A stretch of DNA of 64,000 nt from NCBI RefSeq assembly GCF_018408575.1, contig NZ_AP023418.1:806001-870000 (forward strand). Direction: 5' to 3'. Each line of letters starts with the position of its first letter. The first letter of the stretch is position 1. The notes beneath the pieces are model-generated. The model saw only the letters and a program-made list of their open reading frames with translations. It ran no database searches and was not told the origin of the DNA. Below are positions 1-64,000 of the stretch, one piece after another. A program made the position numbers and the translations under genes. The DNA comes from Vescimonas coprocola (GTDB taxonomy: Bacteria; Bacillota; Clostridia; Oscillospirales; Oscillospiraceae).

Positions 1-195
1 CAGGTCATCGCCATCGGTGAAAAGGCCCGGCTTATGGCGCAGGGAGCGGGGAATATCGCCCTGCACTTTGACACGGTGGAGCAGGCAATGCCCGCCGTCC
101 AGGAGGCCCTGACCCCCGGCACAGCCATGCTGGTAAAGGCGTCCCATGCCATGGAGTTCCACCGCATCGTGGAGGCCCTTACTCAGGAAGCATAG
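1..195 (+). CDS. murF: MurF C-terminal end (UDP-MurNAc-tripeptide--D-Ala-D-Ala ligase), partial
   Basis: The first 64 codons read through from outside the window and stop at TAG 193-195. The end of the protein (VKASHAMEFHRIVEAL) matches the usual MurF terminus, a 'VKASRGM..E.IVE.L' helix. MurF adds D-Ala-D-Ala to the cytoplasmic UDP-MurNAc-tripeptide in peptidoglycan synthesis. Only the C-terminal domain is present, so the ATP-binding part cannot be checked. The identity is inferred from the tail alone. If right, the window pairs the housekeeping D-Ala-D-Ala pathway with a vanG-type D-Ala-D-Ser operon near 38 kb. Confidence 0.7.
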   Translation, partial: QVIAIGEKARLMAQGAGNIALHFDTVEQAMPAVQEALTPGTAMLVKASHAMEFHRIVEALTQEA

Positions 196-231
196 TATAC
201 ATCTGAAAACAACGAAACGGACGAAATATCT

Positions 232-2124
232 ATGATCGATATCAGCGTGAACCGGCTGGTCAAGTCCTTTGACCTGGAAAAGAAAATATTGGATGGCATC
301 ACCTTCCAGATCGACACCGGGGAGCGGGTGGGCCTGCTGGGGAAAAACGGCGCCGGTAAGACCACCTTATTTCGTATCCTCACCGGAGAACTGGACTACG
401 ATGAGGGACAGGTAATGGTGGCCCCCGACCGCCGGGTGGGCCTGATCTCCCAGATCCCGGTGTATCCCGACGGATACACCGTGGAGGATGTGCTGCGCTC
501 TGCCTTTGAACGGATGTTCCGGATGAAGGAGGAGATGGACCGCCTTACCGAGCAGATGGCGGCGGGAGACAGCTCTTCCCAGACCCTGAAGCGGTACGGC
601 GAGCTGACGGCCCGGTTCGAGGGGTTGGGCGGCTACGATACGGATACCGCCGTCAACAAGGTGGCCAACGGCCTCTCCATCGATACCGAGATGCGCCAGC
701 GGCTCTTTGACCAACTCTCCGGCGGGGAAAAGACACGGGTGAATTTGGGCCGTCTGATCTTAGAGGACACGGATATCCTGCTGCTGGACGAGCCCACCAA
801 CCATCTGGACCTTCAGGCCACGGAGTGGCTGGAGGAATATATCCGCACCTTCCGTGGCACGGTGGTGACCATCTCCCACGACCGGTATTTTCTGGACCGC
901 ACCGTTACCCGCATCATCGAGGTGCTGGACGGAAAGGCGGAGTTTTACAGCGGGAATTACAGCTTCTACGCCGTGGAGAAGGAGCGCCGCTACCAGGAGC
1001 GCCTGAAGCAGTATCTCAAGGAGCAGGCCAAGATCCAGCAGCTGGAAAAGGCTGCCGAGCAGATGCACCTGTGGGCCTTCATGGGCAATGACGCCCTCCA
1101 TAAGCGGGCCTTCTCCATGGAAAAGCGCATCCAGCGGATGCGTACTACGGAGAAGCCCACCAAGGCCAAAAAAATGGATGCCCGCTTTGCCAGCCGCCAG
1201 TTCAAGGGCGACGAGGTGCTGCAGGTGAAGGGGGTTTCCAAGGCCTTCGACGGACGGACACTGTTCTCCGACATCTATTTGCGGGTGGAGGATGGTGAGC
1301 GCATCGCCCTGATCGGCGAAAACGGCACCGGAAAGACGACGCTGCTGAATATGCTGCTGGGGATAGAGCCCACAGACAGCGGCATCTTTAAGCTGGGGCC
1401 GTCTATAAAGGCAGCGTACTTGCCACAGATCATTCACTTTGACCACCCGGAGCGCAGCATTTTGGATACTATGCTGTACGAGAAAAAGGGTATGACGGCC
1501 CAGAGCGCCCGGAACCGGCTGGCCGCCTACCAGTTTCAGGGGGAGGATGTGTTCAAGCCGGTGTCGGTGCTGTCCGGCGGCGAGCTGAGCCGCCTGCGGC
1601 TGTGTATGCTGATGGACGAGGAGATCAACCTCCTCATTCTGGACGAGCCTACCAACCATTTGGACATTGCCGCACGGGAGTGGATCGAAGAGGCGGTGGA
1701 GGCCTTTGACGGCACGCTGCTGTTCGTCTCCCACGATCGCTACTTCATCCAGCGGTTTGCCACCCGTATCTGGGAGCTGGCGGACGGCACCATCACTGAC
1801 TACCCCATGGGCTTTGCCCAGTACCGGGCGGTGAAGGCGCAGGAGAAGGCTCCCCAGCCGGTGAAGGCTCAGGAGAAGAAAGGGGATACCCGTCCGCCAC
1901 GTGGAAACCGCAGCCAGCAGGCCGCCCGGCGGCAGCTGACCATCTGCGAAACAGGGATCAGCAAGCTGGAGGCGGAGTGCCGCCGGCTGGACGAGGAGAT
2001 GGCGGCCCACGCCTGCGATGCCGGGGAACTGAATCGGCTCTATCAGGAGAAGCAGGAGGTAGAGGCCCGGCTGGAGCAGGAAATGGCCCGCTGGGAGGAG
2101 CTTTCTCTGCAGATTGAGGAGTAA
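232..2124 (+). CDS. ABC-F family ATPase (Uup/YdiF-like), 630 aa
   Basis: Two ABC ATPase domains lie in one soluble chain with no membrane segments, the hallmark of ABC-F ribosome-associated proteins. Walker A 1 is GKNGAGKTT (residues 37-45), with LSGGEKTR and LLLDEPTNHLD near 163-190. Walker A 2 is GENGTGKTT (about 362-370), with LSGGELSR and LILDEPTNHLD near 446-470. Between them is the charged linker (about 240-320, EKERRYQERLKQ). The last ~90 residues form a Glu/Arg-rich predicted coiled coil, as in Uup/YdiF. ABC-F proteins act on ribosomes or, for Uup, on branched DNA intermediates; some give antibiotic resistance, but nothing here assigns that role. The ribosome-binding site before 232 is weak. 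Confidence 0.9.
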   Translation: MIDISVNRLVKSFDLEKKILDGITFQIDTGERVGLLGKNGAGKTTLFRILTGELDYDEGQVMVAPDRRVGLISQIPVYPDGYTVEDVLRSAFERMFRMKEEMDRLTEQMAAGDSSSQTLKRYGELTARFEGLGGYDTDTAVNKVANGLSIDTEMRQRLFDQLSGGEKTRVNLGRLILEDTDILLLDEPTNHLDLQATEWLEEYIRTFRGTVVTISHDRYFLDRTVTRIIEVLDGKAEFYSGNYSFYAVEKERRYQERLKQYLKEQAKIQQLEKAAEQMHLWAFMGNDALHKRAFSMEKRIQRMRTTEKPTKAKKMDARFASRQFKGDEVLQVKGVSKAFDGRTLFSDIYLRVEDGERIALIGENGTGKTTLLNMLLGIEPTDSGIFKLGPSIKAAYLPQIIHFDHPERSILDTMLYEKKGMTAQSARNRLAAYQFQGEDVFKPVSVLSGGELSRLRLCMLMDEEINLLILDEPTNHLDIAAREWIEEAVEAFDGTLLFVSHDRYFIQRFATRIWELADGTITDYPMGFAQYRAVKAQEKAPQPVKAQEKKGDTRPPRGNRSQQAARRQLTICETGISKLEAECRRLDEEMAAHACDAGELNRLYQEKQEVEARLEQEMARWEELSLQIEE

Positions 2125-2191
2125 CACGCCTTGAAAAAGCTGAGAAGTATTATCACTTTACAGATATTGTAATAACAAGGAAATTCTACTC

Positions 2192-2209
2192 TGGCCTGCT
2201 CCGGCAGGC
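2192..2209 (+). other. Short GC-rich hairpin upstream of the flavodoxin-like gene
   Basis: GGCCTGC-tccg-GCAGGCC forms a 7-bp stem-loop in the 103-bp gap after the ABC-F gene, immediately before the strong ribosome-binding site (AGGAGG) of the next gene. There is no U-tract, so it is more likely a leader hairpin or a weak terminator. An AT-rich stretch precedes it (2140-2185) with the ACTTTACAG motif discussed in the findings. Confidence 0.4.
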
Positions 2210-2227
2210 CATCAGGAGGCACCATAG

Positions 2228-2719
2228 ATGAGCGACATTTTGTGTTTATACTATTCCCGCAGCGGCAATACCCGTCAGACTATGGCGGAGATCGCCGAGG
2301 CGCTGGAAGCCGAGCTGGTGGAGTTTACCGACGGCGTGGACCGGCAGGGGCGGAAGGGATATTTCCGCTCCGGGCTGGATGCCATGCGGCGCTCCACCCA
2401 TCCGCTGGAGAAATTCGAGACGGCTAAGCCCTTGGAGGAATACCGACTGGTAATTTTGGGCAGCCCCGTGTGGGCCGGACGGTGTGCCAGCCCCGTGCGT
2501 GGGCTGCTGAAGCGCCGGGGGCAGGAGCTGAGTCGGGTGGCCTATGTGCTGACCCGAGGCGGCGATAAGCGGTATGAGGAGGTCTATCGGCAGATGGACA
2601 GCTACACCGCCCAGCCCCATCTGCTGGAGGCATCCCTGCGGCCTGGCTCCGTGGGCTATGTGTTCTGGCGGGATAAATTCATTCAGGACGTGCAGCGCTA
2701 TCTGGCAGAGCAGACGTAA
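2228..2719 (+). CDS. Flavodoxin-like protein, 163 aa
   Basis: The N-terminus YYSRSGNTRQTM is the flavodoxin FMN-phosphate loop (S/T-x-(S/T)-G-N-T) after the first beta strand. The core strand LVILGSPVWAG (about residues 75-85) is the typical second flavin-contacting loop. It is probably a cytoplasmic FMN-binding electron-transfer protein or a WrbA/flavodoxin-family oxidoreductase; the redox partner is unknown. The start has a clear AGGAGG site. prfA begins 9 bp after its stop codon, so co-transcription is likely. Confidence 0.8.
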   Translation: MSDILCLYYSRSGNTRQTMAEIAEALEAELVEFTDGVDRQGRKGYFRSGLDAMRRSTHPLEKFETAKPLEEYRLVILGSPVWAGRCASPVRGLLKRRGQELSRVAYVLTRGGDKRYEEVYRQMDSYTAQPHLLEASLRPGSVGYVFWRDKFIQDVQRYLAEQT

Positions 2720-2728
2720 GGAGGCCCC

Positions 2729-3805
2729 ATGGAAGATCGGCTGAATCAAATTGCGGAGCGGCTGCGGCAGGTGGAGCGTGAGCTGGCCGATCCGGCGGTG
2801 TACAGCGACCAGCAGCGGCTGAAGAACCTGAGCAGGGAGCAGAAGGAGCTGACGCCTGTGGTGGAAACCTTTACTGCTTTACAGCAGATGGAGCAAGCCA
2901 TCGCAGAGGCACGGGAGATGCTGTCGGACCCGGAGCTGAGGGAGCTGGCCCAAGAGGAGCTGACACGGATCAAGGAGCAGCGGGAGCGGCTGGCCGAGGA
3001 GCTGAAGCGCCTGCTGCTGCCCAGAGACCCCAACGATGAAAAAAGTGTGGTTCTGGAGATTCGGGGCGGTGTCGGCGGCGAGGAGGGCGCTCTATTTGCG
3101 GCGGACCTGCTGCGGATGTACACCATGTACGCCGAGCGCCGGGGCTGGCAGCTGGAGATCGTCAGTCAGAACGTCACGGAGCTGGGCGGCGTGAAGGAGG
3201 TCTGTGCCACGGTGGAGGGCGACGGAGCGTGGTCCCGGCTGAAATTCGAGGCCGGTACCCACCGGGTGCAGCGGGTGCCGGAGACGGAATCCGGCGGACG
3301 CATCCAGACCTCCGCCGCCACGGTGGCGGTGATGCCGGAGGCGGAGGAGACGGAGCTTTCCATCGACCCCAAGGATCTGCAGATCGACACCTTCCGCTCC
3401 AGCGGCGCAGGAGGACAACACGTCAACAAGACAGAGTCCGCCATCCGCATTACGCACCTGCCCACCGGTACGGTGGTGGAGTGTCAGGACGAGCGGAGCC
3501 AGTATAAGAACAAGGATCGGGCCATGAAGATCCTGCGAAGCAAGCTCTACGAGGCGGAGCAGGCCCGGCAGAACGCCGAGATCGCTGCCACCCGGCGCAG
3601 TCAGGTGGGGACCGGTGACCGCAGCGGCAAGATACGTACCTATAATTTTCCCCAGAACCGTGTGACGGACCACCGCCTCACGGGGGACAGTAAAAATTTC
3701 AACCTCGCCGCCGTCATCAACGGCGACTTGGATGCCCTCATCGATGCGCTGACGCTGGCCGATCAGACCCGGCGGCTGCAGGAGGGTTATGAGAAAGGAG
3801 AATGA
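2729..3805 (+). CDS. prfA: Peptide chain release factor 1 (RF1), 358 aa
   Basis: RF1 reads UAA/UAG stop codons and triggers hydrolysis of peptidyl-tRNA on the ribosome. The catalytic GGQ is at residues 228-230 in [12 protein letters not shown]. The codon-recognition segment is [15 protein letters not shown], with PET in place of the E. coli PAT tripeptide; RF2 would carry SPF. The length is normal for RF1. The N-terminal domain is a Glu/Arg-rich coiled bundle. Translation starts at an AAGGAGG site, 9 bp after the flavodoxin-like gene. The LUD-domain gene begins 4 bp after the RF1 stop codon. Confidence 0.97.
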
Positions 3806-3808
3806 GCC

Positions 3809-4450
3809 ATGGATGCAAACACGAAGAAGCGATACGACAAGGCTGGTCCGCAGGTGGTGAAGGCGCTGGAAAAGCGCCACTTCGAGGCCTACTACGTCTC
3901 CACGGCGGCAGAGGCTGTGGAGAAAGTGGTGGAGCTGATCCCCAAGGAGCACACGGTGTCCTGGGGCGGCACCGCCACGGTGGACGCACTGGGGATCAAG
4001 CAGCGGCTGGCGCAAGAGGGCATCGCCCTCATTGACCGGGATACGGCCCAGACGCCGCAGGAGCGGCAGGAGATGCTGAAGAAGGCGCTGACCTGCGGCA
4101 CCTTCCTGATGAGCAGCAACGCCATCTCCGCCGACGGTCAGTTGGTGAACATTGACGGCACCGGTAACCGTGTGGCAGCTCTGTGTTTCGGACCGGAGCA
4201 GGTCATTGTGGTGGCGGGCATGAACAAGGTGGCCGGAGATCTGGAGGGAGCCATGCGCCGGGCCAGAGAGGTCGCCGCTCCCGTCAACGCTCAGCGGTTT
4301 GCCGGGCTCAAGACTCCATGTTCCGTCACCGGCCTGTGCGCCGACTGTACGGGGCCTGACAGCATCTGCTGCCAGATCGTCACCACCCGCATCTGTCGCC
4401 CGGCAGGCCGCATCAAGGTGGTGCTGGTGGGCGAGGAGCTGGGTTTCTGA
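3809..4450 (+). CDS. LUD-domain protein (LutC/YkgG-like), 213 aa
   Basis: The protein fits the LUD (lactate utilization, DUF162) fold. Visible elements are WGGTATVDALGI (about residues 50-62), a SSNAISADGQLVNIDGTGNRVA segment around 104-125, GPEQVIVVAGMNKV, and a Cys-rich C-terminal stretch with CADC and SICC before VVLVGEELGF. LutC works with LutA/LutB in iron-sulfur-dependent lactate oxidation, but no lutA or lutB is adjacent, so the role is open. Stand-alone LUD proteins of this size are common in Clostridia. It is probably translationally coupled to prfA. Confidence 0.8.
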   Translation: MDANTKKRYDKAGPQVVKALEKRHFEAYYVSTAAEAVEKVVELIPKEHTVSWGGTATVDALGIKQRLAQEGIALIDRDTAQTPQERQEMLKKALTCGTFLMSSNAISADGQLVNIDGTGNRVAALCFGPEQVIVVAGMNKVAGDLEGAMRRAREVAAPVNAQRFAGLKTPCSVTGLCADCTGPDSICCQIVTTRICRPAGRIKVVLVGEELGF

Positions 4451-4479
4451 GAAATACGCCGCAAAAGGGAAGGATCGCA

Positions 4480-6120
4480 GTGAAAACCATTCTATTCCAT
4501 CCGGAGACGGATGCAGACGCCATCCCGCAGGCCGCCGCTATCCTGCGGCGGGGCGGGCTGCTGGGCATCCCCACGGAGACGGTATACGGTCTGGGGGCGG
4601 ACGCCCTCAACGAGACGGCGGTGCGCCATATTTTCGAGGCCAAGGGCCGTCCGCAGGATAATCCCCTCATCATCCATGTGCCGGATGCCTCGTGGCTGGA
4701 GCGGTACTGCCGGGAGGTACCGGAGACGGCCTACCGTCTGGCGGAGCGGTTCTGGCCGGGGCCGCTGACCATGATCCTGCCCCGGCGGGAGAACGTACCC
4801 CTGCAAACCACCGGCGGGCTTGAGACGGTGGGCGTGCGCTGCCCGGACCATCCGGTGACACGGGCCATCATCGAGGCTGCCGGTGTGCCGGTGGCGGCCC
4901 CCAGCGGCAACACCTCCGGACGGCCCAGCCCCACCACGGCAGGCCACATGGCGGAGGATATGGACGGCAAGATCGACGGTATCGTGGACGGCGGGCCGTG
5001 TGCGGTGGGGGTGGAGTCCACCATCATCGACCTGACGGTGACGCCGCCCCGGCTGCTGCGCCCCGGCGGACTGCCGTTGGAGGCGCTGGAGGAGGTGCTG
5101 GGTACGGTGGCGGTAGATAAGGCCGTCACCGGGCTTCTGAAGGACGGGGAAAAGCCCCGTGCGCCGGGGATGAAGTACCGTCACTACGCTCCCAAGGCGC
5201 CGGTGACGGCAGTGACCGGAGACCCGGCCCACAGCGCTCTGGTGATCCGGGGCTTGCTGCGGGAAAAGGCGGGGGTCATCTGCTTTGACGAGTTCGCTGG
5301 GTATTTTGAAGGTCATATCGTCCATCGGCTGGGGCCGTTCACGGACAAGCTGGCGCAGGCCCAGCGGGTGTTCGACGCTCTGCGCACCTTCGACGGAACG
5401 GACGTGACGGAGATTTTCGCCCAGTGTCCCGATGATGCGGGGCTGGGCTTGGCGGTAGGGAATCGGCTGAAAAAAGCGGCGGGCTTCCACCTCATTGACG
5501 GAGATGCCCCAGTGGTCATCGGCATCACCGGCGGCACCGGGTCCGGAAAGACCAGCGCCCTGCAGGCGCTGGAGGCGCTGGGCGGCACGGTATTGGACTG
5601 CGACGCCGTGTATCATCAGGCCCTGCGGGAGGACGAAGCCCTGCGCAGCCGCATCCGGGACGCCTTTGGCGAGGTGTTCCGGGGAACGGAGCTGGACCGG
5701 CAGAAGCTGGGGAGTCTCGTCTTTTCCGATCCGCAGGCGCTGGAGCGGCTCAACGGCATTATTTTCGACTATCTCCCCGGCGTGCTGCGGAGGAGGATGG
5801 AGGGAAGGGTTCTGGTGGGGTTGGATGCCATCAACCTCATAGAGAGCGGCCTGGGGGAGTTGTGCTGCCGGACGGTGGCGGTGCTGGCCCCCGGCGAGCA
5901 GCGGGTTCAGCGGATCATGCAGCGGGACCATATCCCGGAGGAGTACGCACGGCTGCGTATTCAGGCCCAGAAGCCGGACAGCTATTATCGTGAGCACTGC
6001 ACAGATGTGCTGGAAAATCAGGAGGAGACGCCGGAGGCGTTCCGGGAGAAGGCGGAGATTTTTTTCCGGGATCTGCTGCGGCAGCTCCACCATATCACCG
6101 AAGGAGGACATGAACGATGA
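4480..6120 (+). CDS. Fusion: threonylcarbamoyl-AMP synthase (Sua5/YrdC) + dephospho-CoA kinase (CoaE), 546 aa
   Basis: Two complete enzymes share one frame. Residues 1 to about 345 are a full-length Sua5 protein. The YrdC domain shows RRGGLLGIPTETVYGLGADA, KGRPQDNPL and SGRPSPTT, and the C-terminal Sua5 domain begins after PGMKYRHYAPKAPV. It makes threonylcarbamoyl-AMP for the t6A modification of tRNA. Residues 346-546 are CoaE: P-loop G-ITGGTGSGKT (348-358), DCDAVYH, an LDAINLIESGL lid equivalent to the family 'D.PLLFE.G' motif, and RIMQRDHI. It phosphorylates dephospho-CoA in the last step of CoA synthesis. The start is GTG with a GGGAAGGA site. The stop overlaps the aminopeptidase start by 4 bp (ATGA). 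Confidence 0.9.
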   Translation: MKTILFHPETDADAIPQAAAILRRGGLLGIPTETVYGLGADALNETAVRHIFEAKGRPQDNPLIIHVPDASWLERYCREVPETAYRLAERFWPGPLTMILPRRENVPLQTTGGLETVGVRCPDHPVTRAIIEAAGVPVAAPSGNTSGRPSPTTAGHMAEDMDGKIDGIVDGGPCAVGVESTIIDLTVTPPRLLRPGGLPLEALEEVLGTVAVDKAVTGLLKDGEKPRAPGMKYRHYAPKAPVTAVTGDPAHSALVIRGLLREKAGVICFDEFAGYFEGHIVHRLGPFTDKLAQAQRVFDALRTFDGTDVTEIFAQCPDDAGLGLAVGNRLKKAAGFHLIDGDAPVVIGITGGTGSGKTSALQALEALGGTVLDCDAVYHQALREDEALRSRIRDAFGEVFRGTELDRQKLGSLVFSDPQALERLNGIIFDYLPGVLRRRMEGRVLVGLDAINLIESGLGELCCRTVAVLAPGEQRVQRIMQRDHIPEEYARLRIQAQKPDSYYREHCTDVLENQEETPEAFREKAEIFFRDLLRQLHHITEGGHER

Positions 6121-7508
6121 CCGATGAAATGAAGGCCAAGAGAGAGCTGCTGTTTTCCGGCAGCAAGAACGGCTATGACCGGGTGGACCAACAGACGCTG
6201 GATGCCATGGAGGCCTATTGCCGGGACTACAAGAGCTTTTTGGACCACAGCAAGACCGAGCGGGAGTGCACGGCCCACACCGTGGCGCTGGCGGAGGCGG
6301 CGGGCTTTATCCCCTATGAGCGGGGCATGGCCCTGCAGCCCGGCGACCGGGTGTACCGGGTGAACCGGAAGAAGAGCGTGATGCTGGCCGTGATCGGCCG
6401 GGAGAGCCTGTCCGAGGGCGCACAGATCGTGGCCTGCCACATCGACTCTCCCCGTCTGGATCTGAAGCCTCATCCCATTTATGAGGACAGCGAGCTGGCC
6501 TACGGCAAGACCCATTACTACGGCGGCGTCCGTAAGTACCAGTGGGTGGCGATCCCCCTGCAGCTGCGGGGTGTGGTAGCCCTGAAGGACGGCACGGCGG
6601 TGTCCGTGGTGCTGGGCGAGGGCGACGAGCCCAAGTTCGTCATCAATGATCTGCTGCCTCATCTGGGCGGTGAACAGGGGAAGAAGCCCCTCAACGAGGC
6701 CATTGCCGGTGAGACGCTGAATATTCTTATGGGCAGCCGTCCTCTGGGCGACAGCGAGGACAGCGACCGTGTGAAGCTGCGGGTGCTGGATCTGCTCCAC
6801 GAGAAGTACGGCATCTGCGAGGATGACCTGACATCCGCCGAGCTGGAGGTGGTCCCGGCCTTTAATGCCACGGATATCGGTCTGGACGGCAGCCTCATCG
6901 GCGCCTACGGCCACGATGACCGGGTGTGCAGCTATGCGGCCCTGAAGGCTCTGCTGGAGCTGGAGACCCCCACCAAGACCGCCGTTTGTATGCTGGCGGA
7001 CAAGGAGGAGATCGGCTCTATGGGCGTCACCGGTATGCAGTCCGCCTTCTTCGATACCTTTATGGAGGATCTGTGCGAGAGTCAGGGCGTTGCCCTGCGG
7101 GTGTGCTATGAGAGCGCCTTCTGCCTGTCCTCCGACGTGACGGCGGCCTATGACCCCAATTTCGCTGAGGTGTATGAGAAGCGCAACGACGCTCAGGTGA
7201 ACCACGGTCTGGGGCTGTGCAAGTACACGGGCGCCCGTGGCAAGGGCGGCTCCTCCGATGCCGACGCCGAGACGGTGGCCTATGTCCGCCGGGTGATGGA
7301 CGAGGCTGGCGTGGTGTGGCAGATCGGTGAGATGGGCAAGATCGACGCCGGCGGCGGCGGTACGGTGGCCCAGTACATGGCCAACCGCAACATCACCACC
7401 ATTGATGCCGGTGTGCCGGTGCTGAGTATGCACGCTCCCTTCGAGACGGTGGGCAAGCTGGATTGCTACATGAACTATCTGGGCTGCAAGGCCGTCTATC
7501 TGGCGTAA
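6117..7508 (+). CDS. M18 family aminopeptidase, 463 aa
   Basis: This is a cytosolic di-metal exopeptidase of the M18 (aspartyl aminopeptidase/ApeB) family. Metal ligands and catalytic residues can be followed: CHIDSPRLDLKP (His), YGHDDRVCSYAAL (Asp), ADKEEIGSMGV (Glu-Glu), GKGGSSDADAE, and a C-terminal SMHAPFE (His). The length is normal. It is coupled to the Sua5-CoaE fusion by an ATGA overlap. A strong hairpin follows the stop codon. Confidence 0.93.
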   Translation: MTDEMKAKRELLFSGSKNGYDRVDQQTLDAMEAYCRDYKSFLDHSKTERECTAHTVALAEAAGFIPYERGMALQPGDRVYRVNRKKSVMLAVIGRESLSEGAQIVACHIDSPRLDLKPHPIYEDSELAYGKTHYYGGVRKYQWVAIPLQLRGVVALKDGTAVSVVLGEGDEPKFVINDLLPHLGGEQGKKPLNEAIAGETLNILMGSRPLGDSEDSDRVKLRVLDLLHEKYGICEDDLTSAELEVVPAFNATDIGLDGSLIGAYGHDDRVCSYAALKALLELETPTKTAVCMLADKEEIGSMGVTGMQSAFFDTFMEDLCESQGVALRVCYESAFCLSSDVTAAYDPNFAEVYEKRNDAQVNHGLGLCKYTGARGKGGSSDADAETVAYVRRVMDEAGVVWQIGEMGKIDAGGGGTVAQYMANRNITTIDAGVPVLSMHAPFETVGKLDCYMNYLGCKAVYLA

Positions 7509-7526
7509 AGTGCAAATAAATACACA

Positions 7527-7577
7527 AAACAGGAATCGGCGTGACCTTTACGGGGCAAGCCGGTTCCTGTTTCGTTA
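7527..7577 (+). terminator. Rho-independent-type terminator after the M18 gene
   Basis: AAACAGGAATCGGC (7527-7540) pairs with GCCGGTTCCTGTTT (7559-7572), with one G-T wobble. A T-rich stretch follows on the plus strand and an A/T-rich stretch flanks the other side. It lies between convergent genes and may serve both. Confidence 0.75.
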
Positions 7578-7593
7578 TTATTAAAGGAAAATG

Positions 7594-8061
7594 TCATTTG
7601 CTTCCATTCTGCGACAGCGGCAGCGCCATATACTTTTTTGTCTCGCAAAACCCCAGCGACGCATACAGGCGCAGCGCATCTCTGTTACGGGACATCACCT
7701 TCAACTCAATGCTGGCAGCGCCGCAGCCCGACGCAAACTCCTGAAACTTGCGGAATAGATCTTTGGCGATTCCCTTCCCACGGTAGCCCTCTTCGACATA
7801 CAGGGCATCGACGATGGCGATGGGCTGCAAGAGCACCTGCGGGATCCGGTATGTAAATCCATAGAGATATCCAACGATGATCCCATGGTCCTCTGCGACA
7901 TAAGCCTTACAGCCTTCTGCGGCTATTTGCCCGGCGTAATTGTCCTCTATGACGACCTCTGGACTCAAATTAGGATCAAATCGGGCCTCATAACGGATCA
8001 GCTTCGTCAGGAGTGCATCCATATGCACACAGTCATTTTTTGTGGCTTCTCGGATGTTCAT
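7594..8061 (-). CDS. GNAT family N-acetyltransferase, 155 aa
   Basis: This is a GCN5-related acetyltransferase. Motif A, the pyrophosphate-binding loop, is EEGYRGKGIAKDLF (about residues 91-104), and a C-terminal RNRDALRLYASLGF is the usual acetyl-CoA contact and dimer strand. The substrate is unknown. The gene is monocistronic or at the end of the minus-strand block. It converges on the M18 gene. Confidence 0.88.
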   Translation of the reverse strand: MNIREATKNDCVHMDALLTKLIRYEARFDPNLSPEVVIEDNYAGQIAAEGCKAYVAEDHGIIVGYLYGFTYRIPQVLLQPIAIVDALYVEEGYRGKGIAKDLFRKFQEFASGCGAASIELKVMSRNRDALRLYASLGFCETKKYMALPLSQNGSK

Positions 8062-8084
8062 AATAAATTCCTTCCGTACTTCAT

Positions 8085-8255
8085 CTACTGCCTGCGGGCG
8101 GTGAGATAGTCATCGCCAGGCCGCCAGTAGGGACAGCTGTCTGTCTGGGAGGAGAGGAAGCGCACCATCTCGTCCTCGTCCAAGTCCATGTCGCAGACAT
8201 AATCGTCGTAGTTCTCATCGTACTGATAGAACACACAGCTCTCACACTTGGTCAT
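8085..8255 (-). CDS. Small Cys/acidic protein (DUF6472-like), 56 aa
   Basis: The start chosen is the ATG at 8255, which overlaps the MATE stop codon by 4 bp (ATGA); the longer frame upstream would run inside the MATE gene. The peptide has CESCVFY, an acidic middle (DENYDDYVCDMDLDEDEM) and CPYWR, giving four cysteines suited to binding a metal. From memory it resembles the small DUF6472 family of Clostridia, which I cannot verify here. The function is unknown; coupling to a MATE exporter is the only clue. Confidence 0.75.
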   Translation of the reverse strand: MTKCESCVFYQYDENYDDYVCDMDLDEDEMVRFLSSQTDSCPYWRPGDDYLTARRQ

Positions 8256-9652
8256 TGGATGTCCTCCTTGCTGCCGTCCTCCGCCACCAGCCGGGTGGAC
8301 AGGAAGGAGGTACGGCGATAGTAGATCAGCGTGGCGGCGCTGCATACCAGCCATCCGGCAGGATAGCCCATGACCAGCGGGATCAGCTCATGGGAGATGT
8401 AGTGGGACATAATGAACAGGTAGACCTGTCGGAACAGCACAAAGGAGCACAGCATGATGATCATGGTGGCCTTACTGTTTCCGGCGCCCCGCAGGGCAGC
8501 TGCGTAGACCTGATTAAAGCAGCACAGCACATAGAAGGGGGAGATACACCGCAGCAGCAGAGCGCCGTAGGCCACCACCTCCGGCTTCCGGTTGAAAAAG
8601 GCCGTCATCTGCGGGGCAAAGACCAGCACCGGAATCATCACCAGCACCGTGGCGGCCATGGCAATGGCCAGCGCACGGCGCACGCCCTGCCGAGCACGGG
8701 GCTCGTTGCCGCGGCCCAGATTCTGCCCCACAAAGGTAGTGGCGGACAGGGCCAGGGACTGCATCGGCAGCAGCATCAGCTGGTCGATCTTGGTATAGGC
8801 CGTCCAGCCGCCCATGCAGTCGGCGCCGAAGGAGTTGATGTAGGACTGGACAAAGACATTGGAGAAGGCGGTGATGGCCATTTGCAGAGCGGAGGGGACG
8901 CCCACCCGGATGATCTGCCGCAGCACAGGAAGATGGATGCGAAGGTCACGGGGGATCAGCCGCACTGTCTGCTCCGTTCGCAGAAGGACAACGATCACCA
9001 GAAGCGCCGAGACGGCCTGTGCAATAACCGTAGCCCATGCCACGCCCTCCACACCCATACCGAACCGCAGCACGAATAGCAGGTCCAGCGCCGTGTTCAG
9101 TACGGCGGAGACCACCAGAAAATAGAAGGGGCGGCGGGAATCCCCCACGGCCCGGAGGATGCCGGAGCCCATGTTGTAGATCAGTAGGCCGCTGATGCCG
9201 CCGAAATAGATGGTCAGATAGGCGGAGGACTCCGGAAACACCTCGGCAGGGGTGTTCATCAAACGCAGCATCAGGGGCGTAAAGCCGATGCCCAGCGCCG
9301 TGAATACTGCACACAGGATCACCGTCAGCACCAGCGCCGTGTGGACGGCGTCGTGGACCCTCTCCGTGCGTCGTGCGCCGTAGTACTGGCTGATGACCAC
9401 GCCGGCGCCGCTGGAAAAGCCCAGAAAGCAGCCGATGAGCATATTGACGATGGGGCCCACTGTGCCTACGGCGGAGAAGGCCTCGTTGGAGACGAAATTG
9501 CCCACCACCCATGTATCCACCATGTTGTATAGCTGCTGAAAGATGTTGCCCGCCAGCAGCGGCAGCGCAAAGCGAATCAGATGGCCGGTGATATTGCCTT
9601 CGGTCATATCCACGCCGGAGTGGGTCGGATGAGGGTGCTGGATATGGTGCAT
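8252..9652 (-). CDS. MATE family multidrug/sodium antiporter, 466 aa
   Basis: This integral membrane protein has about 12 hydrophobic segments in two similar halves. It opens with the MATE-typical GNITGHLIRFALPLLAGNIFQQLYNMVDTWVVG. MATE proteins export cationic drugs or metabolites using Na+ or H+. I start it at ATG 9652 because AAAGGA lies about 10 bp upstream; a 16-residue longer version has no good site, and Met at 9607 is also possible. It is co-translated with the 56-aa Cys protein downstream. Confidence 0.92.
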   Translation of the reverse strand: MHHIQHPHPTHSGVDMTEGNITGHLIRFALPLLAGNIFQQLYNMVDTWVVGNFVSNEAFSAVGTVGPIVNMLIGCFLGFSSGAGVVISQYYGARRTERVHDAVHTALVLTVILCAVFTALGIGFTPLMLRLMNTPAEVFPESSAYLTIYFGGISGLLIYNMGSGILRAVGDSRRPFYFLVVSAVLNTALDLLFVLRFGMGVEGVAWATVIAQAVSALLVIVVLLRTEQTVRLIPRDLRIHLPVLRQIIRVGVPSALQMAITAFSNVFVQSYINSFGADCMGGWTAYTKIDQLMLLPMQSLALSATTFVGQNLGRGNEPRARQGVRRALAIAMAATVLVMIPVLVFAPQMTAFFNRKPEVVAYGALLLRCISPFYVLCCFNQVYAAALRGAGNSKATMIIMLCSFVLFRQVYLFIMSHYISHELIPLVMGYPAGWLVCSAATLIYYRRTSFLSTRLVAEDGSKEDIQ

Positions 9653-9743
9653 AGTCTTGCGTTCCTTTACATGATTTTCGTATAGGTATAAGCATACCAC
9701 GGTTTGGATGGCGGTTCAATAGGCGCACCGCAAAATCCGGCAG

Positions 9744-10358
9744 CTACTCTACAAATTCCGACAGCTCTGCCGGACGCATGACGGACACCTCATAGGCCAC
9801 TCGCTCCTGCGGCCCGGTCTCCAGATTCTTGGTGTAGGTGCGGCTCTGGATGCGGCCCTCCACCGTCAGACGGGCGCCCACCGCCAGAATGGACGTCTGA
9901 CGGGCAACGGTACCCCATGCGATAAGGGGGAGGTAGTCCGCTCGGCCGTAGCGCCGGTTCACCGCCAGAATGATATCGCAGATCTCCCGTCCCAAGGGCG
10001 TGCAGCGCAGGGTAGGGGGCTTACAGAGCACGCCGGACAGCCGAATGCGATTCACCGGCCCCTCTCCACCGGGCTGGAGGGTCTGGGCAAAGACCGACAC
10101 CACCAGCCGTGGCCCCTGTCCGCTGCGGTTGTTGAAGGAGCGAAGCTGGCCGGTGACGGTGACGGCTGCGCCGGGGGACAGGGGACACAGCTCCAGCAGC
10201 GGCTGGGGGACGATCACCGGCAGACAGTCCTCCTGCCCGGAGAGCCGGGGGACGGACAGCAGGAACCGGGAGAAGCTCTGGCCGTGGTTGACGTGGGACG
10301 GCTGCGGCTGGGTGAGAACCTGTCCGCACAGAAGAACGTGGTTGAAGTTCTGTTCCAT
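9744..10358 (-). CDS. SSB-like protein with two OB folds, 204 aa
   Basis: Two OB-fold repeats can be read. The first (about residues 5-92) starts FNHVLLCGQVL and ends LVVSVFAQTLQ. The second (about 98-195) starts NRIRLSGVLCKPPTLRCTPLGREICDIILAVNRRYGRADYLPLIAWGTVA, strongly like a single SSB unit, and ends YEVSVMRPAEL. It lacks the acidic C-terminal tip (DDDIPF type) of housekeeping SSB. A single-stranded-DNA-binding role is inferred; it may serve replication or recombination. It is divergent from the radical SAM gene. Confidence 0.75.
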   Translation of the reverse strand: MEQNFNHVLLCGQVLTQPQPSHVNHGQSFSRFLLSVPRLSGQEDCLPVIVPQPLLELCPLSPGAAVTVTGQLRSFNNRSGQGPRLVVSVFAQTLQPGGEGPVNRIRLSGVLCKPPTLRCTPLGREICDIILAVNRRYGRADYLPLIAWGTVARQTSILAVGARLTVEGRIQSRTYTKNLETGPQERVAYEVSVMRPAELSEFVE

Positions 10359-10478
10359 ATTCGGTCACCTCGTTGGTTGAAGTCAGCACACTATATGTAC
10401 CGCCTGCGGAGAATATGTGCTTTTCAAACGGAAAGAAATCTGCTACAATGGAGCAAACGACCAAAGGAGCGTGAGACC

Positions 10479-11345
10479 ATGCGTTATAAGGGAAAGGTAT
10501 ACCGTCCGCCCAGTGAGGCTTACAGCCTCATCGTGCAGGTGACCTACGGATGCAGCCACAACGGCTGCGCCTTTTGCGATATGTACGACGACAAGCACTT
10601 CGCCATCCGACCCATGGAGGAGGTCCGGGAGGACTTCGAGATGGCCCGCCGGGTCTATAAAAAGGTGGAGCGGGTCTTTCTGGCGGACGGCGACGCCCTG
10701 ATGCGGAAAACGGAGGAGCTGAGCCAGATCCTGGGCCTGATCTACGGTCTGTTCCCGGAGTGCCAGCGGGTGACGTGCTACGCCTCGCCCACCAGTCTCC
10801 AGATCAAAAGCGAGGAGGACTTGCGCCTGCTGCGGTCTCAGGGCCTGACCATGGTGTATATGGGGCTGGAGTCCGGCTGTGATGAGGTGCTGCGCCGGAT
10901 GAACAAGGGCCACACGGCGGCGGCCATCGTGGCGGCGGGGCAGAAGGCCCGGCGCTGTGGACTGGCTCTGTCGGTAACGGCCATCTCAGGACTTGGGAGC
11001 CGGGAGCTGATGCGGGAGCACGCCATCGGTACGGCGGAGGCATTCAGCGCCATGAAGCCGGAGTACATCGGTCTGCTGACGCTGATGGTGGAGCCGGGTA
11101 CGCCGCTGGAGAAATGGGTGCGTGAGGGCAGCTTTACCGTTCTGGGCCCGGAGGATATCCTGCGGGAGACGGAGCTGCTGCTCCAGCACATCGACAGCGA
11201 GGGCAGCGTATTCCGGATGAACCACGCCTCCAACTACCTGACGCTGAAGGGGACGCTGAATCAGGACCGGGACGCCATGCTGGAGCGAGTGCGGAAGGGC
11301 CTGGAGGGCTACGGCCTGCGACCGGAGTACTTGCGTGCTCTGTGA
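10479..11345 (+). CDS. Radical SAM protein with CX4CX2C cluster motif, 288 aa
   Basis: The cluster loop is TYGCSHNGCAFCDMYDDK (CX4CX2C, not the canonical CX3CX2C), followed by a TIM-barrel pattern with YMGLESGCDEVLRRMNKGH and SVTAISGLGSRE. The protein opens with YRPPSEAYSLIVQVT, typical of a conserved Clostridial radical SAM family of unknown reaction. I start it at ATG 10479, where an AAAGGAGC site precedes it; the open frame extends upstream without a better start. A long hairpin follows the stop codon. Confidence 0.85.
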   Translation: MRYKGKVYRPPSEAYSLIVQVTYGCSHNGCAFCDMYDDKHFAIRPMEEVREDFEMARRVYKKVERVFLADGDALMRKTEELSQILGLIYGLFPECQRVTCYASPTSLQIKSEEDLRLLRSQGLTMVYMGLESGCDEVLRRMNKGHTAAAIVAAGQKARRCGLALSVTAISGLGSRELMREHAIGTAEAFSAMKPEYIGLLTLMVEPGTPLEKWVREGSFTVLGPEDILRETELLLQHIDSEGSVFRMNHASNYLTLKGTLNQDRDAMLERVRKGLEGYGLRPEYLRAL

Positions 11346-11384
11346 GCGCTGCGAGCAAAGAACTGTAAAGTATTATTATTTCAC

Positions 11385-11416
11385 AGAGGAAGCCGCCCTC
11401 CGGGGCGGCTTCCTCT
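11385..11416 (+). terminator. Long GC-rich hairpin after the radical SAM gene
   Basis: AGAGGAAGCCGCCC pairs perfectly over 14 bp with GGGCGGCTTCCTCT around a tccg loop. There is no clear U-tract, so termination strength is uncertain. Confidence 0.6.
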
Positions 11417-11459
11417 GCACTCAGGCAGCGCCCGCCTGCGGGAGAAATGTTTTTCCCTG

Positions 11460-11488
11460 TTGCCTTTTCGCTGGGAATTTGCTATAAT
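11460..11488 (+). promoter_or_regulatory. Sigma-A-type promoter of ruvCAB
   Basis: TTGCCT (11460-11465), a 17-bp spacer and TATAAT (11483-11488) lie 44 bp before ruvC. I looked for a LexA box here and saw none. Confidence 0.7.
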
Positions 11489-11532
11489 AAACTGATTTTA
11501 TATCCTCTGCGGGTGAACGGGAAGGAGCGGCT

Positions 11533-12045
11533 ATGCGTATTTTGGGCATTGATCCGGGAGTGGCCACCGTGGGCTTCGGCGTCATCGATTCCGAGGGCGG
11601 GCGGCAGCGGATGGTCCAGTACGGAGCCATTACCACCCCGGCGGGTATGCCGCTGGCAGCCCGGCTGGTGCAGATCGGGGACGATCTGGGGCAGTTGATC
11701 CGGCAATTCCAGCCGGATGAGATGTCCGTCGAGGAGCTGTTTTTCAGCAAGAACATCACCACCGGTATTGCCGTGGCCCACGGGCGGGGGGTATTGCTGT
11801 ACACGGCGGAGAAAATGCACTTGCCAGTATATGAATACACTCCCATGCAGATCAAGCAGGCGGTGGTAGGCTACGGTCTGGCGGAGAAGCGGCAGGTCAT
11901 GGATATGACCCGGCGGCTGCTGAAGCTGAAGGCCGTCCCCCGGCCTGACGATGCCGCCGATGCGCTGGCCATCGCCATCTGCCACGCCCGCAGCGCCACG
12001 TCCCTGCTGCGGCGAAAGGACCCCGATGTAAAGGAGACGGTCTGA
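11533..12045 (+). CDS. ruvC: Holliday junction endonuclease RuvC, 170 aa
   Basis: RuvC cuts Holliday junctions symmetrically as a dimer with RuvAB. Catalytic acidic residues are visible: Asp7 in LGIDPGVATVGFG, Glu in SVEELFF (about residue 67), and the C-terminal pair in RPDDAADALAIAICH (about 137-148). The length is typical. ruvA begins 2 bp after the stop codon, followed by ruvB, so the three form one operon. Confidence 0.96.
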   Translation: MRILGIDPGVATVGFGVIDSEGGRQRMVQYGAITTPAGMPLAARLVQIGDDLGQLIRQFQPDEMSVEELFFSKNITTGIAVAHGRGVLLYTAEKMHLPVYEYTPMQIKQAVVGYGLAEKRQVMDMTRRLLKLKAVPRPDDAADALAIAICHARSATSLLRRKDPDVKETV

Positions 12046-12047
12046 AT

Positions 12048-12650
12048 ATGTTTTACTATCTCAACGGCACCGTGGCGGAGATCGCCGCCGGTCTGGCCGT
12101 CATCGACTGCGGCGGCGTGGGCTATGCCTGCGCCACCACAAACTATACCCTGTCTCAGCTGAAAAAGGGGGAGAGGGCCAGGCTCTACACCTACCTCCAC
12201 GTGCGGGAGGATATCTTCGAGCTGTACGGCTTTGCCAGTCAGCAGGAGCTCAACAGCTTCAAGATGCTCATCGGCGTGTCCGGTGTTGGCCCTAAGGCGG
12301 CGCTGGCCATTCTGTCGGCCACCACACCCCAGAATCTGGCCCTGTCCATCGTGACGGAGGACGAGAAGGCGCTGACGGCGGCGCAGGGTATCGGCAAGAA
12401 GATTGCTCAGCGCATCATTCTGGAGTTGAAGGATAAGCTGGCCAAGGAACAGAGCAGCTTCACGGTACCGAGCGGCGGCGGCAGCGCCCCCATGCCCTTA
12501 GGCGGCAGCAAGTCCGGCGAGGCGGCGGCAGCGCTGGCAGTGCTGGGCTACGGCTCTCAGGAGATCAGTACGGCCCTGAAGGGCATCGATATGGACGCTC
12601 TGCCGCTGGAGGAGATCATCCGGCAGGCGCTGAAGAAAATGGTAAAGTGA
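12048..12650 (+). CDS. ruvA: Holliday junction branch migration protein RuvA, 200 aa
   Basis: RuvA binds four-way junctions as a tetramer and loads RuvB rings. The N-terminal OB domain starts MFYYLNGTVAEI. Two helix-hairpin-helix motifs are visible: LIGVSGVGPKAALAIL (about 79-94) and AAQGIGKKIAQRIILELKDK (about 113-132). The C-terminal RuvB-contact domain (about 150-200) ends in an ALKKMVK helix. The length is normal. Confidence 0.96.
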   Translation: MFYYLNGTVAEIAAGLAVIDCGGVGYACATTNYTLSQLKKGERARLYTYLHVREDIFELYGFASQQELNSFKMLIGVSGVGPKAALAILSATTPQNLALSIVTEDEKALTAAQGIGKKIAQRIILELKDKLAKEQSSFTVPSGGGSAPMPLGGSKSGEAAAALAVLGYGSQEISTALKGIDMDALPLEEIIRQALKKMVK

Positions 12651-12679
12651 CATGAAAAGCAGGAGAAGGGGGGAGACGT

Positions 12680-13720
12680 ATGAGCATTGATTTCGGCACC
12701 GATATCTACGAGGAGCCACTGGTAGCCAAGACGCTGCTGCCGGAGGACAATGCGGAGGTGAGCCTGCGCCCCCATACACTGGCGGAGTACATCGGCCAGA
12801 CCAAGGCCAAGGAGAATCTCTCCGTCTTTATCGAGGCCGCCCGGCGGCGGACGGAGCCGCTGGATCATGTGCTGCTCCACGGCCCTCCGGGTCTGGGCAA
12901 GACCACGCTGGCGGGCATCATCGCCGCCGAGATGGGAGTCAACATCCGCATCACCTCCGGCCCGGCCATTGAAAAGCCCGGTGATCTGGCGGCCCTGCTG
13001 ACGAATCTCAGCGAAAACGACATTCTCTTTGTGGACGAGATCCACCGGCTGAACCGCTCCGTGGAGGAGATTTTGTACCCCGCCATGGAGGACTATGCCA
13101 TCGACATCATCATCGGCAAGGGCCCTTCCGCCAACTCCATTCGGCTGGATCTGCCCAAGTTCACCCTCATCGGCGCCACCACACGGGCCGGACAGCTGTC
13201 CGCTCCGCTGCGGGACCGGTTCGGCGTAACACTGCGGCTGGAGCTCTATACCCCGGAAGAACTGGCCCTGATCGTCACCCGCAGCGCCGGAATACTGAAT
13301 GTCCCCATTCAACCGGAGGGCGCCATGGAGATCGCACGGCGCTCCCGTGGAACGCCCCGTATCGCCAACCGGATGCTGCGGCGGGTGCGGGACTTTGCTC
13401 AGGTGCGGGCGGACGGTGTTATTACCAAGGCCGTAGCGGATCACGCCCTGCAGGCGCTGGAGATCGACTATCTGGGGCTGGATCCAGTGGACCGGCGGAT
13501 GCTGCGGGCCATCATCGAAAACTACGGCGGCGGCCCGGTGGGGCTGGAAACGCTGGCCGCTACCATCGGCGAGGAGTCCGTGACGCTGGAGGATGTGTAT
13601 GAGCCGTACCTCATGCAGTTGGGCTTCCTGACCCGGACACCCCGTGGCCGCTGCGTCACCCGGAAGGCATATGAGCACCTGCACATAGCGTTTTTAGGAC
13701 AGGAACAGCTGGAGATATAA
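12680..13720 (+). CDS. ruvB: Holliday junction helicase RuvB, 346 aa
   Basis: RuvB is the AAA+ hexameric motor for branch migration. It has [15 protein letters not shown], Walker [13 protein letters not shown] (about 72-83), Walker [17 protein letters not shown] (about 115-130), sensor 1 [20 protein letters not shown] with the Arg finger, and a C-terminal winged helix ending TPRGR. It is the third gene of ruvCAB, 29 bp after ruvA with a GGGGGAG-type site. glmM follows after 19 bp. Confidence 0.97.
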
Positions 13721-13739
13721 GGAGTAGGAGGAACCTCTT

Positions 13740-15107
13740 ATGGGCAAACTGTTTGGCACGGATGGCATCCGTGGTATCGTTGGTGAAAATCTCACCGTAG
13801 AACTGGCTTTTCATGTGGGGCAGGCAGTGGCTGCCGTCCTGACGGAGGAGAAGGGGAGCAAGCCCACCATTACCATCGGCAAGGACACCCGTATCTCCTC
13901 GGATATGCTGGAGGCGGCGCTGATGGCGGGCATCTGCTCTGTGGGCGGTGACGTGATGCCCCTTGGCACCATTCCCACACCGGCGGTGGCGTATCTGACG
14001 GTGCTGGAGCAGGCGGATGCGGGCATCGTCATCTCGGCATCCCACAACCCCTATGAGCACAACGGCATCAAGGTGTTCAACGCTCGGGGCTATAAGCTTT
14101 CCGACGAGAGTGAGGCCCGTGTGGAGGAGCTGATCCTCAGCGGCGCTCCCATGGACGTCAAGACCCACGGCGAGATCGGCAAGCGCCTTCACGGGATGCG
14201 GCAGATGAAGCGGGATTACATCGACCATCTGATTTCCAGCATCGACTGCGACCTGTCGGGCCTGCGGGTGCTGGTGGACTGCGCCAACGGCGCGGCCTCT
14301 GCCACAGCGCCGGATCTGTTTGACGGCCTGCCCCTGCACGCAGATTTCATCCACCGAGAGCCGGACGGCGTGAACATCAACGACGGCTGCGGCTCCACCC
14401 ACCTGAAATCCCTGTCCGAGGGCGTGGTGGCCGGCGGCTACGACTTGGGCATCGCCTTCGACGGCGACGCCGACCGCTGCCTACTGGTGGACGAGACGGG
14501 CCATACCATCGACGGAGACAAGGTGATGGCTGTCTGCGGTGCCGATCTGCGGCGTCACGGAAAGCTCTCCGGCAACGCCATCGTGGCCACGGTGATGTCC
14601 AATCTCGGCCTGCACGAGTACTGCCGCAAGGAGGGTATCGAGCTGGTATGCACCGCCGTAGGCGACCGCCATGTGCTGGAGAAGATGCTGGAGTGCGGCT
14701 ACGCCATCGGCGGCGAGCAGTCGGGCCACACGATCTTCCGGGAATACGCCACCACCGGCGACGGTGAGCTGACGGCTCTGCAATTCCTGCAGGCCCTGCG
14801 CCGCTCCGGAAAGCGGGCCTCCGAACTGGCATCCTGCTGCCCCCAGTATCCACAGGAGCTTATCAATGTGGCCGTATCCCACGTTCCCGGCGTCAAGGAT
14901 GCGATCATGCAGGATCCCGCCCTCCGGCACGCTATCGCTCAGATGGAGCAGGAGTTGGCCGGAAAGGGACGTGTTCTGATCCGTCCCTCCGGTACGGAGG
15001 CCCTGATTCGGGTCATGGTGGAGGCGAAAACCACCGAAGTTGCCCGAAAAGTGGCGGAAGATTTAGCTGATCTCATAAAAATTCTGTCTGAAAAAATACA
15101 GTTTTGA
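13740..15107 (+). CDS. glmM: Phosphoglucosamine mutase GlmM, 455 aa
   Basis: GlmM converts glucosamine-6-phosphate to glucosamine-1-phosphate for UDP-GlcNAc and the cell wall. It opens with GKLFGTDGIRGIVGE. The phosphorylated catalytic serine is Ser101 in ISASHNPYEHNGIK. The metal loop is AFDGDADRCLLVDE (about 240-253), the sugar loop GGEQSGH (about 323-329) and the phosphate loop RPSGTEALIRVMVEA near the end. The length is normal. The next gene has its own promoter just after the stop codon. Confidence 0.97.
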   Translation: MGKLFGTDGIRGIVGENLTVELAFHVGQAVAAVLTEEKGSKPTITIGKDTRISSDMLEAALMAGICSVGGDVMPLGTIPTPAVAYLTVLEQADAGIVISASHNPYEHNGIKVFNARGYKLSDESEARVEELILSGAPMDVKTHGEIGKRLHGMRQMKRDYIDHLISSIDCDLSGLRVLVDCANGAASATAPDLFDGLPLHADFIHREPDGVNINDGCGSTHLKSLSEGVVAGGYDLGIAFDGDADRCLLVDETGHTIDGDKVMAVCGADLRRHGKLSGNAIVATVMSNLGLHEYCRKEGIELVCTAVGDRHVLEKMLECGYAIGGEQSGHTIFREYATTGDGELTALQFLQALRRSGKRASELASCCPQYPQELINVAVSHVPGVKDAIMQDPALRHAIAQMEQELAGKGRVLIRPSGTEALIRVMVEAKTTEVARKVAEDLADLIKILSEKIQF

Positions 15108-15125
15108 CAAATCGTCGTGGATGAC

Positions 15126-15155
15126 TTGACAAATTCTTTAGTGAAAAGGTATAAT
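15126..15155 (+). promoter_or_regulatory. Consensus promoter abutting the sigma-factor start codon
   Basis: TTGACA (15126-15131), 18-bp spacer, TATAAT (15150-15155). The ATG at 15161 is only 5 bp past the -10 box, so transcription would begin at or next to the start codon, leaving no room for a ribosome-binding site. Confidence 0.75.
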
Positions 15156-15160
15156 AGACT

Positions 15161-15784
15161 ATGACAAAGGATCAGGAATCCGGCGGCGCCCCTCTGGAAC
15201 AGCTGCCGGACGAGGCGTTGTGCCGCCTTATCAGGGAGCAGGACCGTCCGGCGGAGGAGGTTCTGGCCGCCCGTTACCATCGGGTGGTTCGTTCCTGCGC
15301 CCGGCCCTATTTTCTGGCGGGCGGAGACAGCGAGGACCTGATGCAGGAGGGGATGTTCGGTCTCATCAAGGCCATGCGGGAGTATGACCCGGACCGGGAT
15401 GCCTCCTTCCGAACCTTTGCCGAAACGTGTATCCGCCACCGGCTCTATTCCGTTGTGAAGGCTGCGGCGGGGGGGAAGCACGCCCCATTGAATCAATCGG
15501 TTCCCTTGAATCCCTCACTCTTTGAAGCAAATGTTTCCTTTGCACAGCCCGGTCCCGAGGATCTGCTGATCGACAGGGAGAAGGCTGTCAGCCTGCTGGA
15601 GAATGTCCGCAAGCAGCTGTCCGAATTCGAGGTCATGATTTTAGGGTTTTATCTGGACGGTCTTACCTGCCGTGAGATCGCTGCGGCCGTCGGCCGGTCC
15701 CCCAAGTCGGTGGACAACGCCGTGCAGCGCATCCGGCGCAAGGTGGCTCGGCAACTTTCATCAGGCGATATCAGCAAGCGCTGA
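15161..15784 (+). CDS. SigH (Spo0H)-like sigma-70 family factor, 207 aa
   Basis: Region 2 is YFLAGGDSEDLMQEGMFGLIKAMREYDPDRDASFRTFAETCIRHRLYSVVK (about 48-98), the Spo0H pattern. Region 4 is LSEFEVMILGFYLDGLTCREIAAAVGRSPKSVDNAVQRIRRK (about 150-192) with its helix-turn-helix. Spo0H directs early sporulation and stationary-phase genes in Bacillus. The N-terminus aligns with SigH from LEQLPDEALCRLI on, which supports the 15161 start, but no Shine-Dalgarno is possible given the promoter position (leaderless mRNA). Identity as SigH rather than a related stress sigma is likely but not proven. Confidence 0.85.
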   Translation: MTKDQESGGAPLEQLPDEALCRLIREQDRPAEEVLAARYHRVVRSCARPYFLAGGDSEDLMQEGMFGLIKAMREYDPDRDASFRTFAETCIRHRLYSVVKAAAGGKHAPLNQSVPLNPSLFEANVSFAQPGPEDLLIDREKAVSLLENVRKQLSEFEVMILGFYLDGLTCREIAAAVGRSPKSVDNAVQRIRRKVARQLSSGDISKR

Positions 15785-15819
15785 ACGCAATATATTTTTC
15801 TCAAAGAGAGGGTAACATC

Positions 15820-16098
15820 ATGTACGAAGACAAGACTTTGGTTTGCAAGGAGTGCGGTAAGGAGTTCGTTTTCACCGCCGGTGAGCAGGAGTTCTACGCT
15901 GAGCGTGGTTTCCAGAACGAGCCTCAGCGCTGCAAGGCCTGCCGCGACGCTCGCAAGAACGCCGCCCGTGGCCCCCGTGAGTACTTCACCGCTACCTGTG
16001 CAGCCTGCGGCGGCGAGGCGAAGGTTCCCTTCGAACCCAAGACCGACCGTCCCGTGTATTGCAGCGATTGCTTCGCTAAGATGCGTGAGAACGGCTGA
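15820..16098 (+). CDS. Zinc-ribbon protein (CxxC pairs), 92 aa
   Basis: The protein opens with DKTLVCKECGKEFVFTAGEQEFYAERGF, contains RCKACRDARKN, and ends with a second ribbon (CAACGG...CSDCF). This is the 'probable zinc-ribbon' family of Firmicutes, often near ribosome or sporulation genes; no reaction is known. It follows the sigma factor by 35 bp with an AGAGGG site. A strong hairpin lies downstream. Confidence 0.85.
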   Translation: MYEDKTLVCKECGKEFVFTAGEQEFYAERGFQNEPQRCKACRDARKNAARGPREYFTATCAACGGEAKVPFEPKTDRPVYCSDCFAKMRENG

Positions 16099-16117
16099 TC
16101 AGCCAGACTGACATATG

Positions 16118-16155
16118 ATGCGGGAGCTGCCTATGCGGCGGCTCCCGCATTTTAT
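16118..16155 (+). terminator. Rho-independent terminator after the zinc-ribbon gene
   Basis: ATGCGGGAGC (16118-16127) pairs with GCTCCCGCAT (16141-16150), then TTTATAT. Confidence 0.8.
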
Positions 16156-16219
16156 ATGCCCAGCCCGATACGGACTCTGCATTTTCTGTGATTTTCACAG
16201 GCTGTTCATGATTTTCCTG

Positions 16220-16248
16220 TTGAAAAAGACGGAAACATGGGATATACT
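16220..16248 (+). promoter_or_regulatory. Promoter of the DUF1858 gene
   Basis: TTGAAA (16220-16225), 17-bp spacer, TATACT (16243-16248), 33 bp before the start codon, which has a GGAGG site. Confidence 0.65.
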
Positions 16249-16281
16249 AACGATGTAAATATCAAACGGAGGTTTTGACAC

Positions 16282-16491
16282 ATGATCGAAATCAAAAAGG
16301 ACACCATCATCGGTGATATTCTGGATGTTGCCCCTCAGACCGCTCCCATCTTCTTCTCCATCGGTATGCACTGCCTGGGTTGCCCCTCTTCCCGTGGCGA
16401 GACTGTGGAGGAGGCCTGCGCCGTTCACGGTGTGGACGTGGACAAGCTGCTGGAGCTGGTGAATCAGGAGGCCAACAAGGCCGCTGAGTAA
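16282..16491 (+). CDS. DUF1858 / hybrid-cluster-associated redox disulfide protein, 69 aa
   Basis: The whole protein is one DUF1858 domain: IKKDTIIGDILDVAPQTAPIF, then GMHCLGCPSSRGETVEEAC. The conserved CxxC (HCLGC) and a third Cys in EEACAVHG are the presumed redox or Fe-S binding residues. Such small proteins are found beside hybrid-cluster proteins or as domains of larger ones; the specific role is unknown. It forms a single-gene unit bracketed by a promoter and a terminator. Confidence 0.88.
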   Translation: MIEIKKDTIIGDILDVAPQTAPIFFSIGMHCLGCPSSRGETVEEACAVHGVDVDKLLELVNQEANKAAE

Positions 16492-16499
16492 AACGCAGC

Positions 16500-16537
16500 G
16501 AACGCATACGGTCATGGTGCCGTATGCGTTCCTTTCT
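16500..16537 (+). terminator. Terminator after the DUF1858 gene
   Basis: GAACGCATACGG (16500-16511) pairs perfectly with CCGTATGCGTTC (16520-16531), followed by CTTTCT. It sits just before the trmK ribosome-binding site. Confidence 0.8.
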
Positions 16538-16554
16538 GTCTGGAAGGAGGCCCC

Positions 16555-17253
16555 ATGAAACGGATCACATTACAGCCAAGGCTGCGTCTGCTGGCGGAGA
16601 TGACGCCGCATGGCGGCCGTCTGGCGGATATCGGCACCGACCACGGCTATTTGCCAGTCTGGCTGCTGCAGGAAGGGCGTATCCCCTCCGCCATCGCCGC
16701 CGATGTGGGGGCGGAGCCGCTGGAACACGCCCGCCGCACGGCGGAGGAATACGAGACACAGGGGCTGGACTTCCGGCTCTGTGACGGCCTGTCCGGCATC
16801 GAGGCGGAGGAGACAGACACCGTGGTCATTGCCGGTATGGGCGGCGAGACCATCCGGGATATCCTCCGTGCCGCTCCATGGGCGGCGGACGGCCACCACA
16901 CCCTGCTGCTGCAGCCCATGACCAAGGTGGAGCTGCTGCGGGGCTGGCTGCGGGAAAACGGATACCGCTGCACCGAGGAGCGTCTGGTGCAGGACAAGGG
17001 GAAATTGTATGTGATCCTGTCCGTCACCGGTGGCCCCTCCGGTGAGGCGTCGGATGCGGAGCGGTACGGCGGCTTCTGTCTGGAGCACGACCCTCTGTAT
17101 GGCCTGTATCTGGAGCAGCAGCTGCGGCGGCTCTATCTGCGGATGGACGGCCTGCACCGGGGCGGAGACGAGAGCGAGGCGGAGCCGCTGGCGGCTCTGG
17201 CGGATATTCTGGAAGAAAAGAAGGAGGCGTGGCAGCGTGGTAACGGTCAATGA
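16555..17253 (+). CDS. trmK: tRNA (adenine(22)-N1)-methyltransferase TrmK, 232 aa
   Basis: This is a class I SAM methyltransferase of the TrmK (YqfN) family, which makes m1A22 in tRNA. SAM-binding motif I is LADIGTDHGYLPVWLL (about 22-37), IAADVGAEPLEHAR is motif II, and VVIAGMGGETI (about 90-100) is the family motif. The start has an AAGGAGG site. It overlaps the Nif3-like gene by 17 bp, the trmK-yqfO arrangement familiar from Bacillus. Confidence 0.93.
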   Translation: MKRITLQPRLRLLAEMTPHGGRLADIGTDHGYLPVWLLQEGRIPSAIAADVGAEPLEHARRTAEEYETQGLDFRLCDGLSGIEAEETDTVVIAGMGGETIRDILRAAPWAADGHHTLLLQPMTKVELLRGWLRENGYRCTEERLVQDKGKLYVILSVTGGPSGEASDAERYGGFCLEHDPLYGLYLEQQLRRLYLRMDGLHRGGDESEAEPLAALADILEEKKEAWQRGNGQ

Positions 17254-18019
17254 TGTAACGCAGATGATGTTCCGGTGGGCTCCTCCGGAGCTGGCCATGG
17301 ACTGGGATAATGTGGGTCTGCTGGTGGGCCGGGGCGACCGGGAGGTCCACCGGGTGCTGGTGGCGCTGGATGTGTCTCCGGACGTAGCGGCAGAGGCAGC
17401 AGAGACGGGGACCGACCTGATCGTGTCCCACCACCCGGTGATGAACATCCGCTGGCACGCCCAGCAGATGCAGACGCTCCGGGAGGATACCCGGCTGGGC
17501 GGGCTGCTGACGGAGTTGGTGAAGCGGGATATCTCCGCCATGTGTATGCACACCAATCTGGATGCGGCGGAGGGCGGCGTCAACGACTGTCTGGCCTGCA
17601 CGCTGGGTCTGCAGGATACAAAACCGCTGAATGAGGAAAAAATCGGGCGGATCGGCACACTTTCTTGTGAAAAACCCCTTGAACAGTTCCTATCAGATGT
17701 GGTAAAATCATTAAGTTGCAATGGACTGCGATACAGAGACGGCGGCCGGCCCGTTCACAGGGTAGCCGTGGGCGGCGGAGCGTGTGGGGAATACATCCCT
17801 CAGGCCATCGCTCAGGGCTGCGACACCTTTGTGACATCCGACCTGCGGTACAATGACTTTCTGGATACGCAGGGGCTGAATCTCATCGATGCAGGACACT
17901 TCCCCACGGAGGATGTGGTGTGTCAGGAGATCGTCCGCCGGCTGCGGGAGACGTTCCCGGAGCTGGAGGTCACAAAGTCCGCCGTACATGGCGACGCAGT
18001 TAAATTTTACATGAGATAA
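17237..18019 (+). CDS. Nif3-like dinuclear metal-centre protein (YqfO), 260 aa
   Basis: I start it at GTG 17237, 9 bp after AAGGAGG at 17221-17227; the frame runs further upstream only inside trmK. The family pattern is WAPPELAMDWDNVGLLVG, LIVSHHPVMN with the metal-binding histidines, MHTNLDAAEGGVNDCLA, and C-terminal DAGHFPTEDVV. Nif3 proteins form hexameric rings with a two-metal site; NAD-related or GTP cyclohydrolase-like activities have been suggested, but the reaction is not settled. It is translated with trmK. Confidence 0.92.
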   Translation: MVTVNDVTQMMFRWAPPELAMDWDNVGLLVGRGDREVHRVLVALDVSPDVAAEAAETGTDLIVSHHPVMNIRWHAQQMQTLREDTRLGGLLTELVKRDISAMCMHTNLDAAEGGVNDCLACTLGLQDTKPLNEEKIGRIGTLSCEKPLEQFLSDVVKSLSCNGLRYRDGGRPVHRVAVGGGACGEYIPQAIAQGCDTFVTSDLRYNDFLDTQGLNLIDAGHFPTEDVVCQEIVRRLRETFPELEVTKSAVHGDAVKFYMR

Positions 18020-18034
18020 GGAGAGAACGATACT

Positions 18035-18769
18035 ATGTCCGGACATTCCAAGTGGCACAATATCCAAAAGACCAAGGGTGCGGCTGACGCCAAGCGCTCC
18101 GCCACCTTCACCAAGATCGCCAAGGAGATCATCGTGGCCGTCAAGCAGGGCGGCAGCGGCGATCCCGCCAACAACTCCCGTCTGGCTACGGTGGTGGCCA
18201 AGGCCAAGGCCGCCAATATGCCCAATGACAACATCAAGCGTACCATCGACAAGGCACTGGGCGCCGGAAACACCGATAACTACGAGTCCGTCACCTATGA
18301 GGGCTACGGCCCCTGCGGTGTGGCCGTGATCGTGGAGGCCCTGACCGATAATCGTCAGCGCACCGCCCCGGAGATCCGCCATTACTTCGATAAGTTCGGC
18401 AAGGGCATGGGCGCTCAGGGCTGCGTATCCTGGTCCTTCGACCGCAAGGGTGTCATTGTCATCGACAATGAGGATGGCGAGCTGGATGAGGATGCCGTCA
18501 TGATGGATGCGCTGGATGCCGGCGCCGAGGACTTCTCTCCCGACGGCCCCGTGTTCGAGATCACCACCGATCCCGACAGCTTCAACGATGTGGTGAAGGC
18601 GCTGGAGGCCAAGGGCTATACCTTCGCCAGCGCTGAGCTGGAGATGGTGCCGCAGACCTATGTGACCATGACCGGCGAGGATGATGTGAAGAACATGAAC
18701 AAGCTCATCGATATGCTGGAGGACAACGAGGACGTGCAGAACGTGTGGCACAACTGGCAGCAGGACTAA
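18035..18769 (+). CDS. yebC: YebC/PmpR family protein, 244 aa
   Basis: The protein opens with SGHSKWHNIQKTKGAADAKR, the invariant YebC N-terminus, then GGSGDPANNSRLATVV, DNIKRTIDKALG and YEGYGPCGVAVIVEALTDN. It ends with MTGEDDVKNMNKLIDMLEDNEDVQNVWHNW. YebC proteins were described as transcription regulators; YebC2-type members are reported to help ribosomes through proline runs. The length is normal. It follows the Nif3-like gene by 15 bp with an AAGGAGAG site. Confidence 0.95.
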   Translation: MSGHSKWHNIQKTKGAADAKRSATFTKIAKEIIVAVKQGGSGDPANNSRLATVVAKAKAANMPNDNIKRTIDKALGAGNTDNYESVTYEGYGPCGVAVIVEALTDNRQRTAPEIRHYFDKFGKGMGAQGCVSWSFDRKGVIVIDNEDGELDEDAVMMDALDAGAEDFSPDGPVFEITTDPDSFNDVVKALEAKGYTFASAELEMVPQTYVTMTGEDDVKNMNKLIDMLEDNEDVQNVWHNWQQD

Positions 18770-18803
18770 GAAAGAGTCCTGCAAGAAAACGGCCCTTACA
18801 TGA

Positions 18804-18850
18804 AAAAGCAGGCGGCGCTCAACTTCAGTTTGGTGCCGCCTGCTTTTGTG
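18804..18850 (+). terminator. Terminator after yebC
   Basis: AAAAGCAGGCGGC (18804-18816) pairs perfectly with GCCGCCTGCTTTT (18835-18847). The A/T flanks let it work in both directions. Confidence 0.85.
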
Positions 18851-18946
18851 CATTTCACATTTTATGTGTTCCACACCGGAAAAGGCTGAGATCCATTTGT
18901 ATTCGCAGAAAGGTTACATTTTGGGAGATAACTTCCGTCACGCCTA

Positions 18947-18976
18947 TTGAAAGCTAAATGATTGCTATGCTATACT
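18947..18976 (+). promoter_or_regulatory. Promoter of the Nudix gene
   Basis: TTGAAA (18947-18952), 18-bp spacer, TATACT (18971-18976), 30 bp before ATG 19007. Confidence 0.6.
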
Positions 18977-19006
18977 GCGTATACACACGAACAGAAAAGG
19001 AACATA

Positions 19007-19456
19007 ATGGAGAGAATCGAAACGGTTGAATTTACCAATATGTGCATGATCTGTGATGGCAGCCGGGTCGTCGTGATCGACCGGAAAAAGCGGGACTGGC
19101 CGGGCGTCACCTTCCCCGGAGGTCATGTAGAGCCGGGAGAATCCTTTACGGATGCCGTGATTCGGGAGGTGCAGGAGGAAACCGGACTGAATATCCGTTC
19201 CCCTCAGCTCTGCGGCATCAAGGACTGGTGTGAGAATCAGTGCCGGTTTGTTGTGCTGCTTTATAAGGCAACTTGTTTTGATGGCGAACTGCGCTCCAGC
19301 CCCGAAGGTAGGGTCTGGTGGGAGGATATTGCCGATCTGCCCAAGCTTAAGCTGTCTTTGGATATGTGTGATATGCTTCGGGTTTTCACAGAAGAAGCTT
19401 TGAGCGAGTTCTTCTACTATCAGGAAGGCAGTGCGTGGAAGTATGACCTGAAGTAG
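19007..19456 (+). CDS. Nudix hydrolase (MutT/8-oxo-dGTPase-like), 149 aa
   Basis: The Nudix box runs GGHVEPGESFTDAVIREVQEETGL (about 37-60), matching GX5EX7REUXEEXGU with the metal-binding glutamates. The N-terminal TNMCMICD and WPGVTFPGGH strongly resemble Firmicute 8-oxo-dGTP diphosphatase-like proteins. I start it at ATG 19007, which has AAAAGGA upstream, not the earlier in-frame Met at 18962 that would lie in the promoter. The substrate is not provable from sequence. Confidence 0.88.
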   Translation: MERIETVEFTNMCMICDGSRVVVIDRKKRDWPGVTFPGGHVEPGESFTDAVIREVQEETGLNIRSPQLCGIKDWCENQCRFVVLLYKATCFDGELRSSPEGRVWWEDIADLPKLKLSLDMCDMLRVFTEEALSEFFYYQEGSAWKYDLK

Positions 19457-19522
19457 TAAAGCGGTGATAAAGAGCAGGAAACTTCATGCTGTCCTGCTTT
19501 GATGCATCTGTTTTACGCTAAA

Positions 19523-19556
19523 AGGCATCCCCCGGCGTTTACCGGGGGATGCCTTC
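19523..19556 (-). terminator. Terminator at the end of the transketolase operon
   Basis: AGGCATCCCCCGG (19523-19535) pairs perfectly with CCGGGGGATGCCT (19542-19554). On the minus strand it is followed by TTTTAGCG. It also separates the convergent Nudix gene. Confidence 0.85.
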
Positions 19557-19573
19557 GTATATCCGGATGCGCT

Positions 19574-20500
19574 TTACAGAGTCTCCTTGATCTTGGCTGC
19601 GATCTGGTCGGCGGTGAGGCCGTACTCCCGCAGCACATCCTTGGCCTTGCCGGACTGGCCGAAGCAGTCGTTGATGCCGATCTTGCGGAATTTACAGTTC
19701 ACCTTGCCCATGAGGACGTCCGCCACGGCATCGCCCAGACCGCCGATGACGCTGTGTTCCTCCACCGTCACCACGTTGCCGCACTTCTGTGCGTACTTCG
19801 TGACGCAGGCGGCGTCGATGGGTTTGATGGTGTGAACGTTGATGACAGAGATATGAATGCCCTCTGCGGCCAGCAGCTCCGCCGCCTCCAGCGTCTCGCT
19901 GACCATCAGGCCACAGGCGAACACCGCAGCATCCTTACCCTCCCGGAGGACGTTGGCCTTGCCGATCTCGAAGGGATAGTCCTGCTCGAAAACAGGGGAG
20001 GCCAGCCGGGCGGTCCGCAGATAGGCGGGACCCTCCATTTGAGCCAGAGCGAAGGTGGCCTTTCGGGCCTCGTTGCCGTCGGCAGGGACGATGACAGTCA
20101 TGCCGGGGATCATCCGCATAAGGCCGATATCCTCGATGGACTGGTGGCTGCCGCCGTCCTCGCCCACGGACACGCCGGCGTGGGAGCAGCAGATCTTCAC
20201 ATTGAAACGGGGGTAGGCGATGGAGTTGCGGATCTGCTCATAGGCCCGGCCTGCGCCGAACATGGCAAAGGTGGAGCAGAAGGGAATGAGCCCCATGGTG
20301 GACAGACCCGCCGCCACATCCATCATGTTGCACTCGGCAATGCCGCAGTCAAAGAAGCGGTCGGGATAGGCCGCCTTGAAAAATTTGGTCATGGTAGCCC
20401 CGGCCAGATCGGCATCCAGCACCACAATCTTATCGTTGGAAGCGCCCAACTCTACCAGCGCCTTGCCGTAGGCTTCACGGGTGGCGATTTTTTCACTCAT
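19574..20500 (-). CDS. Transketolase C-terminal subunit, 308 aa
   Basis: This is the pyrimidine-binding and C-terminal half of a split transketolase: ATREAYGKALVELG, KFFKAAYPDRFFDCGIAECNMM with the Glu that activates thiamine diphosphate, GVSVGEDGGSHQSIEDIG, and a C-terminal VTVEEHSVIGGLGDAV. With the N-terminal subunit it moves two-carbon units in the non-oxidative pentose phosphate pathway. The two genes are 4 bp apart in the order N then C on the minus strand. Confidence 0.94.
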   Translation of the reverse strand: MSEKIATREAYGKALVELGASNDKIVVLDADLAGATMTKFFKAAYPDRFFDCGIAECNMMDVAAGLSTMGLIPFCSTFAMFGAGRAYEQIRNSIAYPRFNVKICCSHAGVSVGEDGGSHQSIEDIGLMRMIPGMTVIVPADGNEARKATFALAQMEGPAYLRTARLASPVFEQDYPFEIGKANVLREGKDAAVFACGLMVSETLEAAELLAAEGIHISVINVHTIKPIDAACVTKYAQKCGNVVTVEEHSVIGGLGDAVADVLMGKVNCKFRKIGINDCFGQSGKAKDVLREYGLTADQIAAKIKETL

Positions 20501-20504
20501 GCTC

Positions 20505-21314
20505 TCAGTCCTCCAATTCCTTCAAAGCCTGCTGGCGCTGCTCCTCGTTGGGAGCCTTGCCGTGCCAACCCACCTGATCCTCCATAAAGGAAACGCCCTT
20601 ACCCTTCACGGTGTGGGCCAGGATGCACTTGGGCTTGCCGGAGGCCGCGGGAGCGTCCAGCGCTGCGGCAATGGCATCCAGATCGTGACCATCGATCTCG
20701 TGGAGATCGAAGCCGAAGGCCCGCAGCTTGGCGGGCAGATCGCCCAGAGACATGACCTCGTCGTTGCGCCCGTCGATCTGCAGCCCGTTGTTGTCGATAA
20801 TGACCGTCAGGTTGTCCAGCTTATAGTGGGCAGCGGACATGAATGCCTCCCAGATCTGCCCCTCCTGACACTCGCCGTCGCCCAGCAGTGTGTAGACCTT
20901 CACGTCCTGCCCCTGATGCTTGGCACCCAGTGCCATACCAACAGCGATGGAGCAGCCCTGTCCCAGAGAGCCGGTGGAGGCGTCCACGCCCGGAACCTTT
21001 TTACAATCGGGATGCCCCTGCAGGATACTGTGGAGCTGGCGGAAGTTGGTGAACTCGTCCCGGCTGATGAAGCCACGCTCCGCCAGCACTGCATAATAGC
21101 AGGGGGCGGAATGGCCCTTGCTGAGAACGAAGCGATCACGGTTGGGGTCCTTGGGATTTTTGGGGTCGATACGCATCTGTCGGAAGAACAGGGTGGTCAT
21201 CAGCTCTGTGGCGGACAGGGAGCCGCCGGGGTGGCCGCTGCCGGCGTTGGCCGTCATGTTGATGATGTCCCGGCGCACCTGTTTGCAAATGCAGGAAAGT
21301 TCTGCCGTATTCAT
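20505..21314 (-). CDS. Transketolase N-terminal subunit, 269 aa
   Basis: The ThDP-binding half has ANAGSGHPGGSLSATELMTTLFF, SKGHSAPCYYAVLAERGF, DASTGSLGQGCSIAVGMALG and the GDGECQEGQIWEAFMSAAHYKLDNL metal/ThDP motif (GDG...N). I start it at ATG 21314 (MNTAELS) with GGAGGT upstream; the frame is open for 14 codons before it, without a site. Split transketolase is common in Firmicutes and other anaerobes. Confidence 0.94.
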   Translation of the reverse strand: MNTAELSCICKQVRRDIINMTANAGSGHPGGSLSATELMTTLFFRQMRIDPKNPKDPNRDRFVLSKGHSAPCYYAVLAERGFISRDEFTNFRQLHSILQGHPDCKKVPGVDASTGSLGQGCSIAVGMALGAKHQGQDVKVYTLLGDGECQEGQIWEAFMSAAHYKLDNLTVIIDNNGLQIDGRNDEVMSLGDLPAKLRAFGFDLHEIDGHDLDAIAAALDAPAASGKPKCILAHTVKGKGVSFMEDQVGWHGKAPNEEQRQQALKELED

Positions 21315-21399
21315 GGGTAACCTCCATCTCATCATATTTCTTTTAGCATATAGCATTTGGACGGTAAAGTCAATGAATCTGCGGGAAAAATCCGGCGGA

Positions 21400-22416
21400 T
21401 CACTCGTCTATCTTGCCCTTGGGCTTCACCCGTGACAGGGGATTGGCACGGGCCGCCACCCGTAGGGCCTCGTTGTCGATGTGGGTGTAGATTTCGGTGG
21501 TGTTCAGGTGCTCATGGCCCAGCACCTCCTGCACGGCCTTGACATCCACGCCGTTTTGCAGCATCAGGGTCGCTGCCGTGTGGCGCAGCTTGTGGGAGGA
21601 GTAGTGGGTGCTGTCCAGCCCCGCCTCCAGCAGATGCCGCTTCACCAGCGCATGGACCATGGAGCGGCTGATGCGTCGGTTCTGCTGGGAGAGAAACAGG
21701 GCGTCCTCATCCCTGCCGGTGATGGGGCGCCGCACCGCCAGATACTGCTCCAGAGCCGCCTGACACGCCTCATTGAGGTAGACGATGCGGACCTTGTTGC
21801 CCTTGCCCAGCACGTGGAGGGCCTCTCCTTGAATGTCACTGCGGTTCAGGCCGATCAGCTCGGAGATCCGCAGACCGCAGTTGAGAAACAGCGTTAAAAT
21901 ACAGTAATCCCGCTCCCGATTAGGGCCGTCTACGCTGTCTAAAAGGGCCATGCTCTCCTCCAGTGTCAGATAGCGGGGCAGGGTCTTTTTCAGCTTGGGC
22001 GAGTCCATATCCTTCACGGGATTCTCCTCCAGCACATGGACCTTGTTGCAGAGATAGCCGTAAAAGGAGCGAATGGTGGCCAGCTTTCTGGCACGGGAGG
22101 CGGCGTTGAGTCCCTTTTCAGAGCGCTGGCTATTCTGGTGCAGCACCCGATCCCGACTGAGGTAGGTCATATAGCCGTAGATATCCGTCAGCGTTACCGA
22201 GGCGATGAGGTCCCGATCCACATCCCGGATGCTGACCTGATCCATAGGGACATCCCGCAGAGCCGGGTCACGGGTCTGCTTCAGGTAGCGGAAAAAATTC
22301 CGCAGATCCAGAAAATACTCGTCCACAGTCCGCTGGGAGTGGGCCTTAATGGTCTCATGGTAGGACAGAAAGTCCAGCAGCAGCTGGGGGGCCTCCTGCC
22401 GGTAGTCGATGGGCAT
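21400..22416 (-). CDS. Tyrosine recombinase, XerC/XerD-like, 338 aa
   Basis: N-terminal SAM-like core-binding domain (about 10-115, TVDEYFLDLRNFFRYLKQ) and C-terminal catalytic domain. Active-site residues: Arg in NCGLRISELIGL, Lys around KVRIVYL, HKLRH (HxxR), LGHEHLNTTEIYTH (His and nucleophile Tyr). The start is ATG 22416 with GAGGTGAG; the longer frame runs into the divergent promoter. Its place between tkt and cwlD/radA, without mobile genes, suggests a housekeeping dimer-resolution recombinase, but a second Xer gene is not in view. Confidence 0.88.
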   Translation of the reverse strand: MPIDYRQEAPQLLLDFLSYHETIKAHSQRTVDEYFLDLRNFFRYLKQTRDPALRDVPMDQVSIRDVDRDLIASVTLTDIYGYMTYLSRDRVLHQNSQRSEKGLNAASRARKLATIRSFYGYLCNKVHVLEENPVKDMDSPKLKKTLPRYLTLEESMALLDSVDGPNRERDYCILTLFLNCGLRISELIGLNRSDIQGEALHVLGKGNKVRIVYLNEACQAALEQYLAVRRPITGRDEDALFLSQQNRRISRSMVHALVKRHLLEAGLDSTHYSSHKLRHTAATLMLQNGVDVKAVQEVLGHEHLNTTEIYTHIDNEALRVAARANPLSRVKPKGKIDE

Positions 22417-22462
22417 GGTCTCACCTCGCAAAATGGCACGGCGTCGCCGCCGCTCTGCAGCT

Positions 22463-22490
22463 ATTATACCATGCTGCGGGGATTTTGCAA
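22463..22490 (-). promoter_or_regulatory. Promoter of the Xer-like gene
   Basis: On the minus strand TTGCAA (22490-22485), 16-bp spacer, TATAAT (22468-22463). It is divergent from the promoter of the amidase gene. Confidence 0.65.
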
Positions 22491-22501
22491 GGCGCTGGGG
22501 T

Positions 22502-22530
22502 TTGCATCCTCGGCATGGGTATGGTATAAT
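22502..22530 (+). promoter_or_regulatory. Promoter of the amidase-radA unit
   Basis: TTGCAT (22502-22507), 17-bp spacer, TATAAT (22525-22530), 54 bp before the amidase ATG. Confidence 0.65.
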
Positions 22531-22584
22531 CCCAGCATAGAGCACCCCGGCGGCGCATAGAGTGTGCCGGAGGGGGTGAGGGCC

Positions 22585-23304
22585 ATGGTACTGTGGCTGC
22601 GGCACAGGCGGCTCCTGTGGAGCATTCTGGTAGCGCTGGCGACCCTGCTGCTGACACTTCTGCTGACCGGACGGCAAACCCGGCCCACTGCGGTCGGCGG
22701 AGAGATATCCTCACCGGGGACGGTCATCGTGCTGGATGCCGGACACGGCGGGGAGGACGGCGGCGCCGTGTCCCCGGATGGCGTGCCGGAGAGCGGCATC
22801 AACCTGCAGATCGTCCGAAAGGCGGAGGGGCTGTTGGTGTTTCTGGGCCGCAGTGTCCGATTGACCCGAACAGGGGAGGAGGCCATCTATTCTCCGGAGG
22901 CCCAGACCCTGCGGGAGAAGAAAGTATCGGACCTGAAGAACCGTGTGGCGCTTATCAACGCCCTGCCCCATGCGGTGCTGCTCAGCATCCATCAGAACAG
23001 TATGCCCCAGCACCCCGCCGTCCACGGAGCGCAGGTCTTCAGTAATCCACAGGAGCCTGCCGCCGGGCTGGCGCAATCCATCCAGCAGGCGCTGAATCTG
23101 ACAGTAAACACCGGAAACGAAAAGACCGCCAAGGCCATAGGGGACTCGGTGTACCTCATGAAGCACATCACGTGTCCGGGGGTGCTGGTGGAGTGCGGCT
23201 TCCTGTCCAACGCCGACGAGGCGCAGCTGCTCCGACAGCCGGAGCAGCAGAAGCGTCTGGTGGCGGCCATTGTGGCCGGATACTTGAATTTTGGGAATCA
23301 TTGA
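22585..23304 (+). CDS. N-acetylmuramoyl-L-alanine amidase (Amidase_3, CwlD-like), 239 aa
   Basis: This is a zinc amidase that cuts the MurNAc-L-Ala bond. An N-terminal membrane anchor (about 10-28, LLWSILVALATLLLTLLL) is followed by the catalytic domain: IVLDAGHGGEDGG (His), Glu in GVPESGINL, LSIHQNS (His), VLVECGFLSN (Glu). Size and anchor fit CwlD, the sporulation amidase that makes muramic lactam for spore cortex. ATG 22585 has GGAGGGGG upstream; an earlier GTG at 22564 is less likely. radA starts 20 bp after the stop codon. Confidence 0.88.
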   Translation: MVLWLRHRRLLWSILVALATLLLTLLLTGRQTRPTAVGGEISSPGTVIVLDAGHGGEDGGAVSPDGVPESGINLQIVRKAEGLLVFLGRSVRLTRTGEEAIYSPEAQTLREKKVSDLKNRVALINALPHAVLLSIHQNSMPQHPAVHGAQVFSNPQEPAAGLAQSIQQALNLTVNTGNEKTAKAIGDSVYLMKHITCPGVLVECGFLSNADEAQLLRQPEQQKRLVAAIVAGYLNFGNH

Positions 23305-23324
23305 CAAAAAATAAGGGGATATCC

Positions 23325-24695
23325 ATGAAAGCGAAGACTGTTTTTTTCTGCACGGAGTGCGGCAATGAGACGCCCAAGTGGTCGGGACGCTGTCCCGCCT
23401 GTGGTGCATGGAATACCATTGTGGAGCAGACGGATAAGCCGGTAAAAAGCGGAAGAAAGTCTGTTTTTTCCACAACTGTAAAGGCAGAACGCATCACAGA
23501 ACTGGGTACCTCTGACGAGATCCGCTTCCTGACGGGTATGGGGGAGCTGGACCGGGTTTTGGGGGGCGGCGCCGTCAAGGGATCACTGGTCTTGGTGGGC
23601 GGTGCGCCGGGTATTGGCAAATCTACACTGATGCTCCAGATCTGTAAAAAATTGGGAGAGTTCTCCAAGGTGCTGTACGTTTCCGGCGAGGAATCCACCC
23701 ACCAGCTGAAGCTGCGGGCGCAGCGGCTCCGGGTGGAGAGCGAAAATCTGTATGTTTTGTCGGAGACGTGTTTAGGGAATGTCATGGAATGTGTCCGGGA
23801 GGAAAAACCGGATGTGCTCATCGTGGACTCCATCCAGACACTGTATAATGAAGAGATGGATTCTCCCGCCGGCGGCGTGGGGCAGGTGAAGGACTGTACC
23901 ATGGCCCTGATGCAACTGGCAAAGGGACAGGGCATTACGGTATTTGTCATCGGCCACGTCAACAAGGAGGGCTCTATCGCAGGTCCCAAGGTGTTGGAGC
24001 ACATGGTGGACTGCGTGCTGTATTTCGAGGGCGATCAGCACATGACCTACCGCATCCTGCGGGCAGCCAAGAACCGTTTCGGCGCCACCAACGAGATCGG
24101 CGTCTTTGAAATGATGGACTGGGGCCTGAAGGAGGTGGAGAATCCCTCCGAAATGCTGCTGTCGGGCCGTCCCAAGGATGCACCGGGGACCTGCGTCACC
24201 TGCGCTATGGAGGGAGCCCGCCCGGTTTTGGCGGAGGTGCAGGCTCTCATCGCTCCGGCCAGCGCCGCCAATCCCCGGCGCATGAGCAACGGCTTTGACT
24301 ACAACCGCTTTGCGATGCTGCTGGCGGTGCTGGAGAAGCGGGGGAATCTGAAGGTCTCCCAGTGTGATGCATACCTGAATATCATCGGTGGTCTAACGCT
24401 GGAGGAACCGGCGGCAGATCTGTCCGCTGTGGTGGCCATCGCCTCCAGCTATCTGGACAAGCCCGTTCCCAGCCATATGGCCGCCATCGGAGAGGTGGGA
24501 CTGTCTGGGGAAATACGGTCTATCAATCACATGGAGCAGCGTCTATCTGAGGTGCAGCGACTGGGTTTCACGCAGTGCATCGTCCCGGAGCACCGGGTCA
24601 AAGAGATGAAAGAACTGCCGCATCTGGAGCTTCTGCCGGTACAGAACGTGGCGCAGGCTCTCCAGCTGCTGGTACAGGGAAAGCTGATGAAGTGA
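23325..24695 (+). CDS. radA: DNA repair protein RadA (Sms), 456 aa
   Basis: RadA is a DnaB/RecA-like motor that extends recombination D-loops. It has the N-terminal zinc finger CTECGNETPKWSGRCPACGAW, Walker A GGAPGIGKSTL (about 91-101), the RadA-specific KNRFGATNEIGVFEM motif (about 248-262) and a C-terminal Lon-protease-like domain (ADLSAVVAIASSYLDKPVP...GEVGLSGEIR). ATG 23325 follows an AAGGGGAT site; the open frame upstream overlaps the amidase. Confidence 0.96.
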   Translation: MKAKTVFFCTECGNETPKWSGRCPACGAWNTIVEQTDKPVKSGRKSVFSTTVKAERITELGTSDEIRFLTGMGELDRVLGGGAVKGSLVLVGGAPGIGKSTLMLQICKKLGEFSKVLYVSGEESTHQLKLRAQRLRVESENLYVLSETCLGNVMECVREEKPDVLIVDSIQTLYNEEMDSPAGGVGQVKDCTMALMQLAKGQGITVFVIGHVNKEGSIAGPKVLEHMVDCVLYFEGDQHMTYRILRAAKNRFGATNEIGVFEMMDWGLKEVENPSEMLLSGRPKDAPGTCVTCAMEGARPVLAEVQALIAPASAANPRRMSNGFDYNRFAMLLAVLEKRGNLKVSQCDAYLNIIGGLTLEEPAADLSAVVAIASSYLDKPVPSHMAAIGEVGLSGEIRSINHMEQRLSEVQRLGFTQCIVPEHRVKEMKELPHLELLPVQNVAQALQLLVQGKLMK

Positions 24696-24701
24696 TGCGA
24701 G

Positions 24702-24738
24702 AAAAAGGAAGAGGGCATATGCCCTCTTCCTTTTTTTG
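24702..24738 (+). terminator. Terminator after radA
   Basis: AAAAAGGAAGAGGGCAT (24702-24718) is followed directly by its exact reverse complement (24719-24735), with further T's on the plus strand. The remaining sequence to 24982 shows no gene; it holds the TAATACTTTACAG motif. Confidence 0.88.
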
Positions 24739-24982
24739 TAACGGATGTAAGATAGTAATACTTTACAGTGACTAATAGAAATTCCTGGTTTTCGGCGACC
24801 TGCTTTCGGGGGATAAGCACCATCCTTGACACGCTAAGAATTGCCAGATATTCTGTTATGTCTGCTGACAGCGAAGGGTAAGGGCGAATCTCAACAAAAT
24901 ATGTACCCACGTCAAAAGAGAGCGAGTATCCTGTAAATTATCCATTTGAAGGAGATTCTCTTCCTCACGACCTGTTCGGAAA

Positions 24983-25846
24983 CTATATAGAGTGTTCCGG
25001 TAAACTGGTGGTAGGCGGCAATTCAATTGAATCAAGCATTCTGATAATTGCGCCGTTTGCTACATCATGGGAGGAGGGGAGATTTTGCTGCTGCCTTTCA
25101 TAGTCCAGCGGAAGAAACTCCGTCATCGTCCCTCGATATCGCTTGGGCAGGAAGGTATTCTGGCAGCGGGGATTCTCCCGTTCCCTGATGGCCACCGTCT
25201 CATAAAACCGCTTCCATAGGGATCGGAAGCAAAGCTCCTCCTCACCGGGCAGGGCCAACTGCAGGCTGTCTACCCGCATCATTCGGGATCGGCCGCTGCT
25301 GTATAGCAGTAGGTCCTTGTGTGTACTGTCGTAGATAAAAAAGGATTCGTTGGCATAGCGATTGCAGAAGTGGTTTCGCAGCAGGGGGAGGACTCGATTT
25401 TTTGGCTCGATTTCCGCTCCCAGCACGCCACTGTACTCGGAAAAACGGATGAAGCCACGCAGCTTCTCTAACTCGCCGCTCATGTGCCGCAGAGCCTTGG
25501 CCACGGGGTAGTAGGCCGCATCCGACTGGTTTCTCAGGAAATCCGGTCCTTCGTCCATCAGCTTGCGGACAAAGGTGTAAAGGTGCAACTCTTTATCCTC
25601 CATACAGGTGAGAAAGGCACGGTGCAGCAACTCTGCGGCACGCTTGGAGCGCTTGAAGATGCCCCGGTACACCCGGCGGGCGTGCTCCGGCACCGTCAGG
25701 ATGCTGCGGACGGAATACAGGGAAAAACACTCCTCATCGCTGTAAAAGGCGATGGGGAATTCTTTGTGTACATAGCTTTCAAACACGCAGCAAAGGAATC
25801 CGTCGAAGCTGCCGTCGTATTGAAAGACCACATCCTGCCATGCCAT
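24983..25846 (-). CDS. TIGR03915-like DNA metabolism protein, 287 aa
   Basis: The pattern VVFQYDGSFDGFLCCVFESY at the start, the middle RFSEYSGVLGAEIEPKNRVLPLLRNHFCNRY and the C-terminal LPKRYRGTMTEF match the TIGR03915 family ('probable DNA metabolism protein'), related to the SAM-linked uracil-DNA-glycosylase-like fold. It is always paired with the radical SAM protein encoded just upstream. The enzymology is not established. I start it at ATG 25846, just past the overlap with the radical SAM stop (25851), with GGGGTGA before it. It is the last gene of the SOS-type cassette. Confidence 0.8.
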   Translation of the reverse strand: MAWQDVVFQYDGSFDGFLCCVFESYVHKEFPIAFYSDEECFSLYSVRSILTVPEHARRVYRGIFKRSKRAAELLHRAFLTCMEDKELHLYTFVRKLMDEGPDFLRNQSDAAYYPVAKALRHMSGELEKLRGFIRFSEYSGVLGAEIEPKNRVLPLLRNHFCNRYANESFFIYDSTHKDLLLYSSGRSRMMRVDSLQLALPGEEELCFRSLWKRFYETVAIRERENPRCQNTFLPKRYRGTMTEFLPLDYERQQQNLPSSHDVANGAIIRMLDSIELPPTTSLPEHSI

Positions 25847-25850
25847 CGTA

Positions 25851-27119
25851 TCACCCCGCCGAGTCAAACAGCGACAGCTGCCGGCACTCTTCCGGCGGCA
25901 GCTGCCCTCGCTCCATCGCCTCTAATTGCCGCTGAAGGGTCTGGGCGGTAAATTGCAGGCCCTGCCGCATCCGGCCGCCGCAGGTGATAAAGAACTGCGC
26001 CCTCTTCAGCACCACCCCCAGTTTTTTCAGGTCCTCGAACCGCAGCGTACCATGGCGGCGGGCCGAGACGATACGCCGTGCGCTTATCGGACCGATGCCC
26101 GGCACCCGTAGCAGCGTCTCGTATTCGGCGTTCATGATCTCCAGCGGAAACTGTTCCAGATGTCCGATGGCCCAGTGGCACTTGGGGTCCACCAGCGGAT
26201 TGAAGTCCGGGTGCTGCTCGTCCAACAGCTCCTCGGCCCGGAAGCCGTAAAACCGCAGCAGCCAGTCCGCCTGATACAGGCGGTGCTCCCGCAGCAGAGG
26301 GGGCTTCGTATCCTTGGAGGGCAGCAGACTGTTCTCGACTACCGGCACATAGGCAGAATAGAACACTCGTTTGAGACGGTACTTCTCGTACAAAGACTGG
26401 GTCAGGTGCAGGATATGGCGATCATTGTCCGCCGTGGCGCCCACAATGAGTTGAGTGCTCTGTCCGGCCGGGGCAAACACCGGGGCGTGGCGGGACTTCG
26501 CCAGCTCTGCCTTGCTCTCTCTGGCCCGGTCCCGAATCTGTGCCATGGGCCGCAGAATGGCCTGTTTGCTTTTATCCGGAGCCAGAGTTTGTAAGCCCTT
26601 CTGAGAGGGCAGCTCGATGTTAACGCTGAGCCGGTCTGCCAGCAGCCCCAGCCGCTGCACCAGCTCCGGCGATGTGCCGGGGATGGCTTTGGCATGGATA
26701 TACCCGTTGAAGCGATACTCCTCTCGCAGGATCCGCAGGCACTCGATCATCCGTTCGGTGGTATAATCCGGGCTTCGCAGCACGCCGGAGGAGAGGAACA
26801 GCCCCTCGATATAGTTGCGGCGGTAAAAGCCGATGGTCAGCTCCGCCAGCTCCCGTGGTGTGAAGGCCGCCCGGCGGGTATCGTTGCTGCGCCGGTTGAC
26901 GCAGTACTTGCAGTCGAACACGCAGCTGTTGGTCATCAACACCTTCAGCAGGGTGATGCATCGCCCGTCGGCAGAGAAGCTGTGGCAGCAGCCGGCGATA
27001 GAGGAGGTGGTGTTGCCGATCATCCCAGGCCGGGCGCTGCGTTTGACACCGCTGGACGTACAAGCCGCATCGTATTTGGCGGCGTCCGTCAGGATGGCCA
27101 GCTTATCCAGCAGCTCCAT
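25851..27119 (-). CDS. TIGR03916-like radical SAM DNA modification/repair protein, 422 aa
   Basis: The radical SAM cluster is LMTNSCVFDCKYCVNRRS (CX3CX2C, about 72-90). The C-terminus carries helix-hairpin-helix DNA-binding elements, LLRVPGIGPISARRIVSARRHG (about 317-338) then FEDLKKLGVVLKRAQFFITCGG. This is the 'putative DNA modification/repair radical SAM' family. I start it at ATG 27119 (MELLDKL), 4 bp after the stop codon of the 37-aa peptide; the longer frame to 27173 overlaps that peptide. The reaction is unknown; a repair role is inferred from the HhH, the partner and the LexA-like control site. Confidence 0.82.
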   Translation of the reverse strand: MELLDKLAILTDAAKYDAACTSSGVKRSARPGMIGNTTSSIAGCCHSFSADGRCITLLKVLMTNSCVFDCKYCVNRRSNDTRRAAFTPRELAELTIGFYRRNYIEGLFLSSGVLRSPDYTTERMIECLRILREEYRFNGYIHAKAIPGTSPELVQRLGLLADRLSVNIELPSQKGLQTLAPDKSKQAILRPMAQIRDRARESKAELAKSRHAPVFAPAGQSTQLIVGATADNDRHILHLTQSLYEKYRLKRVFYSAYVPVVENSLLPSKDTKPPLLREHRLYQADWLLRFYGFRAEELLDEQHPDFNPLVDPKCHWAIGHLEQFPLEIMNAEYETLLRVPGIGPISARRIVSARRHGTLRFEDLKKLGVVLKRAQFFITCGGRMRQGLQFTAQTLQRQLEAMERGQLPPEECRQLSLFDSAG

Positions 27120-27123
27120 GCCG

Positions 27124-27237
27124 TTACACCGTGCGGCGGCGCTGCTGGGGACGATCCAGCCGGTCGATGACATGAATGGCGCTGCCGGAGAAGAAAGCCA
27201 CGCCCACCACCATCATAATAAATCCAAAGGTCGTCAT
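27124..27237 (-). CDS. 37-aa membrane peptide, first gene of the repair cassette
   Basis: ATG at 27237 has a near-perfect AGGAGGT site 7-8 bp upstream and ends at TAA 27124-27126. The peptide is MTTFGFIMMVVGVAFFSGSA, then IHVIDRLDRPQQRRRTV: one membrane helix and a basic tail. It is the first open frame behind the SOS-like promoter, and its stop codon lies 4 bp before the radical SAM start, so the three are probably co-translated. SOS-induced small membrane proteins such as YneA (Bacillus) and SidA (Caulobacter) block division. Whether this one does is inference. Confidence 0.7.
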   Translation of the reverse strand: MTTFGFIMMVVGVAFFSGSAIHVIDRLDRPQQRRRTV

Positions 27238-27273
27238 AGTACATACCTCCTGTGAAACTTTTGTTCTATCCTC

Positions 27274-27302
27274 ATTATAAGTCGAACATCCGTTTCTGTC
27301 AA
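27274..27302 (-). promoter_or_regulatory. Consensus promoter with LexA-like operator in the spacer
   Basis: On the minus strand TTGACA (27302-27297), 17-bp spacer, TATAAT (27279-27274). The spacer holds CGAACATCCGTTTC (27283-27296 on +), which matches the Bacillus SOS box CGAACRNRYGTTYC at 13 of 14 positions as I recall the consensus. A repressor bound there would block the promoter completely. Confidence 0.75.
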
Positions 27303-27341
27303 TATGAAATCGAACAAAATTTCTATATTTCTGCAGAGAGG

Positions 27342-27370
27342 TTGACCGGCCCCGGATTTTGTATTAAAAT
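27342..27370 (+). promoter_or_regulatory. pcrA promoter
   Basis: TTGACC (27342-27347), 17-bp spacer, TAAAAT (27365-27370), 32 bp before the pcrA ATG. It is divergent from the SOS-like promoter by about 40 bp. Confidence 0.65.
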
Positions 27371-27402
27371 AGGGGAAAACAACAAGCAGGGGATAAAAAT
27401 AC

Positions 27403-29835
27403 ATGAATGAATTACAGCAGCGCTTTATCCGGGCAAGGCGGCAGGCCATCGCCCTGAACTATCAGCATCTCAACGACAAGCAGCGGGAGGCGGTGCTCTC
27501 CACGGAGGGGCCGCTTCTTCTGCTGGCCGGAGCCGGCAGCGGCAAGACCACGGTGCTTATCAACCGGGTGGCCAACCTTCTGCGCTATGGCCGGGGCAGC
27601 GACACGGAGGAGATCCCCATGCCCATCTCCGACGATGAGGTGGAGTTTCTGGAGCAGTATGTCCGGCACCCGGATCCGGAGCAGAAGCCCTTGGCGGATT
27701 ATCTGTGCGCCGTGGAGCCCGCCCGCCCGTGGGAGGTACTGGCCATCACCTTCACCAACAAGGCTGCCAATGAGCTGAAGGATCGTCTGGAGCGGATGCT
27801 GGGGGAGGAGTCCCGTGATGTGTGGGCCGCCACCTTTCACTCCGCCTGCGTGCGGATTCTGCGGAGGGACATCGACAAGCTGGGCTTTGACCGCAGTTTT
27901 ACCATCTACGATACCGATGACACCAAACGGCTCCTGAAGGACATTCTCAAGGAATTGGAGTTGGATGAAAAGACCTTTCCCGTCCGGGAGATCCAGACCA
28001 TCATCTCCCGCTCCAAGGATGATATGATCCTGCCGGAGGAGTTTGCCGCTCAGGCAGAAAAATCTCAGGATTGGCGGCGTAAGCGCATCGGTAAAGTATA
28101 CGCGCTTTACAATCAGAAACTACGGGACGCCAATGCGCTGGACTTCGACGATATCATCCTCCACACGGTGGATCTGCTGCGGACGGACAGGGAGACGCTG
28201 GCCTACTACCAGCGTAAGTTCCGCTACGTCCTCATCGACGAGTATCAGGACACGAACCATTTGCAGTATCTGCTGGCCAGTCTGCTGGCAGGGGGACACC
28301 GCAACATCTGCGTGGTAGGCGACGACGATCAGAGCATCTACCGCTTCCGGGGGGCCAACATCGAGAACATCCTGAATTTTGAAAAGCAGTATACCGGCGC
28401 CCGTACCATCCGTCTGGAGCAGAATTACCGCTCTACACAGAACATTCTGGACGGGGCCAACGCCGTCATCCGCCACAACACCGGCCGCAAGGGCAAGACT
28501 CTGTGGACGGAGAACGGAAAAGGGGAAATCATCACCGTCAAGACCTGCTTCAATGAGTCCGACGAGGCCAACTATGTAGTGGGGCAGATCATGATGAACT
28601 ACCGTCGGGGCGTCAACTGGAAGGAACACGCCGTGCTCTACCGAACCAACGCCCAGTCCAACGCCATGGAGTATGCCTTTAAGCGCAACGGCGTACCCTA
28701 TAAGATCATCGGCGGCATGAAGTTCTTCGACCGGGCCGAGGTCAAGGATATGCTGGCCTATCTGTGCGTCATCAACAACCCCACCGATGATCTGCGGCTG
28801 CGGCGCATCATCAACGTACCCTCCCGCAAGATCGGCACCGCCACGGTGGATAAGGCGCAGGTGATCGCTACGGAGGAGGGGAGGCCCCTCTATGAGATCC
28901 TCTGCCACGCATCCGACTATCCAGAACTGAAAGCAAGCGCTGTAAAGCTTCTTACATTTACAGATATGATGGAGGAAATGCGCCGCCATGTGGCCGATCT
29001 GGGGCTGGTGGAGTTCTACGAATATGTGTGTGACCGCACCGGCTATGTGCGGATGCTGCAGGAAAAGGACGATATGGAGAGCCGGGGCCGGCTGGAGAAC
29101 GTACAGGAGTTGGCCTCCAGCATCATGGGCTTTCTGGAGAACGAGCCGGAGAACCCCACTCTGGCGGGCTTTTTGGACGAGGTGGCTCTATATACGGATC
29201 TGGACAGTCAGGCGGACTCCGACAACTGCGTCACCCTCATGACCATGCACAGCGCCAAGGGGCTGGAGTTTCCATGCGTGTTCGTGGTGGGCATGGAGGA
29301 CGGCCTGTTCCCCGGCAACCGGGCCATGGGGGATGAGGAGGAGATGGAGGAGGAGCGGCGACTGTGCTACGTGGCCATGACCCGTGCCAAGGAGAAGCTG
29401 ACCCTCACCAATACCCGGCAGCGCACCCTGTACGGCCGTACCAGCCCCGCTATGCCCTCCCGCTTTCTCAAGGAGATCCCGGAGGAGAATATGGAGTGGC
29501 TGGGGAAGCCCGAACCCCAGCAGGCGGCGTCCCACTGGGAGGGGGAGTGGCAGCGTCCTACCGCTGCGTCTCAGGTACGTACCCGTCGGGAGGAGCCGGT
29601 CCGATCTACAACGGCTCCGTCCGCTCCGTCGGTGCGGGCTCGCTCCGCAGCACCCTCTGCGCCCCTGATGCAGCTGCGGGCCGGCGACAGCGTTCGCCAC
29701 AATGCCTTCGGAGACGGTATGGTGCTCAGCGTCCGGCCCATGGGCGGCGATGCGCTGGTGGAAGTGGCCTTTGACAAGATCGGCACCAAAAAACTGATGC
29801 TCAAGGCCGCCGGGACCCATCTGACCAAGCTGTGA
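27403..29835 (+). CDS. pcrA: ATP-dependent DNA helicase PcrA/UvrD, 810 aa
   Basis: This is an SF1A 3'-5' helicase for repair and plasmid replication. Motifs: LNDKQREAVLSTEGPLLLLAGAGSGKTTVL (Q motif and Walker A, about 24-52), ITFTNKAANELKDR, YRYVLIDEYQDTNHLQY (Walker B), VVGDDDQSIYRFRGA, and TMHSAKGLEFPCVFVVGMEDGLFP with CYVAMTRAKEKL. The C-terminus has a Tudor-like segment (GDSVRHNAFGDGMVLSV). It is longer than Bacillus PcrA because of about 45 extra residues before ITFTNKAA and a low-complexity Ala/Pro/Ser linker near 700-755. An AAGCAGGGGAT site precedes it. Confidence 0.96.
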   Translation: MNELQQRFIRARRQAIALNYQHLNDKQREAVLSTEGPLLLLAGAGSGKTTVLINRVANLLRYGRGSDTEEIPMPISDDEVEFLEQYVRHPDPEQKPLADYLCAVEPARPWEVLAITFTNKAANELKDRLERMLGEESRDVWAATFHSACVRILRRDIDKLGFDRSFTIYDTDDTKRLLKDILKELELDEKTFPVREIQTIISRSKDDMILPEEFAAQAEKSQDWRRKRIGKVYALYNQKLRDANALDFDDIILHTVDLLRTDRETLAYYQRKFRYVLIDEYQDTNHLQYLLASLLAGGHRNICVVGDDDQSIYRFRGANIENILNFEKQYTGARTIRLEQNYRSTQNILDGANAVIRHNTGRKGKTLWTENGKGEIITVKTCFNESDEANYVVGQIMMNYRRGVNWKEHAVLYRTNAQSNAMEYAFKRNGVPYKIIGGMKFFDRAEVKDMLAYLCVINNPTDDLRLRRIINVPSRKIGTATVDKAQVIATEEGRPLYEILCHASDYPELKASAVKLLTFTDMMEEMRRHVADLGLVEFYEYVCDRTGYVRMLQEKDDMESRGRLENVQELASSIMGFLENEPENPTLAGFLDEVALYTDLDSQADSDNCVTLMTMHSAKGLEFPCVFVVGMEDGLFPGNRAMGDEEEMEEERRLCYVAMTRAKEKLTLTNTRQRTLYGRTSPAMPSRFLKEIPEENMEWLGKPEPQQAASHWEGEWQRPTAASQVRTRREEPVRSTTAPSAPSVRARSAAPSAPLMQLRAGDSVRHNAFGDGMVLSVRPMGGDALVEVAFDKIGTKKLMLKAAGTHLTKL

Positions 29836-29901
29836 GAGGGATAGACTCCCTGCGTTGGCGCAAAAATGCACGGAATGTTCGGAATATTTGCTTAGAACTT
29901 C

Positions 29902-29930
29902 TTGAAATTTCTCCCGGCGTTTGCTATAAT
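29902..29930 (+). promoter_or_regulatory. Promoter of the NifU-like/GGGtGRT pair
   Basis: TTGAAA (29902-29907), 17-bp spacer, TATAAT (29925-29930), 62 bp before the first start codon. Confidence 0.7.
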
Positions 29931-29992
29931 AGCCCCAAAGGATAAACCCATCCACAATGGTAAAAAATTCAGCACAGAAAGGAATCGTTACC

Positions 29993-30685
29993 ATGATCTA
30001 TACTGCGGAAGTACAGCATATGTGTCCGGTGGCCAAGGGCGCTTACCACGGCCCGGCTCCCATCCCTGAGGAGGGGAGGTGGGTGCAGGCCAAGGAAATC
30101 TCCGATATCTCCGGCTTTACCCACGGTGTCGGCTGGTGCGCCCCTCAGCAGGGCGCCTGCAAGCTGACCCTGAACATTAAAAATGGCATCATCGAGGAGG
30201 CACTGGTGGAGACCATCGGCTGCTCCGGTATGACCCATTCTGCCGCCATGGCCTCCGAGATCCTCATCGGCAAGACCATTCTGGAGGCGCTGAACACAGA
30301 TCTGGTGTGCGACGCCATCAACACCGCCATGCGTCAGCTGTTCGAGCAGATCGTATATGGCCGGTCTCAGTCTGCCTTCTCTGAGGGCGGCCTATCCGTG
30401 GGCGCTTCTCTGGAGGATCTGGGGAAGGGACTGCGCTCTCAGGTGGGTACCATGTTCGCTACTAAGGCCAAGGGACCCCGCTATCTGGAGATGGCCGAGG
30501 GCTATGTCACCCGGCTGGCGCTGAACAAGGACGACGAGATCGTGGGCTATGAGTTCATCAGTCTGGGTAAGATGATGGACTTCATCAAGAAGGGCGACGA
30601 CGCCGCTGCGGCGCTGGAGAAGGCCAAGGGTCACTACGGCCAGTTCGAGAACGCCGCCAAGTACATTGACCCCCGGCAGGAATAA
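29993..30685 (+). CDS. NifU-like iron-sulfur scaffold protein, 230 aa
   Basis: The NifU/IscU-like core is seen in VGWCAPQQGACKLTLNIKNGIIEEALVETIGCSGMTHSAAMASEILIGKTILEAL. Conserved Cys residues (GWCAP, GAC, GCSGM) could hold a cluster. The N-terminus adds HMCPVAKGAYHG. This protein occurs in a fixed pair with a GGGtGRT protein in anaerobic Firmicutes. It probably assembles or carries an Fe-S cluster; the client is unknown. ATG 29993 has AGAAAGGA upstream. The partner starts 14 bp after the stop codon. Confidence 0.82.
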   Translation: MIYTAEVQHMCPVAKGAYHGPAPIPEEGRWVQAKEISDISGFTHGVGWCAPQQGACKLTLNIKNGIIEEALVETIGCSGMTHSAAMASEILIGKTILEALNTDLVCDAINTAMRQLFEQIVYGRSQSAFSEGGLSVGASLEDLGKGLRSQVGTMFATKAKGPRYLEMAEGYVTRLALNKDDEIVGYEFISLGKMMDFIKKGDDAAAALEKAKGHYGQFENAAKYIDPRQE

Positions 30686-30699
30686 GAGGAGGACAAAAA

Positions 30700-31701
30700 A
30701 TGGCACTGTTTGAAAGCTACGAAAGAAGAATCGACAAGATCAATGGCGTCCTCGCTCAGTATGGCATTGGCTCCGTGGAGGAGTGCCGGGAGATCTGCAA
30801 GGCCAAGGGCTTCGACCCCTATGAGATCGTCAAGGGCATCCAGCCCATCTGCTTTGAAAACGCCTGCTGGGCGTATACCGTGGGCGCAGCTATCGCCCTG
30901 AAGTCCGGCGTCAAGACCGCTGCCGAGGCCGCCAAGATGATCGGTGTGGGCCTGCAGTCCTTCTGCATCGACGGCTCCGTGGCCGAGGACCGGAAGGTGG
31001 GTCTGGGTCACGGCAATCTGGGGGCCATGCTCCTCAGCGATGAGAGCAAGTGCTTTGCCTTTCTGGCGGGCCACGAGTCCTTCGCTGCTGCCGAGGGCGC
31101 TATCGGTATCGTGAAGAACGCCAACAAGGCCCGTAAGGAGCCCCTGCGGGTGATCCTCAACGGTCTCGGTAAGGACGCTGCCCAGATCATCAGCCGCATC
31201 AACGGCTTTACCTATGTTCAGACGCAGTTTGACTACTATACTGGCAAGCTGAGCATCGTCCGGGAGATTCGTTACTCCGAGGGTGAGCGGGCTGACGTCC
31301 GCTGCTACGGTGCCGATGATGTCCGGGAGGGCGTGGCCATTATGCACCACGAGGGTGTAGATGTGTCCATCACCGGCAACTCCACCAACCCCACCCGGTT
31401 CCAGCATCCTGTGGCCGGTACCTATAAGAAGGAGTGCATCGAACAGGGGAAGAAGTACTTCTCCGTGGCCTCCGGCGGCGGCACCGGCCGTACCCTGCAC
31501 CCGGACAACATGGGCGCCGGTCCCGCCAGCTACGGCATGACCGATACCATGGGCCGGATGCACTCCGATGCCCAGTTTGCCGGTTCCAGCTCCGTCCCCG
31601 CTCATGTGGAAATGATGGGCTTCCTGGGCATGGGCAACAACCCCATGGTCGGCGCTACCGTTTCCGTGGCTGTGGCTGTGGAAGAGGCTCTGAAGAAGTA
31701 A
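30700..31701 (+). CDS. GGGtGRT protein, 333 aa
   Basis: The family motif is present: YFSVASGGGTGRTLHPDNMGAGPASYGMTDTMGRMH (about 249-284). Cysteines include EECREICKAKG and IQPICFENACWAYTVGAAIALKSG, which resemble cluster-binding positions. These proteins are widespread in anaerobes and always beside a NifU-like gene; no activity is established. GGAGGA precedes the start. This is the last core-type gene before composition changes. Confidence 0.88.
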   Translation: MALFESYERRIDKINGVLAQYGIGSVEECREICKAKGFDPYEIVKGIQPICFENACWAYTVGAAIALKSGVKTAAEAAKMIGVGLQSFCIDGSVAEDRKVGLGHGNLGAMLLSDESKCFAFLAGHESFAAAEGAIGIVKNANKARKEPLRVILNGLGKDAAQIISRINGFTYVQTQFDYYTGKLSIVREIRYSEGERADVRCYGADDVREGVAIMHHEGVDVSITGNSTNPTRFQHPVAGTYKKECIEQGKKYFSVASGGGTGRTLHPDNMGAGPASYGMTDTMGRMHSDAQFAGSSSVPAHVEMMGFLGMGNNPMVGATVSVAVAVEEALKK

Positions 31702-31762
31702 GGGTAAACCCCTGCTTTTGAACCTCAAAAGTTCAAACCCCACTTTTCGCAAATAATAAGCA

Positions 31763-31812
31763 AGGAAGCACGTCCTGCCGAAGAAATTCGGCAAGATGTG
31801 CTTCCTGTTTTT
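31763..31812 (+). terminator. Terminator after the GGGtGRT gene
   Basis: AGGAAGCAC (31763-31771) pairs with GTGCTTCCT (31798-31806), with an inner TGCCGAA/TTCGGCA stem closed by a GAAA loop, then TGTTTTTG. It marks the edge between core and accessory DNA. Confidence 0.8.
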
Positions 31813-31833
31813 GCTGTTTTAGGGGTGTTTTTG

Positions 31834-32769
31834 ATGAAGAAAATGAGGATGTGCTTTCCAAGAGAAAAGACGTTCAGCGACGGGTTCCAAGAATATATTC
31901 TGGACTGCAAGGCAAGGAATTTACGGGACGGAACCATCCACCATTATCAGGAATCCGTCAAACAGATTTACAAGAGAATTCCACCCAATACGCCGATATC
32001 CTCTTTGAATCAGCAGACCATGCAGAAGTTCTACATTGCTTTGCGTGATGACCCAAATTTGAATGAAGTTTCCATGGGGACGTATGCCAGAGACCTGAAA
32101 ACCCTGATGCGCTTTTTTATGAAATGTGGGTATGTCCCCCATTTTGAAATTCCCCTTCCAAAAGCAGACAAAGCGCCCATTCAGACCTACACGGACGAAG
32201 AACTGCGGAAGCTCCTGAAAAAGCCTGATGTCCGTAAGTGCATCTTCTCCACCTATCGAAGCTGGGTGATTGTGAACTTTCTGCTTTCTACTGGCGTTCG
32301 ACAGAACAGCTTGGTCAATATTAAAATCAGGGACGTGGATTTTGACAACGGTGTGGTCTACGTCAATACGACGAAGAACAGAAAGCCCTTGATTATTCCT
32401 CTGAACGAGGACATTGTGAAGATTTTACAGGAATACTTGCAGTATCGTGGCGGCGTGGCCGACGATTGGCTCTTTTGCTCGGTGTACGGAAAACAGCTCA
32501 CCAGAAGCAGCTGCTACCATGCTATTTGGGACTATTGCCACGAAAGAGGGCTGGAACAGACAGGTGTTCACCGTTTTCGGCATACGTTCGCCAAAAAATG
32601 GGCAACCATGGGCGGCTCCGTGGTGACGCTCCAAAAGATATTAGGACATAGCAGCTTGGCAATTACAGAAAACTATCTGAATATTCTGACCAGCGACTTG
32701 AAAGAGGACGTGGACAAGGTAAACATCATCCGAAGTTTGAAGCAGGAGCGAGTTCGGATGAAAGCCTAG
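31834..32769 (+). CDS. Tyrosine recombinase/integrase, 311 aa
   Basis: N-terminal core-binding domain (TFSDGFQEYILDCKARNLRDGTIHHYQESVKQIY) and catalytic domain with Arg in STGVRQNSLVNI, Lys near NTTKNRKPLIIP, HRFRHTFAKKW (HxxR), LGHSSLAITENYLNI (His, Tyr). Codon use is AT-richer than the core genes before it. I start it at ATG 31834, after AGGGGTG, since the earlier in-frame Met lies in the terminator. Probably the integrase of a now indistinct mobile island; the WYL regulator converges on it. Confidence 0.85.
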   Translation: MKKMRMCFPREKTFSDGFQEYILDCKARNLRDGTIHHYQESVKQIYKRIPPNTPISSLNQQTMQKFYIALRDDPNLNEVSMGTYARDLKTLMRFFMKCGYVPHFEIPLPKADKAPIQTYTDEELRKLLKKPDVRKCIFSTYRSWVIVNFLLSTGVRQNSLVNIKIRDVDFDNGVVYVNTTKNRKPLIIPLNEDIVKILQEYLQYRGGVADDWLFCSVYGKQLTRSSCYHAIWDYCHERGLEQTGVHRFRHTFAKKWATMGGSVVTLQKILGHSSLAITENYLNILTSDLKEDVDKVNIIRSLKQERVRMKA

Positions 32770-32816
32770 CATCTTCTATCATCTTTCATCCTCTATAAGC
32801 AAATGGGGAGGTGTTT

Positions 32817-33827
32817 TCACATCTCTCCATCATTTTTATACATTTCCAAGGATTTTTGCAGAAATTCCTGCATTTTTGCAACGACAGGTTCAGGAGAAAG
32901 AATTTTTACCCTTCTTCCAAAAGTGGCAATCCACGCAAAGAAAGTGGGGCTGACTTCGATGGGGGCGGTAATGGTGAAATGCTCGGCATCCACCGCAAAC
33001 ATCTGGATGTCCTTGCCGAATTGGTCAATGACGGCATCGGCAAGTTCATTGCGGAAGCGGATGCGAACATCGCAAGCCGTGCCCCCATACATATCAAACA
33101 CCTTTGCCTTTTGGCTTGTGATGTCCTTCTCCTTATAAAGCTCTCTACCCTCTCGGGGCATTGCCAAAGGCTGACTGATGCGCTCCATCCTGTCCACTCG
33201 GTAATAGCGGAACTTTTTTCCGTCGTAGGCGTAAAGATAGTAGTTGCCGTTGTTCCAAAGAAGGGCGTAGGGACTGACAATCAGCTGTTGACCGTCCTTC
33301 ACATAGTTTTTAGCGTTTCCTGTGGCGGGGGAATAGTGGAAATAGCGGAAGCCGATTTTTTTGTCTTTGCGGATGGCCTCGTGGATGCGGTCGGCATCCT
33401 TGACCACACTATCGTTCATGCTCCGCACTCGGTTGGCAACATGGTTTTCTCTGTTCAGGCTCTCCACGGTGTCCTTGTCCGCAAACCTTTTCAGTTTGGC
33501 AGTGATCTCCCTTGCTTTTTCCCTTGTGATGAACTTGGAGGACTGAACACTATCCACCAAAAGGCGAAGTTCGTAAGGCTCAAAGGGCGGGTTGAGAAGT
33601 CGGTAGCCTTTCTTGTGAACATCGTATTCCAACTGTAAGCCGCAGACATCCCCTAAGGCGGCGAAGTCCTGATACAAGGTTTTCTTTTCCACTGGCATAT
33701 CATGTTTTCTCAAGAGGTCTTCCAGTTCCCGCCGCTGTACAATTCTGTTTCTGCCTGCGTTGGCTTCAAGATATTGTTTCAGCAGTAGCAGACGGACGGC
33801 GATGTAGTATTTTCCATAGTTCGCCAT
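32817..33827 (-). CDS. WYL-domain transcriptional regulator, 336 aa
   Basis: An N-terminal winged helix (YIAVRLLLLKQYLEANAGRNRIVQRRELEDLL...VEKKTLYQDFAAL) is followed by a WYL ligand-binding domain (IVSPYALLWNNGNYYLYAYDGKKFRYYRVDRMERI, about 190-225) and a WCX C-terminal extension. WYL proteins often control DNA-damage, phage-defence or mobile-element genes by binding nucleic acid or nucleotides. I start it at ATG 33827, with AAGGAAGG upstream. The target is unknown; the neighbours are the integrase and, across a 420-bp gap, the van operon. Confidence 0.88.
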   Translation of the reverse strand: MANYGKYYIAVRLLLLKQYLEANAGRNRIVQRRELEDLLRKHDMPVEKKTLYQDFAALGDVCGLQLEYDVHKKGYRLLNPPFEPYELRLLVDSVQSSKFITREKAREITAKLKRFADKDTVESLNRENHVANRVRSMNDSVVKDADRIHEAIRKDKKIGFRYFHYSPATGNAKNYVKDGQQLIVSPYALLWNNGNYYLYAYDGKKFRYYRVDRMERISQPLAMPREGRELYKEKDITSQKAKVFDMYGGTACDVRIRFRNELADAVIDQFGKDIQMFAVDAEHFTITAPIEVSPTFFAWIATFGRRVKILSPEPVVAKMQEFLQKSLEMYKNDGEM

Positions 33828-34143
33828 AGGCAGAACCTTCCTTTGCTGTTTTCTATTAGTATAACATGCCAAAGGGAAAGAGAAAAGCGATTTTCAAAAA
33901 TATGAAATCCTATGCAGCCAGTTAATTGTTGTTCAAATTCCTATATGATAGAATTTTTATAGGAAGTATTGTACTGAACGCTTTGAAAATGTTCCGATTT
34001 GCCTTGATTTTTTTGGGCGGGTATGATATTATAATCTTGCGACACAACTTAATACCAATGCGCAGAAGGGCGACTCCTCATAAGGACATCTTGAAAACAC
34101 CAGATTAAACCGATTGAGAGAATCTCTTGGTGTCGACCAAACG
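33828..34143. other. Intergenic AT-rich stretch between WYL and vanT
   Basis: No convincing gene. It contains a -10-like TATACT for the WYL gene (near 33860, minus) and, on plus, a TATAAT at 34030-34035 without a good -35. Downstream are an ACACCA/TGGTGT stem (about 34098-34132) and the terminator at 34144. Together these could mark a short structured RNA or the remnant of a lost gene. A 60-codon open frame at 33926 has no ribosome-binding site or recognisable pattern. Confidence 0.4.
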
Positions 34144-34190
34144 GGAATAGCCATCAACCATTTCATCGTGGTTGGTGGCTATTCCTGTTT
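34144..34190. terminator. Long hairpin at the end of the van operon
   Basis: GGAATAGCCATCAACCA (34144-34160) pairs with TGGTTGGTGGCTATTCC (34169-34185) over 17 bp with one G-U. TGTTT follows on plus and CGTTTGG on minus, so it could terminate transcripts from both sides, including vanT. Confidence 0.75.
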
Positions 34191-34248
34191 AAAGGTATAT
34201 TCATGTTGAAATCCGAACCGGAATCTTTGTAAAATTCCCTACCGCTCT

Positions 34249-36330
34249 TTAACCAGAAACAATGGGTAACCGCATGCCTAACCGGGAGAGCAGTTCGTTG
34301 GTAATCGTCCCACAGCATGCAGCCAGTTCCTCTGCCCGAATCACCTGACCGCCATCCCGGCCGATAATAGTCACTGTATCGCCAGGAGCGACCTCCGAAA
34401 GATCGCTGACGTCCACCAGCAACTGGTCCATGCACATCCGCCCCACCATAGGACAACGCCGGCCCTGAATCAGCACCTGGCCGCCCCGCTGAGGCAGATC
34501 CCGGGGCAGACCGTCCGCGTAGCCGATGGTGACCACCGCCAGTTTGGTTTCTTGCTCTGCCTGAAAGACCCGCCCGTACCCGGCGCTCTCTCCGGCTTGC
34601 ACAGTGCGGATACTGGCCACTCTGGCCCGGAGAGACAGAACCGGTCGCAGATCAAGGCTTCGCTGAACAGGCGCATCATCGCTTCGAACTCCATAGAGTG
34701 CGATTCCAGCCCGGACATAGTCACAGGGCTGAGCTGGGAGGTTCCAAAGTCCATAGCTGGACTGGATATGAACTTTGCCGGGATCATATTCGGCAGTTCG
34801 GAGCCAGGCCACCGTATCATAGAACAAGGTCAGCTGCTCCTGGGTGTAGGCAACATCTTCGGCTTCCAGGCTGTCCGAGACGTATAGATGAGAAAAGACA
34901 CCGTCCACTACCAGGTTCGGAAGCCGGAATGCCTCCAGGATCTCCTTCCGGTTTTCCGCCAGGATGCCCAGCCGGTGCATCCCCGTGTCCAGGGCCAGAT
35001 GGACATGGACACGCCGCCCTCTGGCTGCCAAGGCCCGCCCGTGGTCAATATCCGCCACCGTCTGGGTCAGATGCCATCGTGTCAAGAGCGGAGTTTCCTC
35101 CGGGGAGGTATAAGCTAAGATCAAGATCGTCCCCCGGATGCCCGCCTTTCGCAGAGCAATCCCCTCGGCCAGGCAGGCCACGGCAAAGGCCCGGACGCCC
35201 GCTCGCTGTAAGGTGCGGGCGGTCACTGCCCCGCCGTGACCGTAGGCCTCCGCCTTTACCACCGCCATCAGCTCTGTCCCCGGGGCCAATGTGTTCCACA
35301 GCACCTGGGCGTTGTGCCCAAGGGCCGCCAGATCCACCTCTCGCCAGGCCCGAGCGGTGGGGCTGGGCTTCTTTTGAAGCCTCAGCAGGCAAGGGGCGGA
35401 GAGCAGCGCACTGAGCGCCAGCACCACAATAAAATGGAGAACACTGTTTTCAATGAGCATTTCTCCCAGTCCCAGTAGCTTTGCCGCTCCCCGGACCAGT
35501 ACGATGCAGAGGGGATGGAGCACATACACGGCTGTGGAAAATTCCCGGACTTTCCTGGACTCGCCCTTGTTTCTGCCCAGCAGCAGAGAAAAAAGGCATA
35601 CTATGCACAGGGGGAGGGCGAGGTACATGCTGTCGTGGCGCTGGACATCCATGCGATGGAGCCACAGCCCCTCGGCGCTCATGGCTGCCAGAGAGAGGAA
35701 GAAGCCCGCCAGAGACAGCTTTTGGTTCCACCGCCTTCCGGCGACCCCAAGCAGAAGGAACAGTGGCGCGAAGAACAGGCCATTGCGGGTATAGCCGCAC
35801 AGTGTAAAAATGCCGTCGTAAAGGGTCCGAAGCAGCGGGATCTGGGAAACCAGTCCATAGTAACTGTCCCCGCCCAGACCGATGAGATAGAGTAGCGCCG
35901 CCACAGGCAGAGCCACCCGGTGGCCCAGCCGGCTGAGCCACCGGGCGATGACGATGCCCAGAATGGTCGCCGGGAAATACCACAGGTGGTAGAAGGTGCC
36001 GTCCACCAGCAGTTTCCGCAAAACATCCGCCGGACCGGTGAAGCTGCCGGCATAGAGATTCACTGGCAGATACAAAAGGATGCAGACGCCGTAGAGCAGG
36101 CAGAGCTTTTTCAGCTGCCGCCCCACACCAGCCCAGTGATTCCGGCTCAGGAAGTACCCAGTGGTCATCAGAAAGAATGGGACTGCCACCCGGGCCAGTA
36201 CCCGGGTAAGCCAGAAATCAGCCATGGCAGACACATCCGCCAGGGGCGAGGTGTGGTTCATCACCACCAGCAGGACTGCCGCCAGACGAAAGAGGTCCAA
36301 AGTCGGGACGGTTTTCTTAGCCGTTCTCAT
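34249..36330 (-). CDS. vanT: Membrane-bound serine/alanine racemase VanT, 693 aa
   Basis: VanT supplies D-Ser for D-Ala-D-Ser precursors. The N-terminal half (about 1-320) is an acyltransferase_3-type membrane domain with about 10-11 helices (DLFRLAAVLLVVMNHTSPL at the start). The C-terminal half (about 328-690) is a fold-III PLP racemase with AVVKAEAYGHGG (PLP lysine), LALDTGMHRLGI, QSSYGLWNLP, AGIALYGVRS and TIGYADGLPRD. This two-domain form is specific to vanC/E/G-type clusters. It overlaps vanXY by 14 bp and is last in the operon. Confidence 0.94.
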   Translation of the reverse strand: MRTAKKTVPTLDLFRLAAVLLVVMNHTSPLADVSAMADFWLTRVLARVAVPFFLMTTGYFLSRNHWAGVGRQLKKLCLLYGVCILLYLPVNLYAGSFTGPADVLRKLLVDGTFYHLWYFPATILGIVIARWLSRLGHRVALPVAALLYLIGLGGDSYYGLVSQIPLLRTLYDGIFTLCGYTRNGLFFAPLFLLLGVAGRRWNQKLSLAGFFLSLAAMSAEGLWLHRMDVQRHDSMYLALPLCIVCLFSLLLGRNKGESRKVREFSTAVYVLHPLCIVLVRGAAKLLGLGEMLIENSVLHFIVVLALSALLSAPCLLRLQKKPSPTARAWREVDLAALGHNAQVLWNTLAPGTELMAVVKAEAYGHGGAVTARTLQRAGVRAFAVACLAEGIALRKAGIRGTILILAYTSPEETPLLTRWHLTQTVADIDHGRALAARGRRVHVHLALDTGMHRLGILAENRKEILEAFRLPNLVVDGVFSHLYVSDSLEAEDVAYTQEQLTLFYDTVAWLRTAEYDPGKVHIQSSYGLWNLPAQPCDYVRAGIALYGVRSDDAPVQRSLDLRPVLSLRARVASIRTVQAGESAGYGRVFQAEQETKLAVVTIGYADGLPRDLPQRGGQVLIQGRRCPMVGRMCMDQLLVDVSDLSEVAPGDTVTIIGRDGGQVIRAEELAACCGTITNELLSRLGMRLPIVSG

Positions 36331-37069
36331 GGGTATCCCCCCACCATGTCAGGATAAATCCCTCCACATTGTCGCCGGATATCTGGCAGCAGCCCTCCGG
36401 CACTTCCACCTCTGTGACGGCTCCGGCGGCGGGCACATAGAACACCTGGGCCATGCGGCCGTTTTCCAGAGCGACGCTCCGGGGACCCTGCCGCAAAAAG
36501 TCCCGGTACTCCTCCAGACACAGCCCGTTGGTTTCCATCAGCTGGGCGTGGGGCGCCCCCACATAGCGGAAGTGCCACGGCTCAGCCGAGATCCCGGTGA
36601 CTTCCTCCTTGCCCCGCTGGTAGCGTTCGATAAAGCCGTACCGGGCCGCCAGACGCCTAAATCTTCCGCAGACGCCGTCATAGGGAAAGGCAGGCCGGAT
36701 GAAGTCGATGTATCCGGCAGCCTTTCCCAGGTCGATGGCGAGGCCGGTCTGATGCTCACTGCATCCTGGAAGGGCCACATACTGGCGGGTAAATGTCTCC
36801 CCATGCTCCGCCATGGAGTCATCCCAGATCCGCTGCTGTTCCTGCTGGCTCCGCCAGCCGGACACCGGCACGATCTCCCGCTGTCCCCCCGCCTTTTGGA
36901 TACAGGCAGACAGTAGCTGCCGTGCCCGGCTTTCAAGAAGAATGCCGGGGTGGTGCGGGTCCACCGAGGTCAGCGCAGATCGCTCTTTTTCATGCAGGGG
37001 ATGCGCCCGGTTGACCAGGACCAGCGGCCCCTGAAAAATCTGCTCCCGGGGAATCGACACGGTTCTCAT
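36317..37069 (-). CDS. vanXY: D,D-dipeptidase/D,D-carboxypeptidase VanXY, 250 aa
   Basis: This zinc enzyme of the M15 (VanX/VanY) fold removes D-Ala-D-Ala dipeptide and the terminal D-Ala of precursors. The active site is visible: SEHQTGLAIDLG (His and Asp ligands, about 122-133) and EPWHFRYVG (catalytic Glu, His ligand, about 174-182), with SGWRSQQEQQ before. There is no signal peptide or membrane anchor, so it is cytoplasmic, as in VanXY(C/G). It overlaps the ligase by 4 bp (ATGA) and vanT by 14 bp. Confidence 0.93.
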   Translation of the reverse strand: MRTVSIPREQIFQGPLVLVNRAHPLHEKERSALTSVDPHHPGILLESRARQLLSACIQKAGGQREIVPVSGWRSQQEQQRIWDDSMAEHGETFTRQYVALPGCSEHQTGLAIDLGKAAGYIDFIRPAFPYDGVCGRFRRLAARYGFIERYQRGKEEVTGISAEPWHFRYVGAPHAQLMETNGLCLEEYRDFLRQGPRSVALENGRMAQVFYVPAAGAVTEVEVPEGCCQISGDNVEGFILTWWGDTHENG

Positions 37070-38106
37070 CCCGCCACCCCCAACTCGATCAGGCGGGTCA
37101 CCAGCTCCCCAAAGGAAATGCCGATGCCCTGCATCATGCTGGGGTAGCGGCTGTGGGCGGTGAAGCCGGGGATGGTGTTGACCTCATTGAAGACGATCTC
37201 CCCATCCGGGGTGAGGAACAGATCCACCCGGGCGAATACCCGGCAGTCCAGGGCACGGTAAATGGTTTTTGCCGCTGCCTGGATCTCTGCCGCCTTCTCC
37301 GGCGGGATGCGGGCGGGACAGTGGATGGCGGAGGTCTTTAAGGTGTACTTCTCCTCATAGTTGAAAAAGCCCTCCGACAGCGCAATCTCGTCCACCAGAC
37401 CCACGGTCAGTTCCTCGTTGCCCATGACCGCGCAGCCCACCTCAAAGCCGGGGATCGTCTCCTCCAGGATCACGGCGCTGTCGTGGCGGAAGGCCTCCTC
37501 CATGGCGGCGGGCAGCTCTTCCGGCCCGGAGACTTTGGTGATACCGAAGGAGGAGCCGGCCCGGACCGGCTTGACAAACACCGGGTATCCCAGTTCCTCC
37601 GCTGCCTGGGCGATCCGGCTGAAATCATCGCTGGAATGAAAGACGTGGCTCCGGGGGACCCGGATGCCGGCCAGGGCCGCCAGCTGGTGGGCCCGGTCCT
37701 TGTCCATGCACAAGGCGCTGGACAATGTCCCGCAGCCGATGACCGGGACCCCGGCCAGTTCAAAGAGTCCCTGTACCGTACCGTCCTCGCCGTTCTTGCC
37801 GTGGAGGACTGGGAATACCGCGTCAAAGAGGAGACGGCGGCCGGAGCCGTCCAGCAGTAGTAAAGCGTGGGCCTCCCGTTCCACCAGCGGGGTGCAGGGG
37901 ATACAGTCTGCCGCCTGCTGCCAAGTACCGTCCTCCAGCCGGGAGAGGTCGCCGGTATAGCAGAGCCACTGCCCCTCCCGTGTGATGCCCACAGCCAAAG
38001 GAGTATAGCGGGCGGGGTCCATGTGGGACAGCACCGCATAGGCGGAATGGAGAGAAACTTCGTACTCCGTGGAGCATCCGCCGAAGAGAACGAGAATGGT
38101 TTTCAT
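37066..38106 (-). CDS. vanG: D-Ala-D-Ser ligase, VanG type, 346 aa
   Basis: This is an ATP-grasp ligase. It opens with ILVLFGGCSTEYEVSLHSAYAVL, has PVLHGKNGEDGTVQGLFELAGVP, VKPVRAGSSFGITKV, and ends VFARVDLFLTPDGEIVFNEVNTIPGFT. The specificity loop carries EEKYTLKTS. The Tyr is typical of D-Ser ligases, whereas D-Lac ligases (VanA/B) have a different residue here. I start it at ATG 38106, with AGGAGGT upstream. The order R-S-G-XY-T matches the vanG-like operon of Clostridioides difficile as I remember it. VanG, rather than VanC or VanE, is the best fit by gene order, not proven. Confidence 0.9.
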   Translation of the reverse strand: MKTILVLFGGCSTEYEVSLHSAYAVLSHMDPARYTPLAVGITREGQWLCYTGDLSRLEDGTWQQAADCIPCTPLVEREAHALLLLDGSGRRLLFDAVFPVLHGKNGEDGTVQGLFELAGVPVIGCGTLSSALCMDKDRAHQLAALAGIRVPRSHVFHSSDDFSRIAQAAEELGYPVFVKPVRAGSSFGITKVSGPEELPAAMEEAFRHDSAVILEETIPGFEVGCAVMGNEELTVGLVDEIALSEGFFNYEEKYTLKTSAIHCPARIPPEKAAEIQAAAKTIYRALDCRVFARVDLFLTPDGEIVFNEVNTIPGFTAHSRYPSMMQGIGISFGELVTRLIELGVAG

Positions 38107-38121
38107 GGGATAAGACCTCCT

Positions 38122-38173
38122 AATCAAAATAAAGCGCCTGGTTCTGATACTGAAATGGTACCAGAACCAGGCG
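38122..38173 (-). terminator. Terminator-like hairpin between vanS and vanG
   Basis: CGCCTGGTTCTG (38135-38146) pairs perfectly with CAGAACCAGGCG (38162-38173). On the minus strand CTTTATTTTG follows. It stands just before the vanG ribosome-binding site. It may end the vanRS transcript or act as an attenuator in a vanG leader. Confidence 0.75.
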
Positions 38174-38237
38174 TTTCATACTTGTCTATCTACCAACGGA
38201 TGCCTTGCAAGTTTTCTGCGAAATTCTTGTGATTTTC

Positions 38238-39344
38238 TTACGGCGCTTCTGAATGGTCTGACGGAAGACAGATGGTGAAGGTGATCCGATCCTCGGTGCT
38301 GTCCGCCCGAATGGTCCCGCCGTGGAGCTCCACGATCTCCTTGGCGATGGCTAAGCCAAGGCCCGCACCACCTGTCCGGGTGGCGCGGGAGCTGTCCAGA
38401 CGGAAGAACTGTTCAAAGATCCGGTCCAATTTCTCCTGGGGGATGTTCTTTCCCGCATTGGAGAAGGTGAGTACGATTTTCCCGGCCTCTATCCGTCCGG
38501 CAATTTCCACCGTGCTGTCCGGCAGGCTATAATAAGACGCGTTGCGCAGGAGATTATCAAAGACCCTTGCCAGCTTATCCGGGTCACAGGAATAGTGCAG
38601 CTTGGGCGGCAGATCCAGGCTGCATGACAGCCCCGATTCTGCGAAAATGGGGCGGAATTCGCTGGCGACCTGCTCCAGCATCCGCGTCAGGTCCACGCTC
38701 TGCCGCTCCAGCTCCAGGCGAGAGAGGTTGAAGCGGGTGATGTCGAAGAACTCGTTGATGAGGTCCTCCAGCCGCTCCGCCTTCTCCAGGGCGATGCCGG
38801 TGTACCTGGCCCGGATCTCCGGGGAGATCTGAGGCTCATCCCGCAGGAGGGTCAGGTAGCCGATGACGCTGGTCAGGGGCGTTTTCAGGTCGTGGGCCAG
38901 ATAGACGATTAGGTCGTTTTTCCGCTGTTCTGCCTCCCGGGCTGCCCGGGCGTCCCGGAGAGCCTGCTCCCGGGCCAGATTCAGCTGGATGGAGATGTCC
39001 TCCAGGGAATCCGGCAGCTGGATGGGCTCCTCACTGGGGCGGGATAATTGCTCTGCCGCATTGGCCACCACGTCCAGCTGCTTGATGGGCTTGGAGATAA
39101 AATAGAAGCTGATGACCACCCAGCCCGCCAGCACTGTGACGATGCAGACCAGAACGATGTAGTCTCGAACCCAATTCAGGAAGTCGTAGAGCGGCGAGGG
39201 CTGCCAGGTGATGCTGGCGCAGATGATGAAGCCCAGGAATGCCAAGGCCATCACTGCGACCACCCAAGCCATGAGGACCAGCAGGTAGCCGCCCCAGATG
39301 CGCAAAGATCTCCGGCGGCTGCGGGTATTTCCTTTCTTACTCAA
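38238..39344 (-). CDS. vanS: Sensor histidine kinase VanS, 368 aa
   Basis: Two N-terminal membrane helices (about 15-42 and 62-84) flank a very short extracytoplasmic loop. Then come a HAMP-like linker (SKPIKQLDVVANAAEQLS), dimerisation H box VYLAHDLKTPLTSVIGYL with the phosphorylated His (about 150), N box DNLLRNASYYS, and G boxes FSNAGKNIPQ and TGGAGLGLAIAKEIVELHGG. VanS responds to glycopeptides and phosphorylates VanR. It overlaps vanR by 8 bp. The very small sensor loop is the VanB/VanG-unlike, VanA-like form. Confidence 0.9.
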   Translation of the reverse strand: MSKKGNTRSRRRSLRIWGGYLLVLMAWVVAVMALAFLGFIICASITWQPSPLYDFLNWVRDYIVLVCIVTVLAGWVVISFYFISKPIKQLDVVANAAEQLSRPSEEPIQLPDSLEDISIQLNLAREQALRDARAAREAEQRKNDLIVYLAHDLKTPLTSVIGYLTLLRDEPQISPEIRARYTGIALEKAERLEDLINEFFDITRFNLSRLELERQSVDLTRMLEQVASEFRPIFAESGLSCSLDLPPKLHYSCDPDKLARVFDNLLRNASYYSLPDSTVEIAGRIEAGKIVLTFSNAGKNIPQEKLDRIFEQFFRLDSSRATRTGGAGLGLAIAKEIVELHGGTIRADSTEDRITFTICLPSDHSEAP

Positions 39345-40032
39345 TGGTGTACCCCACCCCCCAAACGGTCTTGATGAATTTGGGCTTTCGGCTGGGCTCG
39401 TGCATCTTTTCCCGTAGCCGGGCGATGTGACTCATGACGGTGTTGTTGCTGTCCATAAACGCCTCGCCCCAAACATGTTCAAACAGTTCCTCGCTGGACA
39501 CCACATTCCCCCGGTGCTCACATAGATACCAGAGAATGGAGAATTCCAAGGGCGTCAGGGCCAGTTCCTCGCTGAACAGGACGCACTTGTGAGTGGCCTT
39601 GGAGATCTGAAGGCCTCGAAAGTCGTATTCGGTGACCTCCTGGACTGTCCCCTCCCTGGGGTTGTACCGGGTGTAGCGGCGCAGCTGAGTCTTGACCCGG
39701 GCCACCAGTTCCAGAGGATTGAAGGGCTTGGTGATGTAGTCGTCCGCTCCCAAGGTCAGCCCCATGATCTTGTCCATATCCTCCACCTTTGCGGTGAGCA
39801 TGATGATGGGGAACAGGTGGTCCTCCCGGATGCGCTGGCAGAGGGTAAAGCCGTCCATGTCCGGCAGCATCACATCCAGCACCGCCAGATTCAAGCGTGT
39901 CGTCCGCACACAAGCCAGGGCGTCGGAGGCATTATAGAATTTGTGGATGGTGAAGCCTTCGTTTTTCAGATAGACCTCCACCAGATCTGCGATCGCAGTC
40001 TCGTCATCGACGACTAAAATATGTGTAGCCAT
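39337..40032 (-). CDS. vanR: Response regulator VanR (OmpR family), 231 aa
   Basis: Receiver domain: LVVDDETAIADLVEVYL, phospho-acceptor Asp in LAVLDVMLPDMDGF (about residue 53), MLTAKVEDMDKIMGLTLGADDYITKPF with the conserved Lys. OmpR-type winged helix: ALTPLEFSILWYLCEHRGNVVSSEELFEHVW and NTVMSHIARLREK. VanR activates the van promoters. It is the first gene of the operon. A -10 TATAAT lies at 40065-40060 with no good -35 box, as expected for an activator-dependent promoter. Confidence 0.93.
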   Translation of the reverse strand: MATHILVVDDETAIADLVEVYLKNEGFTIHKFYNASDALACVRTTRLNLAVLDVMLPDMDGFTLCQRIREDHLFPIIMLTAKVEDMDKIMGLTLGADDYITKPFNPLELVARVKTQLRRYTRYNPREGTVQEVTEYDFRGLQISKATHKCVLFSEELALTPLEFSILWYLCEHRGNVVSSEELFEHVWGEAFMDSNNTVMSHIARLREKMHEPSRKPKFIKTVWGVGYTIE

Positions 40033-40059
40033 AGTTGCCGGCCTTTCGTGTTTTTCTGC

Positions 40060-40065
40060 ATTATA
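40060..40065 (-). promoter_or_regulatory. -10 box of the vanR promoter
   Basis: TATAAT on the minus strand, 28 bp before the vanR ATG (40032). The -35 region is not consensus. The remaining gap to 40177 holds no gene. Confidence 0.5.
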
Positions 40066-40177
40066 GCACGGAACGTATAAAAAAGCGAGTATGACTCTTG
40101 ATTTTTCCTAAACATGTCCTAAAGGGGACTGTTGCGGTCTCCTGTCTGCGCAAAATTCTCACCAGACTGTATCGAAA

Positions 40178-41089
40178 CTACGATCTTCCAGACTCCTGAT
40201 TTCGTAGGGTCGAAGTCGTGAAGCTGCGCCGCAGTGCTCTGTCATCCTTCGCTGGCAGGATCGGTCTGCGTATCATACGATGAACATTCCTCCAGATCTG
40301 CAGCCTGCTACCCGGATAGGCTTTTTTCAGCTTTGTGACAGCACGCTCCTTTGCCTTTTCCACGGCGGACTCCTTCATCATGTGGTACATGCCGATTTCC
40401 TTCAGCGAAGTTTTTTCAAATCCGAATACGCCGTAGAATTTTCCGAGGATGTCCCTGTCCTTCTTCGGGAGAGCATCAAATAGTTCCTGCAGCAGCTCAA
40501 TGCAGACTTTTCGATACACGACCTGCTCCGCAGAAACAGAGAGATTCCCAGGCATCAGCCGCTCAAAGGGATCACCGTCATAGCTCCCAGGGATAAGATC
40601 ATTGACACCAACAAAATGGGTGTTGTAACGGATGTGCTTGACAGCCTGTTCCAGAAGGACATCCATTTTCTCCGCGATCTCTTCGATGCTGAACTGACCT
40701 GAATGATATAGCCTTTGTGCCTGCCGGACAGCATCCATCTCGTGCTTGCTCAGAGAAAGATTTCCGATATGTTGCTCCAGCCAACGGATCATCCGGCCTT
40801 TCAGATGTGGGTACAGGTAGGTGGCAAGCACAGCACGGCTCTCATCGTATTCTCTGCTCTGGACCCGTGTCAGAAATTCCAACGCACCCTCGCCGCAAAG
40901 ATCCTCCAGAATCGTTTTCGTATAGCCGGACAACTCTCCCGGTCTTTCCCTGTCCATATGCAGACAGTTGAACTCTCTGGCAGTCTCCCGGGCGATGCGC
41001 CGGATCAGCCCGAGATTCCTGCGGTACAACTCCTCCAGCGCGCGCTCATCACCGCCGTAATATCGGCGAACCAATTCCTCATTGGTCAT
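40178..41089 (-). CDS. Sigma-70-like regulator of element A, 303 aa
   Basis: Helical N-terminus (NEELVRRYYGGDERALEELYRRNLGLIRRIARETAREF) resembles sigma region 2. The C-terminal DALPKKDRDILGKFYGVFGFEKTSLKEIGMYHMMKESAVEKAKERAVTKLKKAYP resembles region 4 with its helix-turn-helix. Such sigma-like proteins are typical of Clostridial integrative elements. I start it at ATG 41089, though GTG 41098 is possible. It overlaps the DUF6076-like stop by 11 bp, so the two are translated together. It is either a true sigma factor or a DNA-binding regulator of the element. Confidence 0.75.
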   Translation of the reverse strand: MTNEELVRRYYGGDERALEELYRRNLGLIRRIARETAREFNCLHMDRERPGELSGYTKTILEDLCGEGALEFLTRVQSREYDESRAVLATYLYPHLKGRMIRWLEQHIGNLSLSKHEMDAVRQAQRLYHSGQFSIEEIAEKMDVLLEQAVKHIRYNTHFVGVNDLIPGSYDGDPFERLMPGNLSVSAEQVVYRKVCIELLQELFDALPKKDRDILGKFYGVFGFEKTSLKEIGMYHMMKESAVEKAKERAVTKLKKAYPGSRLQIWRNVHRMIRRPILPAKDDRALRRSFTTSTLRNQESGRS

Positions 41090-42395
41090 GGGTCCCACCC
41101 GCCTTTGCTTTCGGTGGACGCCCTCGGGGCTTGCTCACTCTGGTGATGCGGCAATATTCATACACTTGCGCAGTAGATATTTGTTCAGAAAACTCCTCAA
41201 CAGAGATATCCGGGCTGCGCAGCGCATCGTAGAGCCGGTCTCGCACATGATCCTTGGCTCTTCTGGCATCCTCCTGAGAGATAGCTCTCCGCTGCATATC
41301 CTTCGTGATCCTGGAAAAGGCAGTCAGCTTGGCCTTCACCTTGGGGTTGTTCTTTGCCAGTTCCTTTTGAACTTCCACCGTGCCAAATTGCCGACAGGTG
41401 TAGCCAGGAGCGTGGGGACAGGCCCCTTCGCAGTACAAAGCGTGGACGCCGCTCTTCAGCATGAAGTATTTCCCGCAGATGATGCAGCGGCGGATGTTGT
41501 GTCCGCTATTCAGGGCCAGCATATAGTCTGCCTTCATCAGCGCCTGTAAGCTGTCCGTCACATGCTCCTGACAGATGGCCATGGAGCCGTCCGGCAGCTC
41601 CCGCGGGACATAGGAGAGCATATATTCATCGTGTCTCCTGTAGCAGTCCCCGTGGTAAGTGATGGGGTTGACGATCAGCTTCTCTGCGGTGCGATCATCG
41701 TTATAGAAACCATAGAGCGCTGCCGCATAACTTTCCGGCCCATTGGTCGTGAGTGTGGAGAGGATAAACTTGATGAAATTCCGGATGGTAGGAACAAAGG
41801 CACGGATGTCGTGAAGATACATCATGTAGCGGTCGATGTATTTCTTGTAGGCACTCCAGGTATCTTCGCACGCTCCCAGGAGGCGAAACATCTCGTAATA
41901 AAACAACTCGCCCTTTTCCTCGCTGCCCTCTCTGCGACGAAACAGATCCAGCAGTCCCAAGGAGATTTCAGGATCGCTGTCCCCATCATCGCTCTGGAAG
42001 AATTCTTCCGCTGAGGCGCTGAGAAGTTTTGTCTGATCATCCTCTGAAAGGCTGTGCTCCTCGGGAGGAAACAAGCTGAACTGTCCTGTGATCTCCCGTA
42101 TCACCGAAAAGAAAGCGTCATAGCAATCGTCCGGTAGCAAGCGGAACACAGTATATCGGCGAAGTTCCTGACAGAGCTGCTCCATCTCATCATTCAGTTT
42201 CCACCAAAGTTCACTCTTGCGGACATACTCGTAGATGTCCATAAGGGTACGGATGCGCACCATCCGTTCGTGCAGGGGGTGGTAGTCATCCGGTGATAGA
42301 TTCAGCAGATCTTCGGTCAGCCTGCCTGCCTCAAACTGCTGCCCGTTCAGCTCCAAGGTGCTGCCGTAGGTATAGAATATGATGCTCCCCTCCAT
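41079..42395 (-). CDS. DUF6076-like protein with treble-clef zinc finger, 438 aa
   Basis: From memory the protein fits DUF6076, found in mobile elements of gut Clostridia, with unknown role. The first ~320 residues are helical and without a recognised fold. The conserved feature is a zinc finger: CIICGKYFMLKSGVHALYCEGAC (CxxC-x14-CxxxC), followed by another Cys (GYTC). The C-terminus is basic (RITRVSKPRGRPPKAK). I start it at ATG 42395 behind GGAGGGGG. It is divergent from repA across 219 bp. Confidence 0.7.
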   Translation of the reverse strand: MEGSIIFYTYGSTLELNGQQFEAGRLTEDLLNLSPDDYHPLHERMVRIRTLMDIYEYVRKSELWWKLNDEMEQLCQELRRYTVFRLLPDDCYDAFFSVIREITGQFSLFPPEEHSLSEDDQTKLLSASAEEFFQSDDGDSDPEISLGLLDLFRRREGSEEKGELFYYEMFRLLGACEDTWSAYKKYIDRYMMYLHDIRAFVPTIRNFIKFILSTLTTNGPESYAAALYGFYNDDRTAEKLIVNPITYHGDCYRRHDEYMLSYVPRELPDGSMAICQEHVTDSLQALMKADYMLALNSGHNIRRCIICGKYFMLKSGVHALYCEGACPHAPGYTCRQFGTVEVQKELAKNNPKVKAKLTAFSRITKDMQRRAISQEDARRAKDHVRDRLYDALRSPDISVEEFSEQISTAQVYEYCRITRVSKPRGRPPKAKAGGTHDQ

Positions 42396-42614
42396 TTCCG
42401 CTGGCCCCCTCCTCTGCAATAATTTGTCCTACTTGATTTTTAATCTGTCCATGCTTTTTATCAGGATACCATCTTTTCCACCACAATACAAGCAGAGGGG
42501 CAAGGGGATGCTCAAAAGTCCTGTGGGCACTGCTCCTCTAAAAGAATACTGCTCCCACTTCTTTCGAGGTGGGAGATTTTTGTATTCAGATATTTTGAAT
42601 TGGAGGTACTGACT
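42396..42614. promoter_or_regulatory. Divergent control region of element A
   Basis: The 219-bp gap between the DUF6076-like and RepA-like genes contains a hairpin CTCCCAC (42552-42558)/GTGGGAG (42569-42575) followed by ATTTTTGT, which looks like a terminator/attenuator in front of repA. A good TGGAGG site is at 42600-42606. A GC-rich imperfect repeat (about 42492-42540) precedes it. Confidence 0.5.
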
Positions 42615-43690
42615 ATGAGCAACAAAATGGACCGTCCCCTGGTCACGGTGGACGGTAGGACGCTGATGGACCGTCCGCTGGAGCCGCCCAATTTTGTGGT
42701 GGACACGCTGATCTCTCAGGGTCTGCATATCCTGGCGGGTTCACCCAAGGTGGGCAAGTCCTGGCTGCCCTGTGGCTGGCGGTGACGGTGGCCAAGGGAG
42801 AACCGGTCTGGGGAATGAGCGTGAAGCAGGGCACCACCCTCTATCTCTGCCTGGAGGACTCCGTCCTTCGCATCCAGAACCGCCTCTTCGAGATCACAGA
42901 GGACGCGCCGGACAGCGTCCATTTCTGTACGGAGTGTGCTCCCATCGGCCAGGGGCTGGAGGAGCAGGTGGAGGGCTTCCTCGTAGCTCACCCGGATACT
43001 GTTCTGGTCCTCGTCGATACGCTGCAGATGGTCCGCCCCGTCCACGATGCCACCTACGCCAATGACTACCGGGACCTGTCCGTGCTGAAGCGGCTGGCGG
43101 ACAAGCACGGCATCGCCATCCTGCTGATCCATCATCTGCGAAAGGAAACTGCCGATGATGTGTTCAACCGTATCTCCGGTACGACAGCCATCAGCGGGGC
43201 GGTGGATTCCAGTTTTACTCTGGTGGAAGATCGGCGCGGCAGCGGTAAGGCGAAGCTCTCCTGCATCGGTCGTGACATTGAATACCGGGAGTTGTCTCTG
43301 GAACGCAACGTTGAAAACGTGTGGGAGATGGTAGCAGACAGCAGAACGCAGCCGGAGCTACTGGGCGACCGGATCACCTATCTGGTCTCTGAACTGATGC
43401 GCGACCGTACGAAATTTATCGGCACTCCCACAGAGCTGTCTGAAAAAATCGACCCTGTCGGTATGGAGCGTATCTCGCCTAAGAAAGTGTCCCGCCTAAT
43501 CCTGCAAAGCCTTGACGCGCTAAGCAAAATCGGAATTTTCGGTATGGTGCGCCGCAGCAACGGGAAGCGGCTCATCGAGCTGCGCCGTGCCGAAAGTGAC
43601 GATGCCCAGGGTGTACCTGTGGTCGCCCCTGTTGACCCTGTTGGGGCGCTGTGCGGCGATTTGCGGGAGATTGCCGGGCATGGCGAGTAA
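42615..43690 (+). pseudogene. RepA-like AAA ATPase, frameshifted
   Basis: The first ~51 codons (MSNKMDRPLVTVDGRTLMDR... LHILAGSPKVGKSW, a Walker A) are in one frame. From about 42768 the protein continues one frame over (LAVTVAKGEPVWGMSVKQGTT, TLYLCLEDSVLRIQNRLFE, VLVLVDTLQMVR, AILLIHHLRKET, SGTTAISGAVDSSFTLVE). One G is missing between CTG and CCC (42765-42770), just after the Walker A lysine. It is otherwise a complete RepA/RecA-like plasmid replication ATPase (SF4-type). Either a true null mutation or an assembly error. Confidence 0.8.
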
Positions 43691-43895
43691 ACACCCGCAG
43701 GGAAAAAGAAACGCCGTTTGTGGCCATTTGTGGCCGAAAGCGGAGCGCGGGTGTTCGGTGCAGGGAAATCACCTCCTTGGAGGTGGCCAGCATCGCGTTT
43801 GTCTGGTCTGCGGCAACGCCGCTGCCCGACTTCCGCATGAATTCCGGGCAGAAGCCCGGGCCCACTTTATCTACGATTTGGAGGAAACGACATGA
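43680..43895 (+). CDS. 71-aa conserved element protein
   Basis: ATG 43680 overlaps the end of the RepA-like frame by 11 bp, and its TGA overlaps mobC by 4 bp, so it is packed as a real gene. It has CGHLWPKAERGC and LVCGNAAARLPHEFRAEARAHF, with two pairs of cysteines. I do not recognise the family. The close spacing on both sides is the main evidence. Confidence 0.55.
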   Translation: MASKHPQGKRNAVCGHLWPKAERGCSVQGNHLLGGGQHRVCLVCGNAAARLPHEFRAEARAHFIYDLEETT

Positions 43896-44203
43896 AAAAA
43901 GATGTTAAATTCAGCACCCGCATGGCGTCCACAGACCGGGAGGCCATCAAGGAGTTGGCGAAGCAGTCCGGGACGTCCATGAGCGACTACGTCACTGCCT
44001 GCTGCCTGGGAAAGCAGGTGGTGGTCATCGACGGCCTGAAAGAAGTGCTGAAGGAGCTGAAGTCCATCGGCAGAAATCTGAACCAGCTCGTCACCCTGGC
44101 GCACATGGGACGAGTGACCGTGATCGATCTGGAAAGCGTATGTCGGGCGTTCTCTGAACTCTGTGGTGCCGTTCGGATGATCCTTGAACGAAAGCGCTGG
44201 TAA
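43892..44203 (+). CDS. MobC-like mobilization protein, 103 aa
   Basis: The start is a ribbon-helix-helix-like pattern (KKDVKFSTRMASTDREAIKELAKQSGTSMSDYVTACCLG), followed by a helical tail with GRNLNQLVTLAHMGR, the usual MobC 'NLNQ' signature. MobC proteins open oriT DNA and help the relaxase. The start overlaps the 71-aa gene; the relaxase begins 3 bp after the stop codon. Confidence 0.85.
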   Translation: MKKDVKFSTRMASTDREAIKELAKQSGTSMSDYVTACCLGKQVVVIDGLKEVLKELKSIGRNLNQLVTLAHMGRVTVIDLESVCRAFSELCGAVRMILERKRW

Positions 44204-44206
44204 GCT

Positions 44207-45673
44207 ATGGCTATCATCAGCTTCACAAACTACAAGCGGGGCCAGACCACCGGATGCATGAGCGCCGTGATGCGGTATACCATGCAGGATAAAAAGACCG
44301 AGTTCGAGGGGCAGCAGTTGGTCACAGGTATCAACTGTCAGCCGGAATCTGTCTACGCGGATTTCATGACCACCAAGCGGCTCTACCACAAGACGGACGG
44401 TGTACTGTTCTATCACATGGTACAGAGCTTCCCGAAAGGCGAAGCAGTCGACCCGGTCACCGCTCACGCGGCCGCACTGAAGCTGGCCGAGTACTATGAG
44501 GGATACGAAGTTCTGGTCTGCACCCACACAGACCGTGAGCACATCCATTCCCACTTCCTCATCAACTCGGTCAATTTCGATACCGGACGGAAACTGCATA
44601 TCGCAAAGGAGCAGCTCCAGGAACTGCGGCAACGCAACGACATGGTCTGCAAGGAGTTTTCACTTCCTGTATTTCAACCCAGGGAACAAAAGCAGAAAAC
44701 AAAGACTATGACCATCGGAGAGTATCACACGGCGGCCCGCGGTCAGAGCAAGAAGCTGCAGCTCATGAATATCATCAATGACTGTATGCGCCACGCTTCC
44801 AACCGCGAGGAGTTCATTGCGCTGATGGAGAGCGAGGGCTACAAGGTTCGCTGGGAAAAGTCCCGAAAGAATATCACCTATACCACGCCGAGTGGCTGGC
44901 AGTGTCGGGACCGTTTGCTGTTCGGTGACAAATATCTAAAGGAGAACATGGAATATGAATTCAGGATCAGAGAAGAAATTATCTATGGACGAGCTCATGG
45001 CCCTGAACCGGCCCGAGCCTTCACCGCAGCCGACAGCGCAGGAGTCGAGTTCACCGATCACGCCCATTGTCATCCAGTGTCCGTTGCCGGAGGCTCTGAC
45101 GATGCTGACACAGAAGACAGAATCCATCGGGTGGGAAGTGCGTGGAATGCGGGAGTATATTCCGAACCTGAGATCACACACAGACCTGACAGCGGTGCAG
45201 AACAGCATGGCGGAGATCCAGAAATCGTTGACGGAGATGACCACTCTGCTGGAACAGGCTGGGAAGAAGAAAGAAAAGCATTCCTGCAAATGGCTGGACT
45301 GGCTTCCGGACTTCGACCTGATCGTAGTGGCCAAATGGATCGTACTGGTACTGCTCATCGTGGCGGCACTGCTGGGGATGGGGTATGGCACAGCGACAGT
45401 GGTCAGCAACATCCGCAACCTGTTTCTATGAAGCCGCTCCACGCTGGACTGTATGGTCTGGCGGTAACTGGAGCGTTACTGGATGATGGTAACGAAGATG
45501 TCGAGGAACGTTACCGCCGTATCCAGGCAGAACAGGAAGCCAAAAATATCGGCGCTGTCATCGGACTGGTGGCCGGCGTAGCCATGGTGCTCACACAGGA
45601 TGAGCAATCATCTACAGAACAGCAGTGGACCGAAGATCAGCAGGCAGAACAAACACAGCAGCAGACCATGTAA
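44207..45673 (+). CDS. Relaxase (MobA/VirD2 family), 488 aa reading frame
   Basis: The relaxase domain (1-250) has RGQTTGCMSAVMRYTMQ, the nucleophile-side Tyr motif, and a metal-binding histidine triad in TDREHIHSHFLINSVNFDTGRK (HxxxH-like, about 122-142). DNA nicking at oriT is the expected activity. After residue ~250 the frame stays open for 240 more codons, over a second gene in another frame. The tail contains GTGWEEERKAFLQ, a segment I recall from other relaxases, and ends KNIGAVIGLVAGVAMVL. The end at 45673 is what the frame shows; a real, shorter relaxase is possible. Confidence 0.8.
   Translation: MAIISFTNYKRGQTTGCMSAVMRYTMQDKKTEFEGQQLVTGINCQPESVYADFMTTKRLYHKTDGVLFYHMVQSFPKGEAVDPVTAHAAALKLAEYYEGYEVLVCTHTDREHIHSHFLINSVNFDTGRKLHIAKEQLQELRQRNDMVCKEFSLPVFQPREQKQKTKTMTIGEYHTAARGQSKKLQLMNIINDCMRHASNREEFIALMESEGYKVRWEKSRKNITYTTPSGWQCRDRLLFGDKYLKENMEYEFRIREEIIYGRAHGPEPARAFTAADSAGVEFTDHAHCHPVSVAGGSDDADTEDRIHRVGSAWNAGVYSEPEITHRPDSGAEQHGGDPEIVDGDDHSAGTGWEEERKAFLQMAGLASGLRPDRSGQMDRTGTAHRGGTAGDGVWHSDSGQQHPQPVSMKPLHAGLYGLAVTGALLDDGNEDVEERYRRIQAEQEAKNIGAVIGLVAGVAMVLTQDEQSSTEQQWTEDQQAEQTQQQTM
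44955..45431 (+). CDS. Membrane protein nested in the relaxase frame, 158 aa
   Basis: A separate start at 44955 has AAAGGAG about 10 bp upstream. The frame lies wholly inside the relaxase reading frame. The peptide is hydrophilic at first (SSPITPIVIQCPLPEALTML), then helical, with one membrane helix near the C-terminus (LIVVAKWIVLVLLIVAALLG). It has better protein character than the relaxase frame across the same bases. Its stop codon overlaps an ATG (45428) that opens an 81-aa frame in phase with the relaxase. Role unknown; small membrane proteins beside relaxases are common in these elements. Confidence 0.65.
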   Translation: MNSGSEKKLSMDELMALNRPEPSPQPTAQESSSPITPIVIQCPLPEALTMLTQKTESIGWEVRGMREYIPNLRSHTDLTAVQNSMAEIQKSLTEMTTLLEQAGKKKEKHSCKWLDWLPDFDLIVVAKWIVLVLLIVAALLGMGYGTATVVSNIRNLFL

Positions 45674-45723
45674 CGGTCTGCTATTTTTGTTGCCTGACTG
45701 TAGCGTCAGGGGAAAGGAACGAT

Positions 45724-46688
<965 letters not shown>

Positions 46689-46689
46689 C

Positions 46690-46732
46690 AAATGCCCGTT
46701 ATCGGTTGCGTGGCCGATAACGGGCATTTTTA
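46690..46732. terminator. Bidirectional terminator between tnpV and rhuM
   Basis: AAATGCCCGTTATCGG (46690-46705) pairs perfectly with CCGATAACGGGCATTT (46713-46728), 16 bp; T's follow in both directions. It separates the convergent genes. Confidence 0.88.
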
Positions 46733-46736
46733 CACT

Positions 46737-47762
46737 TTAGTTCTTTTGTTCCGTGCTGGCTACCAGACGGTCAAAGTCGCTCTGATACAGATGATCCTGA
46801 ATGACGCGGTACTGCTCAAACTCGCTTTCGGCAAAGGCTTTTGCAATGGCAGCGGTGACTTTTCCCTTATTTTGCAGAATCTCTGCATCATTGAATTGCA
46901 GAAAAGCGTCCAGCTTGGAGGCCCAATCTGCCATGGTCATGGGAATATGCCGTCTGGCCTGCCGGGTAGCATAGTCCAGATACATGGTGACGATTTCGTT
47001 CAGTTCCTGCATTTCATCCATGGATAAGTAATTTTTTGCAACGGACACATCTGCCTTGACAATCTTGCCGTCAGGAGCATTCTTCCATGAGGTCAGCCCC
47101 ATGTGTTCCTTGGTGTGATCGGCTCGTGCCATAATGACCTCTGCCGCTGTGCCGCCATGGACGGCATAGTGCATCTTATTCTGAACTGTGGCAAAGAAAT
47201 CCTTTGTGGTCTGGCTATCGAGAGAGTAGTCCACAGCAGTGGCGTAAATATCCGTAATTTTCTGATAGAAGCGCCGTTCGCTGGCCCGAATCTCCTGAAT
47301 CTCGGAAATCAGGTGATCGAAGTAGTCCTCATCAAAAATCTGCCCATTGATGAGCCTGCTCTTGTCCAGCACATACCCCTGCTTGGTGAAGGTGTCCAGC
47401 ACCTTGGTTGCCCACTGGCGGAACTGCGTGGCTCTGCCGGAATTGATCCGATAGCCTACGGCTATGATGGCGGACAGAGAGTAGAACTTATAGTGATAGG
47501 TTTTTCCGTTATCCGCAACTTGTGCAAAATTTGCACAAGTTGCATCTTCGGACAATTCACCGCTTTCATATACATTTTTCAGATGCTTTGTCACAACGCT
47601 CCGGTCTACATCAAAAAGCCGTGCAATGGCCTTTTGGGTCAGCCAAACGTCGTGATCCTGTACCCGTACCTCAATGCCATCCTCATGGGCATCTTTCGTG
47701 AACACAAGGAAATCCACTGTGCTGTTGCGGATTTGCAGTTTATCCTTCTTGGCGTCTGCCAT
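46737..47762 (-). CDS. RhuM family protein, 341 aa
   Basis: The N-terminal half has IEVRVQDHDVWLTQKAIARLFDVDRSVVTKHLKNVYESGEL, a helix-turn-helix segment of the RhuM (virulence protein of Salmonella SPI-3) family, then GKTYHYKFYSLSAIIAVGYRINSGRATQFRQWATKVL, the family core. The C-terminus is helical with LNEIVTMYLDYATRQARRHIPMTMADWASKLDAFL. The biochemical role is unknown; members are often carried by mobile elements and defence-rich regions. It follows the zinc-finger gene by 11 bp and contains a 29-nt palindrome (see findings). Confidence 0.85.
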   Translation of the reverse strand: MADAKKDKLQIRNSTVDFLVFTKDAHEDGIEVRVQDHDVWLTQKAIARLFDVDRSVVTKHLKNVYESGELSEDATCANFAQVADNGKTYHYKFYSLSAIIAVGYRINSGRATQFRQWATKVLDTFTKQGYVLDKSRLINGQIFDEDYFDHLISEIQEIRASERRFYQKITDIYATAVDYSLDSQTTKDFFATVQNKMHYAVHGGTAAEVIMARADHTKEHMGLTSWKNAPDGKIVKADVSVAKNYLSMDEMQELNEIVTMYLDYATRQARRHIPMTMADWASKLDAFLQFNDAEILQNKGKVTAAIAKAFAESEFEQYRVIQDHLYQSDFDRLVASTEQKN

Positions 47763-47773
47763 GTCGTTTCACC

Positions 47774-48682
47774 TCAATCTTCTTCGCTGGTTTTCTTCCC
47801 ACGGCTCTTATAGACATTATACTGATTCTTGCAGCGGGGACTGCAAAAAGCGGAATTGGAGCGGCTGCTCAGGAACACCTTCTGGCAGTGCTTGCACAGC
47901 CGCAGGGGCTTCTCTCCGTCCACCAGCAGGAAGCTGAACATCATCTGGATGCCCAGCAGCAGCGAATGGAAGTCCCAATAGATGGTCGGTTTGTCCAGCA
48001 GCTCAATATGATAGCTGGGCGCAATGCCGCCGAAAGCAGCCATGCCTTTGCGATACAGATTCCGGGTATCCTCATCGATCAGGTCATAATCGTTGTAGTA
48101 CAGAATAGATGTGGTCAGCGTAAAGGCCCAGTCCTTGAACTGCTGCGCCACCCAGTCATAGGCTTCAGCATACTCTCGCTGGAAGCTCATGGTTTTCGCC
48201 ATGGGTTCACTCGCAAAGGTCATGGTCAGCGCCACCATCATGTTGTCGCCGGACACGCTCCATCTGGACTCAATGCCCTTCTTGACCAGATCCAGCTGGT
48301 CAAAGGGATAGAATAGCGCCAGATAGTCCTCGGTTTCCATGGATTCTGCCTTGATGAAGTGGTTTTTCGGCAGATAGACCGCCTCATAATCCATGAAGGA
48401 CGGCGTGGTGGGCAGCGCTGTCATCAGGCCCAGCAGACCGTAATGGGTTACAAATTCCAGAATGGCCTTCTGCACCTCGTCCTCCGGGCTGCGGTTCATC
48501 ATCAGCATTCCCACATTCAGCGCATCCAGCACGATTCCCGGCGCTTCCTTCAAGGGATTATATATGTCGGGCTTGGCATTCTTCCCCGGCGTGATATACC
48601 GCTTGCCGTCTGCGGCTGTTTTCAGTTCATAGCGGTCATACCGTACCCAATGGGAACGGGACTGCTCAAAGAGATTCTTCAT
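47774..48682 (-). CDS. Zinc-finger protein of element B (DUF6076-like), 302 aa
   Basis: An uncharacterised helical N-terminal region (1-255) is followed by a treble-clef finger near the end, RLCKHCQKVFLSSRSNSAFCSPRCKNQYN (CxxC-x13-CxxxC), then a basic tail (KSRGKK). It has the same finger layout as the DUF6076-like gene of element A. GAGGAACAG before ATG 48682 is a weak ribosome-binding site. It lies between the acidic sigma-like gene and rhuM in one minus-strand operon. Function unknown. Confidence 0.7.
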   Translation of the reverse strand: MKNLFEQSRSHWVRYDRYELKTAADGKRYITPGKNAKPDIYNPLKEAPGIVLDALNVGMLMMNRSPEDEVQKAILEFVTHYGLLGLMTALPTTPSFMDYEAVYLPKNHFIKAESMETEDYLALFYPFDQLDLVKKGIESRWSVSGDNMMVALTMTFASEPMAKTMSFQREYAEAYDWVAQQFKDWAFTLTTSILYYNDYDLIDEDTRNLYRKGMAAFGGIAPSYHIELLDKPTIYWDFHSLLLGIQMMFSFLLVDGEKPLRLCKHCQKVFLSSRSNSAFCSPRCKNQYNVYKSRGKKTSEED

Positions 48683-48738
48683 GGCGCTGTTCCTCTCAAC
48701 TCGTAATCCAACTATATATTAACCGTATTACTATTGTA

Positions 48739-49671
48739 TCAACCGTCCTTGTCATCGTCAAGGGCGGCTTTCTTTTTTCTCGGTTTGGTTTTGTTTTCCC
48801 GGCGGATCACGGCATCTTTGCCCATGGTTTGCAGCAGTGCTTCATATTCCTCTACGAACTCGCGCTCCCGCAGAGTAATGCTGTAGTCCCTTTCCAGCTT
48901 TTCACTCAGATGCTCATACATCCGCCTTTGCAGCTTTTTCTGAATGGTCATACGCAACTTTCGGATATTCCGGTCGGACTGCCCACGGATGGCAGCAAGC
49001 CTTGTGGTGCTGTATTGCTTGACGAACAGGTAATACAGTACCTCCTTCTGTTCATCACTGAGGGTGAAGAAGAGCTTGGAGAGAAAACGGTTTGCTGTCA
49101 GCTCATGCAGCTCGTAGGGACAGGAGAAGATGATGTCGAGAAAATTTCCCTGACAGAGCTGGCGGAACCTTGGCAGATTCATCCAGAGGGGAGCAATTCT
49201 CGGCTCTGGCACGGCCTGAAACTCCAACGGCACATCCCCGCGCAGGTTTTCGTGGTCACGCTCCCGGCGTTCCCGATTTCTGTCCAGCTTGTTCCACTCG
49301 TCTACCACAGTCAAAAAATCCGATTCCGTCCGGGCTGCTTCCTCCAGCCGCCGCACAGCCTCTGCGCGAATTTCCCGCTTGAGCCGTTTTTCGCTGGTGG
49401 GCGCGGCTTCCTCTTCCTCGTCCTCCAGCTCGGCGGCATAGTTTCTGGGATGCTCGTCCTGCTCCAGCTCGCTTTCCAGCTCCAGCGTGCGTTCCTCTGC
49501 AAGCGCTTCCTCCAGCGATTCGTTCTCCGGCGCACCGTCCGACGCATCCTCCCAATCGGCGAAGCTATCCTCATCCATTTCAAGGTCGGCTTCCTCTATT
49601 TGCTCCTCGGTATCTTCTTCCTCATCGGAAAAATCATCATCCCACAGCAGTTCATCCTCCCATGATTCCAC
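48739..49671 (-). CDS. Acidic sigma-like DNA-binding protein of element B, 310 aa
   Basis: I start it at GTG 49671, 9 bp after GAGGAGGTG; an upstream TTG is less likely. Residues 1 to about 95 are dominated by Asp/Glu (WDDDFSDEEEDTEEQIEEAD). The middle holds a short linker with NLRGDVPLEFQAVPEPRIAPLW, and residues 190-265 form a helical HTH: FFTLSDEQKEVLYYLFVKQYSTTRLAAIRGQSDRNIRKLRMTIQKKLQRRMYEHLSE, like sigma region 4. The C-terminus is basic (RRENKTKPRKKKAALDDDKDG). The long acid domain is unusual. It probably regulates the operon it begins. Confidence 0.7.
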   Translation of the reverse strand: MESWEDELLWDDDFSDEEEDTEEQIEEADLEMDEDSFADWEDASDGAPENESLEEALAEERTLELESELEQDEHPRNYAAELEDEEEEAAPTSEKRLKREIRAEAVRRLEEAARTESDFLTVVDEWNKLDRNRERRERDHENLRGDVPLEFQAVPEPRIAPLWMNLPRFRQLCQGNFLDIIFSCPYELHELTANRFLSKLFFTLSDEQKEVLYYLFVKQYSTTRLAAIRGQSDRNIRKLRMTIQKKLQRRMYEHLSEKLERDYSITLREREFVEEYEALLQTMGKDAVIRRENKTKPRKKKAALDDDKDG

Positions 49672-49924
49672 GACAGCTTCACCTCCTCGAAAAAAATATT
49701 TTTTCTTTTTTCTCAAAAAAACAGTTCCGATTTACACCCCGTATTTCTCCTATTAGTAGAGGAAGTAATCTTAACGCAAGTTACACAGGTTACTCTCCGA
49801 GCCATCAACGAAGAAAAGGAGGATATGGGGCATGGAAAACCAACAGAAAGACACGGTTGGCTTACAGTCAACGGAACCGGATTTATTATATCAAAAACCA
49901 GCAAATTACGCAAGGAGGAAGCCT

Positions 49925-50140
49925 ATGGAGCAAACGCAACAGGAACAGTTCATCATTCGGCGCATCGGCGGCACCACCTATAAGGTAAGGGTCGCATTCA
50001 GCGAAACAGCAGCGGAGACTATGGAGGAAAAGATTCTGCGGATGATCCGCAATGAGGGGGTTACAAATGACGGTACTTGTGGTATAATGGAAGCACCACA
50101 AATGAGCCGTCAGTCTGAAAGGAGCGCCGAATGCGCATGA
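49925..50140 (+). CDS. tnpW: Transposon-encoded protein TnpW, 71 aa
   Basis: EQFIIRRIGGTTYKVRVAFSETAAETMEEKILRMIRNE matches TnpW. ATG 49925 has an AAGGAGG site 7 bp upstream. An in-frame ATG at 49832 has its own AAGGAGG site and would add 31 residues (MENQQKDTVGLQSTEP...), so both starts may be used. It overlaps tnpX by 10 bp. Function unknown; the gene is fixed upstream of the recombinase. Confidence 0.75.
   Translation: MEQTQQEQFIIRRIGGTTYKVRVAFSETAAETMEEKILRMIRNEGVTNDGTCGIMEAPQMSRQSERSAECA
50061..50088 (+). promoter_or_regulatory. Promoter inside tnpW for tnpX
   Basis: TTACAA (50061-50066), 16-bp spacer, TATAAT (50083-50088), 43 bp before the tnpX start. Confidence 0.5.
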
Positions 50141-52173
50141 AACAGACTGAGGAAAAGATCACCGCTCTGTATGAGCGGCTGAGCCGTGACGATGACAATG
50201 CTGGTGATAGCAACTCCATCGTGAATCAGAAAAAATACCTCGAAAGCTATGCCCAGCAGAGAGGCTACGCCAACTGCCGCCACTATACCGATGACGGATG
50301 GAGCGGCGGTAATTTTGACCGTCCCGCATGGAAACGGCTGGTGGCGGACATCGAGGCCGGAAAGGTTGCCCATGTCATTGTCAAGGATATGAGCCGGGCC
50401 GGTCGTGATTACCTGCAAACCGGCTTTTACACGGAGGTATTCTTCCGGCAGCACGGCGTCCACTTTGTGGCGATTGCCAACGGCGTGGACAGCGACGATC
50501 AGAACAGCGATGAGTTTGCCCCCTTCCTCAACATCATGAACGAATGGTATCTGCGCGACCTGAGCCGCAAGCAGAAAACCGCCATCCGTGTCAAGGGGGA
50601 ATCCGGCAAGCCCACCACCAACTGCGCCATTTACGGCTACAAGAAAGATCCGGAGAACAAATACCACTGGCTGATCGACGAGGAAGCGGCTGCCGTGGTG
50701 CGGCGTATTTTCCGATTGACCATCGAGGGCAAAGGTCCCTATGACATCGCCCGCATTCTGTTCGATGACAAGATCGACACCCCTGCGGTCTACTTCGGCA
50801 AGCAAAACAAGGGCATCTGGAAAAGCAAAGAGGAATTTTCCAATCCCTATAACTGGAGCGGCTATGTCGTGGGACAGATCCTCTCCAAGCCGGAGTATAT
50901 GGGGCATACGGTGAATTTCCGCTCCCACAAGCAGTCCTATAAAGATAAAAACGCCGTAATGAATCCCAAGGAGGATTGGCTGATCTTTGAAGATACCCAC
51001 GAGGCCATTGTGGACAGAGAAACATGGGAGCTTGCCCAGAAGCTCCGCAAGACGCCCAAGCGCATCGACACGCTGGGGGAAGCGAATCCGCTGACCGGCC
51101 TTTTGTACTGCGCCGACTGCGGCGAGAAGATGTATAACCACCGCTCCAAAGGCGGCACAGAGAACAATCCCTATCCATCTGACTTCTTCGATTGTTCCTC
51201 CTATACCCTCGCCCATCAGAAAAGAACTGCCGCCTGCTGCGGCCACTATATCACGACCAAAGCTCTGCGCACCCTGATTCTGGACACCATCCGCACGGTC
51301 AGCACCTTTGCAATTTCCAATCAGGCGGCGTTTATGGAAAAGGTGCGCTCTGCCTCCCAGCTCCGGCAGGTGGAAGCGGCCAAAGATGCCAAGCGAAAGC
51401 TGAGCAAGGACAAAAAGCGTATTGCTGAGCTGGACACCATCATCAAAAAGCTCTATGAATCCTTTGCTGTCGGGCGCATTACCGATGAGCGCTTTGACAG
51501 TCTGCTGGCAGATTACGAAGCCGAGCAGAAAGCGCTGCAAGCCTCTGTCGCAGAAGCAGAAGAAAAGCTGTCCGCTTTTGCGGAGGACGCCGCCCGTGTG
51601 GAGCAGTTTCTGGAGCTGGCAAGGAAGTACACGGACTTCTCCGAGCTGACTACACCCATGATCAACGAGTTTATTGAGAAAATCATCGTCCACGCCCCGG
51701 AGCGTATCGACGGTGACCGGGTGCAGGAGGTGGAGATCCACCTTCGCTTTATCGGGCAGTTTGAGCTTCCCGCACCGGAGCTGACCGAGGAAGAAATCAA
51801 GCGGCAGGAGCAGCTCAAGCGACATCGCATTAAAAGCCGGGAACGGTATCAGAAAATCAAGGCTGGTGAACACGCTGTCGGTCAGCCTTTCATGCTGACC
51901 TGCAAGTGCTGCGGGCAGGAATTTGCATCCAAACGGACGAACACCCTGTTCTGCGGCCCCAACTGCCGGGCAAAATTCTACCGGCAGGAGGCGGCAGAAA
52001 GCCGCAGCCGGGAGTGTACCTGTGAAAACTGCGGCAAGGTGTTTCCTACGACACGAAGCAGCGTCAAATACTGCTCCGATGCTTGCCGGTATGCAGCACA
52101 GATCAAGCGGCAGGGCGCACGGAAGAAAGCCTTGCGAGAAGCCAAGAATGAGGAAGAAATCAAAACATCATAA
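50131..52173 (+). CDS. tnpX: Large serine recombinase TnpX with C-terminal zinc fingers, 680 aa
   Basis: Resolvase domain: KITALYERLSRDDDNAGDSNSIVNQ with the nucleophile Ser, KDMSRAGRDYLQTGFYTEVFFRQHGVHFVAI. Recombinase domain: AIYGYKKDPENKYHWLIDEEAAAVVRRIFRL; zinc-ribbon domain CADCGEKM...FDCSSYTLA...CCGHYI (about 331-370); coiled coil about 400-490. The last ~70 residues hold two treble-clef fingers, TCKCCGQEFASKRTNTLFCGPNC and CENCGKVFPTTRSSVKYCSDAC. TnpX excises and inserts Tn4451-type elements between GA dinucleotide sites. A GGAGCG site lies upstream. The length is slightly below Tn4451 TnpX. Confidence 0.93.
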   Translation: MRMKQTEEKITALYERLSRDDDNAGDSNSIVNQKKYLESYAQQRGYANCRHYTDDGWSGGNFDRPAWKRLVADIEAGKVAHVIVKDMSRAGRDYLQTGFYTEVFFRQHGVHFVAIANGVDSDDQNSDEFAPFLNIMNEWYLRDLSRKQKTAIRVKGESGKPTTNCAIYGYKKDPENKYHWLIDEEAAAVVRRIFRLTIEGKGPYDIARILFDDKIDTPAVYFGKQNKGIWKSKEEFSNPYNWSGYVVGQILSKPEYMGHTVNFRSHKQSYKDKNAVMNPKEDWLIFEDTHEAIVDRETWELAQKLRKTPKRIDTLGEANPLTGLLYCADCGEKMYNHRSKGGTENNPYPSDFFDCSSYTLAHQKRTAACCGHYITTKALRTLILDTIRTVSTFAISNQAAFMEKVRSASQLRQVEAAKDAKRKLSKDKKRIAELDTIIKKLYESFAVGRITDERFDSLLADYEAEQKALQASVAEAEEKLSAFAEDAARVEQFLELARKYTDFSELTTPMINEFIEKIIVHAPERIDGDRVQEVEIHLRFIGQFELPAPELTEEEIKRQEQLKRHRIKSRERYQKIKAGEHAVGQPFMLTCKCCGQEFASKRTNTLFCGPNCRAKFYRQEAAESRSRECTCENCGKVFPTTRSSVKYCSDACRYAAQIKRQGARKKALREAKNEEEIKTS

Positions 52174-52242
52174 GAAAAGACACAGACGGCGGCTTGCCCC
52201 AGATCGGGCAGGCCGCCGTTTTTGCGCAGAAATGGAGGTATC

Positions 52243-52873
52243 ATGCGTATTTTTGAAATCGTAAAAGAAAACATCAATCTGCGGGAAGCGGCAGAGCTGT
52301 ACGGGATCGATGTGAACCGATACGGCAAAGCCCTCTGCCCGTTTCACAATGACCGACATCCCAGCCTGTATGTGGCCGACGACCACTATTATTGCTTCGC
52401 CTGCGGGGAGCACGGGGGATGTGATCGACTTTGTGGGCAGGCTGTTTCAGCTTTCACCCTACGATGCGGCACGGAAGCTGATGACAGATTTTCATCTCAG
52501 CCCGGACAAGCCGCCCAGCGCAGCAGCGCTTCACGCAAAACGCATCCGAACAGAAGCACAGCAGCTCATGGAAAACGAGCGGCTGTGCTTTTCTGTTCTG
52601 TCTGATTACGCCCGTGTGCTGCGGAACTGGAAGGTGCGGTATGCGCCGCAGTCACCTGATCAACCTGTTCACGCACGGTTTACGGAAGCCTGTCGCAAGC
52701 TCGATGAAACGGAATACTATCTGGATATTTTGTGCGCCGGGGATTCCCATGAACGCGCCGAAGTGGTGCAGCACCAGATGGAAGACGGCAAGCTGGACAG
52801 GCTGCGAAGAAGATTAGAGGAAATTCACAAGGAGGAATTGGAAGATGGAAATGACACCGCAGGCGTGGCCTGA
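52243..52873 (+). pseudogene. CHC2-type zinc-finger (DnaG-like) protein, frameshifted
   Basis: Frame 1 from ATG 52243 gives MRIFEIVKENINLREAAELY and LCPFHNDRHPSLYVADDHYYCFACGEHG, the CHC2 zinc finger of DnaG-type primases. At G-run 52414-52418 (five G's; four are expected) the protein continues one frame over as DVIDFVGRLFQLSPYDAARKLMTDF and a helical tail to 52873. One extra G breaks the gene. It would load with the downstream primase-helicase for replication of the element. A GGAGGT site precedes the start. Confidence 0.8.
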
Positions 52874-54146
52874 CTGGTACGATGGCAGGCATATCAATGA
52901 AGTGCTGTTCTGCCAGCAGTTTTTGGACAAGCACCCCATGAAATGTGTGCGCGGGCGGCTGTTCACCGTGGACGGTCTCATCGAGGACGAAGGGCAGATC
53001 GGTAATCTCATTCTGGAGGAAATCTCCGGAGTTCTGACCTCCGGACTGTCCAAAGTTGTGACAAATCTGCTTGCCAGCATCAAGCTGCAAGCGTATTCAC
53101 CGCCGTTGCCCATTGAGACCGACCGTATCCATGTTTCCAACGGAACGTATTTCATAGACGGCAGCTTTACCGCCGTCAAGAGCTACTGCAACAACCGACT
53201 GACGGTTGCCTACAACCCTGACGCGCCCACTCCGAAAAAGTGGCTGCAATTCCTGTCCGAGCTGCTGCAACCGGAGGACATTCCCACCTTGCAGGAGTTT
53301 TTAGGCTACTGTCTGCTGCCAACCACCAAGGGACAGAAGATGCTCATGCTCATCGGCAAGGGCGGCGAGGGTAAAAGCCGCATCGGTCTTGTCATGCGCT
53401 CGCTGCTGGGCGACAGCATGAATACCACCAGCATCCAGAAGGTGGAGAGCAACCGGTTCAGCCGTGCGGATTTGGAAAACAAGCTCCTGATGGTAGATGA
53501 CGATATGGATATGAGCGCTCTGCCCAAGACCAACTATATCAAGTCCATCGTGACCTCCGAGTGCAAGATGGATATGGAGCGCAAGGGCGTTCAGAGCTAC
53601 CAAAGCCAGCTCTATGTGCGTTTTCTTTGCTTCGGCAACGGTGCGCTGACCGCCTTACACGACAAGTCCGACGGTTTCTTTCGCCGCCAGATCGTGCTGA
53701 CCACCAAAGACCGGCCCGCAGGCAGAGCAGACGATCCGTTTCTGGTGGACAAGCTGCTGCGGGAAAAGGAGGGCATCTTCCTCTGGTGTCTGGAGGGGCT
53801 GCACCGGCTGATCGGGGACAACTATCAGTTCACAGTCAGCTCAAAGGCCAAAGAAAATATGGAGACGGTCAAGCGCAGCAGCAACAATGTGATTGAGTTT
53901 CTGCAATCCGAGGGCTATATCCGCTTTCGGGCAGACAGCGAGGCCAGCTCCAAGGCGATCTATGAAGCCTACACAAGATGGTGCGACGATAATGCGCAGA
54001 AGCCCATGTCTGCCAACCGGGTCAGCTCTGAGCTTGCACAAAATGAGCGGCTTTACAACGTGGAGGCCACCAACAATGTCCACGTCGGCGGCAAGCGGGT
54101 GCGTGGCTTTATGGGCATTGAGGTAGTCAATCCGCTGCCGTATTGA
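52845..54146 (+). CDS. P4-type primase-helicase (DUF5906/D5-like), 433 aa
   Basis: The N-terminal part resembles the D5 N-domain (LEEISGVLTSGLSKVVTNLLASIKLQAY). The SF3/AAA helicase has Walker A LIGKGGEGKSRIGLVMRSLLG (about 165-185), Walker B KLLMVDDDMDM, sensor region FLCFGNGALTALHDKSDGFFRRQIVLTTKDRP, and a C-terminal winged-helix-like segment. It is plausibly the replication helicase of element B. AAGGAGG precedes ATG 52845; the start overlaps the CHC2 frame by 29 bp. Confidence 0.88.
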   Translation: MEMTPQAWPDWYDGRHINEVLFCQQFLDKHPMKCVRGRLFTVDGLIEDEGQIGNLILEEISGVLTSGLSKVVTNLLASIKLQAYSPPLPIETDRIHVSNGTYFIDGSFTAVKSYCNNRLTVAYNPDAPTPKKWLQFLSELLQPEDIPTLQEFLGYCLLPTTKGQKMLMLIGKGGEGKSRIGLVMRSLLGDSMNTTSIQKVESNRFSRADLENKLLMVDDDMDMSALPKTNYIKSIVTSECKMDMERKGVQSYQSQLYVRFLCFGNGALTALHDKSDGFFRRQIVLTTKDRPAGRADDPFLVDKLLREKEGIFLWCLEGLHRLIGDNYQFTVSSKAKENMETVKRSSNNVIEFLQSEGYIRFRADSEASSKAIYEAYTRWCDDNAQKPMSANRVSSELAQNERLYNVEATNNVHVGGKRVRGFMGIEVVNPLPY

Positions 54147-54661
54147 AAACGAGAAACGGACTTCAAAATTGCCGTACACGCCGTACACTCTGTACGGCTG
54201 TTTTTGATTCCATCCTAAAAAACCGCTTTTGCTTGTGCGCACCGTAAAGCATTTCACGGCAGCGTGTAAAATCTGTCGCCAAATCGGCGGCCGGTACGCA
54301 AAACCGGCGTACAGAAGCGTACAGAAGGCGGGCTTGCCGTACCAAACCGTACACCGACGGCTCTATTTTGCTATTCCAAAATCAATGCTTGTGAAATCCG
54401 TGAAGATTTTTGCCGCAGGTCGAACGGACTGCACCATCCGGTGATTTACCGAAGCGCGAAGGCGCTGCACCTGACGGCGGCATATTCTGCCGTTCCGTAT
54501 GCTCTCACACAGAACGATGAAGCCGATAGGGCGAAGTTGTGAACAGGGCATCACGGACGGAAATCTGAGCGGATTTGCGGCATGGCAGATTTTTCACTGC
54601 AAAGCGCACACAGTTCACTTACTCAAAAACCAATATCACGAAAAATGGAGGTAAAAAGTTG
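54147..54661 (+). promoter_or_regulatory. GTAC-rich region: candidate iteron origin of element B
   Basis: The 515-bp gap has no gene. It contains eight GTAC cores: 54174, 54183, 54192, then 54294, 54309, 54319, 54339 and 54349. Many have the form (G/C)CGTACA. Spacing is 9 bp in the first set and 10 or multiples near it in the second, so the sites lie on one face of the helix. An AT-rich stretch with TTGCTATTCC follows. It lies directly after the primase-helicase, where P4-type origins are found. Iteron function is inference. Confidence 0.6.
54180..54205 (+). terminator. Terminator after the primase-helicase, inside the first GTAC set
   Basis: GCCGTACA (54180-54187) pairs with TGTACGGC (54191-54198) around a 3-nt loop, then TGTTTTTG. 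Two GTAC sites form the stem. Confidence 0.65.
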
Positions 54662-54877
54662 ATGAAATCCAATCTGAGAAATGAGATCAAGTCGTACATC
54701 GTCCGTCAGGGCATGACCATGCAGGAGGTGGTCGATCTGCTGCGGGACGAACACGGCTGGTCTGACAGCGTATCAAACCTGTCCAATAAGCTCCAGCAGG
54801 AATCCCTGCGCTATGTCGAAGCTGTCCAGCTTGCCGACGCGCTGGGCTATGAAATCGTCTGGCAGAAACGAAGATAA
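54662..54877 (+). CDS. Small helix-turn-helix protein, 71 aa
   Basis: NEIKSYIVRQGMTMQEVVDLLRDEHGWSDSVSNLSNKLQQESLRYVEAVQLADALGYEIVW reads like a Cro/C1-type helix-turn-helix. This small family is often found before mob genes of Tn4451-like elements. GGAGG lies upstream of ATG 54662. It probably controls the mob genes. The next gene starts 13 bp after the stop codon. Confidence 0.7.
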   Translation: MKSNLRNEIKSYIVRQGMTMQEVVDLLRDEHGWSDSVSNLSNKLQQESLRYVEAVQLADALGYEIVWQKRR

Positions 54878-54890
54878 GGAGGGCTTTCGC

Positions 54891-55100
54891 ATGATGACAG
54901 ATGCGGAAAAGAAACTGTTGCAGGCACAGCACCGGTTGGAAGAAGCGCAGGCGCGGGATCGGGTCAAGGAGCGCAAAGCCAGAACACGCAGGCTCATTCA
55001 GGAGGGCGCAATTCTGGAAAAGGTGCTGCCAGAAGTGCGGACGATGGAGCCGACTGTACTGGAGGATTATCTGATACAGAAGCTGCCGCAGCACGATTGA
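54891..55100 (+). CDS. DUF3847-like protein, 69 aa
   Basis: A charged helical peptide (AEKKLLQAQHRLEEAQARDRVKERKARTRRLIQEGAILEKVLPE) that fits DUF3847, found upstream of MobA/MobL relaxases. It may act as an accessory mobilization protein. AAGGAGG is 7-8 bp before ATG 54891. Confidence 0.7.
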   Translation: MMTDAEKKLLQAQHRLEEAQARDRVKERKARTRRLIQEGAILEKVLPEVRTMEPTVLEDYLIQKLPQHD

Positions 55101-55451
55101 ATCTGCTGGGAGGTCTCCGGGAAACCGGGGACCTTCCTCTTTTTTCTCCCAAAGGGCGCACTTACTCACCACCCCCGAAGGGGCGGTGGTATGCCCTACG
55201 GCATCGTGCGCTCTCCGAGGGGGGATGTCGCTTTCTGCGGAAAGCGACAGACAATGCCACAGCATTTGCGGATGCTGCTGTCATCGTCTGCGCGATTGGG
55301 CAAATACCGTCGCTTCAACCGACGCTATTTTCCAACCGCCTGCGCAAACCTGCCACCGGCAGCTTTGCCGCAGAAATGGACAGGCGTTCAGCCCGTCCAT
55401 TTTCTCTTTTACAAAAGAGAAACAGAAAAAAGAAAACGAGGTGAACGAACA
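55101..55451. other. oriT-containing region before the relaxase
   Basis: No gene. Its left part is an imperfect hairpin after DUF3847; 55150-55189 holds the oriT match described separately; the rest (55190-55440) shows nothing I can name beyond CTTTT runs near the mobA/L site. Confidence 0.6.
55150..55189 (-). other. oriT: MOBQ (IncQ-like) oriT core and inverted repeat
   Basis: On the minus strand TAAGTGCGCCCTTT (55163-55150) matches the nick region of the IncQ plasmids R1162/RSF1010 (TAAGTGCGCCCT, cut between G and C), as I remember it. Just 5' of it lies an imperfect inverted repeat, ACCACCGCCCC-TTC-GGGGGTGGT (55189-55167), which is the position of the IncQ relaxase-binding repeat. The MobA/MobL relaxase gene follows on the plus strand. 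Confidence 0.78.
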
Positions 55452-57147
55452 ATGGCAATTTACCATCTGGAAGCGAAGGTGGTCAGCCGGGGTGCGGGAC
55501 GCTCCGCTGTGGCCGCCTCCGCTTATCTGAGCTGCTCCCGCTTGTATAACGATTACGACGGGATACAGCATGACTACACAAAAAAACAGGGACTTGTCTG
55601 GCAGGAAGTGTTTCTGCCGGAATATGCCCCTGCAGGAATGGCAAGATCGTGAAAAGCTCTGGAACGCCGTGGAGGAAGTGGAGACAGCCAAAGACAGCCG
55701 TTTGGCACGGGAATTTGTCGTTGCCTTGCCCATAGAGCTGAACCGTGAGGAGCAGATTGAGTTGCTGCAAGAATTTATCCGGGAGCAGTTTGTGGCCGAT
55801 GGAATGTGCGCCGACGCAGCCATCCACGACACCGACGGTCGCAACCCTCATGCCCACATTCTCTTGACGGTGCGCCCGTTGGATGAGCAGGGACACTGGC
55901 AGTACAAGACCGAGAAGGAATATCTCTGCATGAGAAACGGTGAGGAACGAGGTTTTACTGCCGCTGAGTTTAAGGCGGCACAGAACGAGCGATGGGAGAA
56001 ACAATATCCCTACAAGGTCGGCAAAAAGAAGGTGTATATGGTTCCTTCCGAGGCCGATGCGCAGGGGCTTGCCCGTGCAGATAAGCACCCCAAAAGCACC
56101 CGCTACGGCAGACAGAATCCTATCTCCGAGCGCTGGAACAGTGAGGAGCAGCTTGCGGCATGGCGGGCTGCATGGGCGGATGTGACCAATCTCTATCTGG
56201 AGCGCGCCGGACGGGCGGAGCGAATCGACCACCGCAGCAACGCAGCCAGAGGTCTGGATGAGCAGCCTACCATCCATGAGGGAGTGACCGCACGGGCGCT
56301 GGAGCGGAAAGGGATCATTGCTGACCGCTGCGAGATCAACCGGCAGATCAAGGCGGACAATGCCTTGCTGCGGGAGCTGAAAGCTGCGGTCAGGAAGCTG
56401 GCACAGGCGGTAAAGAACACCCTCCCGGTTATTGCCGAGGCGATGGAAAAGCTGCGGGCAAATATGATTGTTTTCCGCTATCAGCTGCGGCATATCGGCC
56501 GGGGCAGGCAGCGCATGAAAGATTATATCCACGCGGTTCAGCCGAATCTGGTGCGCTATACCGAGCTGGTTCAGGAGATTCGGGGCAAGGGCAAGGAACG
56601 CAAGTCTTTGCTTGCCCAAAAGAAGGAGACACCCCTCTATCTCATCCCGAAGCAGTGTGAACTGTCCCGCCATATTGCGGAGCTGACCGAGGAATTGGAA
56701 GAGCTGAAATCCGAGAAGGATATGCTGCTGCACTCGCTGGAATGCAGTGACGATGCCGGTATCGCTGCTGTGAAAAAGGACATTTCCACGATGGAAGCCG
56801 CACTAAAAAAGCTGTCGCAACAGGAAGAAAAGTACACGGCTGAGCTGAACGACGCTTTGCAGCAGTATGCTGATTTGAAGACGCAATCGGCAGAATTCGA
56901 CCCAGACGAATTGCAGGACGCAAGGCTCGACCTGCGTCCTGCAATGGAGCGCTCTGTGGTTGACCGTGTGCAGTCTGCTTACGGAGATAAGTACGATTAC
57001 TTGATGATGTACGACAGCAAGCGGGATGTTGCTGATATACTTCATGAGGAAACGGAAGCTCGCTCCATCCGTGAACATCTGCGTCAGAAACAGCAGGCAC
57101 AGCAGAAGCAAAACAAGAAGAACAGCAGAGACACTTGGGAACGATAA
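55452..57147 (+). pseudogene. MobA/MobL relaxase, frameshifted
   Basis: ATG 55452 opens AIYHLEAKVVSRGAGRSAVAASAYLSCSRLYND, the MobA/L start, and runs to about 55630 (EVFLPEYAP). An extra base in GCCCCTGCAG (55626-55635) moves the frame; it continues as EWQDREKLWNAVEEVETAKDSRLAREFVVALP, then IHDTDGRNPHAHILLTVRPLDE with the HxH metal motif (HAHILLT). A coiled-coil C-terminal region follows (about codons 300-460). With the base removed it is a full ~565-aa relaxase. As it stands, no active relaxase is made. Confidence 0.82.
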
Positions 57148-57215
57148 TATATATATGCTACCACATTCTTGCGCTTACCTCTATCCCAACTATTGACATA
57201 GAGCCGCACAAATTT

Positions 57216-57251
57216 AAAGGAGCACGGTCGTGGCTGACCGTGCTCCTTTAG
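57216..57251. terminator. Terminator after mobA/L
   Basis: AAAGGAGCACGGTC (57216-57229) pairs perfectly with GACCGTGCTCCTTT (57236-57249) around a 6-nt loop. Confidence 0.85.
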
Positions 57252-57323
57252 CATCGCTTGCGATGCATAGTCACAGATGGAATCTGTGTCAAAGGGGTTC
57301 GAGGATTTTATCCCAGACAGGCG

Positions 57324-57363
57324 ATTTATAAGCCCCTGCTGCGGCAGGGGCTTATAAATTTTG
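57324..57363. terminator. 16-bp perfect hairpin
   Basis: ATTTATAAGCCCCTGC (57324-57339) pairs with GCAGGGGCTTATAAAT (57344-57359) around TGCG; TTTTG follows on plus. It is the last strong structure before composition drops, so it may mark the element end. Confidence 0.7.
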
Positions 57364-57417
57364 CATGAGTGGGTACCGCCATGCATTGCTCGTTAAGATC
57401 GTGCCCAACTTTTTTAC

Positions 57418-57591
57418 TTACGCCGCATCGAATATTTGCGAGATAACAGCCCCTGTATATGCGCCTGCTGCACTGGCAATTAAGTTCACAAGTTCAGATT
57501 TTGCTTTTTGCTCACTTAACTTCAACAATTCATCACCACGAGGAGAACAGTCGTATGCGTTAGCACCATGTGGCGAGCCACATTTCGTCAT
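57418..57591 (-). CDS. Possible 57-aa peptide (unrecognised)
   Basis: The frame reads MTKCGSPHGANAYDCSPRGD, then ELLKLSEQKAKSELVNLIAS and AAGAYTGAVISQIFDAA. Two cysteines sit in repeated C-x-SP elements (CGSPHG, CSPRG), and the C-terminal third is hydrophobic and helical. There is no strong ribosome-binding site before ATG 57591. A fragment of a lost gene or a small secreted or modified peptide are both possible. Confidence 0.3.
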   Translation of the reverse strand: MTKCGSPHGANAYDCSPRGDELLKLSEQKAKSELVNLIASAAGAYTGAVISQIFDAA

Positions 57592-57768
57592 TTCATAGGC
57601 TCACTAAAGAAGAGAAACCATTATCTCAGCTTATCGTTTCGATTTCTCCAAGCAAATCATTTTTTCCTGAGTTGCTAATTTTATCTGCAAAATTGACTTA
57701 TTTATGAGGACTATCATAATCTGCACGCGCTGGAACACAAGAGCAACTTTTTGAAATAACGTACCTTT

Positions 57769-57797
57769 GAGGAGTCTGGACTGGCTCCTCTTTTTTG
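57769..57797 (+). terminator. Terminator with no gene in front
   Basis: GAGGAGTC (57769-57776) pairs with GGCTCCTC (57783-57790), then TTTTTT. It faces right. The gene it once served is not recognisable. Confidence 0.7.
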
Positions 57798-57914
57798 TTG
57801 CACAAATTGTGCAGGCGGTGCTTGCACAATTATCAACCTAACATCTGCATTCCATACAATCTCGATATTGTCCTCCTGTTGTTCTGCGTTATGCTTTCTC
57901 CGTGCATTTTCGTA

Positions 57915-58904
57915 TTATTTATTCTGCCATCTGACTTCGCCCTTGGACAGAAGCGGATAACAGATCAGCTGATCTGAATCCAGATTTTCCGCATGCATGT
58001 CAACCGCTGTGATCTGATGATTATCATAAGTCGTATAATAATAAATACCTTTTGCTGTATTACAACAGGACGTGTATATCGTGATCTCATATTTGCCTTC
58101 TGTCACCTCACAGCATCCACGCTGCTGATCTACGGATCCTAAGATATGGAAGAACTGGCTTACACTCTCATCCTCTTCTTCACCGGAGATCGAATTTAAT
58201 TTTGTAAAGGCAACTTTCACAAATCTTGACTGGCTGGAAAGATCTCCAGGTATTCCCATTCCACCCATTCCTCTGCTATATGCATCAAGCTGTAATACTC
58301 CTGCAAAAGTACTCTCCGGCTGTTTTCTGGATACTCCGGCATAATTATTCAGTGCAAACATCTGACTCGGGAATGGTGGATTATTGGTAAGCACTCCTAC
58401 CGGATTATCATATACATGCAGCCCATCTTTCATAGACTCAACAACGATACAGGAGTCTTTGTCTGCAATGATCCAGTGAAGCTGTGCTGTCGGCAGCTGT
58501 TCACTGAATGCTGTGCCTGTCAGTCTCATTGCTGCCAGCTTCTCTCTCGCCTCTGCTACAGTAGCACACTGTGTAAGGATCCATGGGATGAACTCGAACT
58601 GTGCCACCTGGCTGACTTCTGTTTCATCTTCCGGCAAAGCTTCTTCATATGCCGCATTGCCGACAAAATTAAGACCTGCCATTCCAAGGCCTTTTTCATT
58701 AACAGCATCATAATAAAGCGGATAACCTCCTGCAACAAATGCCATTCCGATCAAAGCATAATGGCTTTTTATCTTCCCGGCAAACCGGAAATCAAATTCG
58801 TAATTTCTTGGCGTTATCGTGATCTGTTCCCCATAGGAAAATTCATAATCAAGCGTTCTGCCCATATAAAAATCTTTTGTTTTGTAAGTTGCTGCTGTAC
58901 ACAT
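57915..58904 (-). CDS. Choloylglycine hydrolase family (bile salt hydrolase-like), 329 aa
   Basis: Ntn-hydrolase. I start it at ATG 58904 so that Cys2 (M-CTAATYKT) is exposed after Met removal; AAGAGGTG is 7 bp upstream. Further active-site positions: Arg16 and Asp19 in MGRTLDYEF, Asn in NEKGLGMAGLNF, Asn in VLTNNPPFPSQMF, Arg in SSQSRFVKVAF. These match bile salt hydrolase or penicillin V acylase; the gut setting and the ANNP-like LTNNP pattern favour bile salt hydrolase. It is AT-rich relative to the core, with different codon use, so acquired. Confidence 0.85.
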   Translation of the reverse strand: MCTAATYKTKDFYMGRTLDYEFSYGEQITITPRNYEFDFRFAGKIKSHYALIGMAFVAGGYPLYYDAVNEKGLGMAGLNFVGNAAYEEALPEDETEVSQVAQFEFIPWILTQCATVAEAREKLAAMRLTGTAFSEQLPTAQLHWIIADKDSCIVVESMKDGLHVYDNPVGVLTNNPPFPSQMFALNNYAGVSRKQPESTFAGVLQLDAYSRGMGGMGIPGDLSSQSRFVKVAFTKLNSISGEEEDESVSQFFHILGSVDQQRGCCEVTEGKYEITIYTSCCNTAKGIYYYTTYDNHQITAVDMHAENLDSDQLICYPLLSKGEVRWQNK

Positions 58905-59157
58905 ATCGAACACCTCTTCTTTCTGCTATAATAGTCCTGCAAACAATCTCATAAACAACTGTCCGAGCCATAAATATGCACTCCGTCCTGTGCGGTACTT
59001 TTCGGTCACTTCCCTGCATTCATTCGAGGATTTTTCTTTACACAATAACTCCATATAATTACCGGAATCAGACAAAGCCGAAAAAAGAAAGAAGATTAGG
59101 AACCGTAATAATTCTATTCAAATTTTCTTTCTGATTCACTTCACTCTGCATGTACGG
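58905..59157. other. Gap upstream of the bile-salt-hydrolase-like gene
   Basis: 253 bp, AT-rich, no gene seen. It must contain the promoter of the 57915-58904 gene, but no strong pair of -35/-10 boxes stands out. Confidence 0.4.
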
Positions 59158-60204
59158 TCACCTCACTTTCCTTTTTTTAGGCATAAACCAATAAAATATA
59201 ACACAAAATGCTAAAGCAAACACAACACCAAAAACATTTTGACTCACTCTAAGACTAACCGCTCCTTGTAGTCCATATGTCTCTGCAGCAATGGCTAAAG
59301 CACCAAATGTGTTAAATACTGCCTGCCAGCCATATTGTGCTGAAAATCCTACACCGATTCCACCAAGAATTCCTATATATGCATAGATTGACGAAGGAAG
59401 CAGAAAATATAATACTGTAAAACATATAACACCTGCAATATTTCCGACAATCCTTTTACGGACTCTGTAGTGCATATCTTCCATAGACGGCAAAATCACG
59501 GACATGGCCGCAATACCAGCCCACATTGCACGTGGCATATTACAAAGTTCTGCAATGCAAAGGACAATCGGTACGCATAAAATCTGACATATCTGCCATT
59601 TTGTTCTGGAAGAAGTGATATCAAATTCTTGTATCAGATCTTTCAGATTTCTTTTATAAGTTCTGTTTTTATGATTTCGATAAAATACGAAGCAGGTAAG
59701 TGCTGCACCTAAAGCCATTCCGACTAATCGCATCTGATAGCTTTTTCCCGTAACATCATAACCATATAGCAGCAGATACCCAAGAACCAATGTAGATTGA
59801 TTAAACATGGATGGATTATGGCATCCGAACAGAATCAACACAGCCAGTGCCGCAATATTTAACAGCATTCCCAATACCGGTGAAAACTGATTTGCTAAAT
59901 GCGGACATACAGTCATAATTACAAAGAACAAAGCCAAAAGCATCGTAGATTGTCCGGTGTGGATCCCCAGATCCGCATTCCTAAACACCATGAGACATAA
60001 TAAGACTACTACACCTACAATGCTGTTCTCATTTCCAAATAGGATGCTGAAAATACTAACAAAGAAAAAACAAAATGCCATTGTAGCAGCTATCTTCACC
60101 AGATATACCCACATATGATATAGTTTTTCTTTTAGTGTTTCACTCTTTTTCAACAGGTTTTTAGAACCTGCCTGATTTAACTGCAACTCCTGATAAAATG
60201 TCAT
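59158..60204 (-). CDS. FUSC family (fusaric acid resistance-like) membrane protein, 348 aa
   Basis: There are about 9-10 hydrophobic segments in two clusters (residues 38-160 and 210-340) around a hydrophilic cytoplasmic stretch (YRNHKNRTYKRNLKDLIQEFD). ADLGIHTGQSTMLLALFFVIM in the first cluster and RAMWAGIAAMSVILPSMEDMHYRVRKRIVGNIAG in the second fit the FUSC pattern. Exporter function is assumed from the family; substrate unknown. AT-rich. GGGAG precedes ATG 60204. It lies 33 bp after the kinase fragment. Confidence 0.8.
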   Translation of the reverse strand: MTFYQELQLNQAGSKNLLKKSETLKEKLYHMWVYLVKIAATMAFCFFFVSIFSILFGNENSIVGVVVLLCLMVFRNADLGIHTGQSTMLLALFFVIMTVCPHLANQFSPVLGMLLNIAALAVLILFGCHNPSMFNQSTLVLGYLLLYGYDVTGKSYQMRLVGMALGAALTCFVFYRNHKNRTYKRNLKDLIQEFDITSSRTKWQICQILCVPIVLCIAELCNMPRAMWAGIAAMSVILPSMEDMHYRVRKRIVGNIAGVICFTVLYFLLPSSIYAYIGILGGIGVGFSAQYGWQAVFNTFGALAIAAETYGLQGAVSLRVSQNVFGVVFALAFCVIFYWFMPKKRKVR

Positions 60205-60237
60205 ATAAATACTCCCATCTTCTAATTTATCTTAAAA

Positions 60238-60690
60238 CTAGATAATCTCATCTTTCTGCTTTGGCAGCTCTATAACAAATCTGCATCCACCATATTCACG
60301 GTTTTCTGCTTTGATTGTTCCTCCGGCACTATCTACAATCCGTTTTACAAGTGCAAGACCTAGGCCATTTCCTTCTGCTTTATGAGATCCATCTACCTGA
60401 TAGAACTTGTCAAATATTCTGGATTTTACATCATCCTCTATTCCTGGTCCTTCATCTTCCAGAATGAACTTAACAGAATCCTGTTCTTGTTTCAGAAACA
60501 TCGTAATTGTCCCCTTTGAAGGGCTGAACTTAATCGCATTATCTAAAAGATTTATCCAGATATGCATAAAAAGTCCTTCATTCGCAGTATATTTAACTTC
60601 CTCCAATTCTACCTGAAAACCAATTTCTTTTTCTGTCCATTTTGTTTCCAATGAAAGAACTGCCTGGCGGATCTGTTCATCCAGACGATT
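60238..60690 (-). pseudogene. C-terminal fragment of a sensor histidine kinase
   Basis: From RLDEQIRQAVLSLETKWTEKEIGFQVELEEVKY the frame gives the HATPase part: N box WINLLDNAIKFSP, G1 LEDEGPGIED, G2 KAEGNGLGLALVKRIVDSAGG. The sensor and H box are missing. In front of it, in the same frame, is a piece of a different gene (60691-60780), so the kinase was cut by a rearrangement. Confidence 0.8.
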
Positions 60691-60780
60691 ATCGTCAATA
60701 AACGCACAAACTATTCGAACGCCTGCTACATCATTGAGATATGTCTGTATTCTCGTCTGAGTTGCTTTGTACATTGGACA
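60691..60780 (-). pseudogene. RelA/SpoT-like remnant between kinase and permease
   Basis: The frame reads MYKATQTRIQTYLNDVAGVRIVCAFIDD (broken up: YLNDVAGVRIVCAFIDD is the part I rely on). It resembles the 'LNDIAGVRVICSFIDDIY' core of RelA/SpoT-type ppGpp synthetases. Only about 30 codons remain. The same bases, read in another frame, form the last residues of the AI-2E-type permease (SNSDENTDISQ). Confidence 0.55.
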
Positions 60781-61885
60781 GCTCCGGTTTGCGGGTATGC
60801 AGCCGCCGTTCGATTGATTCGTGTAGAAGCTGAGATACAAGAGCCATTAACGGAATAAAGAAAATCATGCCAAGGACACCGAACAGTTTACCGCCCAGCA
60901 AAACCGCCAACAACGTCCAGAACGGGGATAGCCCTACACTGTTTCCCACGACGTGCGGATAGATGAACTGATTTTCAACAAACTGAGTTGCCTGATAGAC
61001 GATCAAGCATAGGAGCGCCTTGTTCGGAGCCGCCAATAAAGTAAATAAAATGCCGAAAGCGCAGGAGAGAAATCCTCCAATATAAGGAACGAATGCAAAG
61101 GCGGCAGTTAAAACAGCTGTTAGCCCCGCATATGGAATCCCTGCAACAGAAAACGAAAGAAAGATCAATGTTCCAAGAATCATAACCTCGACACACTGAC
61201 CAGAAAGAAACTTCGCATAGGTGTCATGTGCAAGTTTCGAAATATGGCAAATTCTATCTGCAACGGATTCCTTACAGTAGGCATACAGTGCCCGTTTGCT
61301 TTGACTGCTCAATTCACGCCATCCAATTAGCACATAGAATGTGATCACAAGTGAAATTGCAACATCAGCAATCGCAGATACCGTAGAGCCAGCAACATTG
61401 GCAACTGAGAAAATCACTGTGTTCATTTCGCTCGAAATGCTTTGCAGAATAGATTTCCAATCGAGCGCAGCAAAATGTGCCGACAGTTTCTCTGTGTCAA
61501 TGCCGTATCTTTGCAATAAGCCGACCCAGTCAGGCCATTTTTCTTGAACAAGAGCAGCAATGCTTTTTACAGATGCAGTGAGCTGTGGAATCGCAATTAC
61601 ACACAGAAGAGCAATAATCGCAATAACACATATCAGCGTCAGTAACAGGCTTATCATGTCTATTTGCCGATCTGTAGCTTTAGTCAGCTTTCGTCGAAGC
61701 CTCTTTGCCAGTCCGCGCACGGGTACACTCAGAACAAAGGCCAGCAAAAGGCCTGATAAAATCGGAGCGAGCAAGCCAATACACGATTTTAGAAAGTTGG
61801 CAACATAGTTTAGATTGTTGAATGCCGCAAATAAGATCACCCCAAACGTGATTAGTAGAAGCGGCTTTTTGTAGGATTTATCCAT
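60731..61885 (-). CDS. AI-2E family transporter (YdiK/PerM-like), 384 aa
   Basis: About eight membrane segments in the family arrangement, with VLTAAFAFVPYIGGFLSCAFGILFTLLA and VENQFIYPHVVGNSVGLSPFWTLLAVLLGGKLFGVLGMIFFIPLMAL near the C-terminus, a clear AI-2E/PerM pattern. Members export varied substrates; AI-2 specificity is not implied. The last ~15 residues come from the RelA-like remnant, so the natural C-terminus is probably lost. The next gene upstream (PAP2) ends 2 bp before its start. Confidence 0.85.
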   Translation of the reverse strand: MDKSYKKPLLLITFGVILFAAFNNLNYVANFLKSCIGLLAPILSGLLLAFVLSVPVRGLAKRLRRKLTKATDRQIDMISLLLTLICVIAIIALLCVIAIPQLTASVKSIAALVQEKWPDWVGLLQRYGIDTEKLSAHFAALDWKSILQSISSEMNTVIFSVANVAGSTVSAIADVAISLVITFYVLIGWRELSSQSKRALYAYCKESVADRICHISKLAHDTYAKFLSGQCVEVMILGTLIFLSFSVAGIPYAGLTAVLTAAFAFVPYIGGFLSCAFGILFTLLAAPNKALLCLIVYQATQFVENQFIYPHVVGNSVGLSPFWTLLAVLLGGKLFGVLGMIFFIPLMALVSQLLHESIERRLHTRKPELSNVQSNSDENTDISQ

Positions 61886-61887
61886 GA

Positions 61888-62589
61888 TTACATCCTCGTA
61901 AGAAATCGGTTTGTTTTATTATTGGGGAGTATCTTATAGGCAATCCACCAACCAAAGAAACAGACTGGCAATGCAGCGAGAACATCCATGATAGAATGCT
62001 GTTTCATAAAAACGGTGGAGAGACTGATACACACGGCGATTGATGTAGCAGCGATTTTCCATCCGACGCTTTGGAGCGCCTTGCAATCCCATAACCCAAA
62101 CATCGCGGCAACAGAGCCTATTACATGAAGTGAGGGGCAAACATTTGTATTGGTATCGAAACTATAGAATAATTCAATAAAGCGTGTAAGTAGATTATTG
62201 CGTACAAATGCTTCTGGCCGCAAATTTTGGCAGGTTGGAAAGAACAGGTAAATCAAAACCGTGATCGTATAGGTGACTATCACAAAATACATCATACGCC
62301 GAAATGCAGGTACATCGACGAAAAAAGTATAAACCAACGTACCGATTAGAAAGACAAACCAAAATAGATACGGAATCAACGCCCATTCACAAAATGGTAT
62401 TATATCATCGAGTCCACAATAGACGGGATAGTAATTTCGTTGCGGTTGCAACCGCTCAAGAAACAAAAACAGCAAGCCGAAAATTGGCCAGTAAAGCAAT
62501 AGCCTGACGTGAGAAAATTCAGGTGTATTAAGTTTATGGATGCGGAACTCACGGTAATTAACTTCCGGCTTTATATGATTACTTTGCAT
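61888..62589 (-). CDS. PAP2 superfamily membrane phosphatase, 233 aa
   Basis: About six membrane segments. The PAP2 core is seen as VCPSLHVIGSVAAMFGLWD (SxxH-type motif 2) and TVFMKQHSIMDVLAALP (motif 3, H and D). It probably removes phosphate from a lipid or acts as an inositol-phosphate-type transferase. I start it at ATG 62589, which overlaps the glycosyltransferase stop by 11 bp; a 31-residue longer frame lies inside that gene. Confidence 0.85.
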   Translation of the reverse strand: MQSNHIKPEVNYREFRIHKLNTPEFSHVRLLLYWPIFGLLFLFLERLQPQRNYYPVYCGLDDIIPFCEWALIPYLFWFVFLIGTLVYTFFVDVPAFRRMMYFVIVTYTITVLIYLFFPTCQNLRPEAFVRNNLLTRFIELFYSFDTNTNVCPSLHVIGSVAAMFGLWDCKALQSVGWKIAATSIAVCISLSTVFMKQHSIMDVLAALPVCFFGWWIAYKILPNNKTNRFLTRM

Positions 62590-63697
62590 GACTGTATATC
62601 CATTCATAGATTTTATCGGCTGCCGTACATTCCGTCTGCGACCGCATTGCCGCGCGCATTTTAGAAAGAAGCACTGGGGCATTTAGCGTTTTTATTGTGG
62701 TGTCTGCGATTGCTTTTGGCGTATTGGCTGTGACGGCCATTCCATTACGCAGAAAAAAATTCAGATTATGTGTCTCGCAGCCAGCCACTGCATCGATAAG
62801 CACCATTGGTAACTCTGCCGCCATTGCCTCAGATGTACTTAGACCTCCGGGCTTTGTCAGGAATAGGTCTGAGGCTTGCATGAGCTGCGGCACATTATTG
62901 ACGGTTCCCAGAACATGAACTTGAGAATACTTTTCTGTCCTTTTTTGGAGTTTTTTGCGTAAATCATCATTTGTGCCGCATACAACACTAAGTTCTTGTT
63001 CTGTTGTGAGGTAAGGGCAGAGATACGATATAATCTCCTCCATTGGACCGCAGCCCATGCTACCGCACATCATTAAAATATGTTGATGAGCAGGAGAGAT
63101 TCCGGCGTTGGCTTTTCCTGCTTCTTGTGACACACGCTGGTAGAATTGCTGCCGCACAGGGATTCCACTGGCGATCAGCTTTTGAGGTTGAAGTCCACAT
63201 TGTTCAAACTCACCTAACAGCGAAGTGGACGGAATGAAATACCAGTCCAGCGCAGAATCCGCTGTGCAGGGAGCGCAGGTATAGTCTGTAGAAATGTGGC
63301 TCGTTACAAGCTGTAAGCATGGGTGCTGTCGGCGCATTTCTGTCAACGCCAAGGCTGGGAATACATGAGTACAGATAATATTATCGTAGCCTGCAGAGCG
63401 GATGTATTGATACATCCGCTCTGCGCCGGAGGAAAGTAGCTTATAGATCGGCGTTCCCTCACAAAAAATATCTTCGTGAGATTCCGCACGCTGATACCCA
63501 GCATCAAAAAGCCTTGGAGCATGGCGGTAAATTCGGGTATGCCAATTAGAAATAAACGTGGATGCTTTTTCTGAAATAAACTGCAAAGAATCTGTAATAT
63601 TGCAGATTTCTCCGCGAGAGTGGTAGGCTTCCTGAACTGCTTGCGCACAGGAGTTATGCCCTGCGCCAGTGTTGCAGCTTAGAATTAGTGTTTGCAT
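62579..63697 (-). CDS. MGDG synthase-like glycosyltransferase (UgtP family), 372 aa
   Basis: GT28-type. The N-terminal domain opens QTLILSCNTGAGHNSCAQAV with the GxGH loop of MGDG-synthase proteins; RIYRHAPRLFDAGY; HVFPALALTEMRR. The C-terminal donor domain has CGSMGCGPMEEII and DLFLTKPGGLSTSEAMAAELPMVLIDAVAGCE. It should add a sugar to diacylglycerol or another lipid at the membrane inner face. It starts 10 bp after the acyltransferase-like gene. Confidence 0.88.
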   Translation of the reverse strand: MQTLILSCNTGAGHNSCAQAVQEAYHSRGEICNITDSLQFISEKASTFISNWHTRIYRHAPRLFDAGYQRAESHEDIFCEGTPIYKLLSSGAERMYQYIRSAGYDNIICTHVFPALALTEMRRQHPCLQLVTSHISTDYTCAPCTADSALDWYFIPSTSLLGEFEQCGLQPQKLIASGIPVRQQFYQRVSQEAGKANAGISPAHQHILMMCGSMGCGPMEEIISYLCPYLTTEQELSVVCGTNDDLRKKLQKRTEKYSQVHVLGTVNNVPQLMQASDLFLTKPGGLSTSEAMAAELPMVLIDAVAGCETHNLNFFLRNGMAVTANTPKAIADTTIKTLNAPVLLSKMRAAMRSQTECTAADKIYEWIYSHAK

Positions 63698-63706
63698 TTG
63701 AATCTC

Positions 63707-64000
63707 CTATTTTTTCCTTTGCTGCATAGCAAACAGCTTTTGCAGGCGTGGGCGATTATAGCGCTGGACAACAATAAACGGCAAATTACCCAGCACAATG
63801 TAGATAATCGTTATACATACCCCGCCAACACCGGACCATATTTTCAGCAGTCCAAGACCGGCGATAGACAACAGAATATGTGTCCACTCTGCCACGCAAG
63901 TTTCTTCTATCATGCGCGGCAAGTTCTCATAGTTTTCCTTTGTCAGTTTCTTTTCCGGCATGATTTTAACGAATATGCGGCTCATATCGGGGATCTTTGC
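63707..64000 (-). CDS. CrtO-like glycosyl acyltransferase, C-terminal part (partial)
   Basis: The frame enters from the right edge (AKIPDMSRIFVKIMPEKKLT) and stops at 63707. Two membrane segments are visible and the end RYNRPRLQKLF is the signature of glycosyl-4,4'-diaponeurosporenoate acyltransferases (CrtO). In a gene cluster without carotenoid genes it more likely acylates another glycolipid. The N-terminal part lies outside the window. Confidence 0.75.
   Translation of the reverse strand, partial: AKIPDMSRIFVKIMPEKKLTKENYENLPRMIEETCVAEWTHILLSIAGLGLLKIWSGVGGVCITIIYIVLGNLPFIVVQRYNRPRLQKLFAMQQRKK

Follow-up and report, generated by a model that had tools for sequence, protein, structure and literature searches.

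The DNA analysed here is a stretch of 64,000 nucleotides from Vescimonas coprocola (positions 806,001 to 870,000 of contig NZ_AP023418.1, assembly GCF_018408575.1), referred to below as the window, and within it three minus-strand genes and a divergent plus-strand gene are separated by an intergenic region containing a promoter and three LexA-type boxes. A preliminary description had noted the promoter, a single box inside its spacer and a cassette of radical SAM and TIGR03915 genes, for which it predicted tight SOS control. In order of position the features are as follows.

24983..25846, minus strand: TIGR03915/DUF4130 protein (193.4 bits, cut-off 112.25), likely start ATG 25846
25851..27119, minus strand: radical SAM protein, TIGR03916 (651.9 bits, cut-off 343.5), likely start ATG 27119
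27124..27237, minus strand: first gene of the operon, a small ORF of 37 aa, MTTFGFIMMVVGVAFFSGSAIHVIDRLDRPQQRRRTV, with one hydrophobic helix and an Arg-rich tail
27246..27251, minus strand: Shine-Dalgarno sequence AGGAGG of the small ORF (GGAGG in 26/27 genus loci)
27255..27266, minus strand: predicted LexA box C, GAACAAAAGTTT, around the expected start of transcription
27274..27302, minus strand: sigma-A type promoter TTGACA-N17-TATAAT, −35 identical in 27/27 genus loci
27284..27295, plus strand: predicted LexA box B, GAACATCCGTTT, within the promoter spacer, recognised in 26/27 genus loci
27312..27323, plus strand: LexA-like box A, GAACAAAATTTC, upstream of the −35
27342..27370, plus strand: promoter-like TTGACC-N17-TAAAAT of the pcrA-like gene, separate from the operon promoter
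27403..29835, plus strand: PcrA-like helicase (859.3 bits, pcrA cut-off 911.2)

The radical SAM protein belongs to TIGR03916, which we take to be the same family as COG4277, and the protein encoded after it also matches the DUF4130 family of Pfam (score 144.8, cut-off 27), while no glycosylase family was matched by it among the profile families searched. We know of no reaction assigned to the TIGR03916/TIGR03915 pair. The likely start of the radical SAM gene lies 4 nt after the small ORF and its start region is similar across the genus loci compared, whereas the listed start at 27173 would make the two genes overlap. Both enzyme genes of the cassette were as described, but the first gene of the operon, the 37-aa peptide ORF, had been overlooked. 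The divergent gene scores under the PcrA equivalog cut-off and is for this reason labelled PcrA-like.

Promoter and LexA Boxes

Read on the minus strand from 27302 to 27274, the promoter is TTGACA-GAAACGGATGTTCGACT-TATAAT with a spacer of exactly 17 nt, and the 14-nt box CGAACATCCGTTTC occupies positions 27283 to 27296 of the plus strand. Both are located where the preliminary description had placed them, the promoter being on the minus strand. The match of 13 out of 14 positions to a Bacillus SOS box that was claimed for it depends on the consensus chosen, since the box has one mismatch to CGAACRNRYGTTYB and two to CGAACRNRYGTTYG. An operator does lie in the spacer, as had been proposed (box B), but the boxes on either side of it, A and C, had escaped notice. 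Boxes A and B are 28 bp apart in the window and in 22 of the 27 genus loci compared (27 or 29 bp in four), and boxes B and C are 29 bp apart in the window and in 24 of the 27 (28 or 30 bp in two), so that spacings of 27–29 bp and 28–30 bp, respectively, are kept in 26/27. All three boxes fit the motif set used to search for LexA sites in Clostridioides difficile, given in the accessible text of that study as GAACN4GTTT, GAACN4GTTC, GAACN5TTT, and GAACN5TTC (PMC4234289). With the LexA box of the lineage overlapping its promoter, the operon would be a candidate member of the LexA regulon.

Conservation of the Operator

A single box, taken alone, is at chance level and is not significant. When up to two mismatches are allowed, the window contains 12 matches, compared with 12.8 expected from shuffled sequences, and a scan of the genome gave 21 + 21 matches to the pattern and 61 + 51 to the reversed pattern. 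Hits at 507–520, within an ABC-F-like ORF, and at 26360 and 26744, inside the radical SAM gene, were rejected, and a genus-wide scan for spacer boxes elsewhere proved noisy, with hits also to the reversed control pattern. Perfect palindromes (CGAACGCACGTTCG) at three places on contig 1 of the genome of the window, G000 (257929, 1149851, and 2535601; loci L063, L064, and L065), have identical flanks and no proper genes; they do not lie in promoters but in what are presumably ribosomal RNA genes.

The significance of the box comes from its conservation across the genus rather than from the single match. That it is a chance match, as the counts for the window and genome taken by themselves might suggest, has next to no likelihood given conservation far above that of shuffled sequences in the genus, in the family, and in 40 loci of the class. 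The radical SAM gene is present in 28 of the 32 genomes of the genus set, 27 loci being comparable after one (L055/L056), in which the gene is split over contigs, was dropped. The TTGACA element, the 17-base spacer and the −10 are found in all 27. In every one of them the 150 bp preceding the first gene also contain one or more GAACN4GTT[TC] boxes, counted on either strand (shuffled controls: mean 0.35 loci, maximum 3), and three relaxed boxes occur in 24/27 (shuffled mean 0.0). The spacer box is altered in only one of the 27 (G017). In the dropped genome (G026), where the radical SAM gene is divided between two contig ends, the same promoter and box can be seen.

The family set consisted of the best 80 of 567 Oscillospiraceae-type loci, including Oscillibacter, Dysosmobacter, Flavonifractor, and others, and was reduced to 79 by leaving out one locus (L162) with 36 bp of upstream sequence. 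A strict box is present within 300 bp upstream of TIGR03916 in 63/79 loci (shuffled mean 1.29, maximum 4) and in the first 300 coding bases in 0/79. Nine of these loci are contigs already included in the genus set, and without them the count is 54/70. In the 16 loci of the 79 that lack a strict box within the 300 bp, there is in every case a site with one mismatch (shuffled mean 4.1, maximum 8). At the level of the class, TIGR03916 is found over its cut-off in 152 of the 393 Clostridia genomes searched, and 70 of these 152 loci were sampled, namely the 30 with the highest scores and another 40 picked by hand from lower ranks. A strict box lies within 250 bp of the radical SAM gene in 27/30 and 29/40, respectively (56/70, the box being absent from the other 14 of the loci examined), and in shuffled controls, which were made for the 40 only, the mean was 0.36 and the maximum 2.

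Because the boxes lie between two divergent genes, and box A is only 18 bp from the −35 of the pcrA-like gene, the operator might instead serve the helicase. We regard this as very improbable, as a separate promoter-like sequence, lying outside the boxes, precedes the helicase gene, and a helicase motif (by pattern) is found in only 15 of the 68 family loci with 1.5 kb of upstream sequence, compared with boxes in 63/79. The helicase is probably not a target of the operator.

LexA Boxes at Other Genes

The preliminary description had proposed that the same box should precede lexA and recA. The genome of the window contains one match to the lexA model, the translation of which includes VAAG, GESM, and VKR, motifs that we take to be the LexA cleavage site and the catalytic Ser and Lys. 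The lexA promoters of the genus have [AC]GAACN4GTTG overlapping the −35 in 29 of 30 loci, the sole exception being a genome (G024) that is also without the radical SAM gene. As the second half-site of lexA ends in GTTG and not in GTTT or GTTC, the match shared with the operon is the core GAACN4GTT, and in this sense the same kind of box is found, as anticipated, at lexA in 29/30 genomes. The expectation failed for recA, where there is a box within 400 bp in 0/29 genomes. The usual SOS hallmarks are in fact thin in this genus, in that, besides its absence at recA, a box is found at uvrB in only 4/28 genomes, that of the window among them, and a strict box at 4/30 Y-family polymerase genes (for recA 29 of the 30 loci were used, and for uvrB 28, two incomplete genes being left out). 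At dinB-type genes (L365–L387), a degenerate half-site resembling GAACAAATGA is seen by eye just after the −10 in about 13 of 23. Among the genes tested in the genus, the operon and lexA are the best conserved predicted LexA targets.

Two other sites on contig 1 of G000 resemble operators. Near 727676 (L066, about 2681) a promoter-like stretch (CGAACAAGTGTTCT) contains a box but is followed by no clear protein gene, while at 2182166 (L067, about 2176, minus strand) a spacer operator (TTGACTCGAACGTTTGTTCTCGTTATAAT) is followed by a gene-poor stretch and a recombinase-like ORF, and this site perhaps belongs to an SOS-induced mobile element.

It could be argued that the boxes are read by another LexA-type repressor, either a paralogue or a phage repressor, since some genomes have further, weaker matches to the LexA model, and one such gene (G009 contig 11, 135485–136155) is a second LexA-like gene with a spacer box of its own (TTGACAAACGGATGTTCGATG). 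This is improbable, as the genome of the window has a single lexA-model match and the lexA promoters share the core of the box. The central proposal of the preliminary description, that the radical SAM/TIGR03915 cassette is under SOS control, agrees with the core at the lexA promoters and with the conservation of the box in genus, family, and class. LexA control of the cassette is well supported as a prediction, and a genuine connection between the operon and the DNA-damage response is very likely.

The Small Membrane Peptide

The small ORF is present in all 27 genus loci and encodes peptides of 35–43 aa. Synonymous differences exceed nonsynonymous ones (pS > pN) in 343 of 351 genus pairs, and the median dN/dS is 0.39 in the 301 unsaturated pairs, which indicates that the sequence of the peptide is under purifying selection. 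By hydropathy, each genus peptide has one hydrophobic stretch with 0 Arg or Lys residues before it and 3–8 after it, and in the window this is a stretch of 19 residues followed by a short basic tail. Since Arg and Lys are found only after the helix, the tail is predicted to be inside, in the cytoplasm. No match to the peptide was obtained in Pfam, NCBIfam, or PHROGs at an E-value of 0.001, the best E-value, 0.023, being that obtained with a sequence from one of the SOS loci.

In the family, the peptide is present in 53/79 loci, an automatic count of 48/79 having been revised by eye with the removal of L170 and the addition of L167, L172, L173, L180, L181, and L190. A quick tree was made from 80 radical SAM proteins, of which 54, that of the window included, come from loci with the peptide. 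Its presence requires 2 changes on this tree compared with 22.2 for shuffled labels, on a topology in which 28 of the 77 inner branches are weakly supported. Among the 26 family loci without the peptide, 17 have a strict box 26–54 bp before the radical SAM match. Oscillibacter-type sequences likewise show the helix and the basic tail.

The way in which the radical SAM gene is translated appears to depend on the peptide ORF. In the 75 of the 79 family loci that could be counted (the rest have no ATG near the match), a ribosome site for the radical SAM gene is recognized by pattern in 4 of the 52 that have the peptide ORF and in 15 of the 23 that lack it. Such a site being rare with the ORF and frequent without it suggests translational coupling, and the radical SAM gene is probably coupled to the peptide ORF. 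These counts, together with the gap of 4 nt in the window, would also be expected if the small ORF were a leader only, which brings ribosomes to the radical SAM start and whose peptide does little. This is possible, if somewhat doubtful, since the purifying selection seen in the 343/351 pairs acts on the peptide itself, the helix and basic tail recur in the Oscillibacter-type sequences, and homologues without an adjoining radical SAM gene occur in prophage-like loci.

A different role would be that of a membrane anchor or partner that keeps the radical SAM/DUF4130 pair at the membrane. The DUF4130 gene is present in 51/51 family loci that have the peptide and enough sequence, compared with 17/23 without it, and the basic tail is predicted to be cytoplasmic. 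These same counts also show 17 loci in which both enzymes are present with no peptide, and by eye neither enzyme was recognized alongside the prophage-like copies, so that we consider such an anchor unlikely.

These copies were found because the peptide model also detects sequences elsewhere in the same genomes. Four homologues (L213, L215, L216, and L231) lie directly after a small gene that by eye is alike in all four, and in one of them (L216) this neighbour matches both phrog_1956 and the end of a RecE-like family. The surrounding ORFs include what, by eye, we take to be RelE-like, tape-measure-like, and recombinase-like genes. Of the four stretches of 9–10 kb examined around them, three contain no strict LexA box. 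The context suggests that phages or other mobile elements may also carry such peptides.

Discussion

The explanation that as a whole best accounts for these observations, and that we think is probably correct, is that of a LexA-repressed SOS operon of three genes, encoding a small membrane peptide, the radical SAM protein of TIGR03916, and the TIGR03915/DUF4130 protein, in which the two enzymes would form a repair pair and the peptide most likely a membrane checkpoint. The three genes and the boxes, their conservation, and the selection on the peptide are observed directly, and from this arrangement we infer that LexA dimers bound to three boxes with spacings of 28–29 bp would occupy the DNA from a point upstream of the −35 as far as the start site, which would deny RNA polymerase access. 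According to established SOS logic, the self-cleavage of LexA is triggered by RecA filaments, and those formed on damaged DNA would in this way release the promoter. Translation of the peptide would then start from its strong ribosome site, and that of the radical SAM gene, for which such a site is mostly lacking, would follow through coupling. After damage, all three proteins would be produced jointly. The pair itself may repair or otherwise process a damaged base, a biochemical role that, like that of the peptide, we infer.

In Bacillus subtilis yneA is located beside lexA. The peptide gene described here is not, as it lies at 833 kb of contig 1 and lexA at 1885 kb, and the ORF upstream of lexA is presumably SecG-like. 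What the peptide has in common with YneA is a putative LexA box at its promoter and, judged by hydropathy only, one transmembrane segment. YneA and the SidA and DidA proteins of Caulobacter are likewise small and transmembrane, and they are damage-induced according to the parts of the source available to us (PMC6051672). The same parts place most of the YneA chain outside the cell, whereas the short Arg-rich tail of the present peptide is predicted inside, the opposite orientation (PMC6051672). Lacking the large outside part, the peptide could at best act in a YneA-like manner and is not classed as a member of that group. From this analogy, a membrane damage checkpoint that perhaps restrains division is what we tentatively favour for the peptide over an anchor or a leader only, although as a specific function it is still a rather uncertain assignment. 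In its boldest form, the proposal is that SOS-induced membrane peptides of 35–43 residues, with the tail inside and not outside, make up a new family, which would serve as a DNA-damage checkpoint in Oscillospiraceae, be translationally coupled to the radical SAM repair enzyme and a possibly DHH-like partner under a triple LexA operator, and have copies in prophages; we offer it as a conjecture that is rather unlikely to hold in all its parts.

Several of these elements have precedents. An SOS-controlled COG1573-COG4277 (uracil-DNA glycosylase) operon is reported for Bacteroidetes, and is cited for Verrucomicrobia and Alphaproteobacteria, in the portion of that study available (PMC8565304). As far as that portion goes, it too is a putative base-repair operon of two genes under LexA control, but the present one differs in that it is from Clostridia, has three GAACN4GTTY boxes and no glycosylase match, and begins with a membrane peptide (PMC8565304). 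In the available text of a study from 2013, DUF4130 was called a predicted mutagenesis-related enzyme and was tied by gene neighbourhood to SplB-like radical SAM genes and to the SOS network (PMC3765255). The evidence there was one of context, as opposed to the conserved operator found here, and within the literature searched, DUF4130, TIGR03915, or TIGR03916 were named in that study only (PMC3765255). The Gram-positive core SOS regulon includes a radical SAM protein in what could be accessed of one study (PMC7739468), as does a table of LexA targets of Streptomyces in the accessible part of another (PMC9380542). The LexA regulon of C. difficile, in the sections available, has the same class of box (GAACN4GTTT/C), also before lexA, and it has boxes at recA and uvrB, in contrast to 0/29 and 4/28 here (PMC4234289). 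The word "radical" was not found in the available text on that regulon (PMC4234289).

SOS control having been reported in other phyla, the link between such a cassette and the SOS response is not new, and the present finding is an extension of known work. What appears to be new, within the searches made, is the family formed by the peptide, the triple operator, and the thinness of the regulon in this genus, and no paper joining Oscillibacter, LexA, and the SOS response was found in the literature searched. Oscillospiraceae are common gut bacteria. Their conserved predicted LexA operator would tell when the widespread TIGR03916/TIGR03915 pair is needed and offers a direct assay for it, and the peptide, which is small and conserved and fell into no family of the three profile collections searched, is a new lead. 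As recA is without a nearby box and the operon has three, the DNA-damage response of the genus may centre on the enzyme pair and the peptide.
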